The notes beneath the pieces were generated by a model, which saw nothing but the letters and a program-made list of their open reading frames with translations, was not told the DNA's origin and searched no databases. A program made the translations under genes and the position numbers. A DNA stretch of 48,157 nucleotides from a virus. The stretch spans positions 1 to 48,157 of the IMG/VR virus record IMGVR_UViG_3300025362_000013; one strand, 5' to 3'. Below are positions 1 to 48,157 of the stretch, piece by piece (the first letter of the stretch is position 1; the number at the start of each line of letters is the position of its first letter).

Positions 1-560
1 GAAATCCCGCCAGAGTTTACAACTCTGCCGCCATTCATATGTATGTGACCAAAAATTGAGTTCAACGGAAATTTCTTCGCAATTTCTCTGACCAATATTT
101 CGCAACCGCATCTCTCGTCATCTAAATTTCTATCTAAAATTCCATAAGGAGGACAATGCGTAATTAAGTAATCTAATTTGTAGGGAACAAGTTCCCAGTT
201 CTGCTTTAATTCTAGTGAAAGTCTTTCATACATGAAAGCCCAATTATTGAACAGAGGACAGTAGGGGCTACCGTAAAAGCTTTTTCCCATTAATTCTATT
301 GATTCATTATGTAAATAATGAGCATTAGTAAATAATTGTTTTGAAGTGGCGGGACCTATTTTCTCTAAATAGGTATCGTGATTACCACCTACGCAGATAA
401 CATGTTTAAAGCTTAAACTACCGAACCAAGTATTTATAGCGTTTAATGTAGATAAAGAGTTAATGCCCATATCTCCAGCATGAATTAATATATCGCCAGA
501 TATAGGAATCAGATTTAGATGTAGACCGTGTGTATCAGAAATAGCTACTATTTTAGTCAT
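1..560 (-). CDS. metallophosphoesterase, C-terminus cut by window edge
   Basis: Calcineurin-like phosphoesterase whose reading frame runs off the left edge. The visible 186 residues hold the family's metal-binding motifs in order: SDTHG near the N-terminus, HAGDMG, GGNHDT, THCPP and GHIHMNGG. Substrate cannot be told; phage relatives may act on nucleotides or RNA. The start ATG at 560 overlaps the end of the preceding gene and follows an AAAGG ribosome site. It is one of four metallophosphoesterases in the window. Confidence 0.85.
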   Translation of the reverse strand, partial: MTKIVAISDTHGLHLNLIPISGDILIHAGDMGINSLSTLNAINTWFGSLSFKHVICVGGNHDTYLEKIGPATSKQLFTNAHYLHNESIELMGKSFYGSPYCPLFNNWAFMYERLSLELKQNWELVPYKLDYLITHCPPYGILDRNLDDERCGCEILVREIAKKFPLNSIFGHIHMNGGRVVNSGGI

Positions 561-717
561 CTATATAACCTTTCTTTAGATAATCATAGAAGTTTTTTAA
601 CGTAAAATCTACGCATCTGACATCTTTTTCATATCTTGCTGAGTCATTATGTAAATCAAGTCTAACTTTAAAAGCGTCTAATTCTTCAATCAATTTTTCA
701 ATAGCTATATCATTCAT
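553..717 (-). CDS. hypothetical 54-aa protein
   Basis: Small acidic, mostly helical protein starting MNDIAIEKLIEELDAF and ending KKGYIDD. Not recognised. AAGGA lies a few bases before the ATG, and its stop overlaps the start of the phosphoesterase by 8 bases, so the two are probably translationally coupled. Confidence 0.6.
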   Translation of the reverse strand: MNDIAIEKLIEELDAFKVRLDLHNDSARYEKDVRCVDFTLKNFYDYLKKGYIDD

Positions 718-727
718 TCTTAGTTCC

Positions 728-850
728 TTATAAATTAAGCATTATAAATACATTAAGTGCTATACTTACAAAACCTACAGTCCAAATACATACGAGTATT
801 GCTTTATATGTATTAGATGTAAGTCTTTTTATTTGTTTATTCTTTTTCAT
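728..850 (-). CDS. 40-aa single-span membrane peptide, possibly leaderless
   Basis: A basic N-terminus (MKKNKQIKRL) is followed by one hydrophobic segment (residues 18-40), so it is probably a small inner-membrane protein. There is no ribosome binding site: only six bases separate the ATG from the TATACT box of promoter 857-885. Transcription would therefore start at or next to the A of the ATG, giving a leaderless mRNA. Function unknown. Confidence 0.5.
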   Translation of the reverse strand: MKKNKQIKRLTSNTYKAILVCIWTVGFVSIALNVFIMLNL

Positions 851-856
851 GCTTTA

Positions 857-885
857 AGTATAACACATCTTTTAGCATTTGTCAA
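857..885 (-). promoter_or_regulatory. sigma-70 promoter P1
   Basis: Reading the minus strand: TTGACA at 885-880, a 17-bp spacer ending in TGT, then TATACT at 862-857. It is one of 14 near-identical promoters in the window, all on the minus strand. The -35 box overlaps the last codons of the upstream gene. Confidence 0.85.
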
Positions 886-1090
886 GTTTATTTTTCGGTA
901 AATGAATTCTACATACTGTAAAGTGTTTCTGACATCTTGCACACTCTACAATAACTTTAGCGTGTACTCTACCTGTGCCATCGGTAGCACCTCTTTGTAT
1001 CTTGATTGCGTATTGTTCTCCAGGACTAAACCAGTCTGTCTTTGCGTAAACAGGAGGCTTGTGTCCAAATATTCTACATAATAAGCTCAT
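872..1090 (-). CDS. small cysteine protein, 72 aa
   Basis: Not recognised by family. It starts MSLLCRIFGHKPPVY and has a CARC pair plus further Cys/His residues in the C-terminal third, suggesting a zinc site. GGAG lies nine bases before the ATG. The C-terminal codons and stop double as the -35 box of promoter P1. Confidence 0.65.
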   Translation of the reverse strand: MSLLCRIFGHKPPVYAKTDWFSPGEQYAIKIQRGATDGTGRVHAKVIVECARCQKHFTVCRIHLPKNKLDKC

Positions 1091-1245
1091 TCTAAATTCT
1101 CCAAATAAGTTGTGGCTATATCATACTCTTCTTCTAAAGGGGAATTCTCACACTTAGCACAAGGTGCAGATTGAAAACAAGTGCAACTTCTATCTGAATA
1201 CTTTTCATACTCTGAAATTATTTCTTCTGCTTCTTCTCTATCCAT
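1087..1245 (-). CDS. acidic small Cys protein, 52 aa
   Basis: Begins MDREEAEEIISEYEKY and carries four cysteines (CTC and CAKC) in the middle, a possible zinc knuckle, with strongly acidic flanks. The start follows a GAGAGG site; the stop overlaps the next gene's ATG (ATGA type). Function unknown. Confidence 0.6.
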   Translation of the reverse strand: MDREEAEEIISEYEKYSDRSCTCFQSAPCAKCENSPLEEEYDIATTYLENLE

Positions 1246-1246
1246 T

Positions 1247-1615
1247 TTATTCCTCTCTCAATGCACTATCTTCGGCATCACTAATTTCTCTGTGTTTAGT
1301 TTCGTATCTGTTTATAACAGCTCTTAGTTTTATCATATCATTAATACTCTTAGTAATATCTTTACTCTTAATATAACCCATATCTTCAGCGTATAACTCA
1401 AACATTGCTTTTAAAGAAACATTAAATTTATCTGCCCAACTTAGCATTACTTTATCAGAGTCTACGTAACCCTGGGTAGATATAGCTTTAGCAATAATAG
1501 AGGCCTTTGCTTTCATATTCTCTTGTGATTTCTCAGTTAAATCCGGAAGTAAAGCTTCGTCTTTTGTCTCTATAGCTACAAGTGCATCTACTATTATTTT
1601 TTGTAATTCTTTCAT
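1247..1615 (-). CDS. hypothetical 122-aa protein
   Basis: A soluble, predominantly alpha-helical protein with no cysteine and no motif I recognise. It begins MKELQKIIVDALVAI and ends in a charged tail (DAEDSALREE). It lies in a run of small minus-strand genes with tight spacing. No function can be assigned. Confidence 0.65.
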   Translation of the reverse strand: MKELQKIIVDALVAIETKDEALLPDLTEKSQENMKAKASIIAKAISTQGYVDSDKVMLSWADKFNVSLKAMFELYAEDMGYIKSKDITKSINDMIKLRAVINRYETKHREISDAEDSALREE

Positions 1616-1625
1616 ATTGTTTCCT

Positions 1626-1790
1626 TTAGATAAAATAATTTTCTGGTATTGTTAAATAAGTTATAAAATATAATATTGCACCAAAAAGCATACCTGAGGC
1701 ATATATAGTATTCTCACTTTGCAGACAGATTAAAAACCCTACAACTAAAAATATGATTGTTCCAAGAAGATATTGTTGTTTTACTGGCAT
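1626..1790 (-). CDS. 54-aa two-span membrane protein
   Basis: Two hydrophobic stretches (about residues 8-24 and 30-48) around a short polar turn (QSENTIY) predict a helical hairpin in the membrane. The ATG follows a GAAAGAG site. One of many small membrane peptides in this genome; function unknown. Confidence 0.6.
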   Translation of the reverse strand: MPVKQQYLLGTIIFLVVGFLICLQSENTIYASGMLFGAILYFITYLTIPENYFI

Positions 1791-1802
1791 TTATTTCTCT
1801 TT

Positions 1803-1961
1803 CTAATTTTTAAACTTTACTGATGCTGTAGTTTCAGGTTTTTCGTTACTAAATCCAACAGGACTCTTCTTTGTAATATCTATCCAACCTATTGCAGGAT
1901 TATCTTTTTCAAATTCAACAATTTGTTTAGATATTTCATTTTCTAATTCCTTTTTGGTCAT
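1803..1961 (-). CDS. hypothetical 52-aa protein
   Basis: Small soluble protein starting MTKKELENEISKQIVEF, with an AAAGGAG site seven bases before the ATG. No recognised domain. It lies between two short genes on the same strand. Confidence 0.6.
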   Translation of the reverse strand: MTKKELENEISKQIVEFEKDNPAIGWIDITKKSPVGFSNEKPETTASVKFKN

Positions 1962-1996
1962 CACAGCTCCTTTATGAATACAACATATAAGTTGTA

Positions 1997-2164
1997 TTAG
2001 CGATTGAATCCTTTAAACAATATATCAAACTCAGGTGGTAAGTCAACCTTAGTTTCCTTGATAGGTTTCTTGATAGGCTCATCTCTGTGCATCTTACCTT
2101 TACAAGCGAGACATTCTTTACCAAAATAACATTTGTCGCAAATTATACATTTATGAGATAGCAT
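1997..2164 (-). CDS. zinc-knuckle protein, 55 aa
   Basis: The N-terminal half holds cysteines in the pattern CIICDKC then CLACKGK, typical of a small zinc-binding knuckle; the C-terminal half is basic, then hydrophobic. GAGGAG lies before the ATG and the start overlaps the preceding gene by 14 bases. It could bind nucleic acid or protein; nothing specific is visible. Confidence 0.6.
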   Translation of the reverse strand: MLSHKCIICDKCYFGKECLACKGKMHRDEPIKKPIKETKVDLPPEFDILFKGFNR

Positions 2165-2330
2165 CTAAAAACTCCTCTAAAGTATAAAGTTTACGTGATT
2201 TATCGAATCTATTATCTTCATAGAAATTAGCTAGAACAACAAGAGCTTGTCTTAAATCAGCAAGTGTTATATTCATACTGTGAAAGTTTGCGAATCTTTC
2301 TGCAATTTGTTGAGCTTCTTTACAGGTCAT
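2151..2330 (-). CDS. hypothetical 59-aa helical protein
   Basis: Starts MTCKEAQQIAERFANF, helical and soluble, not recognised. AAAGGG precedes the ATG. It is the first gene after the repeat-bearing gap 2331-2497 and overlaps the zinc-knuckle gene downstream. Confidence 0.55.
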   Translation of the reverse strand: MTCKEAQQIAERFANFHSMNITLADLRQALVVLANFYEDNRFDKSRKLYTLEEFLDAIS

Positions 2331-2421
2331 GTTTATACCCTTTAGGTTATGATTTAACTTAAATTTACTATTGTAAGCTACTTTATTTACGTTTTATACC
2401 CGTATGGTAATAACTTAATAT

Positions 2422-2480
2422 ATCAAAACTGATACTTTAAACACTTATATAGCATCTAACACATCAATTCTGATACTTTA
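2422..2480. repeat. pair of 18-bp direct repeats in an intergenic gap
   Basis: ATCAAAACTGATACTTTA (2422-2439) and ATCAATTCTGATACTTTA (2463-2480) differ at two positions and are 41 bp apart, close to four helical turns. They sit in a 167-bp gene-free gap (2331-2497) upstream of the 2151-2330 gene. The spacing suits a regulator binding two sites on one face of the DNA. I see no convincing consensus promoter there, only TATA-like stretches. Confidence 0.6.
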
Positions 2481-2497
2481 TAGTTTACTGTCAACTA

Positions 2498-2716
2498 TCA
2501 ACTTACTTTACTATTTCTAATTTCATTTAGTTGTTTACGATAATACTCTAATTCTTCAGTATGCGTACTAAAAGACCAAATCTTCATCTCTACTGCATTA
2601 AATTTAAATTTAACAATATAATCTTTTCTTCTTGCCAAAGTAATGCTTTCTCTTATAGCAACATTTATATGTGTACCTGCACCAAATTCTACATATTGTA
2701 CTTTTAGAGGTTTCAT
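2498..2716 (-). CDS. hypothetical 72-aa protein
   Basis: Mixed strand/helix protein starting MKPLKVQYVEFGAGTH. No cysteine cluster and no recognised family. The start codon shares its A with the stop of the upstream gene (TAATG). Confidence 0.55.
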   Translation of the reverse strand: MKPLKVQYVEFGAGTHINVAIRESITLARRKDYIVKFKFNAVEMKIWSFSTHTEELEYYRKQLNEIRNSKVS

Positions 2717-2880
2717 TATGTCAACTCTTTCATTCTTTTAATTATTTCATTAACTCGTTTACCCGTTAGACAGCGACAAGAACTTATGTAAACTGGATGA
2801 AATGATGTTCCTGAATCAGATTCCTCAACTACGTCTAATATCTCTACGAATTCCTTTACTAACTCTTTTAATTCTGGCAT
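2716..2880 (-). CDS. hypothetical 54-aa protein
   Basis: I place the start at the ATG at 2880 (MPELKELVKEFVEIL) because GAGAGG lies eight bases before it; an ATG seven codons further up has no such site. The protein is acidic at the N-terminus and basic at the C-terminus, with one CRC pair. Function unknown. Confidence 0.55.
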   Translation of the reverse strand: MPELKELVKEFVEILDVVEESDSGTSFHPVYISSCRCLTGKRVNEIIKRMKELT

Positions 2881-2919
2881 AATTTTACCTCTCAATATCA
2901 TAAAATCTAAGTTTAATTA

Positions 2920-3045
2920 TTATTCTATTACTGCTATATCTTCGTAAACATCTGGTGCATCAGGATATAGCTCCCACATCATACCACTTGCTTTTAGTAA
3001 TTCAAACTCTTCTCTAGATAAATCTTTTAATTTTATCTTACTCAT
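2920..3045 (-). CDS. hypothetical 41-aa protein
   Basis: Short acidic protein starting MSKIKLKDLSREEFELL. The frame stays open upstream, but that extension runs through a tRNA gene, so the start at 3045, just downstream of the tRNA, is preferred. Function unknown. Confidence 0.5.
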   Translation of the reverse strand: MSKIKLKDLSREEFELLKASGMMWELYPDAPDVYEDIAVIE

Positions 3046-3065
3046 AATATTCTCTTTCTCTAAAT

Positions 3066-3142
3066 TGGTTGCGGGGGTGGGAATCGAACCCACAATACAG
3101 ATGCTTATGAGACACCTTAGCCTACCAAAGCTTGTCCCCGCA
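3066..3142 (-). tRNA. tRNA with CAU anticodon (Met or Ile2), initiator-like acceptor
   Basis: Cloverleaf on the minus strand: acceptor TGCGGGG/CCCCGCA, D-loop with TTTGGTAG, anticodon loop CTCATAA (anticodon CAT), T-arm GTGGG-TTCGATT-CCCAC, discriminator A and encoded CCA. The acceptor resembles bacterial initiator tRNA except for T1-A72 in place of C1-A72, and an A11-T24 pair is present, but the three G-C anticodon-stem pairs of initiators are missing. Met elongator, Met initiator-like or lysidine-modified Ile cannot be separated by eye. Confidence 0.9.
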
Positions 3143-3146
3143 TATC

Positions 3147-3230
3147 TTATTTTTTTGCATCTAAACGATTTAATAGTCTTGCTATTCCTAAAATAACTGC
3201 GAAGTAAAGTGCTAAATAAACATATTGCAT
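3147..3230 (-). CDS. 27-aa membrane peptide
   Basis: MQYVYLALYFAVILGIARLL followed by a basic tail: one membrane span. A strong AAGGAG site five bases before the ATG supports translation despite the size. It sits between a similar 26-codon gene and the tRNA. Confidence 0.5.
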   Translation of the reverse strand: MQYVYLALYFAVILGIARLLNRLDAKK

Positions 3231-3239
3231 ATAAACTCC

Positions 3240-3320
3240 TTACCAAACTTTAGCTAATATTATTACCAATATTATAGTTTGCATTAATGCGATTAAATCT
3301 CTAGTAAATTCTCTAGGCAC
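3240..3320 (-). CDS. 26-aa membrane peptide with GTG start
   Basis: Starts at GTG 3320, overlapping the end of the upstream gene, with GGGGAGG six bases before it. Its polar N-terminus is followed by a hydrophobic C-terminus (QTIILVIILAKVW). Its stop forms part of the next gene's AAGGAG site. Size makes this tentative. Confidence 0.4.
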   Translation of the reverse strand: MPREFTRDLIALMQTIILVIILAKVW

Positions 3321-3510
3321 GTGGGACCTCCCCTAATGTTTGTTTCATTTCATCTTGAAAACGAGCTAAGTAAACCTGCTGTGCTGTATCAAATTGCAAT
3401 ACATTATCATTTAAGGGACCACCCATGCAGTAGAATCTACTTGAAAATTTATCAAAAGCTTCTCTTAATAATCTATTTTCTTCTCGTAAGTCTTTAATGT
3501 AACAGCTCAT
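3313..3510 (-). CDS. hypothetical 65-aa protein
   Basis: Begins with a charged helix (MSCYIKDLREENRLLREAF), then a more polar region ending QTLGEVPRA. Looks soluble, perhaps coiled-coil at the N-terminus. It lies directly downstream of the M50 protease gene, in the same direction. Function unknown. Confidence 0.55.
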   Translation of the reverse strand: MSCYIKDLREENRLLREAFDKFSSRFYCMGGPLNDNVLQFDTAQQVYLARFQDEMKQTLGEVPRA

Positions 3511-3519
3511 ATGTTTCCT

Positions 3520-4140
3520 TTATTTTGATATCCACCAAAGTATTATTATCATTACTTGGACTATCATTAATAGTGCGAATGATATATTAATTAAATATTT
3601 ATAAAATTTATCTGACATCTTTCTACGTAATGGAAGTATCCAAAGATAACCACCATCAAGTGCGGGTATTGGTAAAAGATTAAATACAAATAACGTGCTA
3701 TTCAAAAATGCTGTATAGAACAATACTACATTAAAGCTGTCTAGGCTTACGAGGTTCATCGTACCTGTAAAATAGTAAGCTATCACAGAGTAATCTATGT
3801 AAATACCCTTAATAATCGAACCATAGTGAATTAGATAGCATGTAAAAGCCACTAATAGATTCATTGCTATACCGGCCATTAGAATAATAACTTGTTTATA
3901 ATAAGCTATATTTGTCAAGCTATTCTTTACGTCAAGAGATTCTTCTATTTTACAGTAACCACCAAAAGGTAATAGAGATATTCTCCAATCAATCTTACCT
4001 ATTGTTTTATGTAATAATATGGGACCGAAGCCTACAGAAAAAGCATATACAGGAACCTTAAAATATAGAGAAGCTAGAAGATGTCCCAGCTCATGTAAAA
4101 TTACTGAACCTAAAAGTATTGCACAATATATTAGCCACAT
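3520..4140 (-). CDS. site-2-protease-like M50 intramembrane metalloprotease
   Basis: A 206-residue membrane protein with the two signature zinc motifs of M50 peptidases: HELGH at residues 16-20 in the first span and LDGG around 161-164 after NLLPIPA. At least four hydrophobic segments are visible. It lacks a PDZ domain, so it is a minimal core compared with RseP (about 450 residues). Family members cleave membrane-anchored regulators or remnant signal peptides inside the bilayer. A phage copy could release a host or phage regulator, but no substrate is evident nearby. All catalytic residues look intact. Confidence 0.88.
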   Translation of the reverse strand: MWLIYCAILLGSVILHELGHLLASLYFKVPVYAFSVGFGPILLHKTIGKIDWRISLLPFGGYCKIEESLDVKNSLTNIAYYKQVIILMAGIAMNLLVAFTCYLIHYGSIIKGIYIDYSVIAYYFTGTMNLVSLDSFNVVLFYTAFLNSTLFVFNLLPIPALDGGYLWILPLRRKMSDKFYKYLINISFALLMIVQVMIIILWWISK

Positions 4141-4143
4141 AAA

Positions 4144-4269
4144 TTATATCCTATTCTTTAGTTGAATTACTAAGTCTATTATTTTCCATACTGCTAAAGG
4201 CACAGCTACTACGATTATAAAAACTGCTATCTCTATCATTTTAAACATTTTCATTCTAAGTCTTTTCAT
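4144..4269 (-). CDS. 41-aa membrane peptide
   Basis: A basic, Met-rich N-terminus (MKRLRMKMFKMIEIA) leads into one hydrophobic span and a short amphipathic tail. Immediately upstream of the M50 protease gene; a partner or substrate role is possible but unsupported. Confidence 0.5.
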   Translation of the reverse strand: MKRLRMKMFKMIEIAVFIIVVAVPLAVWKIIDLVIQLKNRI

Positions 4270-4421
4270 TTTCTCAATCTTCTCTTAATTGCTTTAGCTG
4301 ATACCCAGGCATATTCTTTAAACATAAGCTCAACAACCGGTGCAACATCAAAATCTTTTATTGCATCAATAATTATATTCTCAAGCTCTAATTTACTTGG
4401 GTCTTTATATTTCTTTATCAT
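4266..4421 (-). CDS. hypothetical 51-aa protein
   Basis: Starts MIKKYKDPSKLELENIII; helical with a basic C-terminus (KAIKRRLRK). Its TGA stop overlaps the ATG of the next gene. No family recognised. Confidence 0.55.
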   Translation of the reverse strand: MIKKYKDPSKLELENIIIDAIKDFDVAPVVELMFKEYAWVSAKAIKRRLRK

Positions 4422-4446
4422 TTTTTAGTATCTTTCTTATATACAT

Positions 4447-4605
4447 TTACTTATCTTTCATTTTCTGTACTGCTCTATAAAATATATTTCTCTTTCTAAA
4501 GCGTTCAGTAGCATTAGAGATGGTTTCAATATATGCAAGTGTTTCTCCAACACCTTCATCTACAATCTGAATCATCATGCTTTGTAATGCTGTGTAATTA
4601 TTCAT
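4447..4605 (-). CDS. hypothetical 52-aa protein
   Basis: Starts MNNYTALQSMMIQIVDEG and ends in a basic stretch (FRKRNIFYRAVQKMKDK). Probably helical. The ATG overlaps the stop of the zinc protein upstream (ATGA type). Function unknown. Confidence 0.55.
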   Translation of the reverse strand: MNNYTALQSMMIQIVDEGVGETLAYIETISNATERFRKRNIFYRAVQKMKDK

Positions 4606-4766
4606 CTTCCATTTCCTCCGCACCAATCACAGATAGTGCCTAAACAAGCCGCCCATTCATGGTGACAGCTATTGCAATGAAGTATTTGCGTTGCTGGCGT
4701 AACTTCTCTTAATCTTTTAATTATGCCGTCTACAATTTGTTTTACTGATTCAGGTTCATTTCTCAT
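4602..4766 (-). CDS. zinc-knuckle protein, 54 aa
   Basis: After a helical N-terminus there is CNSCHHEW and then CDWCGGNGR: two CxxC pairs with the GxG of DnaJ-like zinc knuckles. It is the first gene behind promoter P2, with AAAGGA before the ATG. Probably a small nucleic-acid or protein binder. Confidence 0.65.
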   Translation of the reverse strand: MRNEPESVKQIVDGIIKRLREVTPATQILHCNSCHHEWAACLGTICDWCGGNGR

Positions 4767-4797
4767 TTAATATCCTTTAATTTTATAGCGTACTTTA

Positions 4798-4826
4798 AGT
4801 ATAACATATTTTTCGCTATTTGTCAA
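4798..4826 (-). promoter_or_regulatory. sigma-70 promoter P2
   Basis: TTGACA (4826-4821), 17-bp spacer ending TGT, TATACT (4803-4798). It would drive the small-gene run from 4766 downwards, with a leader of about 30 bases containing a ribosome site. Confidence 0.88.
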
Positions 4827-4834
4827 GTCTATTT

Positions 4835-5107
4835 TTATTTTCTGTTTTTGAAGTCAAAACTAGGTAGGTCATCATCAGGGGTATCATCTTCATCAAACAT
4901 CTCTTGCTCAAATTCCTCAGACTTATAAAATTTATCTTCCTCTTCTTCTGTCTTTAATTTAGAGGTTACAGTAATGAGAGGTTGATTTCCACCAGTTATA
5001 TAAATTGATATAGTAGCAGGTGTTAATCTATTGGGCAATAATTCATGCTTTCTTAACACTCTAATTATATCTTGTTCAAATAATAATGTTTCAAAATCTT
5101 TTTCCAT
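4835..5107 (-). CDS. hypothetical 90-aa acidic protein
   Basis: A folded-looking N-terminal half (MEKDFETLLFEQDIIRVL) is followed by a highly acidic tail rich in D and E and a short basic end. Acidic tails are common in phage proteins that touch ssDNA-binding proteins or mimic DNA, but no family is recognised. Last gene before promoter P2. Confidence 0.55.
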   Translation of the reverse strand: MEKDFETLLFEQDIIRVLRKHELLPNRLTPATISIYITGGNQPLITVTSKLKTEEEEDKFYKSEEFEQEMFDEDDTPDDDLPSFDFKNRK

Positions 5108-5122
5108 TTTTTAAACCTCTTT

Positions 5123-6064
5123 CTAAGAATTATCATCGAGTTCGTCGAGAGAACAACTTTCAGCACCAGATTTTAAAGCCACTATTCCAGCTGTTATGTT
5201 AGCAATATTAGCACTCATCTCTAGACCTAAACCATTTGCGAGAGCTAAAGTAAATGTAGATATTATCGTATCACCACAACCTGTTACATCAACAATTTCC
5301 TGCTTTTCTGCTTTTAGATGATTGCCAATAAAATTATCTGCATAATATAAACCATTCTCGCTTAGTGTTATAAGCACATTTTCAAAACAATACTCAGCTA
5401 ATAATTTATGAGCTAATTCAAAAGAAGCTTTATAATCAGTTATATTAGTATTAAATATCTTAGATAACTCCTTTAAATTAGGTGTAATGGAAGTATAGTT
5501 AGCAAAACAACTGACATCTGCTTTCTTCGTGTCAACTGTTATAATCTTATTTTTCTTTAAAGCTAGTTTACCTAAAAATTCTGCTAACTCTACATTAATC
5601 ATACCTTTATCATAATCAGATACTATTATTGCATCGAAGTATCTAGCGTGTCGCTCTAAATCCTCTTTAATTACATCTAGTTTAAAATTATTAAAACAAA
5701 TATGTTCTCTATCAACTCTCAATAGATGCTGATTGCCTGAGATGTATCTTGTCTTTTGTGTAGTAACTACGTTTTTGTCTGCAATTAATAGATTAATGTT
5801 TATTCCTTTCTTCTGCAATAACTCTGAGACAATAGAACCTTCAATATCTTCACCTATTTTGCCTACAATCCAAACATTTGCACCAAGAGCTGTTAAATTT
5901 TTAGCCACATTAGCACAGCCACCTAACTTATACTCACTAGAGTCTTTACTTAATATTGGAACAGGTGCTTCTGGAGATATGCGTGAGACTGAGCCTCTAA
6001 CATACTTATCAAGCATTAGGTCACCAACAACAAGTATATTCTTTTTATTTAGATTAGATTTCAT
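5123..6064 (-). CDS. hldE: HldE/RfaE-like heptose kinase (PfkB family)
   Basis: 313 residues matching the kinase half of bifunctional HldE, which phosphorylates D-glycero-D-manno-heptose 7-phosphate on the way to ADP-heptose for lipopolysaccharide. Visible: GDLMLDKYVRG near residue 14, SRISPEAPVP, GGCANVAKNL, and the C-terminal PfkB signature DVTGCGDT with its catalytic Asp around 264. The nucleotidyltransferase half is absent. In a phage it could feed heptose into receptor alteration or capsid/DNA decoration, or act on another sugar. The symbol refers to the kinase domain only. Confidence 0.85.
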   Translation of the reverse strand: MKSNLNKKNILVVGDLMLDKYVRGSVSRISPEAPVPILSKDSSEYKLGGCANVAKNLTALGANVWIVGKIGEDIEGSIVSELLQKKGININLLIADKNVVTTQKTRYISGNQHLLRVDREHICFNNFKLDVIKEDLERHARYFDAIIVSDYDKGMINVELAEFLGKLALKKNKIITVDTKKADVSCFANYTSITPNLKELSKIFNTNITDYKASFELAHKLLAEYCFENVLITLSENGLYYADNFIGNHLKAEKQEIVDVTGCGDTIISTFTLALANGLGLEMSANIANITAGIVALKSGAESCSLDELDDNS

Positions 6065-6227
6065 TATCTCTCAGAATAGTTTTATTGACTGCCGTTAAAA
6101 CACAGGTACAATAAAGACTTATTGCTTTTAGTTTTGCAGTATCATTATCTTTAGATTTAATTATTTTCATAATAGAAATCATAGGGTCTTTAACTGTTTT
6201 AATAAGAATTCTCTTTACATTATCCAT
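6054..6227 (-). CDS. hypothetical 57-aa protein
   Basis: Basic helical protein (MDNVKRILIKTVKDPM) with one CTC pair. Its stop overlaps the start of the kinase gene by 11 bases, so translation is probably coupled. Function unknown. Confidence 0.55.
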   Translation of the reverse strand: MDNVKRILIKTVKDPMISIMKIIKSKDNDTAKLKAISLYCTCVLTAVNKTILRDNEI

Positions 6228-6245
6228 AATATACGCTTTCTTTTA

Positions 6246-8450
6246 TTATTCCATGAAGGTTAAAAAACCACCATCTTTTAATATATCTGTTTCTCGCTCA
6301 TTACATTCAGTAAGAGTATTGTTTGAAAATCTAAACTTAAAGAAGAGTGAACCATGTAAAGCATCACCTGTCTGATTCTTAGAAACAAAAAGTTCCATAA
6401 TTGGATTGTATGCTCCAGTTTCATCTACCCAATGTAAATTACTATCTTGAATATTTTTTACTTGATGAAAGTTAGAGTAAACACCACCAACGAATCTTGA
6501 CGCATACCACAAATCAATAGATTCTTTAATATCTTTTCCACTAGGTTTAGCAGATGAGGATTTTGGTACCTCTGCTGTAGATATGATAGGACAATTAATT
6601 TGCTGTGGTAATCTCTTTAAATAAGAGGCAACTCGTTGAGCATTATGAGTAGCTTCTAAACTCTTTCCACCACCAGCCTGTAAGTCATGTAAATTATCAA
6701 TAACTACTACAAATTTCTTACCTCTTTCAATAGCTATTGTAGAATGAATTTTAACATAATTATCTAAATCTTCAAGAGTTCTAATGTGAGAGCCATCTTT
6801 AATAATGATATTATCTTTCATTTTCTTTAACTGACTCATACCATCAAACCACTTGTCATGTGTCTCTTTATCAGGCTGTCTTACTTGTTTAGATGTTAGA
6901 CCAGAGGTAATACTCATTAGTCTTGGGAGAATAGCTCTCTTAGCACCATCATCTAGTGAGTAGAAAGCAACAAGCGTATCATCATTCATTGCCAACTTAT
7001 AGACAAAGTTTAATAAAAATGTAGTTTTGCCTGTTTCTGGAAAGCCAGCTAATAAATAAAGCGTATCTTCAAAACCACCAAATCTCTTATCAAATAAAGG
7101 AAAGCCAGAAGGAATACCTGCAAAGTTTTTATTCCAAGCAAGTTCTGTGAAATCTTCTAACAATTCATCGTAAGCATCTTTTTCTTGCACATACTGAATC
7201 ATGTTAAAAGAGGTAGAAGAATTAGACATATCATCTATTGATTTTGTAAGTTGTCTTTTACCAATCTTTAGAGATTCAGCACATTCAGTAATGTAAGCTT
7301 CTTTTCTAATTAAATTAGGACAACCTGCAATGAAGTCATAGATAATTTTTTCTTTAATCAAGCCTTTTTCATAATTCTCTATAAGATACTTTAAAGCAGA
7401 GAGTTTAGGTAAATCTTTAAAATCTTCCAGAGTGTGAGTTTTCATGTACTCGTCTGGGTCAGGTTTAGCTTCGCCCTCTATGACAGGAATCTTTATAAGA
7501 AAAATCTCAGAGTCTAAATTCTTCATTCTGACTATTGTTCTTAAAAAACCATCTCTTGCGGTTCCCTTGTATAAGTTATCTGGGTCTAAAGCTAAAAATA
7601 TTTTCTTAAATTCTATGTTCGCTATCTTCTCTAAATTAGCATCATTAATAACATTCGTTAAACAACCAATAACATTTTGATTTGGATGTAAGGCAATAGC
7701 ATCAAAAGGTCCCTCTACAATAGTTAATTCATCATGTCCTCTAACACGCTCTATATTGAACAAATTACTTCCTTTAATACAGATTTTAATATATGGGTCA
7801 TTATCTTCAGTATTAAACATACGAATAATTATACCTGAATATTGATTGTTTTCATTTAGAATAGGAATTACAAGGCCTTCTTTATGAAATACAGACAGTA
7901 ATCTATAATCAAATAAACTTTTACATTCTTTATTTAATGCAGGTGTAATATCATTAGGAGATAAGCAACCAATTTTCCAAGTTAGAAGTTTCTCTTTATT
8001 AATATTTCTTTGTTTATAATAAGTAACACCTCGCTGTAAATTTTTCTTCTGAATAGATAACTTATGAAGATTCTCTAAAAATTTTCTTTGTCTATTCGTA
8101 GCTTTCTCAATTTGTGAATATTCGTACTCTTCTTCAACAGGAATACTATATTTTCTAGCCAAAGCTTTAACTGCATCAAAAAAGCTTGAGCCTTTAATTG
8201 ATACGTTATTTTTAATACCATAAATATCAAATATATCAAAAGAACGCTGTTCAACAAAACAGTAAATTAAATGATTCTTAGAATCAGGTAAAAAGGCCGC
8301 TGATAGTTTAGTCTCATCATTATGGTCATGCGCCGCTGAATTTGGACATTGCACTTTACCACCATTTGTTCTGCAACCTAATTCGTTAAGATATTCAGGT
8401 AATTTAGACTTAATCATCTCTTTAATTTTATCTAAATTTTTAATGTGCAT
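6246..8450 (-). CDS. replicative primase-helicase
   Basis: 734 residues in the order of phage T7 gp4-type proteins. An N-terminal zinc-binding segment (CPNSAAHDH and a later YCF) is followed by a TOPRIM-type primase core (IVEGPFDAI, then LALDPDN). The C-terminal RecA-fold DnaB-like helicase has Walker A GFPETGKTT and Walker B VVVIDNLHD. It would unwind the fork and lay down RNA primers for the family A polymerase at 30016-32469. ATG 8450 abuts the upstream gene. Both catalytic halves look intact. Confidence 0.85.
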   Translation of the reverse strand: MHIKNLDKIKEMIKSKLPEYLNELGCRTNGGKVQCPNSAAHDHNDETKLSAAFLPDSKNHLIYCFVEQRSFDIFDIYGIKNNVSIKGSSFFDAVKALARKYSIPVEEEYEYSQIEKATNRQRKFLENLHKLSIQKKNLQRGVTYYKQRNINKEKLLTWKIGCLSPNDITPALNKECKSLFDYRLLSVFHKEGLVIPILNENNQYSGIIIRMFNTEDNDPYIKICIKGSNLFNIERVRGHDELTIVEGPFDAIALHPNQNVIGCLTNVINDANLEKIANIEFKKIFLALDPDNLYKGTARDGFLRTIVRMKNLDSEIFLIKIPVIEGEAKPDPDEYMKTHTLEDFKDLPKLSALKYLIENYEKGLIKEKIIYDFIAGCPNLIRKEAYITECAESLKIGKRQLTKSIDDMSNSSTSFNMIQYVQEKDAYDELLEDFTELAWNKNFAGIPSGFPLFDKRFGGFEDTLYLLAGFPETGKTTFLLNFVYKLAMNDDTLVAFYSLDDGAKRAILPRLMSITSGLTSKQVRQPDKETHDKWFDGMSQLKKMKDNIIIKDGSHIRTLEDLDNYVKIHSTIAIERGKKFVVVIDNLHDLQAGGGKSLEATHNAQRVASYLKRLPQQINCPIISTAEVPKSSSAKPSGKDIKESIDLWYASRFVGGVYSNFHQVKNIQDSNLHWVDETGAYNPIMELFVSKNQTGDALHGSLFFKFRFSNNTLTECNERETDILKDGGFLTFME

Positions 8451-8951
8451 TTATGTCCTCTTCTTTCTTTTTCGGTCTTTGGTTCCTTTTACGAAAACCA
8501 TTGATTCGTCTAGAGCTTCCTTTTCGGCATCACGTCTTTTAAAATAAGATTGTTTTTTTTCAGATTTTTTATCAGTAGTATCTTCAATAACTAATTTTCC
8601 AGTAGACGTATCAATGCTCTCAGTCGATGGAATATTTTTAACAACTTTCTGACATACTTCCTTTAATACATTGTCTGAGGATTCTTTCTTAGCCATTTTA
8701 ATTTTTCTTTTATAGGTTTTCTTAACTATTTGACCTAATGTTTTTCCTTTGTTAAGCTCACTACCATTAGCTATTTTTACGCACTCTGTCTGTATCGCAA
8801 TGTTATCTATAGTAGCTTTAACAAAAGATACACCACCTCGTAATAAAGTCTTGCAATCAGAACAATACTCATAATGAATTAAAACAGATTCATCGAGTCT
8901 TAATTCTCTTGTAAATTTTCTTATTATATTCTTATGCTTACATTTGAACAT
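8451..8951 (-). CDS. hypothetical zinc protein with basic tail, 166 aa
   Basis: The N-terminus carries a CKHK/CSDC zinc-binding pair (residues 4-33), then a lysine-rich linker and a very basic C-terminus (KDRKRKKRT). Such composition suggests nucleic-acid binding. It directly precedes the primase-helicase gene, so a replication accessory role is plausible but unproven. Confidence 0.6.
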   Translation of the reverse strand: MFKCKHKNIIRKFTRELRLDESVLIHYEYCSDCKTLLRGGVSFVKATIDNIAIQTECVKIANGSELNKGKTLGQIVKKTYKRKIKMAKKESSDNVLKEVCQKVVKNIPSTESIDTSTGKLVIEDTTDKKSEKKQSYFKRRDAEKEALDESMVFVKGTKDRKRKKRT

Positions 8952-8964
8952 TTTTTACCTTCTG

Positions 8965-9369
8965 TTATGTTATTAGTCTAGACCAAGAATAGAATTCAAT
9001 AGATGTTTTCTCTTCCGTTTCTGTGAAATTAAAAACGCTTCTCTTACTATTTGCTTTAATAGGATAGTTAATATAATCCACAGGTGTTGATTTAGCTGAA
9101 TGTTTTTTAACAGCTATTAATAGACCTTGCATTACTTTTTGAAACAATGCTTTGATATGTTCTTTTTCGAGAAGTATACAAGCTTTTGAATCAAGTGGAA
9201 GTGTCAGTCCATATCCAGTAGCTTTATCAACCATTGTAATATGATACTGCATATCTTTACCTCTGAAAGGATCCATGTAACAATAAGCTCTATTTTCATA
9301 ATTAGAGTTTTCAAATATTACTTCTTTGAAGCATTGTCTACAAAGTTTATTCATACTTTCTGGATTCAT
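8965..9369 (-). CDS. hypothetical 134-aa protein
   Basis: Contains a CRQC pair near the N-terminus, then a mixed alpha/beta region. Not recognised. AAAGGAG precedes ATG 9369. It lies between the HNH nuclease and the zinc protein next to the primase-helicase. Confidence 0.6.
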   Translation of the reverse strand: MNPESMNKLCRQCFKEVIFENSNYENRAYCYMDPFRGKDMQYHITMVDKATGYGLTLPLDSKACILLEKEHIKALFQKVMQGLLIAVKKHSAKSTPVDYINYPIKANSKRSVFNFTETEEKTSIEFYSWSRLIT

Positions 9370-9370
9370 C

Positions 9371-9769
9371 TTAATTACTCCTTTTAGCGTTTTGTCTTAA
9401 TTCCATAAATCTACAATTATCAAATGTATAATTTTCACTACTTTCAACTCTATCAATACTGGGTTTTAACATTAGACTTGCGTTGTCTCTCAACCACAGC
9501 TTCTTGAGTTCTTCAACTGTAATCTTAACTTCAATACCTTTTGCACCATAGTATTTATAGTCTTTGAGTTTTTTATTATAACATCTTTGTCTAATCTTTA
9601 CGAGAACTCTTAGCCAAGGAAACTTTTCATGCTTAATTCTAGCCTTTTCTTTTAGAACTCTCTTGTGTTCTTCTCTATATAACTTGGCATTGACTATTGC
9701 ATCTTCTCTATGAGTTGCACGATATTCTGCTTCACATTCTTTTTGTTTTTGTTTATCGTTATACGGCAT
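9371..9769 (-). CDS. HNH-type homing endonuclease
   Basis: 132 residues: a basic, charged N-terminus, then RCYNKKLKDYKYYGAKGI and, in the C-terminal third, SIDRVESSENYTFDNCRF followed by RQNAKRS. This is the arrangement of small phage HNH nucleases that spread by cutting DNA near their insertion site. No intron is visible around it, so it is probably free-standing. Confidence 0.75.
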   Translation of the reverse strand: MPYNDKQKQKECEAEYRATHREDAIVNAKLYREEHKRVLKEKARIKHEKFPWLRVLVKIRQRCYNKKLKDYKYYGAKGIEVKITVEELKKLWLRDNASLMLKPSIDRVESSENYTFDNCRFMELRQNAKRSN

Positions 9770-9963
9770 TATTTTGTTTCCTTTGGATAATCATTTTGAT
9801 AGAAGCCTGAGCCTCTAAGAATAAAGTTACCAGTTCCACCGATTAGTCTAATCATAAGAGTTTTACATTTAGAACATTTTTTAGGTTCGTCTCTTTTAGA
9901 GATAGCTATAAAATCTTCTTCTTTATGACCGCACTTTTCACATTCAAAACTGTATGTTGGCAT
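9769..9963 (-). CDS. FmdB-type zinc ribbon protein
   Basis: 64 residues with the FmdB/CxxC_CxxC ribbon: MPTYSFECEKCGH then KKCSKCKT, ending in a Gly-rich GSGFYQNDYP typical of the family. The role is unknown in bacteria and phages; a regulator or nucleic-acid binder is usually suggested. Confidence 0.85.
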   Translation of the reverse strand: MPTYSFECEKCGHKEEDFIAISKRDEPKKCSKCKTLMIRLIGGTGNFILRGSGFYQNDYPKETK

Positions 9964-9979
9964 AACTCTACTCCTGTTT

Positions 9980-10447
9980 TTACGACTCTGTATCTGGATT
10001 ATCAGATGTTTGCGAAGCGAATTTTTGACTGTTAATAATATTTCTACATGTTTTCATTACCTCAGAAGCACCGTTCAATGAACCAGCTACTTTATCTCTT
10101 AGCTTTCTTTCTGGAGCGGTGTATAAGGCAGACTCTTTATCAGCAGACGCAGATACAAATTTTGCGTTCTCAGCTTCTAATTTGTTTTTTAGATACATGT
10201 AATAGGCAAGTTCTTTATTCTTTTTAAGAGATGATAGTTTTTGAAACCACTCTTCTAGAATAATGTAATGAGCATTTACATCTTTTTCTAATTCTTTTAT
10301 TTGATTAATGTTATTCACATTTAATTTTAAAAGAATACCTTTTGTGCCAGTAATTGCTTTGCACGAATTTTCTACAATCTTCTCCACTTTTGCTAATGCT
10401 TTGGAGTCATCTTTTTTTAATTCATCAATTTGTTTTTCTAACGACAT
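9980..10447 (-). CDS. hypothetical 155-aa helical protein downstream of portal
   Basis: Long charged helices, likely coiled coil (MSLEKQIDELKKDDSKALAK), and a Ser/Asp-rich C-terminus. First gene behind promoter P3, with AAAGGAG before the ATG. It follows the portal gene, a position where some phages keep scaffolding or head accessory genes, but no family is recognised. Confidence 0.6.
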   Translation of the reverse strand: MSLEKQIDELKKDDSKALAKVEKIVENSCKAITGTKGILLKLNVNNINQIKELEKDVNAHYIILEEWFQKLSSLKKNKELAYYMYLKNKLEAENAKFVSASADKESALYTAPERKLRDKVAGSLNGASEVMKTCRNIINSQKFASQTSDNPDTES

Positions 10448-10483
10448 GGTATTTCTCCTTTTATCAATTTTTATTATAAAGTA

Positions 10484-10512
10484 AGTATAGCATACAATCT
10501 ACACTTTGTCAA
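10484..10512 (-). promoter_or_regulatory. sigma-70 promoter P3
   Basis: TTGACA (10512-10507), 17-bp spacer ending TGC, TATACT (10489-10484). It starts a new unit between the portal gene and the 155-aa gene, with a leader of about 30 bases. Confidence 0.88.
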
Positions 10513-10514
10513 GT

Positions 10515-11762
10515 TTATTTTGTCTTTTTTGAATCTTTTTTCAAGGCCTCTTCTGCAACAGCTTTTGTAGGTAAGTGAAAGAATAACTTTCTAGCTTCAT
10601 CTATAGTTAGAATACCGCCTTCTTCATTTCCAGTTAATAGATTTGCTATTCTTGCCTTATCATAATTAAGTCTTGTGCCTAAAAGATTCGATACTACTTT
10701 TGTGTCTAGATTTTGAAAACCTAATCTAACTAAAACATTATTGTAGATAAAAGATTCGTATTTTAGAATAGGCATAACAACATTCTCTAAGAAACGAGCC
10801 TTTTGCTCTCTTGCATTTAATGAACCTACACCTTGTGCAAGATTTAACATAAATGGTGGAACTTTATAAATAGACGCAACTTTAAGACCCATCCATTTTT
10901 GAATATCAATAATATCCGAGGCGTCCCAAAAAGGAATCTCTTTCAAGTCAACTTCTTTATTAATACCCAACATCTTAGCACCCTCAATCATAAGTCCGTT
11001 CAAGTATTCTACGAAGTCCTGTAATTCTTTCTTAGATACAGAAGAACCTTTTTTAAAGGAAACAAATGCAGGTTTGTAAAAGCCTCTTTTAATGAAAGCA
11101 ACTAACTTCTTAGCGGCCTCTCTATCTGTTGTTATATCATCATAACCTCTTTCGATAGAACTTGTGCCTAGTGTTGCATCACTATCTTTGTTAATACAAA
11201 AGTGCATAACTTCTTTATGTTTTAATAGAAGGTCTTTTTCTCCACTTTTATTTTTCTTGAACTCAGAAGAACTTCCTATTTTCATAAATTTATACTTTGG
11301 TGGATTATCGTCTGTAATTCTTAGAGTATAACCTGGTACAACTGTTAATTGACTAGGTAATTTATTCTTATACTCAATAATACAAGCACCGTTTCCCCAT
11401 CTAAGCATATCTTTTAAATACTGCTTTCTAATCATAAATAGAGGTTCTTTTAAAGAAGGATAATTTAAAAATCCTTGAATATCATCTACCTCTTCCATAG
11501 GGTCTGTAAACAGGTCATACTTCACAACCTCGTCTACAATAGTCTCAACACATGCCTCTGCCCATATAGTAGTCATAATCAGCTCTCTAAGTTGCTCTAT
11601 AGATTGTCTTGAGTATGGCGCATATGTAGTAGAATTAGTTCCAAAACTAACAGACTCCACTTTTTTATCTCTTACTTGCTCCGTAGGTTTCAATCTAACC
11701 GAAGTCTTTCTTGGTCGACCTACCGAATTTTTTGCTACTTTTCTAGTTACTTTCTTTGACAT
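10515..11762 (-). CDS. portal protein
   Basis: 415 residues similar in plan to phage portal proteins, which form the ring at the head vertex through which DNA enters. Seen: a basic N-terminus (MSKKVTRKVAKNS), a central TDREAAKKLVAFIKRGF segment, and the portal-typical helix with LAQGVGSLNAREQKARFLEN. A lysine-rich C-terminus ends the protein. It follows the terminase gene by 22 bases, with AGGAGG before the ATG. Confidence 0.8.
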   Translation of the reverse strand: MSKKVTRKVAKNSVGRPRKTSVRLKPTEQVRDKKVESVSFGTNSTTYAPYSRQSIEQLRELIMTTIWAEACVETIVDEVVKYDLFTDPMEEVDDIQGFLNYPSLKEPLFMIRKQYLKDMLRWGNGACIIEYKNKLPSQLTVVPGYTLRITDDNPPKYKFMKIGSSSEFKKNKSGEKDLLLKHKEVMHFCINKDSDATLGTSSIERGYDDITTDREAAKKLVAFIKRGFYKPAFVSFKKGSSVSKKELQDFVEYLNGLMIEGAKMLGINKEVDLKEIPFWDASDIIDIQKWMGLKVASIYKVPPFMLNLAQGVGSLNAREQKARFLENVVMPILKYESFIYNNVLVRLGFQNLDTKVVSNLLGTRLNYDKARIANLLTGNEEGGILTIDEARKLFFHLPTKAVAEEALKKDSKKTK

Positions 11763-11784
11763 CTTTTCCTCCTGTTAAAGTTAT

Positions 11785-13545
11785 TTATTTACCTACAACT
11801 GCTAAAGGTTCACCGTCATCTTCTTCAATTATCGAATATACAAATCCTGATAAACAATCTGAAACATCTTTCGAGCCATTATTGATTCCCTCTTCTCTCA
11901 TTCTCCATTTACTAGCTTTAGGGTGGTCAATTTTATTTCTATCTGTAATAAGTAATTCTGTTAATTCTCTTATTGCAGGTGGATAGAGATAATAATTAAT
12001 ATCTCTTTTATATATAAAATCTTTGAGTGTATCATAGGGCCCAGTATTCTTCTCTAAAGAAATAATCTTTGCACTTATACCATTTTTCTCGCAGATGTTT
12101 AAAAATAATGCTGAGTTCCAGCCATCAGCAGTTACCTTTATAATAGGGAACTTCAATTTTTTAAATAATTTTGTAATAACAAATTCTAGTATTTCGTTCA
12201 AATCAATCTCTTTGGACTTATCTTCAGATTTAGGAGAACGTATTTGTAACATCAAATCAACATAGATTTTTGTTTTATCCAAGATGTGATATGTGTGTCC
12301 CATAGCAATTCCAGCACAATCAACTACTCCTCTAGAAAGGTCAATATGCACATAATACTGAGCATTTGCGTGTTTCTCTTTTTCAAACTTAATTTTCTGT
12401 GCTAACTCGTCTGAAGGATTGTTCTCATACTCTCTTTCCATTACCTCTATTTCGTGAGTATGATATGGTCTAAACCAATGCTCTAATTCTTCCTCCATTA
12501 TATTGTGTGTCCAGAATCTATTTAACGCACTTTCTGAATCGTTTTCTTCTAATATAACTGGAGATTCTCGCTCATAATTAATGCAATCTGTTATTCTATC
12601 CGCTCTCTTAATAAAGTTATTGGCTCTATACTTAGGTATCTTACACTCATACATTAACATAGCTGTGGAAGGATCCTCATCAAATTCTTCTTTATAAGTT
12701 TCTTTATGTACTGCATATTTCTTTATTTCTGGTAAGCATTTTTTATCTGACCTAATATCCCAAGTGGCCGCTCTATCACAATAAGTCTTTGGCATATGTC
12801 CATCTTCTGCTCTATCTAAAAGATAAGACATGTAATCATTTGGAGATGTCAAATAAGAAATATAAAATAATTTATAATGTTTAGGACAACGTGTTCTTGC
12901 TGATGTTCTAATATGTTTTCTTATGTTTTGTGCCTGGTCAAATCTAAAAGTTCCAATCTCATCAAAGATTCCTAGAACTACATTTTTACCCTCAGATTTT
13001 GATTCTCTAGAGTTCATCGCCCACGCTCTAATATTCTTAGGAAATAAAATAGCATTACGAATAATGTCTCTATCAATATTCATTCCCAATTCTTCAAAGA
13101 AATTCTTTCCTGTAACTGGGTCTATTGTCTGACTAACCATTCTTACAAATTTCTCAAAAAATACAGACTTTGCTTGGTCTGCATCAAAGGCAACATTAAC
13201 AACATCAATAGGTTCACCACTCTTAATACCTAGCGTCTCTTGAGGGTCATTTAAACAACATAACCAGTAAATAGTATAACATAAAAGACAAGCAATAGTT
13301 AAATCTTTTCCTGAGCCTTTTCCCCAAGCCAGAACAAATTCATTAAACTTCTCACTTAACATTGTGTAGCCACCATTAAAAGCGGCCGATACAGCTTTTT
13401 GCTGTCTAGGAAATAAAGGAGACTTTAACCAATCTCTAAAAAATATCTCCGCAGAGACAGGCTGAATAGCAAACTTCTTTGATTTGCTAACAACTTTCTG
13501 CTCTGCATCTTCCCAAAAATTTTGCCAATCTTGTTTATCTGCCAT
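11785..13545 (-). CDS. terminase large subunit
   Basis: 586 residues: the ATP-driven motor and nuclease that packages DNA. The ATPase half has a Walker A-like WGKGSGKD around residues 74-81 and Walker B LGIFDEIG. The RNase H-like nuclease half starts at HIDLSRGV, with later acidic motifs TADGWNS and a terminal DVSDCLSG. It sits between the probable small terminase and the portal gene, the classical order. Confidence 0.9.
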   Translation of the reverse strand: MADKQDWQNFWEDAEQKVVSKSKKFAIQPVSAEIFFRDWLKSPLFPRQQKAVSAAFNGGYTMLSEKFNEFVLAWGKGSGKDLTIACLLCYTIYWLCCLNDPQETLGIKSGEPIDVVNVAFDADQAKSVFFEKFVRMVSQTIDPVTGKNFFEELGMNIDRDIIRNAILFPKNIRAWAMNSRESKSEGKNVVLGIFDEIGTFRFDQAQNIRKHIRTSARTRCPKHYKLFYISYLTSPNDYMSYLLDRAEDGHMPKTYCDRAATWDIRSDKKCLPEIKKYAVHKETYKEEFDEDPSTAMLMYECKIPKYRANNFIKRADRITDCINYERESPVILEENDSESALNRFWTHNIMEEELEHWFRPYHTHEIEVMEREYENNPSDELAQKIKFEKEKHANAQYYVHIDLSRGVVDCAGIAMGHTYHILDKTKIYVDLMLQIRSPKSEDKSKEIDLNEILEFVITKLFKKLKFPIIKVTADGWNSALFLNICEKNGISAKIISLEKNTGPYDTLKDFIYKRDINYYLYPPAIRELTELLITDRNKIDHPKASKWRMREEGINNGSKDVSDCLSGFVYSIIEEDDGEPLAVVGK

Positions 13546-14294
13546 TATGCTCTTTCTTCATACTCAGCGTCAATAACTTCTTCTGTATCGAGCGAGTCTA
13601 GATTAATTGTGCGTAATCGTTTGAAAGCGTAACCTCTTTTATCTTCAGGTATTAAGTCTGTGATAATAGTTTTAAATACCTGCATAATACTTTGTAATAC
13701 TTCTACTGATACATAATTTTTATCCATTAAAGATTGCGGATTAAATAAACTTAATAACTTAGATTCCTTATCAACTCTATCTAAAATTGCCTTCAATGAA
13801 TCTATTCGAGATGTAATATAAGTTGGATATTTAGGTTCATCATATATATTAACATACTGCTCTCTAAGCTCTCTGGCCGCTATTCTCTTCTCTTTATTTT
13901 CATTATCTGCCTTATACAACGCATCAGCAATATCTAATTCTGCCTTCACTCGCTTAACTTCCTTCTTCCACTCAACTAATCTCTGTTTATTCTCTTTTAC
14001 TTTCAGAGTAATTTCTTCATATAGATTCCAATACTCTGTCTTGAGTAAACCTACCTCATCAATTAACTGCTCTACTCTTTGAAATTGTTTTTTAGCTAAC
14101 TGAGAATTTTTAACAATTAAACTTGAGTATCTAGCCTGTAAGTATTTAATATCATTTAAAGTGGTTGTATAGGCAACACTTAACTCTTTGGAGATAGCAT
14201 TAGGATTCTTACCTTTTAAAAACAACTCTCTTGTCTTTTCTCGTCTAGAAACTATCATATCTTTTGAGGGTCTACCTCCAGTATTTTTTGTCAT
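13545..14294 (-). CDS. probable terminase small subunit (HTH, coiled coil)
   Basis: 249 residues. The N-terminus (GGRPSKDMIVSRR, then NAISKELSVAYTTTLNDI) reads as a helix-turn-helix like those in small terminases, which recognise the packaging site. The rest is long charged helices. Its stop overlaps the start of TerL. Assignment rests on position and the HTH, not on a clear family match. Confidence 0.6.
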   Translation of the reverse strand: MTKNTGGRPSKDMIVSRREKTRELFLKGKNPNAISKELSVAYTTTLNDIKYLQARYSSLIVKNSQLAKKQFQRVEQLIDEVGLLKTEYWNLYEEITLKVKENKQRLVEWKKEVKRVKAELDIADALYKADNENKEKRIAARELREQYVNIYDEPKYPTYITSRIDSLKAILDRVDKESKLLSLFNPQSLMDKNYVSVEVLQSIMQVFKTIITDLIPEDKRGYAFKRLRTINLDSLDTEEVIDAEYEERA

Positions 14295-14619
14295 TTACAA
14301 CACTCCTTGAGTTCATTTTTATTTGATGCTTTAAGTCGTTCCAGCCTTGCAAATAATCTGCTGAATGAACATTGTCTGGAAAACATTTATTCTCTATCAT
14401 ATCATAAGTAGCAAGATTTCTTCCTAAATTCATTAAATGAAAAATAATATCTTTTCGTGTGTATTCAGTTACCTTAACCATTTCTTGAATAGTTGCATTA
14501 GCACTTATACACTTTAGTAGAAGAAGCTGTTTTTTAGTTAGAAACTTTTTTAAATTTATAGGTAAGTCTAATTTAAGATTCTTAACTTTATTACTACTAA
14601 ATATTTCTCGTTTAGACAT
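14272..14619 (-). CDS. HTH-like regulator candidate, 115 aa
   Basis: The central part (LTKKQLLLLKCISANATI, then VTEYTRKDIIFHLMNL) has the shape of a helix-turn-helix as in sigma region 4 or LuxR-type domains. It overlaps the sigma-region-2-like gene upstream by 8 bases and the probable terminase small subunit downstream. A role in late transcription is inferred only. Confidence 0.5.
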   Translation of the reverse strand: MSKREIFSSNKVKNLKLDLPINLKKFLTKKQLLLLKCISANATIQEMVKVTEYTRKDIIFHLMNLGRNLATYDMIENKCFPDNVHSADYLQGWNDLKHQIKMNSRSVVNDKKYWR

Positions 14620-14902
14620 TGTTTATTCTCATTTCGTTGCTTATTCTTTGCATGTGTTTTTGTTCAATTTTATAAGAATCTAATTTATTCAATAGTCTAC
14701 ACTTAAAGAACATGAACCAATGATTTTTATTTGTAACATCTTTTACTGCACCGGATTTTAAATTCTCCAAGTAAAGAACAACTAAGTCCTGATACAAGTC
14801 CTCTTTATCGTGTATAGAACTTCTCAGAGACCTTGAAAATGTAAATGATAAGTAACTCATAATTTCTTTAATTTCAGCGGGTATTACAATTTCTTTACGC
14901 AT
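14612..14902 (-). CDS. sigma-70 region 2-like protein, 96 aa
   Basis: The middle of the protein (HDKEDLYQDLVVLYLENL, then an aromatic WFMFFKCRLLN) recalls the region 2 helix of sigma factors that binds RNA polymerase. Too short for a complete sigma. With the HTH-like gene that follows it could be a split sigma or late activator. The similarity is by eye and weak. Confidence 0.45.
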   Translation of the reverse strand: MRKEIVIPAEIKEIMSYLSFTFSRSLRSSIHDKEDLYQDLVVLYLENLKSGAVKDVTNKNHWFMFFKCRLLNKLDSYKIEQKHMQRISNEMRINNV

Positions 14903-14912
14903 TTGATACCTT

Positions 14913-15623
14913 TCATTGGATGAAGTTTAAGTTGGAACTTGTGCCGATACGATTAACTCCCATACCTATTAATAATTTTGCTTGTTTCTCTGTTCTTATT
15001 CCTCCAGAAGCTTTGATAGGTAAAATAATATCGCTGTCTTGCATAATCATTTGTGTTTGTCTTAGTGCTTTGACTAACGAATCAAAATCTTGAGGTATTA
15101 AACCTGTATTAGTTTTAAAGAAATCTATATTACTCTCTTTTAATAGAGAGATTACTTCATATAATGCAACTCGTTTCTTAAATACAGTTCCGAGTTCAAC
15201 AATAACCTTCATAGGCTTCTTATAGCGTTCTTTTAGACCTTTAAATAACTTATGTATTTTTAGAAGATTACCTTGTGTGTACCAGTAAATAGGAAACACT
15301 AAATCAATTTCGTCTGCAATTCCTTCATCTATTACTCTTTTAATATTATCTACCTCTTCAGAGTTATACAGACCTAGATATAGAGGCATTCTTTGTTTAA
15401 GACTTGCTTGTTTAAATTTATAATAACTACTAATTGGAGAGAAACCACCTACTGTAATAATCTTCAAATCTTTATCAGCATATTTTTTAGCTACGCTTAA
15501 ACATGAGCGATGTAAACATACACCGTGATATTTATTTTCATTGGCAGTCTCTATAAAATCTTTTATATCTTTTCTGCTCGGTGATTTAAGATTTGTGTAT
15601 TCAATGTGCTTATTTAATTTCAT
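14913..15623 (-). CDS. deoC: deoxyribose-phosphate aldolase
   Basis: 236 residues with the DeoC active site complete. FKTNTG carries Lys170, equivalent to the Schiff-base region lysine, and PIKASGGIR carries Lys204. EIDLVFPI carries the catalytic Asp. DeoC cleaves 2-deoxyribose 5-phosphate to glyceraldehyde 3-phosphate and acetaldehyde, so the phage can burn deoxyribose released from host DNA. The ATG overlaps the upstream stop and follows GGAG. Confidence 0.9.
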   Translation of the reverse strand: MKLNKHIEYTNLKSPSRKDIKDFIETANENKYHGVCLHRSCLSVAKKYADKDLKIITVGGFSPISSYYKFKQASLKQRMPLYLGLYNSEEVDNIKRVIDEGIADEIDLVFPIYWYTQGNLLKIHKLFKGLKERYKKPMKVIVELGTVFKKRVALYEVISLLKESNIDFFKTNTGLIPQDFDSLVKALRQTQMIMQDSDIILPIKASGGIRTEKQAKLLIGMGVNRIGTSSNLNFIQ

Positions 15624-15778
15624 ATTCTTTCTCCAATGGTTACAATAAAAATTATACCTTTAAGAATCCAAGTTATTATTTGTATAAACAAAACTACGCA
15701 TAATATTAAGAGTATTACTGGTAAGCAGATAATTGTTGCGATTACTCCGTTTAGAATTATTTGTAAGATTGTTTTCAT
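15620..15778 (-). CDS. 52-aa membrane protein, leaderless start
   Basis: Begins MKTILQIILNGVIATIICL: two hydrophobic spans with almost no polar loop. ATG 15778 lies six bases after the TATACT of promoter P4 and has no ribosome binding site, so its mRNA would begin at the ATG. An in-frame upstream start would lie inside the promoter. The stop overlaps deoC. Confidence 0.55.
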   Translation of the reverse strand: MKTILQIILNGVIATIICLPVILLILCVVLFIQIITWILKGIIFIVTIGERI

Positions 15779-15784
15779 AATGTA

Positions 15785-15814
15785 AGTATAACATATTTTT
15801 TTACAAATTGTCAA
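15785..15814 (-). promoter_or_regulatory. sigma-70 promoter P4
   Basis: TTGACA (15814-15809), 18-bp spacer ending TGT, TATACT (15790-15785). The only one of the set with an 18-bp spacer. Drives the membrane peptide and deoC; the -35 box overlaps the end of the upstream gene. Confidence 0.85.
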
Positions 15815-15962
15815 GTTCTTTTTTAAACTCTTTTTTAATTTTTGCTCTTCCTTTTTTCTTCTTATCTTTGTAAACTACTCGACTGACGGGAGCGAATCCC
15901 CAAATCTTTCTTAGTCGTCTATAAGAGTCTAAAAGTGTGTGTTTTCTCTTCTTCTCTTTCAT
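15801..15962 (-). CDS. very basic 53-aa protein
   Basis: Starts MKEKKRKHTLLDSYRRL and stays lysine/arginine-rich to the end, probably nucleic-acid binding. The ATG shares its A with the stop of the phosphoesterase gene; the last codons overlap the -35 box of P4. Function unknown. Confidence 0.6.
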   Translation of the reverse strand: MKEKKRKHTLLDSYRRLRKIWGFAPVSRVVYKDKKKKGRAKIKKEFKKELDNL

Positions 15963-16993
15963 TATTTATTTCCATCGTAAACTTTACCATTAACAATACA
16001 TTTACCTTGTACGATTCTAATTAATTGAACATCAAAGTATCCGTTAGGAAAGAAATAACCTATTGCAAAACCATGTGTCCAACTATTTGGGCGTTTTCTC
16101 ATAAAGTCTGGAGATAAATCGCATACTGCACCAATATTATAACCTGCAAATGCAATCTCTCTAGCTATAGAAGAGGACAATCTCATACCTAATGTATGTG
16201 TATGACCAAATAAGATATTGACTTTTAATTCATCTAAATGTTTTTTAATTGGATTAGCACCTGCATATATACCATGAGTTACATATAATCTACCTAACTT
16301 CAATAACTCGTTGTACTTATGTAAGTTATAACCTCTTTCAACTAACTGAAGTTGACTTGTTGGCTCAATCATTCCCTCTAGAGCAGGCATCTCTTCTAAT
16401 AAGTCATATGCCCAATCTTCGTGGTTACCGTCGAGATAATGTTTCTCACACTTCTTAGGTAATCTTGAATCAATCTCGTCTAATAAAGCGTTACCTATAA
16501 TATAATCATTCTTCAATCTCTTTAGCTCAAGAGTTCTATGTTTATTTCTATCCCAATGACCAATACAACCTAAATCCATAAAGTCACCTACAATAGACAT
16601 AATATCAAATTTCTCATCTTCCATTAATTTCAATATAGCTTTACAGGAAGGTTCATTTTGATGAGGAATATGTGTATCCGGCCAAAATAGAGCTTTTTTA
16701 ATTCCACTACTTTTGTAATGAATAACTTTAGATTTTTTAATCTTCCATTTTAAAACAGCTTTCTCTTTAGCCTCTTTAAATTTCTCATCATCTAATTCCT
16801 CTAAATCTAGAGAATCAACAAATTTCTTAGTAGACGCTTTTGGAAGACAATGCTCTCTTAAATTATATCTACTAATAGCACTACTAACAGCATCAAGAGA
16901 TGTGTCAAACTTTATAGCTATTTCTCGATTAGATATTCCGTTTCTTAAATAAGTAATTAGAATTTCTATCTTTTCTTCTGTCCAAAATTTCAT
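15962..16993 (-). CDS. metallophosphoesterase with N-terminal HTH
   Basis: About 343 residues. The N-terminal 45 (FWTEEKIEILITYLRNGIS, then NREIAIKF) resemble the small HTH of GcrA-type regulators. The body has the calcineurin-like motifs WPDTHIPH, GDFMDLG, DGNHED, VTHG and GHTH, all metal ligands intact. Probably binds DNA and hydrolyses a phosphodiester. Start chosen at 16993, where AAAGGAGA lies eight bases before the ATG; longer versions would overlap the upstream gene. Confidence 0.8.
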   Translation of the reverse strand: MKFWTEEKIEILITYLRNGISNREIAIKFDTSLDAVSSAISRYNLREHCLPKASTKKFVDSLDLEELDDEKFKEAKEKAVLKWKIKKSKVIHYKSSGIKKALFWPDTHIPHQNEPSCKAILKLMEDEKFDIMSIVGDFMDLGCIGHWDRNKHRTLELKRLKNDYIIGNALLDEIDSRLPKKCEKHYLDGNHEDWAYDLLEEMPALEGMIEPTSQLQLVERGYNLHKYNELLKLGRLYVTHGIYAGANPIKKHLDELKVNILFGHTHTLGMRLSSSIAREIAFAGYNIGAVCDLSPDFMRKRPNSWTHGFAIGYFFPNGYFDVQLIRIVQGKCIVNGKVYDGNK

Positions 16994-17006
16994 ATGCGAT
17001 TCTCCT

Positions 17007-17186
17007 TTATTTTCCGGCATTATCAACATCAAACGCAATTTTCTGCCCGTCAGGTTGCTGTGCAATTAAAATATAGTTCTCTTTTTTATATTTGCCTGTA
17101 TCATTACAAGAGGAACATTTCTTTCCTTTTACACATCTGTTGCACTTAACAAATGTTGACTTATCTACTATTTCTACTTTACTCAT
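17007..17186 (-). CDS. zinc-knuckle protein, 59 aa
   Basis: KCNRCVKGKKC followed by SSCNDTG gives two CxxC pairs with the spacing of a DnaJ-like knuckle. AAAGGAG precedes the ATG, and it is first in the unit behind promoter P5, with the phosphoesterase after it. Confidence 0.65.
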   Translation of the reverse strand: MSKVEIVDKSTFVKCNRCVKGKKCSSCNDTGKYKKENYILIAQQPDGQKIAFDVDNAGK

Positions 17187-17210
17187 TTCTTTATCTCCTT
17201 TATTACTTTA

Positions 17211-17239
17211 AGTATAGCACATAAAAAGCTATCTGTCAA
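17211..17239 (-). promoter_or_regulatory. sigma-70 promoter P5
   Basis: TTGACA (17239-17234), 17-bp spacer ending TGC, TATACT (17216-17211). Short leader with AAAGGAG leads into the zinc-knuckle gene. Confidence 0.88.
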
Positions 17240-17251
17240 GTTTTATTTCTA

Positions 17252-17794
17252 TCAATCCCATAAATTATAATAATATTTTTTAAACAGCTTCCAGCCATCT
17301 CTATGTCTTTTACATTGCTGTTTAGTCATTGTACGAATCTTACACATTTTATTAAGAGCAAGTCTTTTGGCTGTTCTTTGTTTTTCTGTTAAATAGTCCC
17401 AATCACGTTCTGATATTTTACAATTAGTTCTAAACGTCCATTCTATTTCTTTTAACACTTTCTTCCAAGCTCTCATATCAATTTGCATACCATCTTTCGA
17501 GGCATAATCACAAGGTACTCCATGAGCCTGTATTCTTAAATCTTTAACTGCATTAGCAATAACATTAGATAAATAATAATCTAAACTCCAAACATCACAG
17601 TCAGCATATCCTCGTCTACCTCTTTGAATAAACCACTTAATACTTAAATAAATATCTCTAGGAGCATCTGGTAAATTATATATCAGCCAACGCAACCAAT
17701 TCATGTTTTCATGCAATATAATTTTTTCCCACAAAGTATAAGATTCTCGTAATTCATTTAATAAGTCTGTTGTATCTTTTTCTCTCTTTGTCAT
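17252..17794 (-). CDS. conserved phage hypothetical, 180 aa
   Basis: Rich in Trp and Tyr, with a GYADCDVWSLDYYLSNV segment that I recall from many phage proteins of unknown function. No catalytic motif can be read. I start at ATG 17794 with AAGGAG five bases upstream; the codon before it is a GTG that could also serve. Confidence 0.65.
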   Translation of the reverse strand: MTKREKDTTDLLNELRESYTLWEKIILHENMNWLRWLIYNLPDAPRDIYLSIKWFIQRGRRGYADCDVWSLDYYLSNVIANAVKDLRIQAHGVPCDYASKDGMQIDMRAWKKVLKEIEWTFRTNCKISERDWDYLTEKQRTAKRLALNKMCKIRTMTKQQCKRHRDGWKLFKKYYYNLWD

Positions 17795-17803
17795 CACATC
17801 TCC

Positions 17804-18499
17804 TTAAATTAAGTCTAATTCCTTTAAATCTATTAACATGTAAAATAGTTCACTAAGAATTTTGAACATACGTAAATAAACCTTTTCTTCTTCTGAGGAA
17901 TTAATATATACTTCCCATTTCTTAGGCTTATCTCTAGGTATTAATAATACACCTGATTTCATTGTAGAGGAATCTATATTATTTACTTTACAATATAATT
18001 CTTTATATATACACGATTGAATTTTGTGAGATAGTCTAACCGCTTTAGATGTTTTTATATCAAACAATATAGGTATATGAGAACTCTTACCTACAAGGTC
18101 AACTGTACCTGCTGTCTTATACTCATCTTTATCCCAAACAACTAACTCAGAGTGTTCACACTTAAAATCATATTGTTTCTCAAACTCCTTATAACGTGTT
18201 AGAGCGTTATGGTCATTCTCTTTTTGCTCTGTAACATATTCCTCTATAATTTTATGAATATTTGTACCTTCTTTAGCTAATGAATTTAAGAGTTGTTTGT
18301 GAAATACGAAACCCAAAGATGTAGATGTTTTTGAGAGGTCACCTCTTTTTTTCAGAAACTTTATTGTCTGCATAACTGCCCAAAGAATAATTTTAGGTTT
18401 AGGAAGAATACCGAGTATAGTTGTTACAGACGGGAAATCTCCAACATTCTCAATATCATAAAATCTATAATTACCTTTATTTCTGACATTTATATTCAT
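17804..18499 (-). CDS. PD-(D/E)XK nuclease, Cas4/RecB-like
   Basis: 231 residues. The nuclease core is visible as TAGTVDLVGK, PILFDIKTSK and a following SHKIQSCIYKEL helix: the metal-binding Asp, the D-x-K and the QxxxY-like motif. An N-terminal VTTILGILPKP segment matches phage members. Probably trims DNA ends in recombination with the SbcC/SbcD-like proteins upstream in the same transcript. Confidence 0.75.
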   Translation of the reverse strand: MNINVRNKGNYRFYDIENVGDFPSVTTILGILPKPKIILWAVMQTIKFLKKRGDLSKTSTSLGFVFHKQLLNSLAKEGTNIHKIIEEYVTEQKENDHNALTRYKEFEKQYDFKCEHSELVVWDKDEYKTAGTVDLVGKSSHIPILFDIKTSKAVRLSHKIQSCIYKELYCKVNNIDSSTMKSGVLLIPRDKPKKWEVYINSSEEEKVYLRMFKILSELFYMLIDLKELDLI

Positions 18500-18912
18500 C
18501 TCTTGTCTTTTTTCTCCAGACTTCTTATAATACGTGTAAACTTTCTGACTAATCTCTCTTCTTCATTTTTGAGTAATTTTCTTTGCTTCTTTACATTGAT
18601 AGTTTTATTATTTTCTATTCTATCTAAAATCGCATCTATTCGACTTGTTAAAGAGGATAGTAATATATGCCAGAACTCATGTATAATGGAGTCTCTTAAA
18701 GATACAACAGACTTATTCATCTTACTATTTACATTAACATTAAACTCTCTACCATCGAACTCATAGACAACCTCAGCGTAGGTGTCTTTCTTATTGACTA
18801 CCTTCACGTTGATAGACCAGTCCTTATTTAGACGCATTTTATTCTTATACTCAACGAATAACTCGTCTAGAACTTTTTTGAAAAACTCTGAGCTGTTCTT
18901 ATGTTTACTCAT
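18496..18912 (-). CDS. HExxH metallopeptidase-like protein, 138 aa
   Basis: A central RDSIIHEFWHILL helix carries HExxH, followed by a charged C-terminal helix with NEEERLVRKF. Phage proteins of this plan are common but uncharacterised. Stop and start overlap both neighbours (M16 peptidase and PD-(D/E)XK nuclease) by four bases. Confidence 0.6.
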   Translation of the reverse strand: MSKHKNSSEFFKKVLDELFVEYKNKMRLNKDWSINVKVVNKKDTYAEVVYEFDGREFNVNVNSKMNKSVVSLRDSIIHEFWHILLSSLTSRIDAILDRIENNKTINVKKQRKLLKNEEERLVRKFTRIIRSLEKKDKR

Positions 18913-20066
18913 TTTTTCTTTCTAGGTAGAATAGCAACTAGCTTACTATCTTTAAATCCTATCGTTTTGATGAAATTATTAACTTCTTCTACAGAGATAG
19001 TTTTAATGGACTTCTCGTATTCTCTTAGATAAAACTCGTAATCAGTATTATTCAAAGAACAATCAATTAAAATTCTCGCAATGTTGGAAGGCTTATCAAT
19101 AGCCAGCTCATGTCCACCTATTAATTTACCTTTTGCAAAGTCTAACTCTTCTTGTGAGACCTCTTTTGTTAATTGCTCTAACATTAATTCTTTTGCGAAC
19201 TGAACTTTCTCCGGCTTTAAACCTGCATATCCGCAATAGTGAACTGTTCCACAACTATGTTCTTGTAGATAAAGAGCTGTGCTGTATACCAAATTATTTT
19301 TCTCTCTAATAACTTCAAAGAATCGACCACAAAAACCATTAATAACAGACTCAAATAAATCCATTATCAATCTTTCTCTTAAATTATTAATATGAAATAA
19401 ACCTGTCATTACCATGTTGGCTTGACTAATATCATTTCTATAAGAGATGACATCTTGAGTATCATAAGTTACGGACTCTTGCTTAAACTGAGAGGCGATA
19501 TAGACTCTGTTTCTAGCTTCTCTTACAGTTCCACCAATCTCTAGCTTAATTGCGTTTTTGTAATGTTTATTATAGTATTCAACTAAAATATCTCTTGTAA
19601 TGTCTGTAACACTTTCTCTTGTTCCAATAATAGGAATGTGAAGATTTGAACCTTCTGAAAAGATTTCTCTCTGAGCTAATTCAAATACTGCTGATTGAGG
19701 ATTATCTTCATACATTTCTAATTCTTGCAAAACAACTTGTTTTTCTTTTTCAAGTTCTTCTTCCGGAAAGATAGAATTTTCTATCATATCGTCGATAATC
19801 TGTCTTGCCTCAGATACATATTTATTGCTAATAACAACATAGAAAAATGTGTGTTCTTCTGAAGTCCAAGCATTAAACACCGCACCATATTTATCTATAG
19901 CCTGTTTAATCTCTGTCATGTTACGATTCTTTGTTCCTTTAAATAACATATGTTCTAGAAAATGTGATATGCCCTTAATATTATCTGGCTCATTACGAGA
20001 ACCTACAGGAATAAATGTTCCTACGATTGTTGATTTACCTTCTAATTTAATGTTGATGTTAGCCAT
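18909..20066 (-). CDS. M16-family zinc peptidase (processing-peptidase type)
   Basis: 385 residues with the inverted zinc motif HFLEH at 35-39 and the third ligand Glu about 76 residues later (QELEMYEDNP), as in pitrilysin and mitochondrial processing peptidase beta. A second domain follows (NLVYSTALY and a Gly-rich YCGYAGL). The length fits a two-domain M16B enzyme. Members degrade peptides or clip leader sequences. It is embedded between recombination genes with four-base overlaps, which is unexpected for a phage. Confidence 0.85.
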   Translation of the reverse strand: MANINIKLEGKSTIVGTFIPVGSRNEPDNIKGISHFLEHMLFKGTKNRNMTEIKQAIDKYGAVFNAWTSEEHTFFYVVISNKYVSEARQIIDDMIENSIFPEEELEKEKQVVLQELEMYEDNPQSAVFELAQREIFSEGSNLHIPIIGTRESVTDITRDILVEYYNKHYKNAIKLEIGGTVREARNRVYIASQFKQESVTYDTQDVISYRNDISQANMVMTGLFHINNLRERLIMDLFESVINGFCGRFFEVIREKNNLVYSTALYLQEHSCGTVHYCGYAGLKPEKVQFAKELMLEQLTKEVSQEELDFAKGKLIGGHELAIDKPSNIARILIDCSLNNTDYEFYLREYEKSIKTISVEEVNNFIKTIGFKDSKLVAILPRKKK

Positions 20067-21496
20067 TATTCATCTCTCCTTAATTCAATGTAGTTGATGT
20101 TTTTTTGGTCTTTTAAAATAGTTTTGTGTGTTACCAATATAACTTGATTTAGAAAATTCAGTTTCATAAAATGTTTTAACATCTGTAATACTCTCATACT
20201 GTTATCGTCATCAACACGCTCTAAGCCTTCATCAATAAGCATAAAATCAATTTCTGTTTTACACAGTTGCTTGAAGATAGATATAACGCCTAGTCTGAAG
20301 CAGAGATTAACCAAGACTCTCTCAGAACCCGATAAATCTTTCATCTCTAAAATTTCTTTACCTCTCTTAATAAAAGGTTTGAAGTCAGGTCTATTTGATT
20401 CTGGTTTTTCTGTTCTAATATCTACAGTAGTATTATCAAATATTAATTTTAATAACTTATTAGCTGTATTAATAATAACTGGAATATATGCTTTTAATAA
20501 GTGAGAAGGAAATGCTTTAGGACTAAATATCGCTAATACAGATTGAATTTCTGCTATTCTTTTATCATTTCTAAGTTCTGATTTTTTATTTGCCTGTTCT
20601 TTAATGATAGTCGTAACACGAATACATCTTGAAATTTTATTGTCTACGCTAGTAACAGCTCTTTGATATTTAACCTCTTTTAATTTTGTTTCAGCTAATA
20701 CTTTTAGAAGCTTTGACTCCTTTGTTTTTATTAATAAATTTGCTTGACTTAATTTCTCTAAACCTTGTTTAACATCGATATCGGAATAATCTCTTTCACA
20801 CTTAGAGCATTTACCTGCTTTTAATAGATTTGATTTTCTTTGTATCTCATTAAACTTTTGCTCTATTTTTCCTTTACTACCAAATAAGCTATTAACATCA
20901 GCACGAATTTTATCTAAACTTGCATGATATTTGTCAATCTTTTTTTCTTGTGTAGTTTTATAGGCCTTAACTCGTAAATATCTTTTCTTTAATAACTCTT
21001 TATTAACTTTAGCTATCTCTGTATTAATTTGTGTTAGTGTATTTAATTCTACATTTAATCTTTGATAGACAGTTGAGTATTCATTTAAATTAAATAACTC
21101 AATAAGAAAATTTCTAAGATAAGAGGCGTCAAATAGATTTTGTTGTTCGTGCGATGAAATATAAAAGATGCTTAAAAATTCTTTGTAATTTATATTCAAT
21201 AAATTCTCTAACTCAATCTTCTTAATTTTATTTAATGACGAGGTTGCTTTTGTTCTATCTCTCTGAACAAGTGTATCATTCAGATTTATTTCTGATATAG
21301 CTTTATCTGCATCGAAGTTAATAATCTTCTCTAATTTTGAGTTCTGTGTTTTACCGAATAAGGCATAACAGATACTTTCCATTATCTGAGTTTTACCTGC
21401 TGTGTTCTCTCCTACAATAGCATTTAAGCCTTTCTCGAAGGTCACATTCAATTTTTTATGAATACCAAAATTAGTTAATTTAACATTTTTTAACAT
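20066..21496 (-). CDS. SbcC/Rad50-like ATPase (T4 gp46 type)
   Basis: 476 residues. Walker A GENTAGKT near residue 33, a zinc-hook CSKC in the middle of the coiled-coil arms, the ABC signature LSGSERV and Walker B FMLIDEGLE near the C-terminus. Arms are short compared with SbcC (about 1,000 residues), as in T4 gp46. With the SbcD-like protein it should form the end-processing complex that starts recombination. Confidence 0.88.
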   Translation of the reverse strand: MLKNVKLTNFGIHKKLNVTFEKGLNAIVGENTAGKTQIMESICYALFGKTQNSKLEKIINFDADKAISEINLNDTLVQRDRTKATSSLNKIKKIELENLLNINYKEFLSIFYISSHEQQNLFDASYLRNFLIELFNLNEYSTVYQRLNVELNTLTQINTEIAKVNKELLKKRYLRVKAYKTTQEKKIDKYHASLDKIRADVNSLFGSKGKIEQKFNEIQRKSNLLKAGKCSKCERDYSDIDVKQGLEKLSQANLLIKTKESKLLKVLAETKLKEVKYQRAVTSVDNKISRCIRVTTIIKEQANKKSELRNDKRIAEIQSVLAIFSPKAFPSHLLKAYIPVIINTANKLLKLIFDNTTVDIRTEKPESNRPDFKPFIKRGKEILEMKDLSGSERVLVNLCFRLGVISIFKQLCKTEIDFMLIDEGLERVDDDNSMRVLQMLKHFMKLNFLNQVILVTHKTILKDQKNINYIELRRDE

Positions 21497-21932
21497 GATA
21501 TGTTACTACTCCTAGTCTTTGTAGTGCCGATAAATATCCGTAATAGTGTTCTTCTTCGTTCTTACTCAGGTCCCAATTACTTAGAAAGTTTAATCCGTAA
21601 TCAACTGCATGTTTAAAAGTTTTAGGATAATACAATTTCAGTAGTTTAAATGTCATAGTTATAATTCTTTTTTCTTGTAAGTATCTATCATCATTGTACT
21701 TATAGTAATACCAAAAATGACAGACTTCATGTATTACTGCCATTATTAAATCATTCTTAGATTCTATTCTATCTGTATTAAATATGATTATTCCATTTTC
21801 GCAATCTATACAAGCCTTCATTGCCACTTCACACTCACACTCGTTGACCATCTCTACTTTTAAAAAGGGCAACTTCAATATAGTTGTCCACATTGCGACA
21901 AGATTTTCTGCATCTTTTAAATAAGCTCTCAT
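21480..21932 (-). CDS. HExxH metallopeptidase-like protein, 150 aa
   Basis: AVIHEVCHFWYYY carries HExxH near residue 68, preceded by a hydrophobic strand (GIIIFNTD). A late EEEHYYGY may supply a further ligand. Family unrecognised. It lies in the SbcC/SbcD operon between sbcC-like and ruvC-like genes. Confidence 0.6.
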   Translation of the reverse strand: MRAYLKDAENLVAMWTTILKLPFLKVEMVNECECEVAMKACIDCENGIIIFNTDRIESKNDLIMAVIHEVCHFWYYYKYNDDRYLQEKRIITMTFKLLKLYYPKTFKHAVDYGLNFLSNWDLSKNEEEHYYGYLSALQRLGVVTYHVKKC

Positions 21933-21933
21933 A

Positions 21934-22569
21934 TTACTTATCCTCTATTAGACCGGATAATGCTAACATGAAGGCATCTGCCAGGTTATCATCTTCAATT
22001 ACTAAATTAAACTGTTTATCAATGAAATCTATAATTTGTTGCTTCAAGTCTATAGGTTTTCTATCCCAAATCTTTTTTCTTTTCTTCTTGCCTTTAATCA
22101 TAATCTGTTCAAAATGAAACGCACCTGTATCTGCCGAAAAACCTACCTTTGCTCTGACTGAAACTGGCTGAATAGGTTCTGGAATATTATGAGTCCACTT
22201 AAACATTGTGAAGAAACTTACTGTAGCATATTTGGCTAAGACTTTTAATGTCCACACATTCAATCCAAAAAAACAATCTTCTATAATAACCTGTCGAGTA
22301 TATTTTTTCTCGTAATTAGGAAGTTCTTCTCTAAAATCCTTAAACTTACGAAAATATTCTATTAACTTTGTGTGTAGATTTTTCTTACAAACACCTGTCA
22401 TTTCAATACCGTAAAAATCTTCGACATAAAACTTATTATCAGTTGTGCGTATAATACAAAGACCTGTATGTTTTGTCGCACCATCTACGCCTACACAGAC
22501 TGTATTGGTCTTAATCTCTTTGTTAAGTATATCACATACTTCCGCTATTGTCAAGATTAATTGTGCCAT
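21934..22569 (-). CDS. RuvC-like Holliday junction nuclease
   Basis: 211 residues with the RNase H-fold acidic motifs: VGVDGATKHTG, VIIEDCFFGLN and a C-terminal DDNLADAFMLAL. RuvC-type enzymes cut branched DNA before packaging. The first 20 residues lie before the first strand and their codons contain a full promoter (22526-22554). GGAG lies ten bases before ATG 22569. Confidence 0.8.
   Translation of the reverse strand: MAQLILTIAEVCDILNKEIKTNTVCVGVDGATKHTGLCIIRTTDNKFYVEDFYGIEMTGVCKKNLHTKLIEYFRKFKDFREELPNYEKKYTRQVIIEDCFFGLNVWTLKVLAKYATVSFFTMFKWTHNIPEPIQPVSVRAKVGFSADTGAFHFEQIMIKGKKKRKKIWDRKPIDLKQQIIDFIDKQFNLVIEDDNLADAFMLALSGLIEDK
22526..22554 (-). promoter_or_regulatory. sigma-70 promoter inside the ruvC-like coding start (P14)
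   Basis: TTGACA (22554-22549), 17-bp spacer ending TGA, TATACT (22531-22526), the same layout as the intergenic promoters but lying in codons 6-15 of the nuclease gene. It would drive the HExxH, SbcC-like and M16 genes independently of upstream transcription. Confidence 0.65.
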
Positions 22570-22570
22570 T

Positions 22571-23470
22571 TTATTTTTTCTCCAGTTCTGCCGTGATTAA
22601 CTTATAACTAACATTTTTATCTTTGCAATACTGTTTAAGAAGCTTCTCTCTGTCAAGATATGCAGGAACATCTTGTTTATCGCTTATTAATTGTAAATCT
22701 TCTTTATAGTATTCTATAGTGTATTTTTTCTTTAACTTTTGAATAAATGTGTAAACTGCTGAAATAGAAATATCATCTGAAATAACTTGAATCTTCAAAT
22801 CAATATCCTTTTCTTTACTCTCTAGTAAAATTTTTATATTAGAACTTTTTATTTTATTATTAATTGCTTTTAGATTTATCTGATACATTGGTCTTGTTTC
22901 AATATCAATAAAAGAAAGTTCATCATTTTCGATTATAGCTATTCTTTTTACATCTTCTGCTTCTGCTAAAGATACTTTGTATATTGAACCTACATAGTGA
23001 ACATTCTCAAAAGAACATCTTGAGCTATGCACATGACCTAGAACATATATCAAATTCTTATTCACCTCTTTTTTACTATCAGATAAAAAACCATTTATAT
23101 ATTTAGTTCCTTTAACCTCGTAATGACCGAAAACATATTTACCTAATTTTAATTCTTCGTGTTGATGAAAGTCTGAGCATAAAGTCATCCAATCTTTTTC
23201 ATGTATGGCATTATTTTCAAACGTGTGCTTACCATTTCCAATAATGAAATCAAATCTTTTAGTATAATTTCTTAACTTTGAAATAAACTGTGCTAATAAT
23301 TCTCGCTCACTTGCAGAAGGCTTAGTATGAAACAAATCCCCTAATAAAACAATTCTATCAAATTTCTGTCCTTTGATTTTTTCCAGTATACTATCTTCAG
23401 CCGTATGAATAGCCTCGACTCTGCTATCTTGATAATGTAAGTCACCTATGATTAGATTTTTTTCACTCAT
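22571..23470 (-). CDS. SbcD/Mre11-like nuclease (T4 gp47 type)
   Basis: 299 residues, partner of the SbcC-like ATPase. Motifs: IGDLHYQDSR at the start, LLGDLFHTKPS, FGHYEV and LGHVHSS. The usual GNHD motif reads IIGNGKHTFENN, so the nuclease histidine is displaced by two residues. If real, this could alter or abolish nuclease activity. Confidence 0.82.
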   Translation of the reverse strand: MSEKNLIIGDLHYQDSRVEAIHTAEDSILEKIKGQKFDRIVLLGDLFHTKPSASERELLAQFISKLRNYTKRFDFIIGNGKHTFENNAIHEKDWMTLCSDFHQHEELKLGKYVFGHYEVKGTKYINGFLSDSKKEVNKNLIYVLGHVHSSRCSFENVHYVGSIYKVSLAEAEDVKRIAIIENDELSFIDIETRPMYQINLKAINNKIKSSNIKILLESKEKDIDLKIQVISDDISISAVYTFIQKLKKKYTIEYYKEDLQLISDKQDVPAYLDREKLLKQYCKDKNVSYKLITAELEKK

Positions 23471-23476
23471 CTTTAT

Positions 23477-23608
23477 TTATCTCCAAAAAATTAATGCGTT
23501 CACTAATAAACACAATAGGCCTATTGCCTTAGCTTTTAAACCTATACCTGTAAAACTCAAGTAACCAAAACTTGCCAACATTATTGCATAAGCTATATGA
23601 TATTTCAT
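23477..23608 (-). CDS. 43-aa membrane peptide
   Basis: MKYHIAYAIMLASFGYLSF followed by a second hydrophobic stretch ending FWR: two short spans. The start shares its A with the stop of the upstream gene; its end contains the GGAG for the SbcD-like gene. Function unknown. Confidence 0.55.
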   Translation of the reverse strand: MKYHIAYAIMLASFGYLSFTGIGLKAKAIGLLCLLVNALIFWR

Positions 23609-23913
23609 TACATGCTCTCTTTTCTTTGAACATGACAAACTATATAATACTTAGGCATATCTAAAATTAATATTGATTTTTCTTTATTCATTACTATGGC
23701 ATCCTTACATAATTTATCACACATATCTTCTGTTACTCTGATAGAATGTTTATCTGTACTTTTATTATCTAATACACAATCTTTAGTGCTAAAATCACCT
23801 TTATAAGATAATGCTCCAGAAACAAGATGTTTGAAAACTGTAGCTTCTTTTCTGTTAGCCTTCTTCTTAATAGATTCATCACCTTGATTATACCATGCAG
23901 GATACTTTGTCAT
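23608..23913 (-). CDS. PD-(D/E)XK-like small nuclease candidate
   Basis: 101 residues. GDFSTKDCVLDNKSTDKHS matches the Asp then D-x-K order of small PD-(D/E)XK resolvase-type nucleases, and the following helix (TEDMCDKLCKDA) fits. Positioned with other recombination genes. Moderate confidence because only the core motif is readable. Confidence 0.55.
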   Translation of the reverse strand: MTKYPAWYNQGDESIKKKANRKEATVFKHLVSGALSYKGDFSTKDCVLDNKSTDKHSIRVTEDMCDKLCKDAIVMNKEKSILILDMPKYYIVCHVQRKESM

Positions 23914-24323
23914 CTTACACCTCTATCTGTGAATAAGATTCCTTCCCAATGGTCAAGTTCGTGTTGAACAATAATAGCAAGTGTATCACTAAATTTATAT
24001 AATTTATTATCACCATTTCTAACTGTGATATGTCTGTTTCTTCTAGTATTCTCAAATACATCTGGAATAGATAAGCAACCTTCTTTAAAAACAATGGTTT
24101 CTTTTGAGCGTTTAACAATACGAGCATTATATAATTCACGATAAACTTTATCATATTTAATAATACAAGCTCTCAAAGGTAGATTTATCTGAATAGCACT
24201 CAGACCTACACCTGATGTAGTGTTTAATTCAGCGTTTAGACTACGCCAAATAGATTCTAAGCCACTTTCTAGTGATATTTGAATACTGACTTGTCTTAGA
24301 ATATTTTCGTCTGTGATAATCAT
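23910..24323 (-). CDS. def: peptide deformylase
   Basis: 137 residues with all three deformylase motifs: GVGLSAIQ (38-45), EGCLS (81-85) and HELDH (121-125). It removes the formyl group from nascent proteins. Phage enzymes are short like this one, lacking the C-terminal extension of bacterial Def. They are thought to keep phage proteins maturing when host supply is limiting. Confidence 0.93.
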   Translation of the reverse strand: MIITDENILRQVSIQISLESGLESIWRSLNAELNTTSGVGLSAIQINLPLRACIIKYDKVYRELYNARIVKRSKETIVFKEGCLSIPDVFENTRRNRHITVRNGDNKLYKFSDTLAIIVQHELDHWEGILFTDRGVR

Positions 24324-24755
24324 TTAAAGGTTCTTTTCTGTGAAAGGTTTTACTGCGTCAGGATACTTCTCAATAATCTCTTCTGCTTTTTTATTTAATT
24401 TCTGCACCCAATCTGTATCCAAAGTTTTAGGCGGTCTATCATCTACAATATTATTCTGAAGCATACTATCTCTTATTATAACTAAACATGCTATTGCTTT
24501 TACAATATGACTTAATCCAGAATCTTTATCAACATCTTCACCGTTCCACCAAGCACCTAAGTGTCTGCGTAAAGCATCTATATAAACACTAGCTCTTACT
24601 CCAGCTACTCGCCAATTATAGGCACCATATTTTCTTGCTCCCTCTAAGAAAGCTAGACCCACTTCACCTAAAACATTGTCAGGTATTAAAGCGAAAGGAA
24701 CCTTTTTTGTACCAACAGCGTCTTTTGGATTAGTGTCTTTTGCCCCTTTATTCAT
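24324..24755 (-). CDS. MazZ-like dATP/dGTP diphosphohydrolase
   Basis: 143 residues matching the phage family described for MazZ of cyanophage S-2L: KDTNPKDAVGTKKVP, then ALIPDNVLGEV, EGARKYGAYNWR and the helix LRRHLGAWWNGED. These all-alpha NTP pyrophosphatases remove pyrophosphate from purine (d)NTPs; some serve 2-aminoadenine synthesis. No PurZ is in the window, so general dNTP control is equally likely. Start 24755 has GGGAG upstream. Confidence 0.8.
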   Translation of the reverse strand: MNKGAKDTNPKDAVGTKKVPFALIPDNVLGEVGLAFLEGARKYGAYNWRVAGVRASVYIDALRRHLGAWWNGEDVDKDSGLSHIVKAIACLVIIRDSMLQNNIVDDRPPKTLDTDWVQKLNKKAEEIIEKYPDAVKPFTEKNL

Positions 24756-25029
24756 GTTTATCTCCCTTAGTCTTTCGTCTTTTACGTTTAGATTTAATTT
24801 CGTATATCTTGTCCACAACTTCTTTTAATTCTTTAGACTTAGATTTCTTATATTTAAAAATATCTTTAACTACCTTTAAACAAGAATCACATATCTCGAA
24901 AGTATCTTTAATAGGTCGCTTTCTACCTGTAGAAAAATCACTTAAAATAACCTCATCTTCAAATATAATCACAACGTGCTTCTTCGCCTTCAATACAGTA
25001 TCACAGATGTCGCAATAAGTTACTTGCAT
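24748..25029 (-). CDS. zinc protein with basic tail, 93 aa
   Basis: CDIC near the N-terminus and CDSC about 40 residues later give a zinc site; the C-terminus is strongly basic (KSKRKRRKTKGDKHE). Probably nucleic-acid binding. ATG 25029 has AAGGAG five bases upstream; a GTG precedes it. Confidence 0.6.
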   Translation of the reverse strand: MQVTYCDICDTVLKAKKHVVIIFEDEVILSDFSTGRKRPIKDTFEICDSCLKVVKDIFKYKKSKSKELKEVVDKIYEIKSKRKRRKTKGDKHE

Positions 25030-25031
25030 CA

Positions 25032-25643
25032 CTACTCCTTAATGTCGATTTCCTTTAAATTATATTTTTTCTTCAAAAACTCAATTAACTCGATATCAGA
25101 ACTAAAGAAGCCTCCTTTAGAAGCAAATACTGCATGACAAAAACTGCCTTTATAATCTATTCTAGGCATAGTCTGTAAAACATAAATAGGAATATTATGC
25201 TCTAAAGCAATACCACATTCCATAAATGTTCCACAAGGTGAATCACCTTTCTCCATACGAGCAATTAAGAAGTGCGAATTTACGACATAATCAACATCAC
25301 CAAGAACTTTTATTAATCTAGCTTGACCTTCTTCAGTTCTCTCTAGATGAGTCTTACCTTTCCATATGAGACCTGCATATTCTTCTACTAAATCATTATT
25401 ACCACCTGCTAACCAGCCTTTAATTTTCATGTGAAGTGTTTCAGCTTCCATGCCAGTTTTATTCTGTTCTTCAAGAGTAGGGTCAAAAATATATACAGAG
25501 TTATCTTTAACATCTCTTAATTTATTAAGCTTCTTGGTAATAGACGTTCTCCAGCCTCTACCACCATCTTTCTTTTCCACATCTTCCATGGGACCAATTA
25601 GATATGTCTTTAGCCATTCATTTATTATATTTTCATTACTCAT
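25032..25643 (-). CDS. nucleoside 2-deoxyribosyltransferase-like protein
   Basis: 203 residues. TYLIGPMEDVE then GGRGWRTSI at the N-terminus and CGTFMECGIALEHNIPIYV toward the end are the sugar-binding and catalytic-Glu regions of this fold. Such enzymes swap or hydrolyse the base of deoxynucleosides or deoxynucleotides. With DeoC and the MazZ-like enzyme it suggests nucleotide salvage or remodelling of the dNTP pool. Confidence 0.75.
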   Translation of the reverse strand: MSNENIINEWLKTYLIGPMEDVEKKDGGRGWRTSITKKLNKLRDVKDNSVYIFDPTLEEQNKTGMEAETLHMKIKGWLAGGNNDLVEEYAGLIWKGKTHLERTEEGQARLIKVLGDVDYVVNSHFLIARMEKGDSPCGTFMECGIALEHNIPIYVLQTMPRIDYKGSFCHAVFASKGGFFSSDIELIEFLKKKYNLKEIDIKE

Positions 25644-25685
25644 AAATTCCTCCTCTCAATATCATAAAAACTTATTTACTTTATA

Positions 25686-25847
25686 TTAGTATGTGCATCT
25701 TTGTTTACAATAACCTACATCGTCAGAATAATTCATGCAGTTCATAAAACATGTGCCGTCTACTTGCCCAAAAGAAAGAGCATAAGCACTTGTGATACAT
25801 AGAACTAAAAACACCAACGTAATTAATACTAGATAGAATTTTTTCAT
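25686..25847 (-). CDS. secreted four-cysteine peptide, 53 aa
   Basis: A signal peptide (MKKFYLVLITLVFLVL, ending ...SAYA) precedes a mature part of about 29 residues with CFMNC and CKQRC, that is Cx3C-x10-Cx3C, the spacing of helical-hairpin (alpha-hairpinin) disulfide peptides. It overlaps the upstream lipoprotein gene (ATGA). Exported to the periplasm by prediction. No phage homologue comes to mind. Confidence 0.65.
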   Translation of the reverse strand: MKKFYLVLITLVFLVLCITSAYALSFGQVDGTCFMNCMNYSDDVGYCKQRCTY

Positions 25848-26380
25848 TGTTTTATTTTCTCCTGTTTTTTTAACTTTGCAATATAGGCCTTAACATCAGC
25901 ATCTTGTTCGGCAGATAAAGAATCATTTAAATCTTTGCCTGTCTTTCTTGTTTTCTGAACAGCACTAACTACTGACTTTAAGGATTTACCCGTAATACCT
26001 ATAGTTCCCTCTATTAATCTTCCTAAAAGAGTTCCTGCTAATCCAGGTACTAAAACTATTAAGAGGACGATGCCCCAAAATCCCCAGCCTATTAAACTAT
26101 TAATGAAGCTCTTTATTCTCTCAACAAAGTTCATCTTTCTTTCGACTTTTTGATAGCCTTCTTCATAGTTATAATATCCTTTAGAGCAAGAAATCATATC
26201 TCCTACATCATTAAATATAGCCTCACCTTTACAGGTAGCTTTTACTTTTGACCTATCAACATTTTGTGGTACTGTGTTGGGAGTATCAAATGTCAGACGT
26301 GGCAATAACGAGCATCCAGTTAAACAAAAGCTGAACAGTAATATTAAAATTAAATTTCTTATTGCTATTTGTTTGTGCAT
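25844..26380 (-). CDS. lipoprotein with internal membrane span, spanin-like candidate
   Basis: 178 residues from ATG 26380. A lipoprotein signal ends in the lipobox LTGC (about residue 22), then a periplasmic segment with two cysteines, a hydrophobic span (about 96-118: GFWGIVLLIVLVPGLAG) and a charged helical C-terminus. Lipid anchor plus transmembrane span recalls unimolecular spanins, which fuse the two membranes at lysis, but the long tail after the span is atypical. Confidence 0.6.
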   Translation of the reverse strand: MHKQIAIRNLILILLFSFCLTGCSLLPRLTFDTPNTVPQNVDRSKVKATCKGEAIFNDVGDMISCSKGYYNYEEGYQKVERKMNFVERIKSFINSLIGWGFWGIVLLIVLVPGLAGTLLGRLIEGTIGITGKSLKSVVSAVQKTRKTGKDLNDSLSAEQDADVKAYIAKLKKQEKIKQ

Positions 26381-26745
26381 TATCTTTTCTCCTGTTTGTA
26401 AACTGTTTTGCATAATTTAGTATTATACAATTCTTTAACATATGCTTTCTTGTAAACTGGAGCTAAATCATATCTCTCTAATAATAATCTTTCTACATTT
26501 TTAAATTCTTCACCATGCACTTTTATTATTTTCTTATGCACTTGATGTACTATCTGATGTGCAACTTCATGTAAAACATAATATAAAGAATAAGCCTCTA
26601 CTCTCTCTAAACTCCACATTGGTATAGTTACACTTGTTCGTAAGCTTCTACCTCTCCGAACATCTTTGTATTTAATAACAATGTCATTGAGATTAAACTC
26701 TTTTAAAATATCGTGTCCTATTTTTTTTAGTTCTGTCTGTGTCAT
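26380..26745 (-). CDS. SprT-like metallopeptidase, leaderless start
   Basis: 121 residues. VLHEVAHQIVHQ then HGEEFKNVERLL gives HExxH plus a downstream His, as in SprT/Spartan-type proteases that act on DNA-protein crosslinks. ATG 26745 is only five bases from the TATACT of promoter P6 with no ribosome site, so the mRNA is probably leaderless. The stop overlaps the lipoprotein gene. Confidence 0.72.
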   Translation of the reverse strand: MTQTELKKIGHDILKEFNLNDIVIKYKDVRRGRSLRTSVTIPMWSLERVEAYSLYYVLHEVAHQIVHQVHKKIIKVHGEEFKNVERLLLERYDLAPVYKKAYVKELYNTKLCKTVYKQEKR

Positions 26746-26750
26746 ACTTT

Positions 26751-26779
26751 AGTATAGCATATTTTTCCGAGTTTGTCAA
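26751..26779 (-). promoter_or_regulatory. sigma-70 promoter P6
   Basis: TTGACA (26779-26774), 17-bp spacer ending TGC, TATACT (26756-26751), directly abutting the SprT-like start codon. Confidence 0.85.
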
Positions 26780-26799
26780 ATTTTAAATGACAACATCTA

Positions 26800-27525
26800 T
26801 TATTTAATTAACTCTCTAGTCATATGTAAAAACATCTTCATATCAAAAGTATTAATACATAGTAATTTAGCTGTTTCTATTTGAATAGGAAATTGAATAT
26901 AATTACCAGCGAATACTACAGCAACCAATTCACCAGCTACATTAAATACGCCTGAACCACTACAACCATGAGAACCTGGCATATTCATAACAAAATTATT
27001 ACTCTCATCATAACCTGCCATTGTTCCTTCAGTATAAATATAACTATAGCCTAAATACATTCCAACACTATATACCTTTTCACTATGGTCAATATTACCT
27101 ATCTTCTTAATTTCTCTTTTATCTTTCAATTTTCCGTCTACTCTTATTAGAGCTAGGTCAGCAAATAAACAATTACTCAAAATTGTTGCCTTTGTTTCTC
27201 TACCATATTCATCAACTACATATAGTTTCTCTGCCTCTATAGGTGCAACATGTTGATTAGTTAGAATATAGGTATAGTCATTTGTTATCTTTATCACAGA
27301 ACCGGTTCCTGTAGATATTGCTATATCTGTTTTTTTAATAATTCTAACTGTAACACTTTTCAAATAATCATATGATGGTTTCTTTATGACCTCATTAATT
27401 TGTGTTATAACATCAGAGGAATAACTAAGAGTCTTAACAGCGACTACAGCAATCATTACTGAAAAACCAAATACAATAAAGGCAATCATAAATGCCTTTG
27501 CCCACGATTTAATTGAACTACTCAT
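26800..27525 (-). CDS. membrane-anchored trypsin-like serine protease
   Basis: 241 residues. An N-terminal span (about 9-33) anchors a chymotrypsin-fold domain with the triad His in TNQHVAP, Asp in FADLALIRV and Ser in GCSGSGVF. Preceded by STGTGSVIK, as in DegP/HtrA enzymes, but with no PDZ domain. It should face the periplasm. Its overlap with neither phage-head nor lysis genes leaves its substrate open. Confidence 0.85.
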   Translation of the reverse strand: MSSSIKSWAKAFMIAFIVFGFSVMIAVVAVKTLSYSSDVITQINEVIKKPSYDYLKSVTVRIIKKTDIAISTGTGSVIKITNDYTYILTNQHVAPIEAEKLYVVDEYGRETKATILSNCLFADLALIRVDGKLKDKREIKKIGNIDHSEKVYSVGMYLGYSYIYTEGTMAGYDESNNFVMNMPGSHGCSGSGVFNVAGELVAVVFAGNYIQFPIQIETAKLLCINTFDMKMFLHMTRELIK

Positions 27526-27527
27526 AA

Positions 27528-28763
27528 TTAATTCTCCTCTCCGAACTTATAAATCAGCTTTTGTTTAATCTCTTTCAGAAACTTCTTTTCTTTTAACTGC
27601 ATTAGTAACTCTCTTTGTCCCATTACTCTTAAATCTTTGTATGTGTACCAAGCGCCTCCTCTTTGAATAATACCATATTGAATAGCATATGTCATTAATA
27701 CTTTTGCATTATTTAAACGTGGAGGAGAAAAATAGAATTCATTAATACCTGATACTAAAGGAATAGAGAATTTTGACTTTTCAATTTTAATTTTAATTTC
27801 TATGCCTACAATATCTATTATCTTATTCTCTTTTTTATCTGTCTTAGTATCCTTCTTCTCTTCAGCTTTTTCTTCTTTCGTCTTTTTTGTTTTTGTCAAT
27901 TTTGCACCTGAACGAAATCTAACAATATAAGCAGAATGATGCTTCAACGCATGTCCACCAGGTATTGTGTCCGGAGAACCAAACATTACACCTACTTTTT
28001 CTCTTAGATGAGCAATCAAAATTACAGTAGTGCTATTATAAGACCTTGGGTCTAAAAGATTTGCTGGCTGTAAACCAGAAGTAATTTTTTGAACAAGCTT
28101 ACTATTTCTTCTTGCCTGTAATGCCATTTGGTCTTTATCCGTTTTCTTATTTAAAGCTTCTCTCGGAACACCTGATGTAACACTATCAAAAATTACTAAA
28201 CCAAATTTACCACTTCTGACAGCCACATCAGCTAAATCAATAGCCTTCTCTAAATCATCTGGTCTAGCTATCATAAAATATTTTAAATCATTACCTAATT
28301 TTTTAATCCAAGACTTATCCACATCGCCTTCAGCACATATATAAAGAACTGGAATTTTATTAGATGTAAAAACAGAAGCTACTAATAAAGATTGAACTGT
28401 TTTACCTGAACTCTCTGCACCATAAAATAATGATATTGAGCCTTTGGGAAGTCCACCCTCTGTTAATATATCTAGAAGAAGATTCTTTGTAGCAACTTTT
28501 TCGACAGCTAATATATCTTCTGCTGAAGCTATTGAACCTACACCGAATTCCTTTTCCATAATAGAAAGAGTCTTTTTAAAATCCTTTTCTTGCTCTTTAG
28601 ACATAGCCTCTAATTTAATCTTTTCATTTAGAGACATATCGTCCTCTATTTTTTTCTCTTTCTTACAATCTTTAGAGTCATACCCCTCTGTAACTTTATC
28701 GTATTTTGGAGCCTTTATATTCTCGTTAGGAATATCTTCTTCTTTCTTTTTCTTCTTAACCAT
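27528..28763 (-). CDS. recA: RecA recombinase
   Basis: About 411 residues. Walker A GAESSGKT, the Walker B region GLVIFDSVTSG and the L2 loop FGSPDTIPGGHALKHH define RecA. Unusual are a 55-residue lysine/glutamate-rich N-terminal extension and a second K/E-rich insert after the L2 region (near residue 300). The start is ATG 28763 with AAGGAG upstream; the preceding GTG could also serve. Confidence 0.92.
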   Translation of the reverse strand: MVKKKKKEEDIPNENIKAPKYDKVTEGYDSKDCKKEKKIEDDMSLNEKIKLEAMSKEQEKDFKKTLSIMEKEFGVGSIASAEDILAVEKVATKNLLLDILTEGGLPKGSISLFYGAESSGKTVQSLLVASVFTSNKIPVLYICAEGDVDKSWIKKLGNDLKYFMIARPDDLEKAIDLADVAVRSGKFGLVIFDSVTSGVPREALNKKTDKDQMALQARRNSKLVQKITSGLQPANLLDPRSYNSTTVILIAHLREKVGVMFGSPDTIPGGHALKHHSAYIVRFRSGAKLTKTKKTKEEKAEEKKDTKTDKKENKIIDIVGIEIKIKIEKSKFSIPLVSGINEFYFSPPRLNNAKVLMTYAIQYGIIQRGGAWYTYKDLRVMGQRELLMQLKEKKFLKEIKQKLIYKFGEEN

Positions 28764-28791
28764 CACATCTCCTTAATTAAATAACGAAAGA

Positions 28792-29397
28792 TTATAAATC
28801 TATATCTTCACAGTCAAAATCAAACTCTTCATCAGCTTCTTTGACTTCATCTTCTTTTTCTTCTGCAATTTCAGGTTCAACTACCTCTTCAATCTCTTCT
28901 ACCACATCTTCGGCATCAATTAAATCTGTATCATCAACTTCTCTAGATACGTCTTTAACAACTGTAGAATGTTTAGCTAAGAATTTGTCTACACTTTTTT
29001 TCATGTCATCTAAACAAACTTCATATAACGCTGTAAACTCCTCATGTGTCTTAATCTTCTGAGTAGTGGCTAAACAAATAGCAACATCTTTTGCCCATGC
29101 AACTTGCATACCTAAAGGAATTTCAACAGCAGAATTTGATTTTGTTGAGACTGACTTTGAGATAGATGCTTTACCGGAAACTTCTTTATACTTAGCGTCT
29201 AATTGAGTTACCTCATCTTCTTGTAACCACACAGCATTAGGTGTGTTATTCTTACCTATCGTGCAACCTACGTCCTTGCACTTTAAATCAGGTGCCTTAG
29301 GATTATTCTTTTTTAATCTATTGTCCCACATCTCAGAACCACAAACGCAGGTAAATTTTAGATACTGTCCATTTTTTGATACTGAATACTTAGCCAT
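28792..29397 (-). CDS. zinc protein with acidic tail, recombination-associated candidate
   Basis: 201 residues. The N-terminal zinc ribbon (TCVCGSEMWDNRL, then NPKAPDLKCKDVGC) is one I know from phage recombination and single-strand-binding proteins. The C-terminus is extremely acidic (about 50 residues), like SSB-type tails. It directly precedes recA and is led by promoter P7. An ssDNA-binding role is likely but not proven. Confidence 0.6.
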   Translation of the reverse strand: MAKYSVSKNGQYLKFTCVCGSEMWDNRLKKNNPKAPDLKCKDVGCTIGKNNTPNAVWLQEDEVTQLDAKYKEVSGKASISKSVSTKSNSAVEIPLGMQVAWAKDVAICLATTQKIKTHEEFTALYEVCLDDMKKSVDKFLAKHSTVVKDVSREVDDTDLIDAEDVVEEIEEVVEPEIAEEKEDEVKEADEEFDFDCEDIDL

Positions 29398-29461
29398 TTT
29401 GTTTCTCCTTTTATTTTAATTATATATTTTATTCCTCTATATTATTTGACTCGATACATTA

Positions 29462-29490
29462 AGTATAACACATCAAATTGTATTTGTCAA
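29462..29490 (-). promoter_or_regulatory. sigma-70 promoter P7
   Basis: TTGACA (29490-29485), 17-bp spacer ending TGT, TATACT (29467-29462). It drives the zinc protein and recA, with a leader of about 55 bases ending in AAAGGAG. Confidence 0.88.
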
Positions 29491-29492
29491 GT

Positions 29493-29918
29493 TTATTTTT
29501 GTAATTCACCTAATAATAGTGTTGTTTTTATTAAGGCTCTAAGTTGTTCATATAAACAATATCTGGACAGCTTATTTTTGGCCACTATTTTATACTTATC
29601 ATCTATCTTTATTAGATGCTTTATTATTGATAAGGCTTCTCTCCAAGCCATAAATTCAGTATATATTGCAGTAATTACATTATAAAGTTTTCCCTCATAT
29701 GTAAACTTGAATCCACCATTATAACAAGAGTAATCTATATCAATATTGCGTTCTTTTAAATAATCTATTAAATTGTGTCTATACTGAATTAATAAAACAT
29801 AATCATAATCAGATTTTTCTGTGCTGATTTTACAGTCATCAGATTCTATACCATGAGAACCTGTTAAAAAATAAGCTTCAGACTCTATACCTAATTCAGT
29901 AAATATTTTCTCTATCAT
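29493..29918 (-). CDS. nucleotidyltransferase-like protein, 141 aa
   Basis: TGSHGIESDDCK followed by KSDYDYVLLI matches the GS...D-x-D signature of Pol-beta-type nucleotidyltransferases; the rest is helical. It lies right after tRNA-Gln in the transcript. Could modify tRNA, protein or an antibiotic-like substrate. Confidence 0.65.
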   Translation of the reverse strand: MIEKIFTELGIESEAYFLTGSHGIESDDCKISTEKSDYDYVLLIQYRHNLIDYLKERNIDIDYSCYNGGFKFTYEGKLYNVITAIYTEFMAWREALSIIKHLIKIDDKYKIVAKNKLSRYCLYEQLRALIKTTLLLGELQK

Positions 29919-29934
29919 AAGTTATCCTTTAAGT

Positions 29935-30008
29935 TGGCAGAGCTACTAAGAGTCGAACTCAAACTTTAAGATTCAAAATCTCACGTGCTACCATTACATC
30001 ATAGCTCT
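29935..30008 (-). tRNA. tRNA-Gln (UUG)
   Basis: Acceptor AGAGCTA/TAGCTCT, D-loop with AATGGTAG, anticodon arm TGAGA-TTTTGAA-TCTTA (anticodon TTG), T-arm TTGAG-TTCGACT-CTTAG, discriminator G and encoded CCA. It reads CAA, a codon favoured in this AT-rich genome. Confidence 0.93.
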
Positions 30009-30015
30009 ATTATTT

Positions 30016-32469
30016 CTATGCAATTTCTGCCCAAGTTTTTCCTATTTTTAAATCAACTTTTAGAGGAACCTTTAATTTAGCATATGGTGATTGTGCGTCT
30101 CTTAGAATTATTTCTTTAACTTTTTCTATATCACAATCTTTAACTTCAAGAATACCCGCATCATGTATCTGATGAACATATTTTGCATCTAAGTTATCTT
30201 CTCTTATTTTTCTCCAGACTTTGCACATACCTATAAATACCATCTCTACTGCCCAGCTCTGAACAATAAATGATTTAGCCTGTCTAACAATTTCATCTCT
30301 CTGTCTACCTTGTATTAATTCTATATCTGGAAATAATCTTACAGTTCCAAATGGAGTAAACAATTTTTTATCTTTAAATACTTTCTGCTCAATTTGTTTT
30401 AGCCACATCCAGCCTTCTCTACATAAGTTAAAAAACATCATCTGAATCTGAGTAGCTTCTTCTTTAGAACCACCATGAGCGGCCACGATACCCTCAGGAC
30501 TTCTGCCATACATTGAACCATAAACAATAGCTTTGACCATATTTCTTTTTTCTTGATTTTCTTTATTAGACTTATCTAGAAAATTCTCTTCTGCCTCTTT
30601 GTAATGTTGACTTGCAATCAAGGCGTGAATATCTCTTCCATTATTTACAAAATCTATACCTCTTTTATCATTCGCTAAATGAAGCCATACACGAAATTCA
30701 ATCTGTGAATAATCGTAGTATACAAAAGAGTAGCCTTCTCTGGCCACAAATATTTCTTTAATTCTACTATTTCTAGGAACATTCTGAATATTAGGTTTTG
30801 AACTCATTAATCTAGAGGAGTCAGGAGAGAACAAATTAAAATTACCGTGAATACGTCCATCAGATTTAGTTGCTTTTTGATAACCTTTTAGTTTCTCTAT
30901 ATGACCTTTAACTGTTCTATAATCCAATAAGCCTTTTAATGCAGGTCGTTTACTCGCTAACTTATTAATAGCTTCTACATTACATGAAGGATTACCCTTG
31001 TCTGTGAGAATAGAAACAGGTAATTTTAAATCTTCATATAAGAGTTTACCTAATTGTTTAGGTGAGTTTAAACTGAAAGTATCCTCTAGCTTAAATCTTT
31101 TCTTAAACTTAACTTCGCACATATCTTTCTCTGCTTGATAAAATTCAATCAATTCAAATACTTTATTCTCATCAATCTTTATACCTGTAAAGATTAAATC
31201 AGAAGAAATTATTTTAATCATTCCAGTTAAAATCTTATTCGACCTTAAACTATCTTGCTCTTTTAATACCTTATGTAATTTAACAAATAATCTACCAGTA
31301 TAATAAACATCTTCACCACAATAATGTTTTCTATCCTCGACCTTCATATTTAAAATAGTTTTTCTTACAATAGTTTCTTTATAAGCTATACCAAAATATA
31401 ACTGAATCAAAAAGCCTAGACTTGTGCCACCTAAAGGATTAACTAAAAACTGCATTAGTCTTGTGTCTGCAACTAAGTTATCGCATAGATTGAATTTCTT
31501 TGCTAAGAAAAACTCCAAGTCAAATTCTGCATTATGCAATATTAATTTTCTAGTCTTTAGTTCACAATATATTTGTGGTAAAATCTTACTATAAAATTCA
31601 TTGCTCTTATAATTTACCTTAAATAATTTCCCTTGACCTTTACATTTTTCACAGATAACTTCCTTGTCGTCTACTGTTTTTAAACCATTGTTACAATCAC
31701 ATATATCGAATGTATCATAATCCTCTGCATCTATTGAGAAAATCTTCTGCGTCTTTAAATCCATCAAACCAACTGTAACAATCTCATCTTCAAAATAATC
31801 TAAGCCAGATGTCTCTAAATCACATACAACATATTCACCAAATGTTTTTAAGACTTTAACATCAGAAGAATAAGTTAATTTTTTATTTACTGCCTCAGAC
31901 TCTTGTTCTAATACAGATTTTACTCTAGCAAAACCAAGCGATGTCTGTCTAATCTGACTTGAGCGAGAAGTGAAATTAGCTAAATAAAACATATCATAGA
32001 TAGGAATAATATTACAATCATATTCTGGGTTGTAAAATTTCTGACCTACAACTTGTTTCAAAGGGAATCTATTATTAACTGCTGGTATTAACCATTGAGT
32101 TATCATCTTACCTATAATAATAATTGCTTTTGGTTTTACTGTTCTAATTTCATTATCTAAATATAAATCAAAACATTTCTTCTTCATTACCTTTGTTGGC
32201 TTCTTTGACTTATCAGAAATAAAACATTTGCAGAAGCATGTAACATAAGTATCATCTAAAGAAAGACCTATTTTTTCTAGATAGTTATTTAGATAATCAT
32301 TATATTCTTTACTCGAGGCAATAGATTGAGATTGCAAATCATTAATAAAAGGAGAATCGAAAATAATCATTACATCTGCATTTTTATTTCCTCTGCCTGT
32401 AATAAAATTGGTCTCTATAAAACCTCTACTACTTTGTTTATGATAAGTACATTCTCTACAATTTATCAT
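30016..32469 (-). CDS. uracil-DNA-glycosylase-like / 3'-5' exonuclease / family A DNA polymerase fusion
   Basis: 817 residues. The N-terminal 190 resemble family 4 uracil-DNA glycosylases (CRECTYHK, ADVMIIFDSP, AIIIIGKM). The exonuclease starts at VVCDLETSGLD and carries an inserted zinc knuckle (CDCNNG then CEKCKGQG). The polymerase has motif A YYDYSQIEFR, motif B NMVKAIVYGSMYG and motif C HQIHDAG, all intact. The fusion could couple uracil detection to synthesis. It follows tRNA-Gln upstream in coordinate order and is the window's only replicative polymerase. Confidence 0.88.
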   Translation of the reverse strand: MINCRECTYHKQSSRGFIETNFITGRGNKNADVMIIFDSPFINDLQSQSIASSKEYNDYLNNYLEKIGLSLDDTYVTCFCKCFISDKSKKPTKVMKKKCFDLYLDNEIRTVKPKAIIIIGKMITQWLIPAVNNRFPLKQVVGQKFYNPEYDCNIIPIYDMFYLANFTSRSSQIRQTSLGFARVKSVLEQESEAVNKKLTYSSDVKVLKTFGEYVVCDLETSGLDYFEDEIVTVGLMDLKTQKIFSIDAEDYDTFDICDCNNGLKTVDDKEVICEKCKGQGKLFKVNYKSNEFYSKILPQIYCELKTRKLILHNAEFDLEFFLAKKFNLCDNLVADTRLMQFLVNPLGGTSLGFLIQLYFGIAYKETIVRKTILNMKVEDRKHYCGEDVYYTGRLFVKLHKVLKEQDSLRSNKILTGMIKIISSDLIFTGIKIDENKVFELIEFYQAEKDMCEVKFKKRFKLEDTFSLNSPKQLGKLLYEDLKLPVSILTDKGNPSCNVEAINKLASKRPALKGLLDYRTVKGHIEKLKGYQKATKSDGRIHGNFNLFSPDSSRLMSSKPNIQNVPRNSRIKEIFVAREGYSFVYYDYSQIEFRVWLHLANDKRGIDFVNNGRDIHALIASQHYKEAEENFLDKSNKENQEKRNMVKAIVYGSMYGRSPEGIVAAHGGSKEEATQIQMMFFNLCREGWMWLKQIEQKVFKDKKLFTPFGTVRLFPDIELIQGRQRDEIVRQAKSFIVQSWAVEMVFIGMCKVWRKIREDNLDAKYVHQIHDAGILEVKDCDIEKVKEIILRDAQSPYAKLKVPLKVDLKIGKTWAEIA

Positions 32470-33503
32470 TATTTATCCTTTTTGTTTTCGAGAATCCAAT
32501 ACCATGTATCAGCTCGTTTAATCTCTTTCATTATTGTAAATAAATTCTCCTCAACTATTTCATCAATAGATTTCTTTTTAGAAAATAGTTTAGATACTGC
32601 ACCTTTATATTTATTTAATATTCTCTTAATTATTATTTTAACATCTGCTTGTTGTTGAACATCTAATTTATTGTAGATTGATTCATTATATGTAGAGCTT
32701 GAAATCAAATCAGTATTAAAATTATATGCCTCTAATTGTTTTACCAATAGACTTCTTTTTTCATCTTGTTCAGTTTCTACATGAGTCATACCTGCTTTAG
32801 CAAAGAAAGGAGAATATTTGCTCATTACTGCAACTGTTTCAATATAATGACAATCACTCAACTTAAAATACTCTCTTAAAAAATAGTGAGCTAAACCTAT
32901 TCCTCTATACTGTGGATGTAAAATAACTCGAGAGATACATTCAAACTGTTTATTAATTTCTGTGCATATCTCTTTAGTCATCTTAGCATACTTCTTATTA
33001 GTATAAATGTTTCTTCCCTTTAATGCTAGATGCGAATAAGTTATAGCCATAACACCTATTACATTATCTTTGTGTAATAATCTATAGTAATTCTTTACTG
33101 CACCGAGTCGAGATTGTCTGTAATGAAATTTAGATAATTTTTTATAATCCTCTTTGTCTCCTTTTTCTACTCTAATATCTGTGTAAATTTCTTTTATTCT
33201 TTTTGGATAATCTTCTAGAGTTTTTCTATAACTCGTTACCTCATCTTCAAAACCTTTCTCTATAACTAAGCTAGGCTTCAATGAGTCTATTAAATCTTCA
33301 TGTGTTGTAGCACAAACTACGCATTTGTTAAGCTGTCTTGCAATCTTCTGTAAATTATATGCAACAATTTTAGCTGTTGTTCTATCAAGCTTTGCACCAA
33401 ATTCATCTAGAATCCAGACCTTAGCATCTAAATCAATAAACTTTGCTATTGCATATCTATATTTCTGACCATCTGATAGCTGACAATATTTTCTTAGATA
33501 TAA
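32469..33503 (-). CDS. ABC ATPase C-half plus GNAT acetyltransferase (frameshifted from 33494-33868)
   Basis: An open frame without its own start between the frameshift and an internal ATG at 33281. It begins with the ABC signature LSDGQKYRYA, Walker B VWILDEFGAKLD and the switch His in CATTHED. It then becomes a GNAT domain (VILHPQYRGIGLAHYFL, FFAKAGM). Together with 33494-33868 it equals the ABC-ATPase/acetyltransferase fusion known as COG2401. One extra base in the T run at 33502-33505 would restore a single frame. Confidence 0.75.
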   Translation of the reverse strand, partial: LYLRKYCQLSDGQKYRYAIAKFIDLDAKVWILDEFGAKLDRTTAKIVAYNLQKIARQLNKCVVCATTHEDLIDSLKPSLVIEKGFEDEVTSYRKTLEDYPKRIKEIYTDIRVEKGDKEDYKKLSKFHYRQSRLGAVKNYYRLLHKDNVIGVMAITYSHLALKGRNIYTNKKYAKMTKEICTEINKQFECISRVILHPQYRGIGLAHYFLREYFKLSDCHYIETVAVMSKYSPFFAKAGMTHVETEQDEKRSLLVKQLEAYNFNTDLISSSTYNESIYNKLDVQQQADVKIIIKRILNKYKGAVSKLFSKKKSIDEIVEENLFTIMKEIKRADTWYWILENKKDK

Positions 33504-33868
33504 AACGCATCTCCTAGACCAGCAAGATTTAGTTTCTTAATAGCATCATTCAAATCTGTTCCAACACCTTCAATTAAAATCTCATTATCATCTATTTTAA
33601 TATCATCTATTGATAAACTATTCTTGAATTTACTAAAGATATTTTTTAATAGCCAAGATTTACCTGAGCCACTAGAGCCTGTGATATAGACTACATCGTT
33701 TGAACATAAATCAAATTTAAAGTTATCATAAATCTTAAATTCTTTTTCATCATCTATACCTAAACCAAAAGCATCTGCAACTAAAACCGAGCGTTCAGTT
33801 ATTTCTCCTTTAGTTTTAAATGAATGAGATACACAAAAATCTTTTCTCTGTATTTTAGATTCGCTCAT
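33494..33868 (-). CDS. ABC ATPase N-half (Walker A), truncated by frameshift
   Basis: 124 residues ending just before the expected ABC signature. Walker A is GSSGSGKSWLLK around residues 62-73. The frame closes at TAA 33496-33494 while the -1 frame carries on without interruption into the rest of the ATPase. Either sequencing lost one T, the gene is broken, or the product is made by frameshifting. No strong slippery heptamer is visible. Confidence 0.75.
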   Translation of the reverse strand: MSESKIQRKDFCVSHSFKTKGEITERSVLVADAFGLGIDDEKEFKIYDNFKFDLCSNDVVYITGSSGSGKSWLLKNIFSKFKNSLSIDDIKIDDNEILIEGVGTDLNDAIKKLNLAGLGDAFYI

Positions 33869-34065
33869 AATTCAATGCTCACAATCGTATTATAACCAGC
33901 AATGACTACTATGTTATTAAATTTCTCTTGTGTTGGAATGCCTTCTACTAATACACCAGACACTTGAAGTTTTGTTTTTGTATTGAACTCTTTGATTAAT
34001 TTTTCAATATTTATTTTTAAATCTTTAACTTCATCTGGTAATTTAGCTGTTGTTATTTCACTCAT
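33865..34065 (-). CDS. hypothetical 66-aa protein
   Basis: Charged helical N-terminus (MSEITTAKLPDEVKDL), then strand-rich end (NNIVVIAGYNTIVSIEL). First gene behind promoter P8 with AAAGGAG upstream; overlaps the ATPase gene by four bases. Function unknown. Confidence 0.6.
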   Translation of the reverse strand: MSEITTAKLPDEVKDLKINIEKLIKEFNTKTKLQVSGVLVEGIPTQEKFNNIVVIAGYNTIVSIEL

Positions 34066-34094
34066 CTTCTATCTCCTTTATCTTTCATACACAA

Positions 34095-34123
34095 AGTATA
34101 ACACATAAAATCCATTTTGTCAA
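34095..34123 (-). promoter_or_regulatory. sigma-70 promoter P8
   Basis: TTGACA (34123-34118), 17-bp spacer ending TGT, TATACT (34100-34095). Leads the 66-aa gene, the ATPase-acetyltransferase and, further on, the polymerase. Confidence 0.88.
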
Positions 34124-34130
34124 GTTTTAT

Positions 34131-34280
34131 TTATAAAGAAAAGACTTTATCTTGAATCGAGTTAAGATATTTCTGAGTCTCCTCTATATCATCTTCATTT
34201 TTATTATTAACTAAATTACCTATCTTAGTTCTTAGATGTCTAATCATATCAATTATTTTATCTTTGTCATCTTTTATCAT
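34131..34280 (-). CDS. hypothetical 49-aa charged protein
   Basis: MIKDDKDKIIDMIRHLR onwards: charged and helical. GAGGAG precedes the ATG. It lies one base after the transporter gene. Function unknown. Confidence 0.55.
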   Translation of the reverse strand: MIKDDKDKIIDMIRHLRTKIGNLVNNKNEDDIEETQKYLNSIQDKVFSL

Positions 34281-34281
34281 T

Positions 34282-35469
34282 TTACTTCTCCTCTAATTTT
34301 AAATGTGGTATAAAGAATAAACATGCAAACGTAAATATCGCTGATATAATAACTAAAGTATTGAAACCAATAGCATCGTAAAGTAGACCACCTATGTAGC
34401 CACTTCCCATTGACCCTAGATTTAAGACAGAACATAATACTGCAAATACTATAGCTTCATAACCTTTCGGTGTTGTCTTTGCCACATAAGCTAATAATAC
34501 TAAATGAGATACTGCTCCGACTGTTCCTAATATAATACTATAAGCTAACAACCACCATTGATTAGGTATATGTAAATACCATAGTGTAGATATACCACCA
34601 AAGATTACGGAGAAATATAGTAACTTTCTCATGTTGAACTTATGAAACTTAATGAAGTACAATGCGTAACCTAGTATACCAAAGACTGTACCTGTAGCAC
34701 CTAGCAAGCCTATCATCATCTTATTCATGTGCATGGTCTCTCTCATAGTAACCATAAGCGGTGTACCAAAAGATGGTGATAAATAATAAAAGAATAAAAA
34801 TGCTACGGGTATTGCTAACTGTTTATTGAATATTACTTTAACAAATTTTAATAACTGTGCTTTATCTAATCTCTTTCCCTTTGAATCAGGTTCTTCATAT
34901 TTTGTTAGTAGAAATATAACCATACATAAAGGAAATATACCACAAATTAAAAATGCTAATCTATAATCAAAGTGTTCTGAAATCCAAGCACCACCTAATG
35001 ATGTAATAAGACCTGCTACTGAGATAGCTGTCCAAGAAATTGCCTGAAGCTTACCCTGTAAATTATGTTTCTTCTCTAGTACACAGACTAAACCATCTGC
35101 TCCCACATCTGAAAATGCAAAAGCTAAGCCTGTCAAGAAACCTGTCAATACTAATGTCTGAACATTCAATCCAAATATTGCAACTAACATGCTTATGATA
35201 AATATAACTGAATAATTTAATATTAACCAATACTTGCATTTCTTTTTTAATAATGGAAATGAATCAACAACAATACCAAACAAAGGTTTTATTGTCCAAG
35301 GAATTGTTATGATGCAACCAATCAATGCTATGTTGGCTACAGATAAATGCCACACCTCTCTTTGAAGATAATATAGAGGCGCAGATTTCAACCCCCAGAT
35401 ACCTTGTAAGAAATATACAAAAGCAAAAAATATGTATGTTGTTATTGGTATAGCTTTATTCTTTATCAT
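34282..35469 (-). CDS. BT1-family MFS transporter (folate/pteridine type)
   Basis: 395 residues with about twelve hydrophobic spans. Features of the BT1 branch of the major facilitator superfamily are clear: TIPWTIKPLFGIVVDSFPL after span 2, SDVGADGLVCVLEKKH, and LQAISWTAISVAGL. Known members carry folates, biopterin or S-adenosylmethionine. A full-length, intact permease in a phage is rare. It would alter host uptake during infection, perhaps to supply cofactors for nucleotide synthesis; the substrate is inferred. Confidence 0.82.
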   Translation of the reverse strand: MIKNKAIPITTYIFFAFVYFLQGIWGLKSAPLYYLQREVWHLSVANIALIGCIITIPWTIKPLFGIVVDSFPLLKKKCKYWLILNYSVIFIISMLVAIFGLNVQTLVLTGFLTGLAFAFSDVGADGLVCVLEKKHNLQGKLQAISWTAISVAGLITSLGGAWISEHFDYRLAFLICGIFPLCMVIFLLTKYEEPDSKGKRLDKAQLLKFVKVIFNKQLAIPVAFLFFYYLSPSFGTPLMVTMRETMHMNKMMIGLLGATGTVFGILGYALYFIKFHKFNMRKLLYFSVIFGGISTLWYLHIPNQWWLLAYSIILGTVGAVSHLVLLAYVAKTTPKGYEAIVFAVLCSVLNLGSMGSGYIGGLLYDAIGFNTLVIISAIFTFACLFFIPHLKLEEK

Positions 35470-35971
35470 AATACTCCTGTAAAATTAATTTACGCACTAA
35501 ACTATTTGGCAAATAATGTTTAAAGTAATAAAAATCATCACTATTAAATATTCTGCCTAGAGCGGCCGCTACACCTGCACTTCTTGAAATACCTGCCTCA
35601 CAATTAACTGCAATTAAATCTACGCTAGAGCTGTGTGCTTTAACGAAATCTAAAATATTAATCGCATCTTTTCTACTAAATAATTGTAAGTTCAAACCTT
35701 CCTTGTTACACTTAAAACATCTTCCATTCTCTATATGTCTATATTCTGGTATAAAGCCTGTACCCTTACAAACATCACAGTCTACTCTATCGGTAATTTC
35801 TAAACATCTTTCGTCAATATCGTGAAACTCTAAATATAAACTCTTAATTCTAGATGCTTGTTTCGGCAATAGAGCTTTGCTAGTACCAGGACTGCGTATA
35901 GATATAACTATATGATTTTCATTTGTTTTGAATTTCTCAATAGCCAGTTGACTAAATACATTTATTTTCAT
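35456..35971 (-). CDS. dual-specificity phosphatase-like protein with inserted zinc knuckle
   Basis: 171 residues. The phosphatase loop CEAGISRSAG carries the catalytic Cys and Arg (C-x5-R). Between the early strands and this loop sits a zinc knuckle, CDVCKGTGF and CFKC (about 65-92). Phage proteins of this type are common and uncharacterised. Overlaps the transporter gene downstream and the phosphoesterase upstream. Confidence 0.75.
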   Translation of the reverse strand: MKINVFSQLAIEKFKTNENHIVISIRSPGTSKALLPKQASRIKSLYLEFHDIDERCLEITDRVDCDVCKGTGFIPEYRHIENGRCFKCNKEGLNLQLFSRKDAINILDFVKAHSSSVDLIAVNCEAGISRSAGVAAALGRIFNSDDFYYFKHYLPNSLVRKLILQEYYDKE

Positions 35972-36479
35972 TTTTTAATTTCCATAAAGCCTCTTGAAAC
36001 TTAATTGGTCTAAAGTTATTTACATCTACACCAACATTAATTAAACTTACATTATCAATTCTCTTTACTGACCATTTATCATGTTCATGTCCTACAAAAT
36101 TAATCTCATAGTTAGAATTATAATGTATTGGTTTATGCACACAATATACTAGTCTCTTATGATACTTTATTAATAGTCCTTCTATGATAGTTTTGGTTGA
36201 ATTATTTCTATCGTGATTACCTCTAACATGAATTATTTTACCATTCAGTTGTTCTTCCCATTGTTCTGCATTTACTTTTACTCCCTCGCCTCGCACATCA
36301 GAAGAATTTTTAAAACAGAAATCACCTAAATGAAATACAGTATCTTCAGGCTTTACTCTCATGTTATGATTTTTAATAATTGCCTCGTTCATATGCTCGA
36401 GAGATTTAAAAGGTCTATTACAATACTTTATAATATTCTTATGCCCAAGATGATAGTCAGATGTAAACCAGAAATTCAT
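35952..36479 (-). CDS. metallophosphoesterase, 175 aa
   Basis: Compact calcineurin-like enzyme: TSDYHLGHKNII, FHLGDFCF, VRGNHDRN, VHKPIHY and GHEHD. All metal ligands are present. Related small enzymes act on cyclic nucleotides or 2',3'-cyclic phosphate ends. The gene follows the structured leader 36480-36602 and precedes the phosphatase. Confidence 0.82.
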   Translation of the reverse strand: MNFWFTSDYHLGHKNIIKYCNRPFKSLEHMNEAIIKNHNMRVKPEDTVFHLGDFCFKNSSDVRGEGVKVNAEQWEEQLNGKIIHVRGNHDRNNSTKTIIEGLLIKYHKRLVYCVHKPIHYNSNYEINFVGHEHDKWSVKRIDNVSLINVGVDVNNFRPIKFQEALWKLKNENKCI

Positions 36480-36602
36480 TCTTTATCCTTTGTTTAGAGC
36501 TAGTCTCTCCCAGCGGTCACGCACCGATTTTTCGGTCATCATATCACGAGTTTACCTAGGTCTCGCTATCCCCGAGTCTGGAGTACGTTTAGACTGATTC
36601 TT
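36480..36602 (-). ncRNA. candidate structured RNA or leader upstream of phosphoesterase
   Basis: A 123-base gene-free stretch with higher GC than its surroundings. As minus-strand RNA it can form a closing helix AGUCU/AGACU next to CUCC/GGGAG, a hairpin CUCG-GGGAUAG-CGAG and a hairpin ACCGA-AAAA-UCGGU. It ends in AAAGGA before ATG 36479. No tRNA T-arm and no hammerhead core. It may be a cis-regulatory leader or an independent RNA. Confidence 0.5.
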
Positions 36603-36848
36603 TCATCTATAGAGAGTTACATATTTTCCAAATTCTCTATCAAACACTTTAATTAAATTTTCATAATCGCCTGATTTCATCTCAGTCTTAATAACTTCCC
36701 AATCTTTTATTAAAAAATCATTTTTTGTTCCGTTAAGTTGCTCACAAAGATTACTGGCTATGCCTAATAAACAAAATGCGTTACCTTGTGGTCCCGTTAA
36801 GTCTATCTCTAATCCTCTATTTAAATCATCTTTATTTTTAATTGTCAT
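36603..36848 (-). CDS. conserved phage hypothetical, 81 aa
   Basis: Contains LEIDLTGPQGNAFCLLGIA and a later SGDYENLIKVFDREFG, a pattern I recall from many phage proteins of unknown function. AAGGA lies before the ATG. Located between the RNA ligase and the structured RNA. Confidence 0.7.
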   Translation of the reverse strand: MTIKNKDDLNRGLEIDLTGPQGNAFCLLGIASNLCEQLNGTKNDFLIKDWEVIKTEMKSGDYENLIKVFDREFGKYVTLYR

Positions 36849-36851
36849 ACT

Positions 36852-37544
36852 TTACTTTCCTTTTGGTTTTTCATCATTCTCTATAGTTTTTTTAAATAAT
36901 CTACCACTTGCTCTATGATAAATTACAATACCCTCAGGTTTCTTAAAACCTTTAACAGCATAACTACCCTGCGTACTAAGTCTATCTATTAATCTTTCTG
37001 TCATCATTGTAGAAAAAGGACCCTCATATAAAATTGGAACAACTTCACAACATTCTGGACAATAATTTCTAGCTTCTTTAACTAGTAAAGGAATATTTCT
37101 TGACGCCCACTTGCCTACATTAAATAATGCAAATCTTTTTTCATCTAAGCCGTAACCTCTTTGAATTCCTTTTCCGTACCACTCTCCAAAATGTCTGCCT
37201 TCTTCTAATTGTATTAAGCTTTCTGCATTAGCTTTTACCCATTTCCCAAAACCAAAATTATCACCTTCAGAAGAACAATCAAGCCATCTTCTTCTGGAAC
37301 CAGCAAACATATATAAAATATCTGTTTCATCACTAGAGTAAACTTTATACATACAATACTTTGCTATAAACTCATTCATCTCTTTCATTGCAGTAATTAT
37401 ATTTTCTTCAGGTTCAATGGTAGCGAATAAGTCTTTGTACTTAATAATATAAACTTGAGCGTTTGTGCCATCAATTTTCTCAGTAATTAGCATATCTCTA
37501 CTGAGTCTAGGTATTTTATTAAATGCTTGAAATTCTAACATCAT
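36852..37544 (-). CDS. RNA ligase-like nucleotidyltransferase (Rnl2/DNA ligase superfamily)
   Basis: About 230 residues. The lysyl-AMP motif is EKIDGTNAQVY, and the C-terminal PEGIVIYHRASGRLFKK corresponds to motifs IV and V. No OB domain is visible, so this is the catalytic core only, as in T4 Rnl2-type RNA ligases. Works plausibly with RtcB and the tRNAs next to it in RNA repair. Two ATGs (37544, 37541) follow the AGGAG site. Confidence 0.72.
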   Translation of the reverse strand: MMLEFQAFNKIPRLSRDMLITEKIDGTNAQVYIIKYKDLFATIEPEENIITAMKEMNEFIAKYCMYKVYSSDETDILYMFAGSRRRWLDCSSEGDNFGFGKWVKANAESLIQLEEGRHFGEWYGKGIQRGYGLDEKRFALFNVGKWASRNIPLLVKEARNYCPECCEVVPILYEGPFSTMMTERLIDRLSTQGSYAVKGFKKPEGIVIYHRASGRLFKKTIENDEKPKGK

Positions 37545-37613
37545 CAATCTCCTGTATTGTGTTCTACTTTATAGCTCAAATGTACTATGTCATAGAACAT
37601 ACTATTTTTAAAT

Positions 37614-37691
37614 TGGTCAGAAGGGAAGGATTTGAACCTTCGACCTCTCGCTTCCAAAACGAGCGACTTAACCAGACTAGCCCACCCTCTG
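37614..37691 (-). tRNA. tRNA-Pro (UGG)
   Basis: Acceptor CAGAGGG/CCTTCTG, D-arm with CTGGTTA, anticodon arm CTCGT-TTTGGAA-GCGAG (anticodon TGG), T-arm GAAGG-TTCAAAT-CCTTC, discriminator A and encoded CCA. It begins three bases after the rtcB stop codon. Confidence 0.93.
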
Positions 37692-37693
37692 AG

Positions 37694-38953
37694 TTATCCT
37701 TTAATTACAGCTAATGGTTGTAACTTTACTACAATATCAACCAAATCTTCTTGCTCTTTCATTACAACATCAATATCTTTATAGGCACCTGAGGCTTCAT
37801 CTAAACTAGAAACATCTCTGATAGAATGAATGATGCCTTGATTATTTAATTTACTTACTTCTTCTTTAAAATTTAATTCGTTTCGAGCTTTTGTTCTACT
37901 CATTTGTCTACCTGCACCGTGTGAACAGGACTTAAACGAGTCTGTATTTCCTTTACCTTTAACAATGTAAGACGCTGTGCCTTGACTGCCTGGAATTATT
38001 CCTAGCTGACCTTCATTTGCAGATGTTGCACCTTTTCTATGCACCCAAACATTTTCTCCAAAATGATTTTCTAGATTAGCATAGTTATGATGAATGTTAA
38101 TAAAAGAATCTCTTGTTTTTTGTAACCCAGTAAAATCATTATCAAATAAGCCTTGAGTAACAAGAACTTGAATAATATTAGTCATCATTAATTTTCTATT
38201 AGCATAAGCAAAGGCTAAACAGTAATTCATTTCTTTTATATAATTTTGACCTTCTTCTGTATCTACAGGTAAAAAAGCTAGACCATCTTGTCCAGTATAC
38301 TCAGGTATGTTTGAACACCATTTATTACATAAATCTTGAGCAACTTTATTATAGTGTTTAGCAACCTTATAGCCTAAATTTCTAGAGCCACTATGAATCA
38401 TAATCCAAATATTTCCAACATCATTAATATTTTCTCTGCCTCTTTGAATTTCTATGAAGTGATTACCTCCACCCAAGGTACCTAATTGTTGTGTAGCTTT
38501 ACTATACTGTTTTTGTACTACAGAATTATAATGCTCATTCCAATCATGCGATGAACACCAATCTATCATTGAGTTAGAAGAAGAATTTACATCTGGCATT
38601 AAATTATCAGAACGCTCTTTCTTGTGCTTTTCAAAACCTACAGGAATAACTTTTCTAATTTCACTTAAAATAATCTTTAACTGGTCAGTAGTAATATCTG
38701 TCAAAGTAGTTTTAATAGCACACATACCACAACCAATGTCAACACCAACAGCATTTGGTATTATAACATTCTTTGTAGCAATAACTCCGCCAATAGGCAT
38801 ACCATAACCTTGATGAGTGTCTGGCATTAATGCAACATGTTTAAATAGAAAAGGTAAAGATGCCAAATTTCTAGCCTGATTTACTGCACCCTCTTCTGGA
38901 TTGTTACACCAAGATTTTATTACTGCTTTATTTTCTTCGCTATAATATTTCAT
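37694..38953 (-). CDS. rtcB: RtcB RNA-splicing ligase
   Basis: 419 residues. Metal and GMP-binding segments are readable: MPDTHQGYGMPIGG, GVDIGCGMCAIK, TLGGGNHFIE, HSGSRNLG and the C-terminal guanylate site SCSHGAGR (His). RtcB joins 2',3'-cyclic phosphate and 5'-OH RNA ends, undoing cleavage by anticodon nucleases. It is next to tRNA-Pro and close to a second RNA ligase, which suggests tRNA repair. Confidence 0.93.
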   Translation of the reverse strand: MKYYSEENKAVIKSWCNNPEEGAVNQARNLASLPFLFKHVALMPDTHQGYGMPIGGVIATKNVIIPNAVGVDIGCGMCAIKTTLTDITTDQLKIILSEIRKVIPVGFEKHKKERSDNLMPDVNSSSNSMIDWCSSHDWNEHYNSVVQKQYSKATQQLGTLGGGNHFIEIQRGRENINDVGNIWIMIHSGSRNLGYKVAKHYNKVAQDLCNKWCSNIPEYTGQDGLAFLPVDTEEGQNYIKEMNYCLAFAYANRKLMMTNIIQVLVTQGLFDNDFTGLQKTRDSFINIHHNYANLENHFGENVWVHRKGATSANEGQLGIIPGSQGTASYIVKGKGNTDSFKSCSHGAGRQMSRTKARNELNFKEEVSKLNNQGIIHSIRDVSSLDEASGAYKDIDVVMKEQEDLVDIVVKLQPLAVIKG

Positions 38954-39141
38954 TTATTAATCGTCTCTTTCTGATGTGTTGGTCTAAAACTTATATAGTA
39001 ACCTGCATCTATTTTTGTCTCTGCTACTGCTAAAAATTCGTGTAAATTTACAGATTCAAATATTAAATTATTTTCAAGATATAATTTATATACTGTTGTT
39101 TTACATTTCTTAGTTATTTTTAATACAAGAGGTTTTATCAT
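38950..39141 (-). CDS. hypothetical 63-aa protein
   Basis: Basic, strand-rich protein (MIKPLVLKITKKCKTTVYK) with a pattern like many small phage proteins that carry a short amino-acid repeat fold. It is preceded by AAAGG and by the structured leader 39171-39282, and overlaps rtcB by four bases. Confidence 0.6.
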   Translation of the reverse strand: MIKPLVLKITKKCKTTVYKLYLENNLIFESVNLHEFLAVAETKIDAGYYISFRPTHQKETINK

Positions 39142-39170
39142 TTCTTTTCCTTTAATAGTTGATAATTTTT

Positions 39171-39282
39171 GTGTCTCGCCTTCCTAGTCTTTAAATTATC
39201 GAAAGTCTGCTAAGAGGTTGGAATATCGAGAATGTATACCTTCCGAATACCCTATCGTACGGACAACACGAGTCAAAGACAC
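39171..39282 (-). ncRNA. candidate structured leader RNA downstream of P9
   Basis: The 112-base element is closed by GUGUCU/AGACAC. Inside are CUUU/AAAG around CGAUAAUU, and two pairings that cross each other (GGAA with UUCC, AGGU with ACCU), a possible pseudoknot or switch. It starts about 20 bases after the expected start site of promoter P9 and ends before the 63-aa gene and rtcB. It shares GACUCG, GAUAG and GACUAG, in that order, with the element at 36480-36602. Confidence 0.5.
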
Positions 39283-39309
39283 TCTTTATTTCTCATCGTT
39301 TGAATCTAA

Positions 39310-39338
39310 AGTATAACATACAATTTCTCATTTGTCAA
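39310..39338 (-). promoter_or_regulatory. sigma-70 promoter P9
   Basis: TTGACA (39338-39333), 17-bp spacer ending TGT, TATACT (39315-39310). Produces a transcript with a leader of about 160 bases before the first gene, the longest in the set. Confidence 0.88.
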
Positions 39339-39339
39339 G

Positions 39340-40257
39340 CTATTCTTTATCATCTCTCATTCTAAGATAGACTGGATGCCTCGGAAGTTCTTTAGCGCCA
39401 ACCATTAAGCCTTTATACTCTATATATCTCCCAATATAGGATTCTTTATTCTTCCAAACTTCATTCTTCTCCTCATTAGTCATAGCAATAGCCACTTTTA
39501 ATTCTGCATCTTCATAGTGCATCACAACAAAATCACAGGCTCTATCAATTAAAATTCTATCTCCCTTTTTCTTTGATGTAACACTTCTTCCTAATTCATT
39601 TACTTTCTTTTCTGCATCTGGATTAACTTTAGTTGATTGAACAACACCTACAATTTTTCTATCAAATGTTATATAAGGTTTCATCTTATAAATAATACCT
39701 TCATTTATTGTTGCTCTGCCACATTTATATCTTCCGTCTAAGCTATGTAGTATTAACCCATCACAACCAAATGCCAATGCTTCTTCAAAATACGCCTCTG
39801 CTTCTTCCGGTGTATTCACTAATTTTTGTTCTACAATTTTAATTAAATCAGGATACATTAAGTCTAGTTTATTTAACTGCTCTGTTCTAAGTATAAATTT
39901 TGTATCATACTGCTCATTAATTACTGAGTCAAACAAATAGAAATACATATCTTCTGGTAGCTCTCTGTCTGAAGCTCTTACTGTACCACTCAGAGCATTA
40001 AAAGGCATACTTCTAGCCAATAGCTCACCATCTAAGATAGGTTGTAAATCAGATGCACTTTTAGTAAATGCTTTTAACTGCTCAAACTTCTCATGTAGCT
40101 TAACATTATTAATAGGTTTCAAACTTCTGCTACACATTTCTCCATCTTTAATAATACATCTAATACCATCAAGTTTAAATGATGCAAGTAATGGATACTT
40201 TAGCGTGTGTATATCTACAATCTTATTAGGTGCCAGAAAAGGTTTAAATTTTTTCAT
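39340..40257 (-). CDS. ATP-dependent DNA ligase (T7 type)
   Basis: 305 residues from ATG 40257, preceded by GGAGG. The adenylation lysine lies in ASFKLDGIRCI; motif III PILDGELL, motif IV CDGLILHS and motif V IYKMKPY follow. The C-terminal OB domain is present (VGVVQST to the end). Joins nicks during replication and repair. Confidence 0.85.
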   Translation of the reverse strand: MKKFKPFLAPNKIVDIHTLKYPLLASFKLDGIRCIIKDGEMCSRSLKPINNVKLHEKFEQLKAFTKSASDLQPILDGELLARSMPFNALSGTVRASDRELPEDMYFYLFDSVINEQYDTKFILRTEQLNKLDLMYPDLIKIVEQKLVNTPEEAEAYFEEALAFGCDGLILHSLDGRYKCGRATINEGIIYKMKPYITFDRKIVGVVQSTKVNPDAEKKVNELGRSVTSKKKGDRILIDRACDFVVMHYEDAELKVAIAMTNEEKNEVWKNKESYIGRYIEYKGLMVGAKELPRHPVYLRMRDDKE

Positions 40258-40508
40258 TGATAATTTCCTCCATTTAGTAAAGGACACCATTTAGGAATAC
40301 CTTTAACTACTCTAAAATTTCTATTCCAAATATCTGAATATTCAGAAGAATAAGGTATAACTCTGTCGAAACAATTATGACCTTTTTCTTTTACAGTATC
40401 ATCGTGATTACAGCAAGGCTTTGCACCGCCTTTTGTTAATTGACCTGTATGACTTACATGTTTACAGTCATCACAACTGTTTATATTAATCTCTATATTT
40501 ATTGACAT
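40254..40508 (-). CDS. cysteine-rich small protein, 84 aa
   Basis: CDDCKHVSH at residue 12, then CCNHD, HNCFD and WCPLLNGG: at least six Cys and two His positioned for zinc. Phage proteins of this look are common but of unknown function. Overlaps the DNA ligase by four bases. Confidence 0.62.
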   Translation of the reverse strand: MSINIEININSCDDCKHVSHTGQLTKGGAKPCCNHDDTVKEKGHNCFDRVIPYSSEYSDIWNRNFRVVKGIPKWCPLLNGGNYQ

Positions 40509-40510
40509 AA

Positions 40511-40699
40511 TTACTTATCTTTCTTAGGGTCTTTATTTACAATCATCTTTTGATAATGTTTGCAGAAACGATTAAAGAATCTTGTCATTTCTTGTCTGCA
40601 ATTTTTACCCCAATAACTTTTAACGAATCCTTGATATACTAAAAAAGATATTATATTTGCAAGACCTGTTGCCAATGCTGTTAGTAAAAATGTTTTCAT
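40511..40699 (-). CDS. 62-aa single-span membrane protein
   Basis: MKTFLLTALATGLANIISFL forms a membrane segment; the rest is basic with two Cys. AAAGGA before the ATG. Function unknown. Confidence 0.55.
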   Translation of the reverse strand: MKTFLLTALATGLANIISFLVYQGFVKSYWGKNCRQEMTRFFNRFCKHYQKMIVNKDPKKDK

Positions 40700-40708
40700 A
40701 ATTTTCCT

Positions 40709-40813
40709 TTATAGTAAACGTGATTTATAAGGAGTATATTTTTTACAATATCTTTGAGATTCTATATGAGCCATCCAATTAAAAAAGTCTAAAATATTAA
40801 GTAACCATTTCAT
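40709..40813 (-). CDS. 34-aa protein
   Basis: MKWLLNILDFFNWMAHIES then a basic end (KKYTPYKSRLL). AAAGG lies eight bases before the ATG, which sits inside the end of the upstream gene. Tentative because of its size. Confidence 0.4.
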   Translation of the reverse strand: MKWLLNILDFFNWMAHIESQRYCKKYTPYKSRLL

Positions 40814-41468
40814 TTTGCATCCTTTTAAATTTTTTGAATGTAGCTTTAAATTTTTTAATTATTATCTTATTGCTTTTGTGTCTAGATAGAGGTATGAAGC
40901 TGTACTTTATCGTATCTGTTGAGAGATAAGCCTGAGCTTCATCATCTAAAAACTTCTTACAATAACCACAATTCAATAATTTTATTCTCAGTTTTTTCAT
41001 CATAGAACAATTACTGAACTCTTTGAGTAGCTTAGTCATGCTCTCTCTATATTCCGGAAACAAATAATAAAAACCGTGTGCAACCTCATGGTCAATATCT
41101 GCGTCATCGTGTGTTGCAATTAAATAATAACTGTCTTGTTTCTTAGATGAAATTTTAAGAACCTCTTTAAATAGTTTAGTTTCCTTTTTAGTTAAATCAT
41201 TGTGTTCACTAAAGACTCTAAAGAATAAATTTACAGTATTACCTGGTACATTAAAACCTGACCACTTCGTATAATAATCAAACAAACCATACTCTTTAAA
41301 ATATCTATCTTCATAATCCTCTCTTGTAAAATATTTACTTCTTATCGCAGTAAAAGGACTTTCATAAAATTCCTGTAGTCTCATAAAGGTAGATGTCTCT
41401 GTATATTGTGCATTAAATTTTACATGAAACAAGCCTTTATATAATTCCTTTACTGACATTTTTTTCAT
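40797..41468 (-). CDS. HExxH metallopeptidase-like protein, 223 aa
   Basis: DIDHEVAHGFYYLFP holds HExxH near residue 115, and KFLDDEAQAYLST, about 60 residues on, offers the downstream Glu ligand typical of gluzincins. Similar phage proteins exist without known function. Cytoplasmic by lack of any signal. Confidence 0.65.
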   Translation of the reverse strand: MKKMSVKELYKGLFHVKFNAQYTETSTFMRLQEFYESPFTAIRSKYFTREDYEDRYFKEYGLFDYYTKWSGFNVPGNTVNLFFRVFSEHNDLTKKETKLFKEVLKISSKKQDSYYLIATHDDADIDHEVAHGFYYLFPEYRESMTKLLKEFSNCSMMKKLRIKLLNCGYCKKFLDDEAQAYLSTDTIKYSFIPLSRHKSNKIIIKKFKATFKKFKRMQNEMVT

Positions 41469-41472
41469 AAAT

Positions 41473-41727
41473 TTAGTCCCAACCTTGTGAAAGCTCTACT
41501 CTAAGTGTCCATTTTTTATGTAGCTTAAAGAAAAAAAATCTAAAAATACCTAATCTAAATCCCTTATGAATATAGTTATATCTTTTTAATACATGTTCAC
41601 TATAGACACCTTTTTTATCATTATTCCACTTAACTTCATATCTAAAAATATGATTTGAATTAATAGCGGTTACTTTACCTGTTAAGTGTTTATCTTTATG
41701 TTTAACCCAGTCATTTACTTTAAACAT
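41473..41727 (-). CDS. hypothetical 84-aa protein, SH3-like N-terminus
   Basis: MFKVNDWVKHKDKHLTGKV has the KOW/SH3-barrel look of small nucleic-acid binders; the C-terminal half is basic and aromatic. AAGGA precedes the ATG. Role unknown. Confidence 0.55.
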   Translation of the reverse strand: MFKVNDWVKHKDKHLTGKVTAINSNHIFRYEVKWNNDKKGVYSEHVLKRYNYIHKGFRLGIFRFFFFKLHKKWTLRVELSQGWD

Positions 41728-41737
41728 TTTAGTATCC

Positions 41738-41929
41738 TTATTTTAGTAATTCAGACTTAACTTTTTCATTCCATTCATTTACAATATCTCTTATATCGTC
41801 TAAAGCTCTATCTGCTGATACTATTCTATTGTCATATGATTTTATTGTTCCTGAAATATATCCAAAGTGTGTAGCCATACTCTTACTATTCACTATCATC
41901 TTTTCTTTTTTCTCAGTCAAACTTAGCAT
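41738..41929 (-). CDS. hypothetical 63-aa helical protein
   Basis: I start at ATG 41929 (MLSLTEKKEKMIVNSKS), which overlaps the upstream gene's end by 17 bases and has TTGAGG before it; an ATG at 41965 would lengthen the overlap. Charged helix throughout. Function unknown. Confidence 0.5.
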   Translation of the reverse strand: MLSLTEKKEKMIVNSKSMATHFGYISGTIKSYDNRIVSADRALDDIRDIVNEWNEKVKSELLK

Positions 41930-42152
41930 GTGCAACCTCAACTCTTTTGGAAATTTCTTCTCCATTAAGTTTTAAATACTTTTCATTATTCTGATTCTTT
42001 AAACACAATAATACACTTCTCAAACTTTTAATTTGTCTCTCATTTCCTCTAGCTAAAAATGCTTCCACATCTTTTTCATTGGCCAATACAAATAACCAAT
42101 AATCATAATTGGAAGGTTGTTTTCGTATATAAATGTATTTTTTCTTGGTCAC
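41913..42152 (-). CDS. hypothetical 79-aa protein, GTG start
   Basis: Basic and aromatic N-terminus (TKKKYIYIRKQPSNYDYW). GTG 42152 overlaps the upstream TAG by one base and has no clear ribosome site, so it is probably translated by coupling. Function unknown. Confidence 0.5.
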   Translation of the reverse strand: MTKKKYIYIRKQPSNYDYWLFVLANEKDVEAFLARGNERQIKSLRSVLLCLKNQNNEKYLKLNGEEISKRVEVAHAKFD

Positions 42153-42334
42153 TATTTAGTCCAATCTACCGTGTATTTTTCTTTGGTTTCTTTGTTAAGA
42201 ATAATAGACTTTTTAATGTAATGCTTATGACAATCTTCTTGCATATTCAAAACAAACTCTTCGCACTTCTCTTTTGTCTTAAAGTTGCCAGAAATTATAT
42301 CGCTATTACTATTTAATAAGGCTACTCTCCACAT
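42152..42334 (-). CDS. hypothetical 60-aa protein
   Basis: From ATG 42334: MWRVALLNSNSDIISG. AAGGAG lies seven bases before this ATG, while an upstream ATG (42340) is too close to it. First gene behind promoter P10. Resembles small phage proteins with a strand-strand-helix plan. Confidence 0.55.
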   Translation of the reverse strand: MWRVALLNSNSDIISGNFKTKEKCEEFVLNMQEDCHKHYIKKSIILNKETKEKYTVDWTK

Positions 42335-42357
42335 AATCATTCTCCTTGTCTGAATCA

Positions 42358-42386
42358 AGTATAACACATAAAATTGTATTTGTCAA
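42358..42386 (-). promoter_or_regulatory. sigma-70 promoter P10
   Basis: TTGACA (42386-42381), 17-bp spacer ending TGT, TATACT (42363-42358). Leader is about 20 bases with AAGGAG. Confidence 0.88.
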
Positions 42387-42389
42387 GTC

Positions 42390-42551
42390 CTACAATAAAT
42401 TAAATTGCAAAACGATAAATCCTGTAATGCCTATCGCCTGATAAAATATATTTATTGTTGGAAGCTTTTGTTTATAGCAGGCTCTTAAAGTATTTACTAT
42501 AGTTAACCATACTGCCAAGAATAGAAACGCACATTTTATTATACCCATCAT
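42390..42551 (-). CDS. 53-aa two-span membrane protein
   Basis: MMGIIKCAFLFLAVWLTIV and a second span near the C-terminus (GITGFIVLQFNLL). AAAGGAG seven bases before ATG 42551. Directly follows the secreted coiled-coil gene. Function unknown. Confidence 0.55.
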   Translation of the reverse strand: MMGIIKCAFLFLAVWLTIVNTLRACYKQKLPTINIFYQAIGITGFIVLQFNLL

Positions 42552-42563
42552 ACTAAATCTCCT

Positions 42564-43471
42564 TTAGAATTTTTTATTAACTCTTAAACCAGTTTCAGTT
42601 GGTACTACTGTAATATTTTCTTGTTCTTTTAATTCAATGTATCTATCAATCTTTCTTTCTAGAGCGTCCATTCTTTTAACTGCATAATCTTTACCTAACT
42701 TATATGTTATCTTAACGCCTATAGCGTCGACACGCCCATGTCTAACATCGTTATTTATAAATGCTGAGAATTTCCAATCTCTGCTGTCGTGAATTTGTAA
42801 CTCTGCATCAATACGATACTGTGTTTCTTCCAGCTCACTTGTTCTACTATCTAAGTCATTGATACGATTAGAGTTAGAGCCTATGTTGTTTGTATTGTTA
42901 GTTATGTTATTATCATTATTTTGTATACTGTTTCTGTTGGTATTAATCTCTGATTTATTTGTTTTTATATTTTTCTTATTTGTTGTAATATTTCCATCAT
43001 TCTGCAATATGTTATTTTTATTCGCATCTAATCTCATATCTTGATAAGCATTATGAATATTTAAATTACTTATACCTAAATTATTTTTATCAATTCTTAC
43101 ATCTTGAGATTGCGAGGAATATTTTTCATACTCTTTCTTTAATACATAATCTGCATCATAACTGCGAGGGTCACCTCTCACGCCCATATAACCAACCTCC
43201 ACTAGGTCTAGACTTGTATTATCATAATCTAATACTGTAGTGTAACCTTGATTATATAAGTTATTCTTAAAAGCATTTTCTGGAATGTAATCATTGAATC
43301 CTAGATTTAATCCGTCATGTTTAAATTGACTCTCTACTGTTTGGTCACCTAGAGAATTTACTATAAGAATATTATCTACTTTCTCATACGTATCTGTACC
43401 AAAATTAAAGCCTGCAAAACTTGTTGATGCAAAACATAATATAATTACTGCTACTAAAAATACTTTTTCAT
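42564..43471 (-). CDS. secreted trimeric-coiled-coil-like protein, frameshifted in the signal peptide
   Basis: About 300 residues. The N-terminus after the frameshift reads KVFLVAVIILCFASTSFA, a clear signal peptide. A beta-rich head follows, then an Asn-rich heptad region (repeats such as NRNSIQNNDNNITNN) like YadA-type stalks or phage fibres. It ends in a strand plus a charged helix. The ATG at 43471 with AAGGAG upstream is in the wrong frame: five A's (43464-43468) must be six. It may be an exported adhesin-like protein. Confidence 0.65.
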
Positions 43472-43503
43472 TTTGTTTCTCCTTGTTAGTTAATATTTAT
43501 TTA

Positions 43504-43575
43504 CGGGAATGTTTGGACTCGAACCAAAAATAATGGTTTTGGAGACCATCGTGTTACCAATTACACCACACTCCC
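43504..43575 (-). tRNA. tRNA-Trp (CCA)
   Basis: Acceptor GGGAGTG/CATTCCC, D-arm GTG-TAATTGGTAA-CAC, anticodon arm ATGGT-CTCCAAA-ACCAT (anticodon CCA), T-arm TTTGG-TTCGAGT-CCAAA, discriminator G. Unlike the other three tRNAs it does not encode the terminal CCA. Confidence 0.92.
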
Positions 43576-43578
43576 AAA

Positions 43579-43686
43579 TTACTCTTCATCATTTTCTGTA
43601 ACACAATCACAAATTTCCATGTCATCTTCCTTTAAAAAATAATATCCCTTTCCTTTACAATGTCTACAATTAGAGTCTGCTGGCAT
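43579..43686 (-). CDS. zinc-knuckle peptide, 35 aa
   Basis: CRHCKGKGYYF then CDC: a DnaJ-like CxxCxGxG knuckle with an acidic tail. The leader has TAGCGAAAGG (complement of bases 43695-43704), the ribosome motif shared with four other genes in this end. Three bases from tRNA-Trp. Confidence 0.55.
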   Translation of the reverse strand: MPADSNCRHCKGKGYYFLKEDDMEICDCVTENDEE

Positions 43687-43701
43687 TTAAATTTCCTTTC
43701 G

Positions 43702-43935
43702 CTACACGTTAGCACATAAACATCTTGCAATAATTTTGTTATTACATTTAATAAAACCATCTATGATAGGATATAAGGCTCCACAATCTTGACATTGAGC
43801 GTGATACAATTTTTTATATTCCTCTACGATAGGTCGTGTAAACAGTCCAAAATATCCTGTAACAGTTTCGTACTCTCCAGTTGGTCTGGAAAATGTTTGA
43901 TGTATCTTTGTTCTTTCTAGTCTGCCTTTTGACAT
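43702..43935 (-). CDS. small cysteine protein, 77 aa
   Basis: Basic N-terminus (MSKGRLERTKIHQTF), central strands, then QCQDCGALY and a C-terminal CNN...CLC that should bind zinc. Leader contains GCGAAAGG (43944-43951, minus strand). First gene behind promoter P11. Confidence 0.65.
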   Translation of the reverse strand: MSKGRLERTKIHQTFSRPTGEYETVTGYFGLFTRPIVEEYKKLYHAQCQDCGALYPIIDGFIKCNNKIIARCLCANV

Positions 43936-43959
43936 TTTGTTTCCCTTTCGCTTTTCTCA

Positions 43960-43988
43960 AGTATAACACACGATTTCTCATTTGTCAA
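43960..43988 (-). promoter_or_regulatory. sigma-70 promoter P11
   Basis: TTGACA (43988-43983), 17-bp spacer ending TGT, TATACT (43965-43960). Leader of about 20 bases holds the GCGAAAGG ribosome motif. Confidence 0.88.
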
Positions 43989-43991
43989 GCT

Positions 43992-44105
43992 CTAGCACAA
44001 AGAAAGTGCAAATAAAAGTCCTACATAGCATAAAGTTATAACAACATTATATATAAAAATTAACACTAGAGTTAAGCAAAAAAGTGATGCTATAAGTTTT
44101 TTCAT
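43992..44105 (-). CDS. 37-aa membrane peptide
   Basis: MKKLIASLFCLTLVLIFIYN and a second hydrophobic stretch to the end, three Cys. AGAGGA precedes the ATG. The stop touches promoter P11. Possibly a small membrane or exported peptide. Confidence 0.5.
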   Translation of the reverse strand: MKKLIASLFCLTLVLIFIYNVVITLCYVGLLFALSLC

Positions 44106-44109
44106 TATT

Positions 44110-44274
44110 CTATCCTCTTAATAACTGTTTATATATTCTCATATGATAATCATAACAAGAATTAAATTTATTTTTACATATCAATTTTAATTTCTCTTCC
44201 GTTCTTTCTACGCCATAAATCTTAAACATTCGCTGTATGGCTTCGGTTGCTCTTTTCTCTTTATTGTCTAGCAT
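44110..44274 (-). CDS. hypothetical 54-aa basic protein
   Basis: MLDNKEKRATEAIQRMF onward, helical and basic. ATG 44274 shares its A with the stop of the upstream membrane protein, and TAGGAG lies just before it. Function unknown. Confidence 0.55.
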   Translation of the reverse strand: MLDNKEKRATEAIQRMFKIYGVERTEEKLKLICKNKFNSCYDYHMRIYKQLLRG

Positions 44275-44453
44275 TAGTATCTCCTAGACTGACGTTCCCA
44301 ATTTCTGCATGAGAATAAAAAACCACCAAACTTAACTACTCCAGTTAAAATTAATAAAGCTATAATTGCATAGTGTATCTTAAAAAATTTAAAACATAGA
44401 AATAGAATTAGCATAGTCAATAAAATTTCAAGTATTTTAATAAGATATTTCAT
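44274..44453 (-). CDS. 59-aa membrane protein
   Basis: Two hydrophobic segments (MKYLIKILEILLTMLILFL, then YAIIALLILTGVV) and a basic C-terminus. AAGGAG before the ATG. First gene after the hairpin element 44473-44530, so its expression could depend on that structure. Confidence 0.55.
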   Translation of the reverse strand: MKYLIKILEILLTMLILFLCFKFFKIHYAIIALLILTGVVKFGGFLFSCRNWERQSRRY

Positions 44454-44472
44454 ATTTCTCCTTAAATAGGGG

Positions 44473-44530
44473 GAGGACGATATAGCGAAAGGTGAGCTGT
44501 CGGGGGTTTAGCTCGAAGAATATCGCCCTC
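44473..44530 (-). ncRNA. hairpin RNA with anti-ribosome-site loop (candidate regulator)
   Basis: Minus-strand RNA folds as an outer stem GAGGGCGAUAU/AUAUCGUCCUC (one mismatch) and an inner stem GAGCU/AGCUC with an 11-base C-rich loop. The 3' internal loop is ACCUUUCGCU. Its CCUUUCGC is the exact complement of the GCGAAAGG ribosome motif before five genes (43686, 43935, 45323, 46876 and 47926); with the 46876 leader the match extends to 11 bases. It lies between two small membrane-protein genes on the P12 transcript. Confidence 0.6.
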
Positions 44531-44537
44531 GTAAAAT

Positions 44538-44756
44538 TTATAGTAAAGTTACTGCATAGTAAACAGACAAAAGCATTATAGATAAAAAACCTGCTAATAA
44601 ACCTATACCAACTAAGGAACATAATAACATAGGTATGATTAGAATTACTTGAACAACAAGCATAGCACACTTAACTACTATCGAGGCTAAGAACTCAATA
44701 ATTCTTGCAATATTATTAATGCTACCTTTGCATAAACTAAGCGTTGTATCAGTCAT
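44538..44756 (-). CDS. 72-aa membrane protein
   Basis: MTDTTLSLCKGSINNIAR, then two strongly hydrophobic spans (about 24-45 and 48-70). The start overlaps the upstream gene by eight bases. Its end precedes the 44473-44530 hairpin. Function unknown. Confidence 0.6.
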   Translation of the reverse strand: MTDTTLSLCKGSINNIARIIEFLASIVVKCAMLVVQVILIIPMLLCSLVGIGLLAGFLSIMLLSVYYAVTLL

Positions 44757-44919
44757 TTCGTAACCTTTGTTTAATGTTTTCTAACATAACTTTTTTAAGT
44801 TTTGAATTACAATTATAAACACTTTCAATAACCTGTATTGCGCCTTCAATTTCATAATGATTAATAGCTCTATTAATTGCATCGTCAACTAAAATTTTAA
44901 CTAAATCTATCTCTGCCAT
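44749..44919 (-). CDS. hypothetical 56-aa helical protein
   Basis: MAEIDLVKILVDDAINRAI onward; acidic helix then basic C-terminus. AGGAG lies before the ATG. Function unknown. Confidence 0.55.
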   Translation of the reverse strand: MAEIDLVKILVDDAINRAINHYEIEGAIQVIESVYNCNSKLKKVMLENIKQRLRND

Positions 44920-44928
44920 AATTCTCTC

Positions 44929-45138
44929 CTAAGAGTAAAATAACTTCTCTGAATTATTTTTTAAATACTCAATATAATTTTTAAGACGTTCAATCTCATC
45001 TTCTAATACTTTCTTTTCTTTATTTAAAATTGTTTCTCTACTGCACTTTAAAATATATTTTATTTCTAAGTCAGAATACACGCAGTAAGAAAATACCGCT
45101 AAGCCTATACATACAATAACGATTATACTTATTAGCAT
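44929..45138 (-). CDS. 69-aa membrane protein with coiled coil
   Basis: An N-terminal span (MLISIIVIVCIGLAVFSYC) followed by a charged coiled-coil (EKKVLEDEIERLKNYIEYL). The plan, one span plus a periplasmic or cytoplasmic coil, is that of small inner-membrane spanins, though no lysis gene is adjacent. Confidence 0.55.
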   Translation of the reverse strand: MLISIIVIVCIGLAVFSYCVYSDLEIKYILKCSRETILNKEKKVLEDEIERLKNYIEYLKNNSEKLFYS

Positions 45139-45323
45139 TTTATACTCTCCTGTTTTATGGTCTCTAAATAATTGTCCAATACTTTGTCGATAGAGATTTT
45201 TAATTCTTTAATCTTATTATCACATGCTTTTTTTTCATCATGTCTAGACGAATTTTGTTTTTGATTATTTAAACTTTCAATCTGTAAACATAATTGTAAA
45301 AAATTATTTTTATGATTTAGCAT
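45132..45323 (-). CDS. hypothetical 63-aa coiled-coil protein
   Basis: From ATG 45323: MLNHKNNFLQLCLQIES and a charged helix. An in-frame start further up would lie in promoter P12, so 45323 is chosen. The leader contains GCGAAAGGGG (45331-45340, minus strand). Confidence 0.55.
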   Translation of the reverse strand: MLNHKNNFLQLCLQIESLNNQKQNSSRHDEKKACDNKIKELKISIDKVLDNYLETIKQESIKC

Positions 45324-45348
45324 TTCAAATCCCCTTTCGCACTTGTTA

Positions 45349-45377
45349 AGTATAGCACATCTTTCCACATTTGTCAA
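45349..45377 (-). promoter_or_regulatory. sigma-70 promoter P12
   Basis: TTGACA (45377-45372), 17-bp spacer ending TGC, TATACT (45354-45349). Drives a run of small coiled-coil and membrane genes and the 44473-44530 hairpin. Confidence 0.88.
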
Positions 45378-45395
45378 GAGCAGGACTGAATTATT

Positions 45396-45746
45396 TTAAT
45401 ATTTGGCACTCTTAGATAAATTTTCTTTTGCCCATAAAGGTTGTAAGTTAGTGTAATTAAAGCACTTACGTTGCTCTGTTTTCTTACTTAAATCAAATTT
45501 AGCACAAGGTTTAATATGGTCTATGTGCCAGCCTTCCAAACTATGATTATTCCATGTCATTCCCTTTTTAAATTTATTCTCTAGATGTATTTTAAAATTA
45601 TCTATAGAACACCCTAATAAGATTACAGTTGACTCAAGTTTTGAATTATTTTTAATTACCTTTACTATTCTAGCTCTAAGCACTTGCTCGACTCTATATG
45701 CTTTATTATTCTTATAGAGGTCTCTGCGTCTAGCATTTCTTATCAA
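45396..45746 (-). CDS. HNH endonuclease
   Basis: 116 residues. GWHIDHIKPCAKFDLS is the HNH core, followed by CFNYTNLQPLWAKENLSKS, the usual C-terminal Asn motif. It appears to start at TTG 45746, inside the end of the small frame 45730-45789; a one-base deletion in the A run there would fuse the two. Probably a mobile homing nuclease. Confidence 0.78.
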   Translation of the reverse strand: MIRNARRRDLYKNNKAYRVEQVLRARIVKVIKNNSKLESTVILLGCSIDNFKIHLENKFKKGMTWNNHSLEGWHIDHIKPCAKFDLSKKTEQRKCFNYTNLQPLWAKENLSKSAKY

Positions 45747-45789
45747 TTTGTATCTCTGTAATATCTATTATCTTTTTATCTAAGCTCAT
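45730..45789 (-). CDS. 19-aa leader peptide or lost N-terminus of the HNH gene
   Basis: MSLDKKIIDITEIQIDKKC with AAAGG before the ATG, overlapping the HNH start by 17 bases. It may be a coupling leader, or the original N-terminus of the HNH protein separated by a frameshift. Confidence 0.35.
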   Translation of the reverse strand: MSLDKKIIDITEIQIDKKC

Positions 45790-45899
45790 TTTTTTCCTTT
45801 CTTTTTTAAATATTTAATAATGAATGTAGGCAATAGGAAAACTTTTTTAAAACATAAAACTTTTATGAATAAAAATTTGTTCCATCTAAATACATACAT
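45786..45899 (-). CDS. 37-aa basic peptide
   Basis: MYVFRWNKFLFIKVLCF then a hydrophobic stretch and KKKGKK at the end. AAAGGA precedes the ATG and the stop overlaps the next ATG (ATGA type). Size makes it tentative. Confidence 0.4.
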   Translation of the reverse strand: MYVFRWNKFLFIKVLCFKKVFLLPTFIIKYLKKKGKK

Positions 45900-45915
45900 A
45901 TAAATTCCTTTCTAT

Positions 45916-45950
45916 ACAGGGATAATTTTACGCTCAATGAGCAACCCTGT
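45916..45950. terminator. stem-loop between ArdC gene and small genes
   Basis: ACAGGG (45916-45921) pairs with CCCTGT (45945-45950), and inside, GCTC-ATT-GAGC can form a second hairpin. On the plus strand a T-rich run follows; on the transcribed minus strand none does. It may be a partial terminator or a processing site after ardC. Confidence 0.4.
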
Positions 45951-45964
45951 TTTATTATATTTCT

Positions 45965-46876
45965 TTATACTGCAACTAATTCTTTTGGCTCTGCGACTAC
46001 CAGCTCCTTGGATTCTGTCTTGGCTTTTTTCTGATTTTGGAAATAGTCTACAGCTTTACTGGCTTGAGTTGATGCGTATATAATTAATTTACTGTCATTC
46101 TTTAAGGCCTTAATCCATGACTTGATATATCCTGCTGAATTGTCTATAGTATGAGGCTCTATTCCTGCAATAGCACAAAGGAAAGATGCTGAAAATTCTG
46201 CAACTAATTCTTCCTTGCTGTATTCGTGTCCGCCAAATCCATCCGATGCTGTTAAGGATTTCCTATTCAATCTATTTTTAGCTCCTGTAGAATGTCCTAG
46301 CTCATGAAATAATACTGAATAATAATTCTCTATCTTGTCAAAGTTTTCCTTTTTCGGCATGTTTACATAATCTGCTGAAGGAACATAATAAGCTGAGTTA
46401 TCTTCATGCTTGATTACTGGCTTATTTTTGTATAGCTCAAGAAGGCTTTCGCATGATTCTATTTTATCATTTACTGATACATTCTTTTTTACTTGCGGAA
46501 CATCAATCCCGTTTATCTGCTCAAGATTAAAGACTCTATAATATTTCATCATTGGAATTGTTTTTTCTGTTATAGTTCCATTAGCGCCTACTTGATTTCT
46601 TTTAAGGAAATTCCAATAGATGATTACTGTAGATTTCGAGCCCTTCTTTACATGTCCGCCCAATTTACTAGCTTGATTGAAAGTTAGCCAGTAATTACTG
46701 TTAAAGCCAGCTAAAGATAAAAGCACAATATTTAATCCTCTATAGGCCTTCTTGCTAGAAAAATTTGTAGGAATTCCTCCTCCTGCCCAACTCTTTTTCC
46801 ATATACAATTTCCTTTCTCTAATTGTGCGATGATACGGTCGGTTATACTCTTGTAAAGCTCTTGGTTGGTTTGCAT
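45965..46876 (-). CDS. ArdC-like antirestriction protein
   Basis: 303 residues from ATG 46876. The N-terminal ssDNA-binding domain shows NQELYKSITDRIIAQLEKG, WKKSWAGGG and YRGLNIVLLS; the C-terminal metallopeptidase domain has HELGHSTG and KEELVAEF. ArdC proteins protect incoming DNA from restriction. Start chosen because AAAGGA, in the GCGAAAGG motif (46886-46893), lies before it and a longer version would run through promoter P13. Confidence 0.85.
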   Translation of the reverse strand: MQTNQELYKSITDRIIAQLEKGNCIWKKSWAGGGIPTNFSSKKAYRGLNIVLLSLAGFNSNYWLTFNQASKLGGHVKKGSKSTVIIYWNFLKRNQVGANGTITEKTIPMMKYYRVFNLEQINGIDVPQVKKNVSVNDKIESCESLLELYKNKPVIKHEDNSAYYVPSADYVNMPKKENFDKIENYYSVLFHELGHSTGAKNRLNRKSLTASDGFGGHEYSKEELVAEFSASFLCAIAGIEPHTIDNSAGYIKSWIKALKNDSKLIIYASTQASKAVDYFQNQKKAKTESKELVVAEPKELVAV

Positions 46877-46930
46877 GATTGATTTCCTTTCGCTATTGAT
46901 TGACCCCGTTTTTGTTTGTCTTACCTTCCA

Positions 46931-46959
46931 AGTATACCATACGATTCCACGTTTGTCAA
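46931..46959 (-). promoter_or_regulatory. sigma-70 promoter P13
   Basis: TTGACA (46959-46954), 17-bp spacer ending TGG, TATACT (46936-46931). Drives ardC with a leader of about 50 bases; a 14-bp palindrome lies 40 bp upstream. Confidence 0.87.
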
Positions 46960-46998
46960 GGGCACGGCAAAAGATTTTTTCCTCGTCAGGCCCAGTAC

Positions 46999-47012
46999 AA
47001 ATTTGCAAATTT
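46999..47012. promoter_or_regulatory. 14-bp perfect palindrome, operator candidate
   Basis: AAATTTGCAAATTT is identical on both strands and lies about 40 bp upstream of the -35 box of P13. On the minus strand, GCCTGACG-type repeats flank it (near 47075 and 46985), each followed by an AGGAAAAA stretch. This suggests regulated expression of the antirestriction gene. Confidence 0.45.
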
Positions 47013-47370
47013 ATTTTCCGAATTGATTCCCAAAAGCTCTAGCATCTGTAATATTTTTCCTTGTCGAGGCCACGTCAGGCTCATACATGCAAGAGATTTT
47101 TAAAACTTATTTAAATTCCTACAAAAATTCCTATAAAACTATAGATTTTAATATCTTTATTGAGGAAAAGCTTAATAGTCTATAGCCTATAATAACCTTA
47201 TAAGTAAACATCTTAATATATTAATAGTTAATAAGAATAGAAGTAGCAATAGTAATAGTAATTCGTGCCTGCACAGGCGTACCTAGGCGTAAAAGAATAT
47301 AGATATATAATCTTAATATCAATAGTAATAAGAGAGATAGTAAAGGCTGACTGCCACCTCTCAATGTTTG

Positions 47371-47425
47371 CACCTGCGCCTGCCTGCGTGTGTGCGTGTG
47401 CGTACCGGCGTGCCTGCGTGTGCGA
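47371..47425. repeat. GC-rich CCTGCGTGTG repeat island
   Basis: TGCCTGCGTGTG occurs at 47381-47392 and again at 47411-47422, a 30-bp period, within a run of GCGTGTG units. A second GC-rich island with GCCTG-CA-CAGGC lies at about 47266-47289. Both contrast sharply with the surrounding AT-rich DNA. Confidence 0.65.
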
Positions 47426-47785
47426 GTAAAGAATATTAGTTATAGTAATTCTAAGAGTAGAAATTAATAGTAGTATCATGATTAAACTAAAACTAAGAAA
47501 TAAAAGAAATTTAAATAGGTAGCTATTATTAGTAATAAGGTTAGTAAGAGTTTAATAGAGGTTGTTAATAGTAATTTATATAAGAATAGTAATAGAAAGA
47601 TATAGAAGTTTATTCAGTTTGATTCTGGAAATCTTAATAGTATATACAATAAACTCCTTTTACTGCAACTTATAGAGATTATAGACAGAAAATTGCCATA
47701 GAATTACATTAAACAGTCATAACTCCTTTAAAACAGGCCATTTAGGTCAATTTATGCACGTTTTGGACAGCTTTTTTAGCTCTCT

Positions 47786-47926
47786 TTAAGTCTCTTTTAA
47801 CTCACGCTCATAAGATATTAGCATATTATTTAAATTCTTCTTACTGTATTGGCTAAATTCTTTCTTTAACTCTGCATCTAATCTGCTGATAATATTTAAG
47901 ATTTGATTTTTTCTAGTTTGTGTCAT
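47786..47926 (-). CDS. hypothetical 46-aa helical protein
   Basis: MTQTRKNQILNIISRLDAE onward, basic and helical. The GCGAAAGGGG motif (47934-47943, minus strand) lies seven bases before ATG 47926, as in four other genes of this end. Function unknown. Confidence 0.5.
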   Translation of the reverse strand: MTQTRKNQILNIISRLDAELKKEFSQYSKKNLNNMLISYERELKET

Positions 47927-47960
47927 TGTAAAACCCCTTTCGCATTTAAGTTATTAATTA

Positions 47961-48157
47961 CTATAGGTAATTCTGTATCTCTGCTAAGTCGCATGAGATT
48001 CTTGCAATATCTCCAATGTGTCCATAATTTATTAGCTTATCATCTGCGTGAATTACTTTCATGTGGTCTTTTATCGCATTTAATTGTTTAATGATTACTA
48101 TGCTATAAGCTTTATAGGTAACATGGCAATCTTCCGTACAATATTTGACATCTTTCT
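47961..48157 (-). CDS. partial protein entering from the right edge
   Basis: About 64 C-terminal residues of a frame whose start lies beyond the window. It contains YCTEDCHVTYKAY (Cys/His pair) and ends EIQNYL. Small zinc or helical protein; family not recognised. A short intergenic leader follows it. Confidence 0.5.
   Translation of the reverse strand, partial: KDVKYCTEDCHVTYKAYSIVIIKQLNAIKDHMKVIHADDKLINYGHIGDIARISCDLAEIQNYL

Follow-up and report, generated by a model that had tools for sequence, protein, structure and literature searches.

A conserved hairpin RNA in a phage operon carries an exposed complement of the ribosome-site motif of its gene module

The window (the whole stretch of DNA analyzed here, a 48,157-bp IMG/VR contig from an uncultivated phage) has a GC content of 31%, and its gene content includes a terminase, a DNA polymerase, a UvsX-like recombinase, RtcB, a DNA ligase, and an SbcC-like subunit. 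The RtcB RNA ligase lies at 37694-38953, and four single tRNA genes are found between operons, at 3066-3142 (Met), 29935-30008 (Gln), 37614-37691 (Pro), and 43503-43576 (Trp). A ligase search identified L013, an IMG/VR contig of 51,765 bp with an 87% identical ligase, as the one relative found to have the region described below.

Five ORFs between 43.6 and 48 kb carry the 8-mer GCGAAAGG in the Shine-Dalgarno position (Table 1); one of them is an ardC-like gene, whose product contains ArdcN and MPTase-PolyVal domains. The original prediction held that five genes share this ribosome-site motif, which had been noticed nowhere else in the window. The shared motif is confirmed, each copy ending 8 or 9 nt ahead of its ATG. 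The exclusivity holds for ribosome sites, as no other window gene carries GCGAAAGG, but fails for the bare 8-mer, which lies on the plus strand at 24691-24698 as well as at 44485-44492, within the hairpin described below; in minus-strand terms these are the two complements of the motif. The copy at 24691-24698 is a chance occurrence in a coding region and is absent from the relative. Counting both strands, the 8-mer occurs 7 times versus 0.39 expected, a number reached in 0 of 100 dinucleotide-preserving shuffles.

The hairpin is situated mid-operon, flanked by two small predicted membrane-protein genes, and its operon and all genes of the GCGAAAGG set are on the minus strand. Folding gives an 11-bp lower stem, an asymmetric 5/10-nt internal loop, a 5-bp upper stem, and an 11-nt C-rich loop; the minus-strand reading from 44530 to 44473 is GAGGGCGAUAU UCUUC GAGCU AAACCCCCGAC AGCUC ACCUUUCGCU AUAUCGUCCUC. 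The stability of the fold is only moderate for its own composition (z of -1.6, 121 nt folded). A perfect complement of the leader motif, CCUUUCGC, is exposed in the internal loop, as had been predicted, with per-base unpaired probabilities of 0.72-0.99 in the fold of the hairpin and an opening cost of 0.2 kcal/mol. The hairpin lies 20-22 nt ahead of the ATG of the 59-aa membrane protein, and the Shine-Dalgarno sequence of that gene, AAGGAG, follows about 10 nt past it. No dedicated sigma-70 promoter and no intrinsic terminator were found at the hairpin. The first gene of its operon has a GCGAAAGG leader behind a TTGACA-17-TATACT promoter; hence, the hairpin and one possible target are probably on one mRNA.

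Table 1. Positions of the hairpin, its exposed complement, the flanking genes, and the GCGAAAGG ribosome sites in the window.
Feature	Position	Strand	Remarks
Conserved hairpin RNA	44473..44530	(-), mRNA strand	Folds; covariance model; one compensatory pair A-U/G-C
CCUUUCGC, unpaired 3' side of internal loop	44485..44492	(-)	Exact complement of leader motif; identical in L013
72-aa predicted membrane protein	44538..44756	(-)	Directly upstream of hairpin; ortholog in L013
59-aa predicted membrane protein	44274..44453	(-)	Directly downstream of hairpin; ortholog in L013
GCGAAAGG ribosome site, 35-aa ORF starting 43686	43695..43702	(-)	Overlaps stop of upstream gene; without own promoter
GCGAAAGG ribosome site, gene 43702-43935	43944..43951	(-)	Promoter at 43988
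GCGAAAGG ribosome site, gene 45132-45323 (first of hairpin operon)	45333..45340	(-)	TTGACA-17-TATACT at 45377; orthologous leader kept in L013 at 4048
GCGAAAGG ribosome site, ardC-like gene (ATG 46876)	46886..46893	(-)	Promoter at 46959; longest hairpin complement, 11 nt
GCGAAAGG ribosome site, 46-aa ORF starting 47926	47936..47943	(-)	Without strong promoter

Several neighboring features were observed in passing. Between ardC and the hairpin operon, an endonuclease VII/HNH-like gene (45396-45746) has no counterpart directly upstream of the L013 operon and contains a 55-bp stretch 85% identical to Vibrio phage F89 g1; it is possibly a mobile endonuclease. The segment 47000-47740 holds no convincing gene. 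It combines AT-rich AATAGTA-type repeats with a core of TGCCTGCG/GTGTGCG repeats that reaches 71% GC, versus 31% for the genome, and the relative's contig has a similar stretch of 76% GC close to its end (G001 51319-51376). The segment is a candidate replication origin or packaging region.

In L013 the operon is syntenic and the hairpin occupies the same operon position. Three substitutions separate the two hairpins over 58 aligned positions, while the surrounding 1.4 kb differs by about 22% (p 5e-4). A single compensatory pair, A-U to G-C, accounts for two of the three, and the third falls in the terminal loop. Coming from two sequences, this single covarying stem pair provides modest evidence for the predicted structure. 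An A is inserted beside CCUUUCGC in L013, and CCUUUCGC itself is unchanged, so that the complementarity persists along with the hairpin. The hairpin is a real, new, and conserved phage RNA element. Scanned with Rfam cmscan at gathering scores, the whole window gave tRNAs only, and a permissive scan of 44300-44700 gave no plausible family; the hairpin matched no Rfam model of the known riboswitch or ribozyme classes, nor model C4 (c4 antisense RNA).

The compensatory change preserves a DNA palindrome too, and the GC content of the element is high for a genome of 31% GC, as might be expected if the inverted repeat worked as DNA (a protein-binding site or cruciform, for example in replication) and the RNA fold were incidental. 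We find this hardly credible, given that the repeat is located in a compact operon with a single transcription direction, that its asymmetric conserved loop bases are not palindromic, and that the separate GC-rich repeats at 47.2-47.5 kb make a better origin candidate.

Outside these two genomes, a covariance model built from the window and L013 hairpins found no third copy in any record searched. Pattern searches for the hairpin yielded nothing in a genome contig collection or in plasmids, and a search with the concatenated operon-protein alignment recovered no further operon. Hairpin-pattern matches in two other viral contigs (L015 and L016) were chance hits in unrelated sequence, leaving L013 as the only genuine match, and a phage-record match with an E value of about 4 was rejected, as it covered the downstream flank only. 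The terminase relatives carry neither hairpin nor motif in their records, which may miss the region (G005, the largest, aligns with window positions 1-25.9 kb only). A distant relative, G009, is without the hairpin and has only one GCGAAAGG-type leader, and the promoter-motif pattern retrieved, over the viral contigs, L013 and single unconnected leaders in five others. Folding of GC peaks singled out no other hairpin candidate. Two phage contigs of 43-45% GC have a common leader, TTGACA..TATACTTTATATGTAATGCGAAAGGGGTTTT, at L050:10567 and L053:5761, as a single copy with no hairpin; L050 has weak similarity to the window in the terminase region, and these leaders may represent the same type in a more remote lineage.

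The motif follows a region rather than particular genes. In L013, too, there are five GCGAAAGG leaders, which all fall within the final 5.5 kb, near the contig end, so that ten leaders in two genomes place the motif 7-9 nt before an ATG. Only one orthologous gene pair is common to the two five-gene sets, the other four L013 motif genes being unrelated to those of the window; with one shared pair among ten leaders, the motif appears to track the module and not its genes. Nor is the motif common genome-wide: it is uncommon elsewhere in both contigs, each having 5 leaders in one region. The clustering of motif genes gives Fisher p values of 3e-5 and 9e-5 with region boundaries and gene calls that were our own and somewhat post hoc. 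A gene with weak similarity to SprT has a motif leader in the L013 module (5452-5814), and its counterpart in the window (26380-26745, at 26.7 kb) is without the motif. The window gene begins with a leaderless-looking TATACTAAAGTATG, and the case reads as a translocated gene with an exchanged leader.

Promoters show the same regional restriction. Among the right-end TTGACA-TATACT promoters of both genomes, 8 of 9 lead into the exact motif (a count that allows for one leader whose motif was hidden from the script by an upstream ATG), versus a best match of 6 of 8 motif positions among the 21 promoters elsewhere. The motif begins 8 nt past TATACT in 7 of 8 right-end promoter leaders and so should sit at the extreme 5' end of the mRNA, given inferred transcription start sites. 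Across leaders it is the spacing between motif and ATG that remains constant, which suggests that the motif functions in RNA, at the ribosome site. In a strand-directed search we also observed 14 minus-strand TTGACA-N16-18-TATACT promoters, from 885 to 46959. Most take the form CTTGACAAA-N-TGTGTTATACTT, CTTGACAAA being absent from the plus strand, and most look like diverged copies of a single cassette placed at gene borders.

The complete arrangement TTGACA-17-TATACT-8-GCGAAAGG is present in 5/5 L013 leaders and 2/5 window leaders, and GAAAGG pairs well with a generic 16S rRNA 3' end. Both observations would suit an explanation in which GCGAAAGG is the plain Shine-Dalgarno sequence of the module, spread as a duplicated promoter-leader cassette or read by a phage protein, with the hairpin unrelated; for a protein reader there is the T4 precedent of protein regulators acting on many early ribosome sites (PMC3014915). 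We regard this explanation as improbable. The promoter spacers have diverged whereas all 8 motif bases are fixed, two window leaders (motif at 43702 and 47943) carry the motif without a promoter, and in ardC the motif is displaced by a 29-nt insertion yet still lies 8-9 nt before the ATG.

How readily could the complementarity arise by chance? Shuffling the loop letters recreated CCTTTCGC in 288 of 400,000 trials (p 7e-4), shuffling all hairpin letters did so in 969 of 400,000, and 2,287 trials did so under a first-order Markov model. The chance of a complement to any 8-mer common to at least 4 leaders is about 2%, and 0.2% of 58-nt window segments contain the complement. Across the 51.8 kb of L013, the complement of the motif is present solely in the hairpin. 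Seed complementarity is kept in the relative, 8-mer and motif being identical in the two genomes. Since neither CCUUUCGC nor GCGAAAGG differs between them, covariation of the hairpin-leader pairing cannot show, and the second genome adds no independence. These statistics are suggestive and not conclusive; they do not fully exclude chance.

In the ardC leader the match to the hairpin extends to 11 bases, AUAGCGAAAGG, as the original prediction had stated. The leader consensus runs on as GGGG, where the hairpin loop (AACC) does not match. The CCCCC loop was considered too, as a possible further antisense site, but the GGGG found in some leaders is too short a match to judge. Calculated hairpin-leader duplexes of 8-11 pairs have energies of -13 to -16.5 kcal/mol. 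For comparison, a generic 16S rRNA 3' end, typed in and possibly not that of the host, gives -9.8 and -12 kcal/mol with two leaders. Geometry is the main difficulty for the pairing, since accommodating 8-9 pairs inside the 10-nt strand of the asymmetric internal loop puts strain on the helices at either side. Nested cofolding requires the leader to open the lower stem, which reduces the net gain to -0.1 to -10.3 kcal/mol.

These data bear on a further explanation, that the hairpin serves its own operon in cis (as a translational operator, a small aptamer, or a processing/stability hairpin) and that its match to GCGAAAGG is coincidental. Pyrimidine-rich loops resemble the anti-Shine-Dalgarno sequence, which favors a coincidental match, and every loop is conserved, not CCUUUCGC alone: the other loop bases (UUCUU, AAACCCCC) are conserved equally, without an obvious partner. 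The hairpin lies just ahead of the AAGGAG of 44274-44453 in both genomes, its 3' strand GUCCUCC could pair alternatively with the downstream GGAG, and it has no promoter or terminator of its own. Against this, the loop holds an exact 8-nt complement, at the loop-shuffle probability given above, to a motif that marks the same region on independent grounds, and the predicted folds of the two genomes do not agree on any clear on/off pairing with the downstream ribosome site. We judge a cis-acting operon hairpin with coincidental complementarity to be about equally likely as antisense control.

The reading we narrowly favor, with a probability of roughly 0.4, is that the hairpin plausibly acts as an antisense element toward the ribosome sites of the module. 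The original prediction of a trans-acting antisense RNA or decoy is supported in part, by the regional leader class, the conserved hairpin, and the retained complementarity; a separate small RNA and an action in trans are putative, neither a strong sigma-70 promoter nor an intrinsic terminator having been found at the hairpin. In the model we propose, a conserved structured RNA would be carried within the mRNA of one right-end-module operon, its exposed CCUUUCGC being antisense to the GCGAAAGG sites of the module, including that of its own operon leader about 0.85 kb upstream. As this mRNA, or a processed piece of it, accumulated, the hairpin would pair with the leaders; pairing would cover the Shine-Dalgarno bases and lower translation of the whole set, constituting feedback. 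The active form may be the whole mRNA or a processed fragment. Opening of the lower stem would also free GUCCUCC, which could then cover the AAGGAG of the downstream gene, and a combined sensor and regulator working through the freed GUCCUCC is conceivable.

Among known systems, the c4 RNA of P1/P7, which shares its transcript context with its target, is nearest in function. Sequences in its loops are complementary to the part of a phage mRNA that binds the ribosome (PMC12197685), and the hairpin is like it in that the unpaired CCUUUCGC is the exact complement of five phage ribosome sites. Whereas c4 targets one mRNA (ant/icd), the hairpin complements a motif common to five leaders; unlike c4, it sits in a sense mRNA, lacks an Rfam C4 match, and is not known to be processed, and none of the phage genes examined here points to lysogeny. 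Lambda OOP, P22 sas, 24B_1, and lambda PreS are further phage RNAs proposed or shown to base-pair with mRNAs (PMC12197685). OOP and sas are opposite-strand antisense transcripts, whereas the hairpin lies within the sense operon mRNA, and PreS, a free sRNA that depends on Hfq, acts on a gene of the host, whereas the hairpin has no promoter or terminator of its own. In T4, many early ribosome sites are under coordinated post-transcriptional control by RegA and RegB (PMC3014915). These two are protein-based analogues of module-wide ribosome-site control, in contrast to the RNA-based model proposed here; RegA sites are A+U-rich around the AUG and RegB cuts GGAG/U, and GCGAAAGG contains neither.

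In its most general form, antisense control would make one sense-mRNA hairpin of a lytic-type phage an antisense hub that reads an 8-nt ribosome-site tag across an early-type module, such that any gene landing behind a tagged leader joins the regulon; we consider this broader proposal doubtful. If it were true, the basis of a phage regulon would be a common antisense tag rather than a protein repressor, and unrelated genes would enter common translational control by gaining a leader cassette. Even if the antisense model fails, the hairpin is a conserved phage RNA element without an Rfam family, and the tagged leaders mark a gene-swapping module with a constant translation signal.
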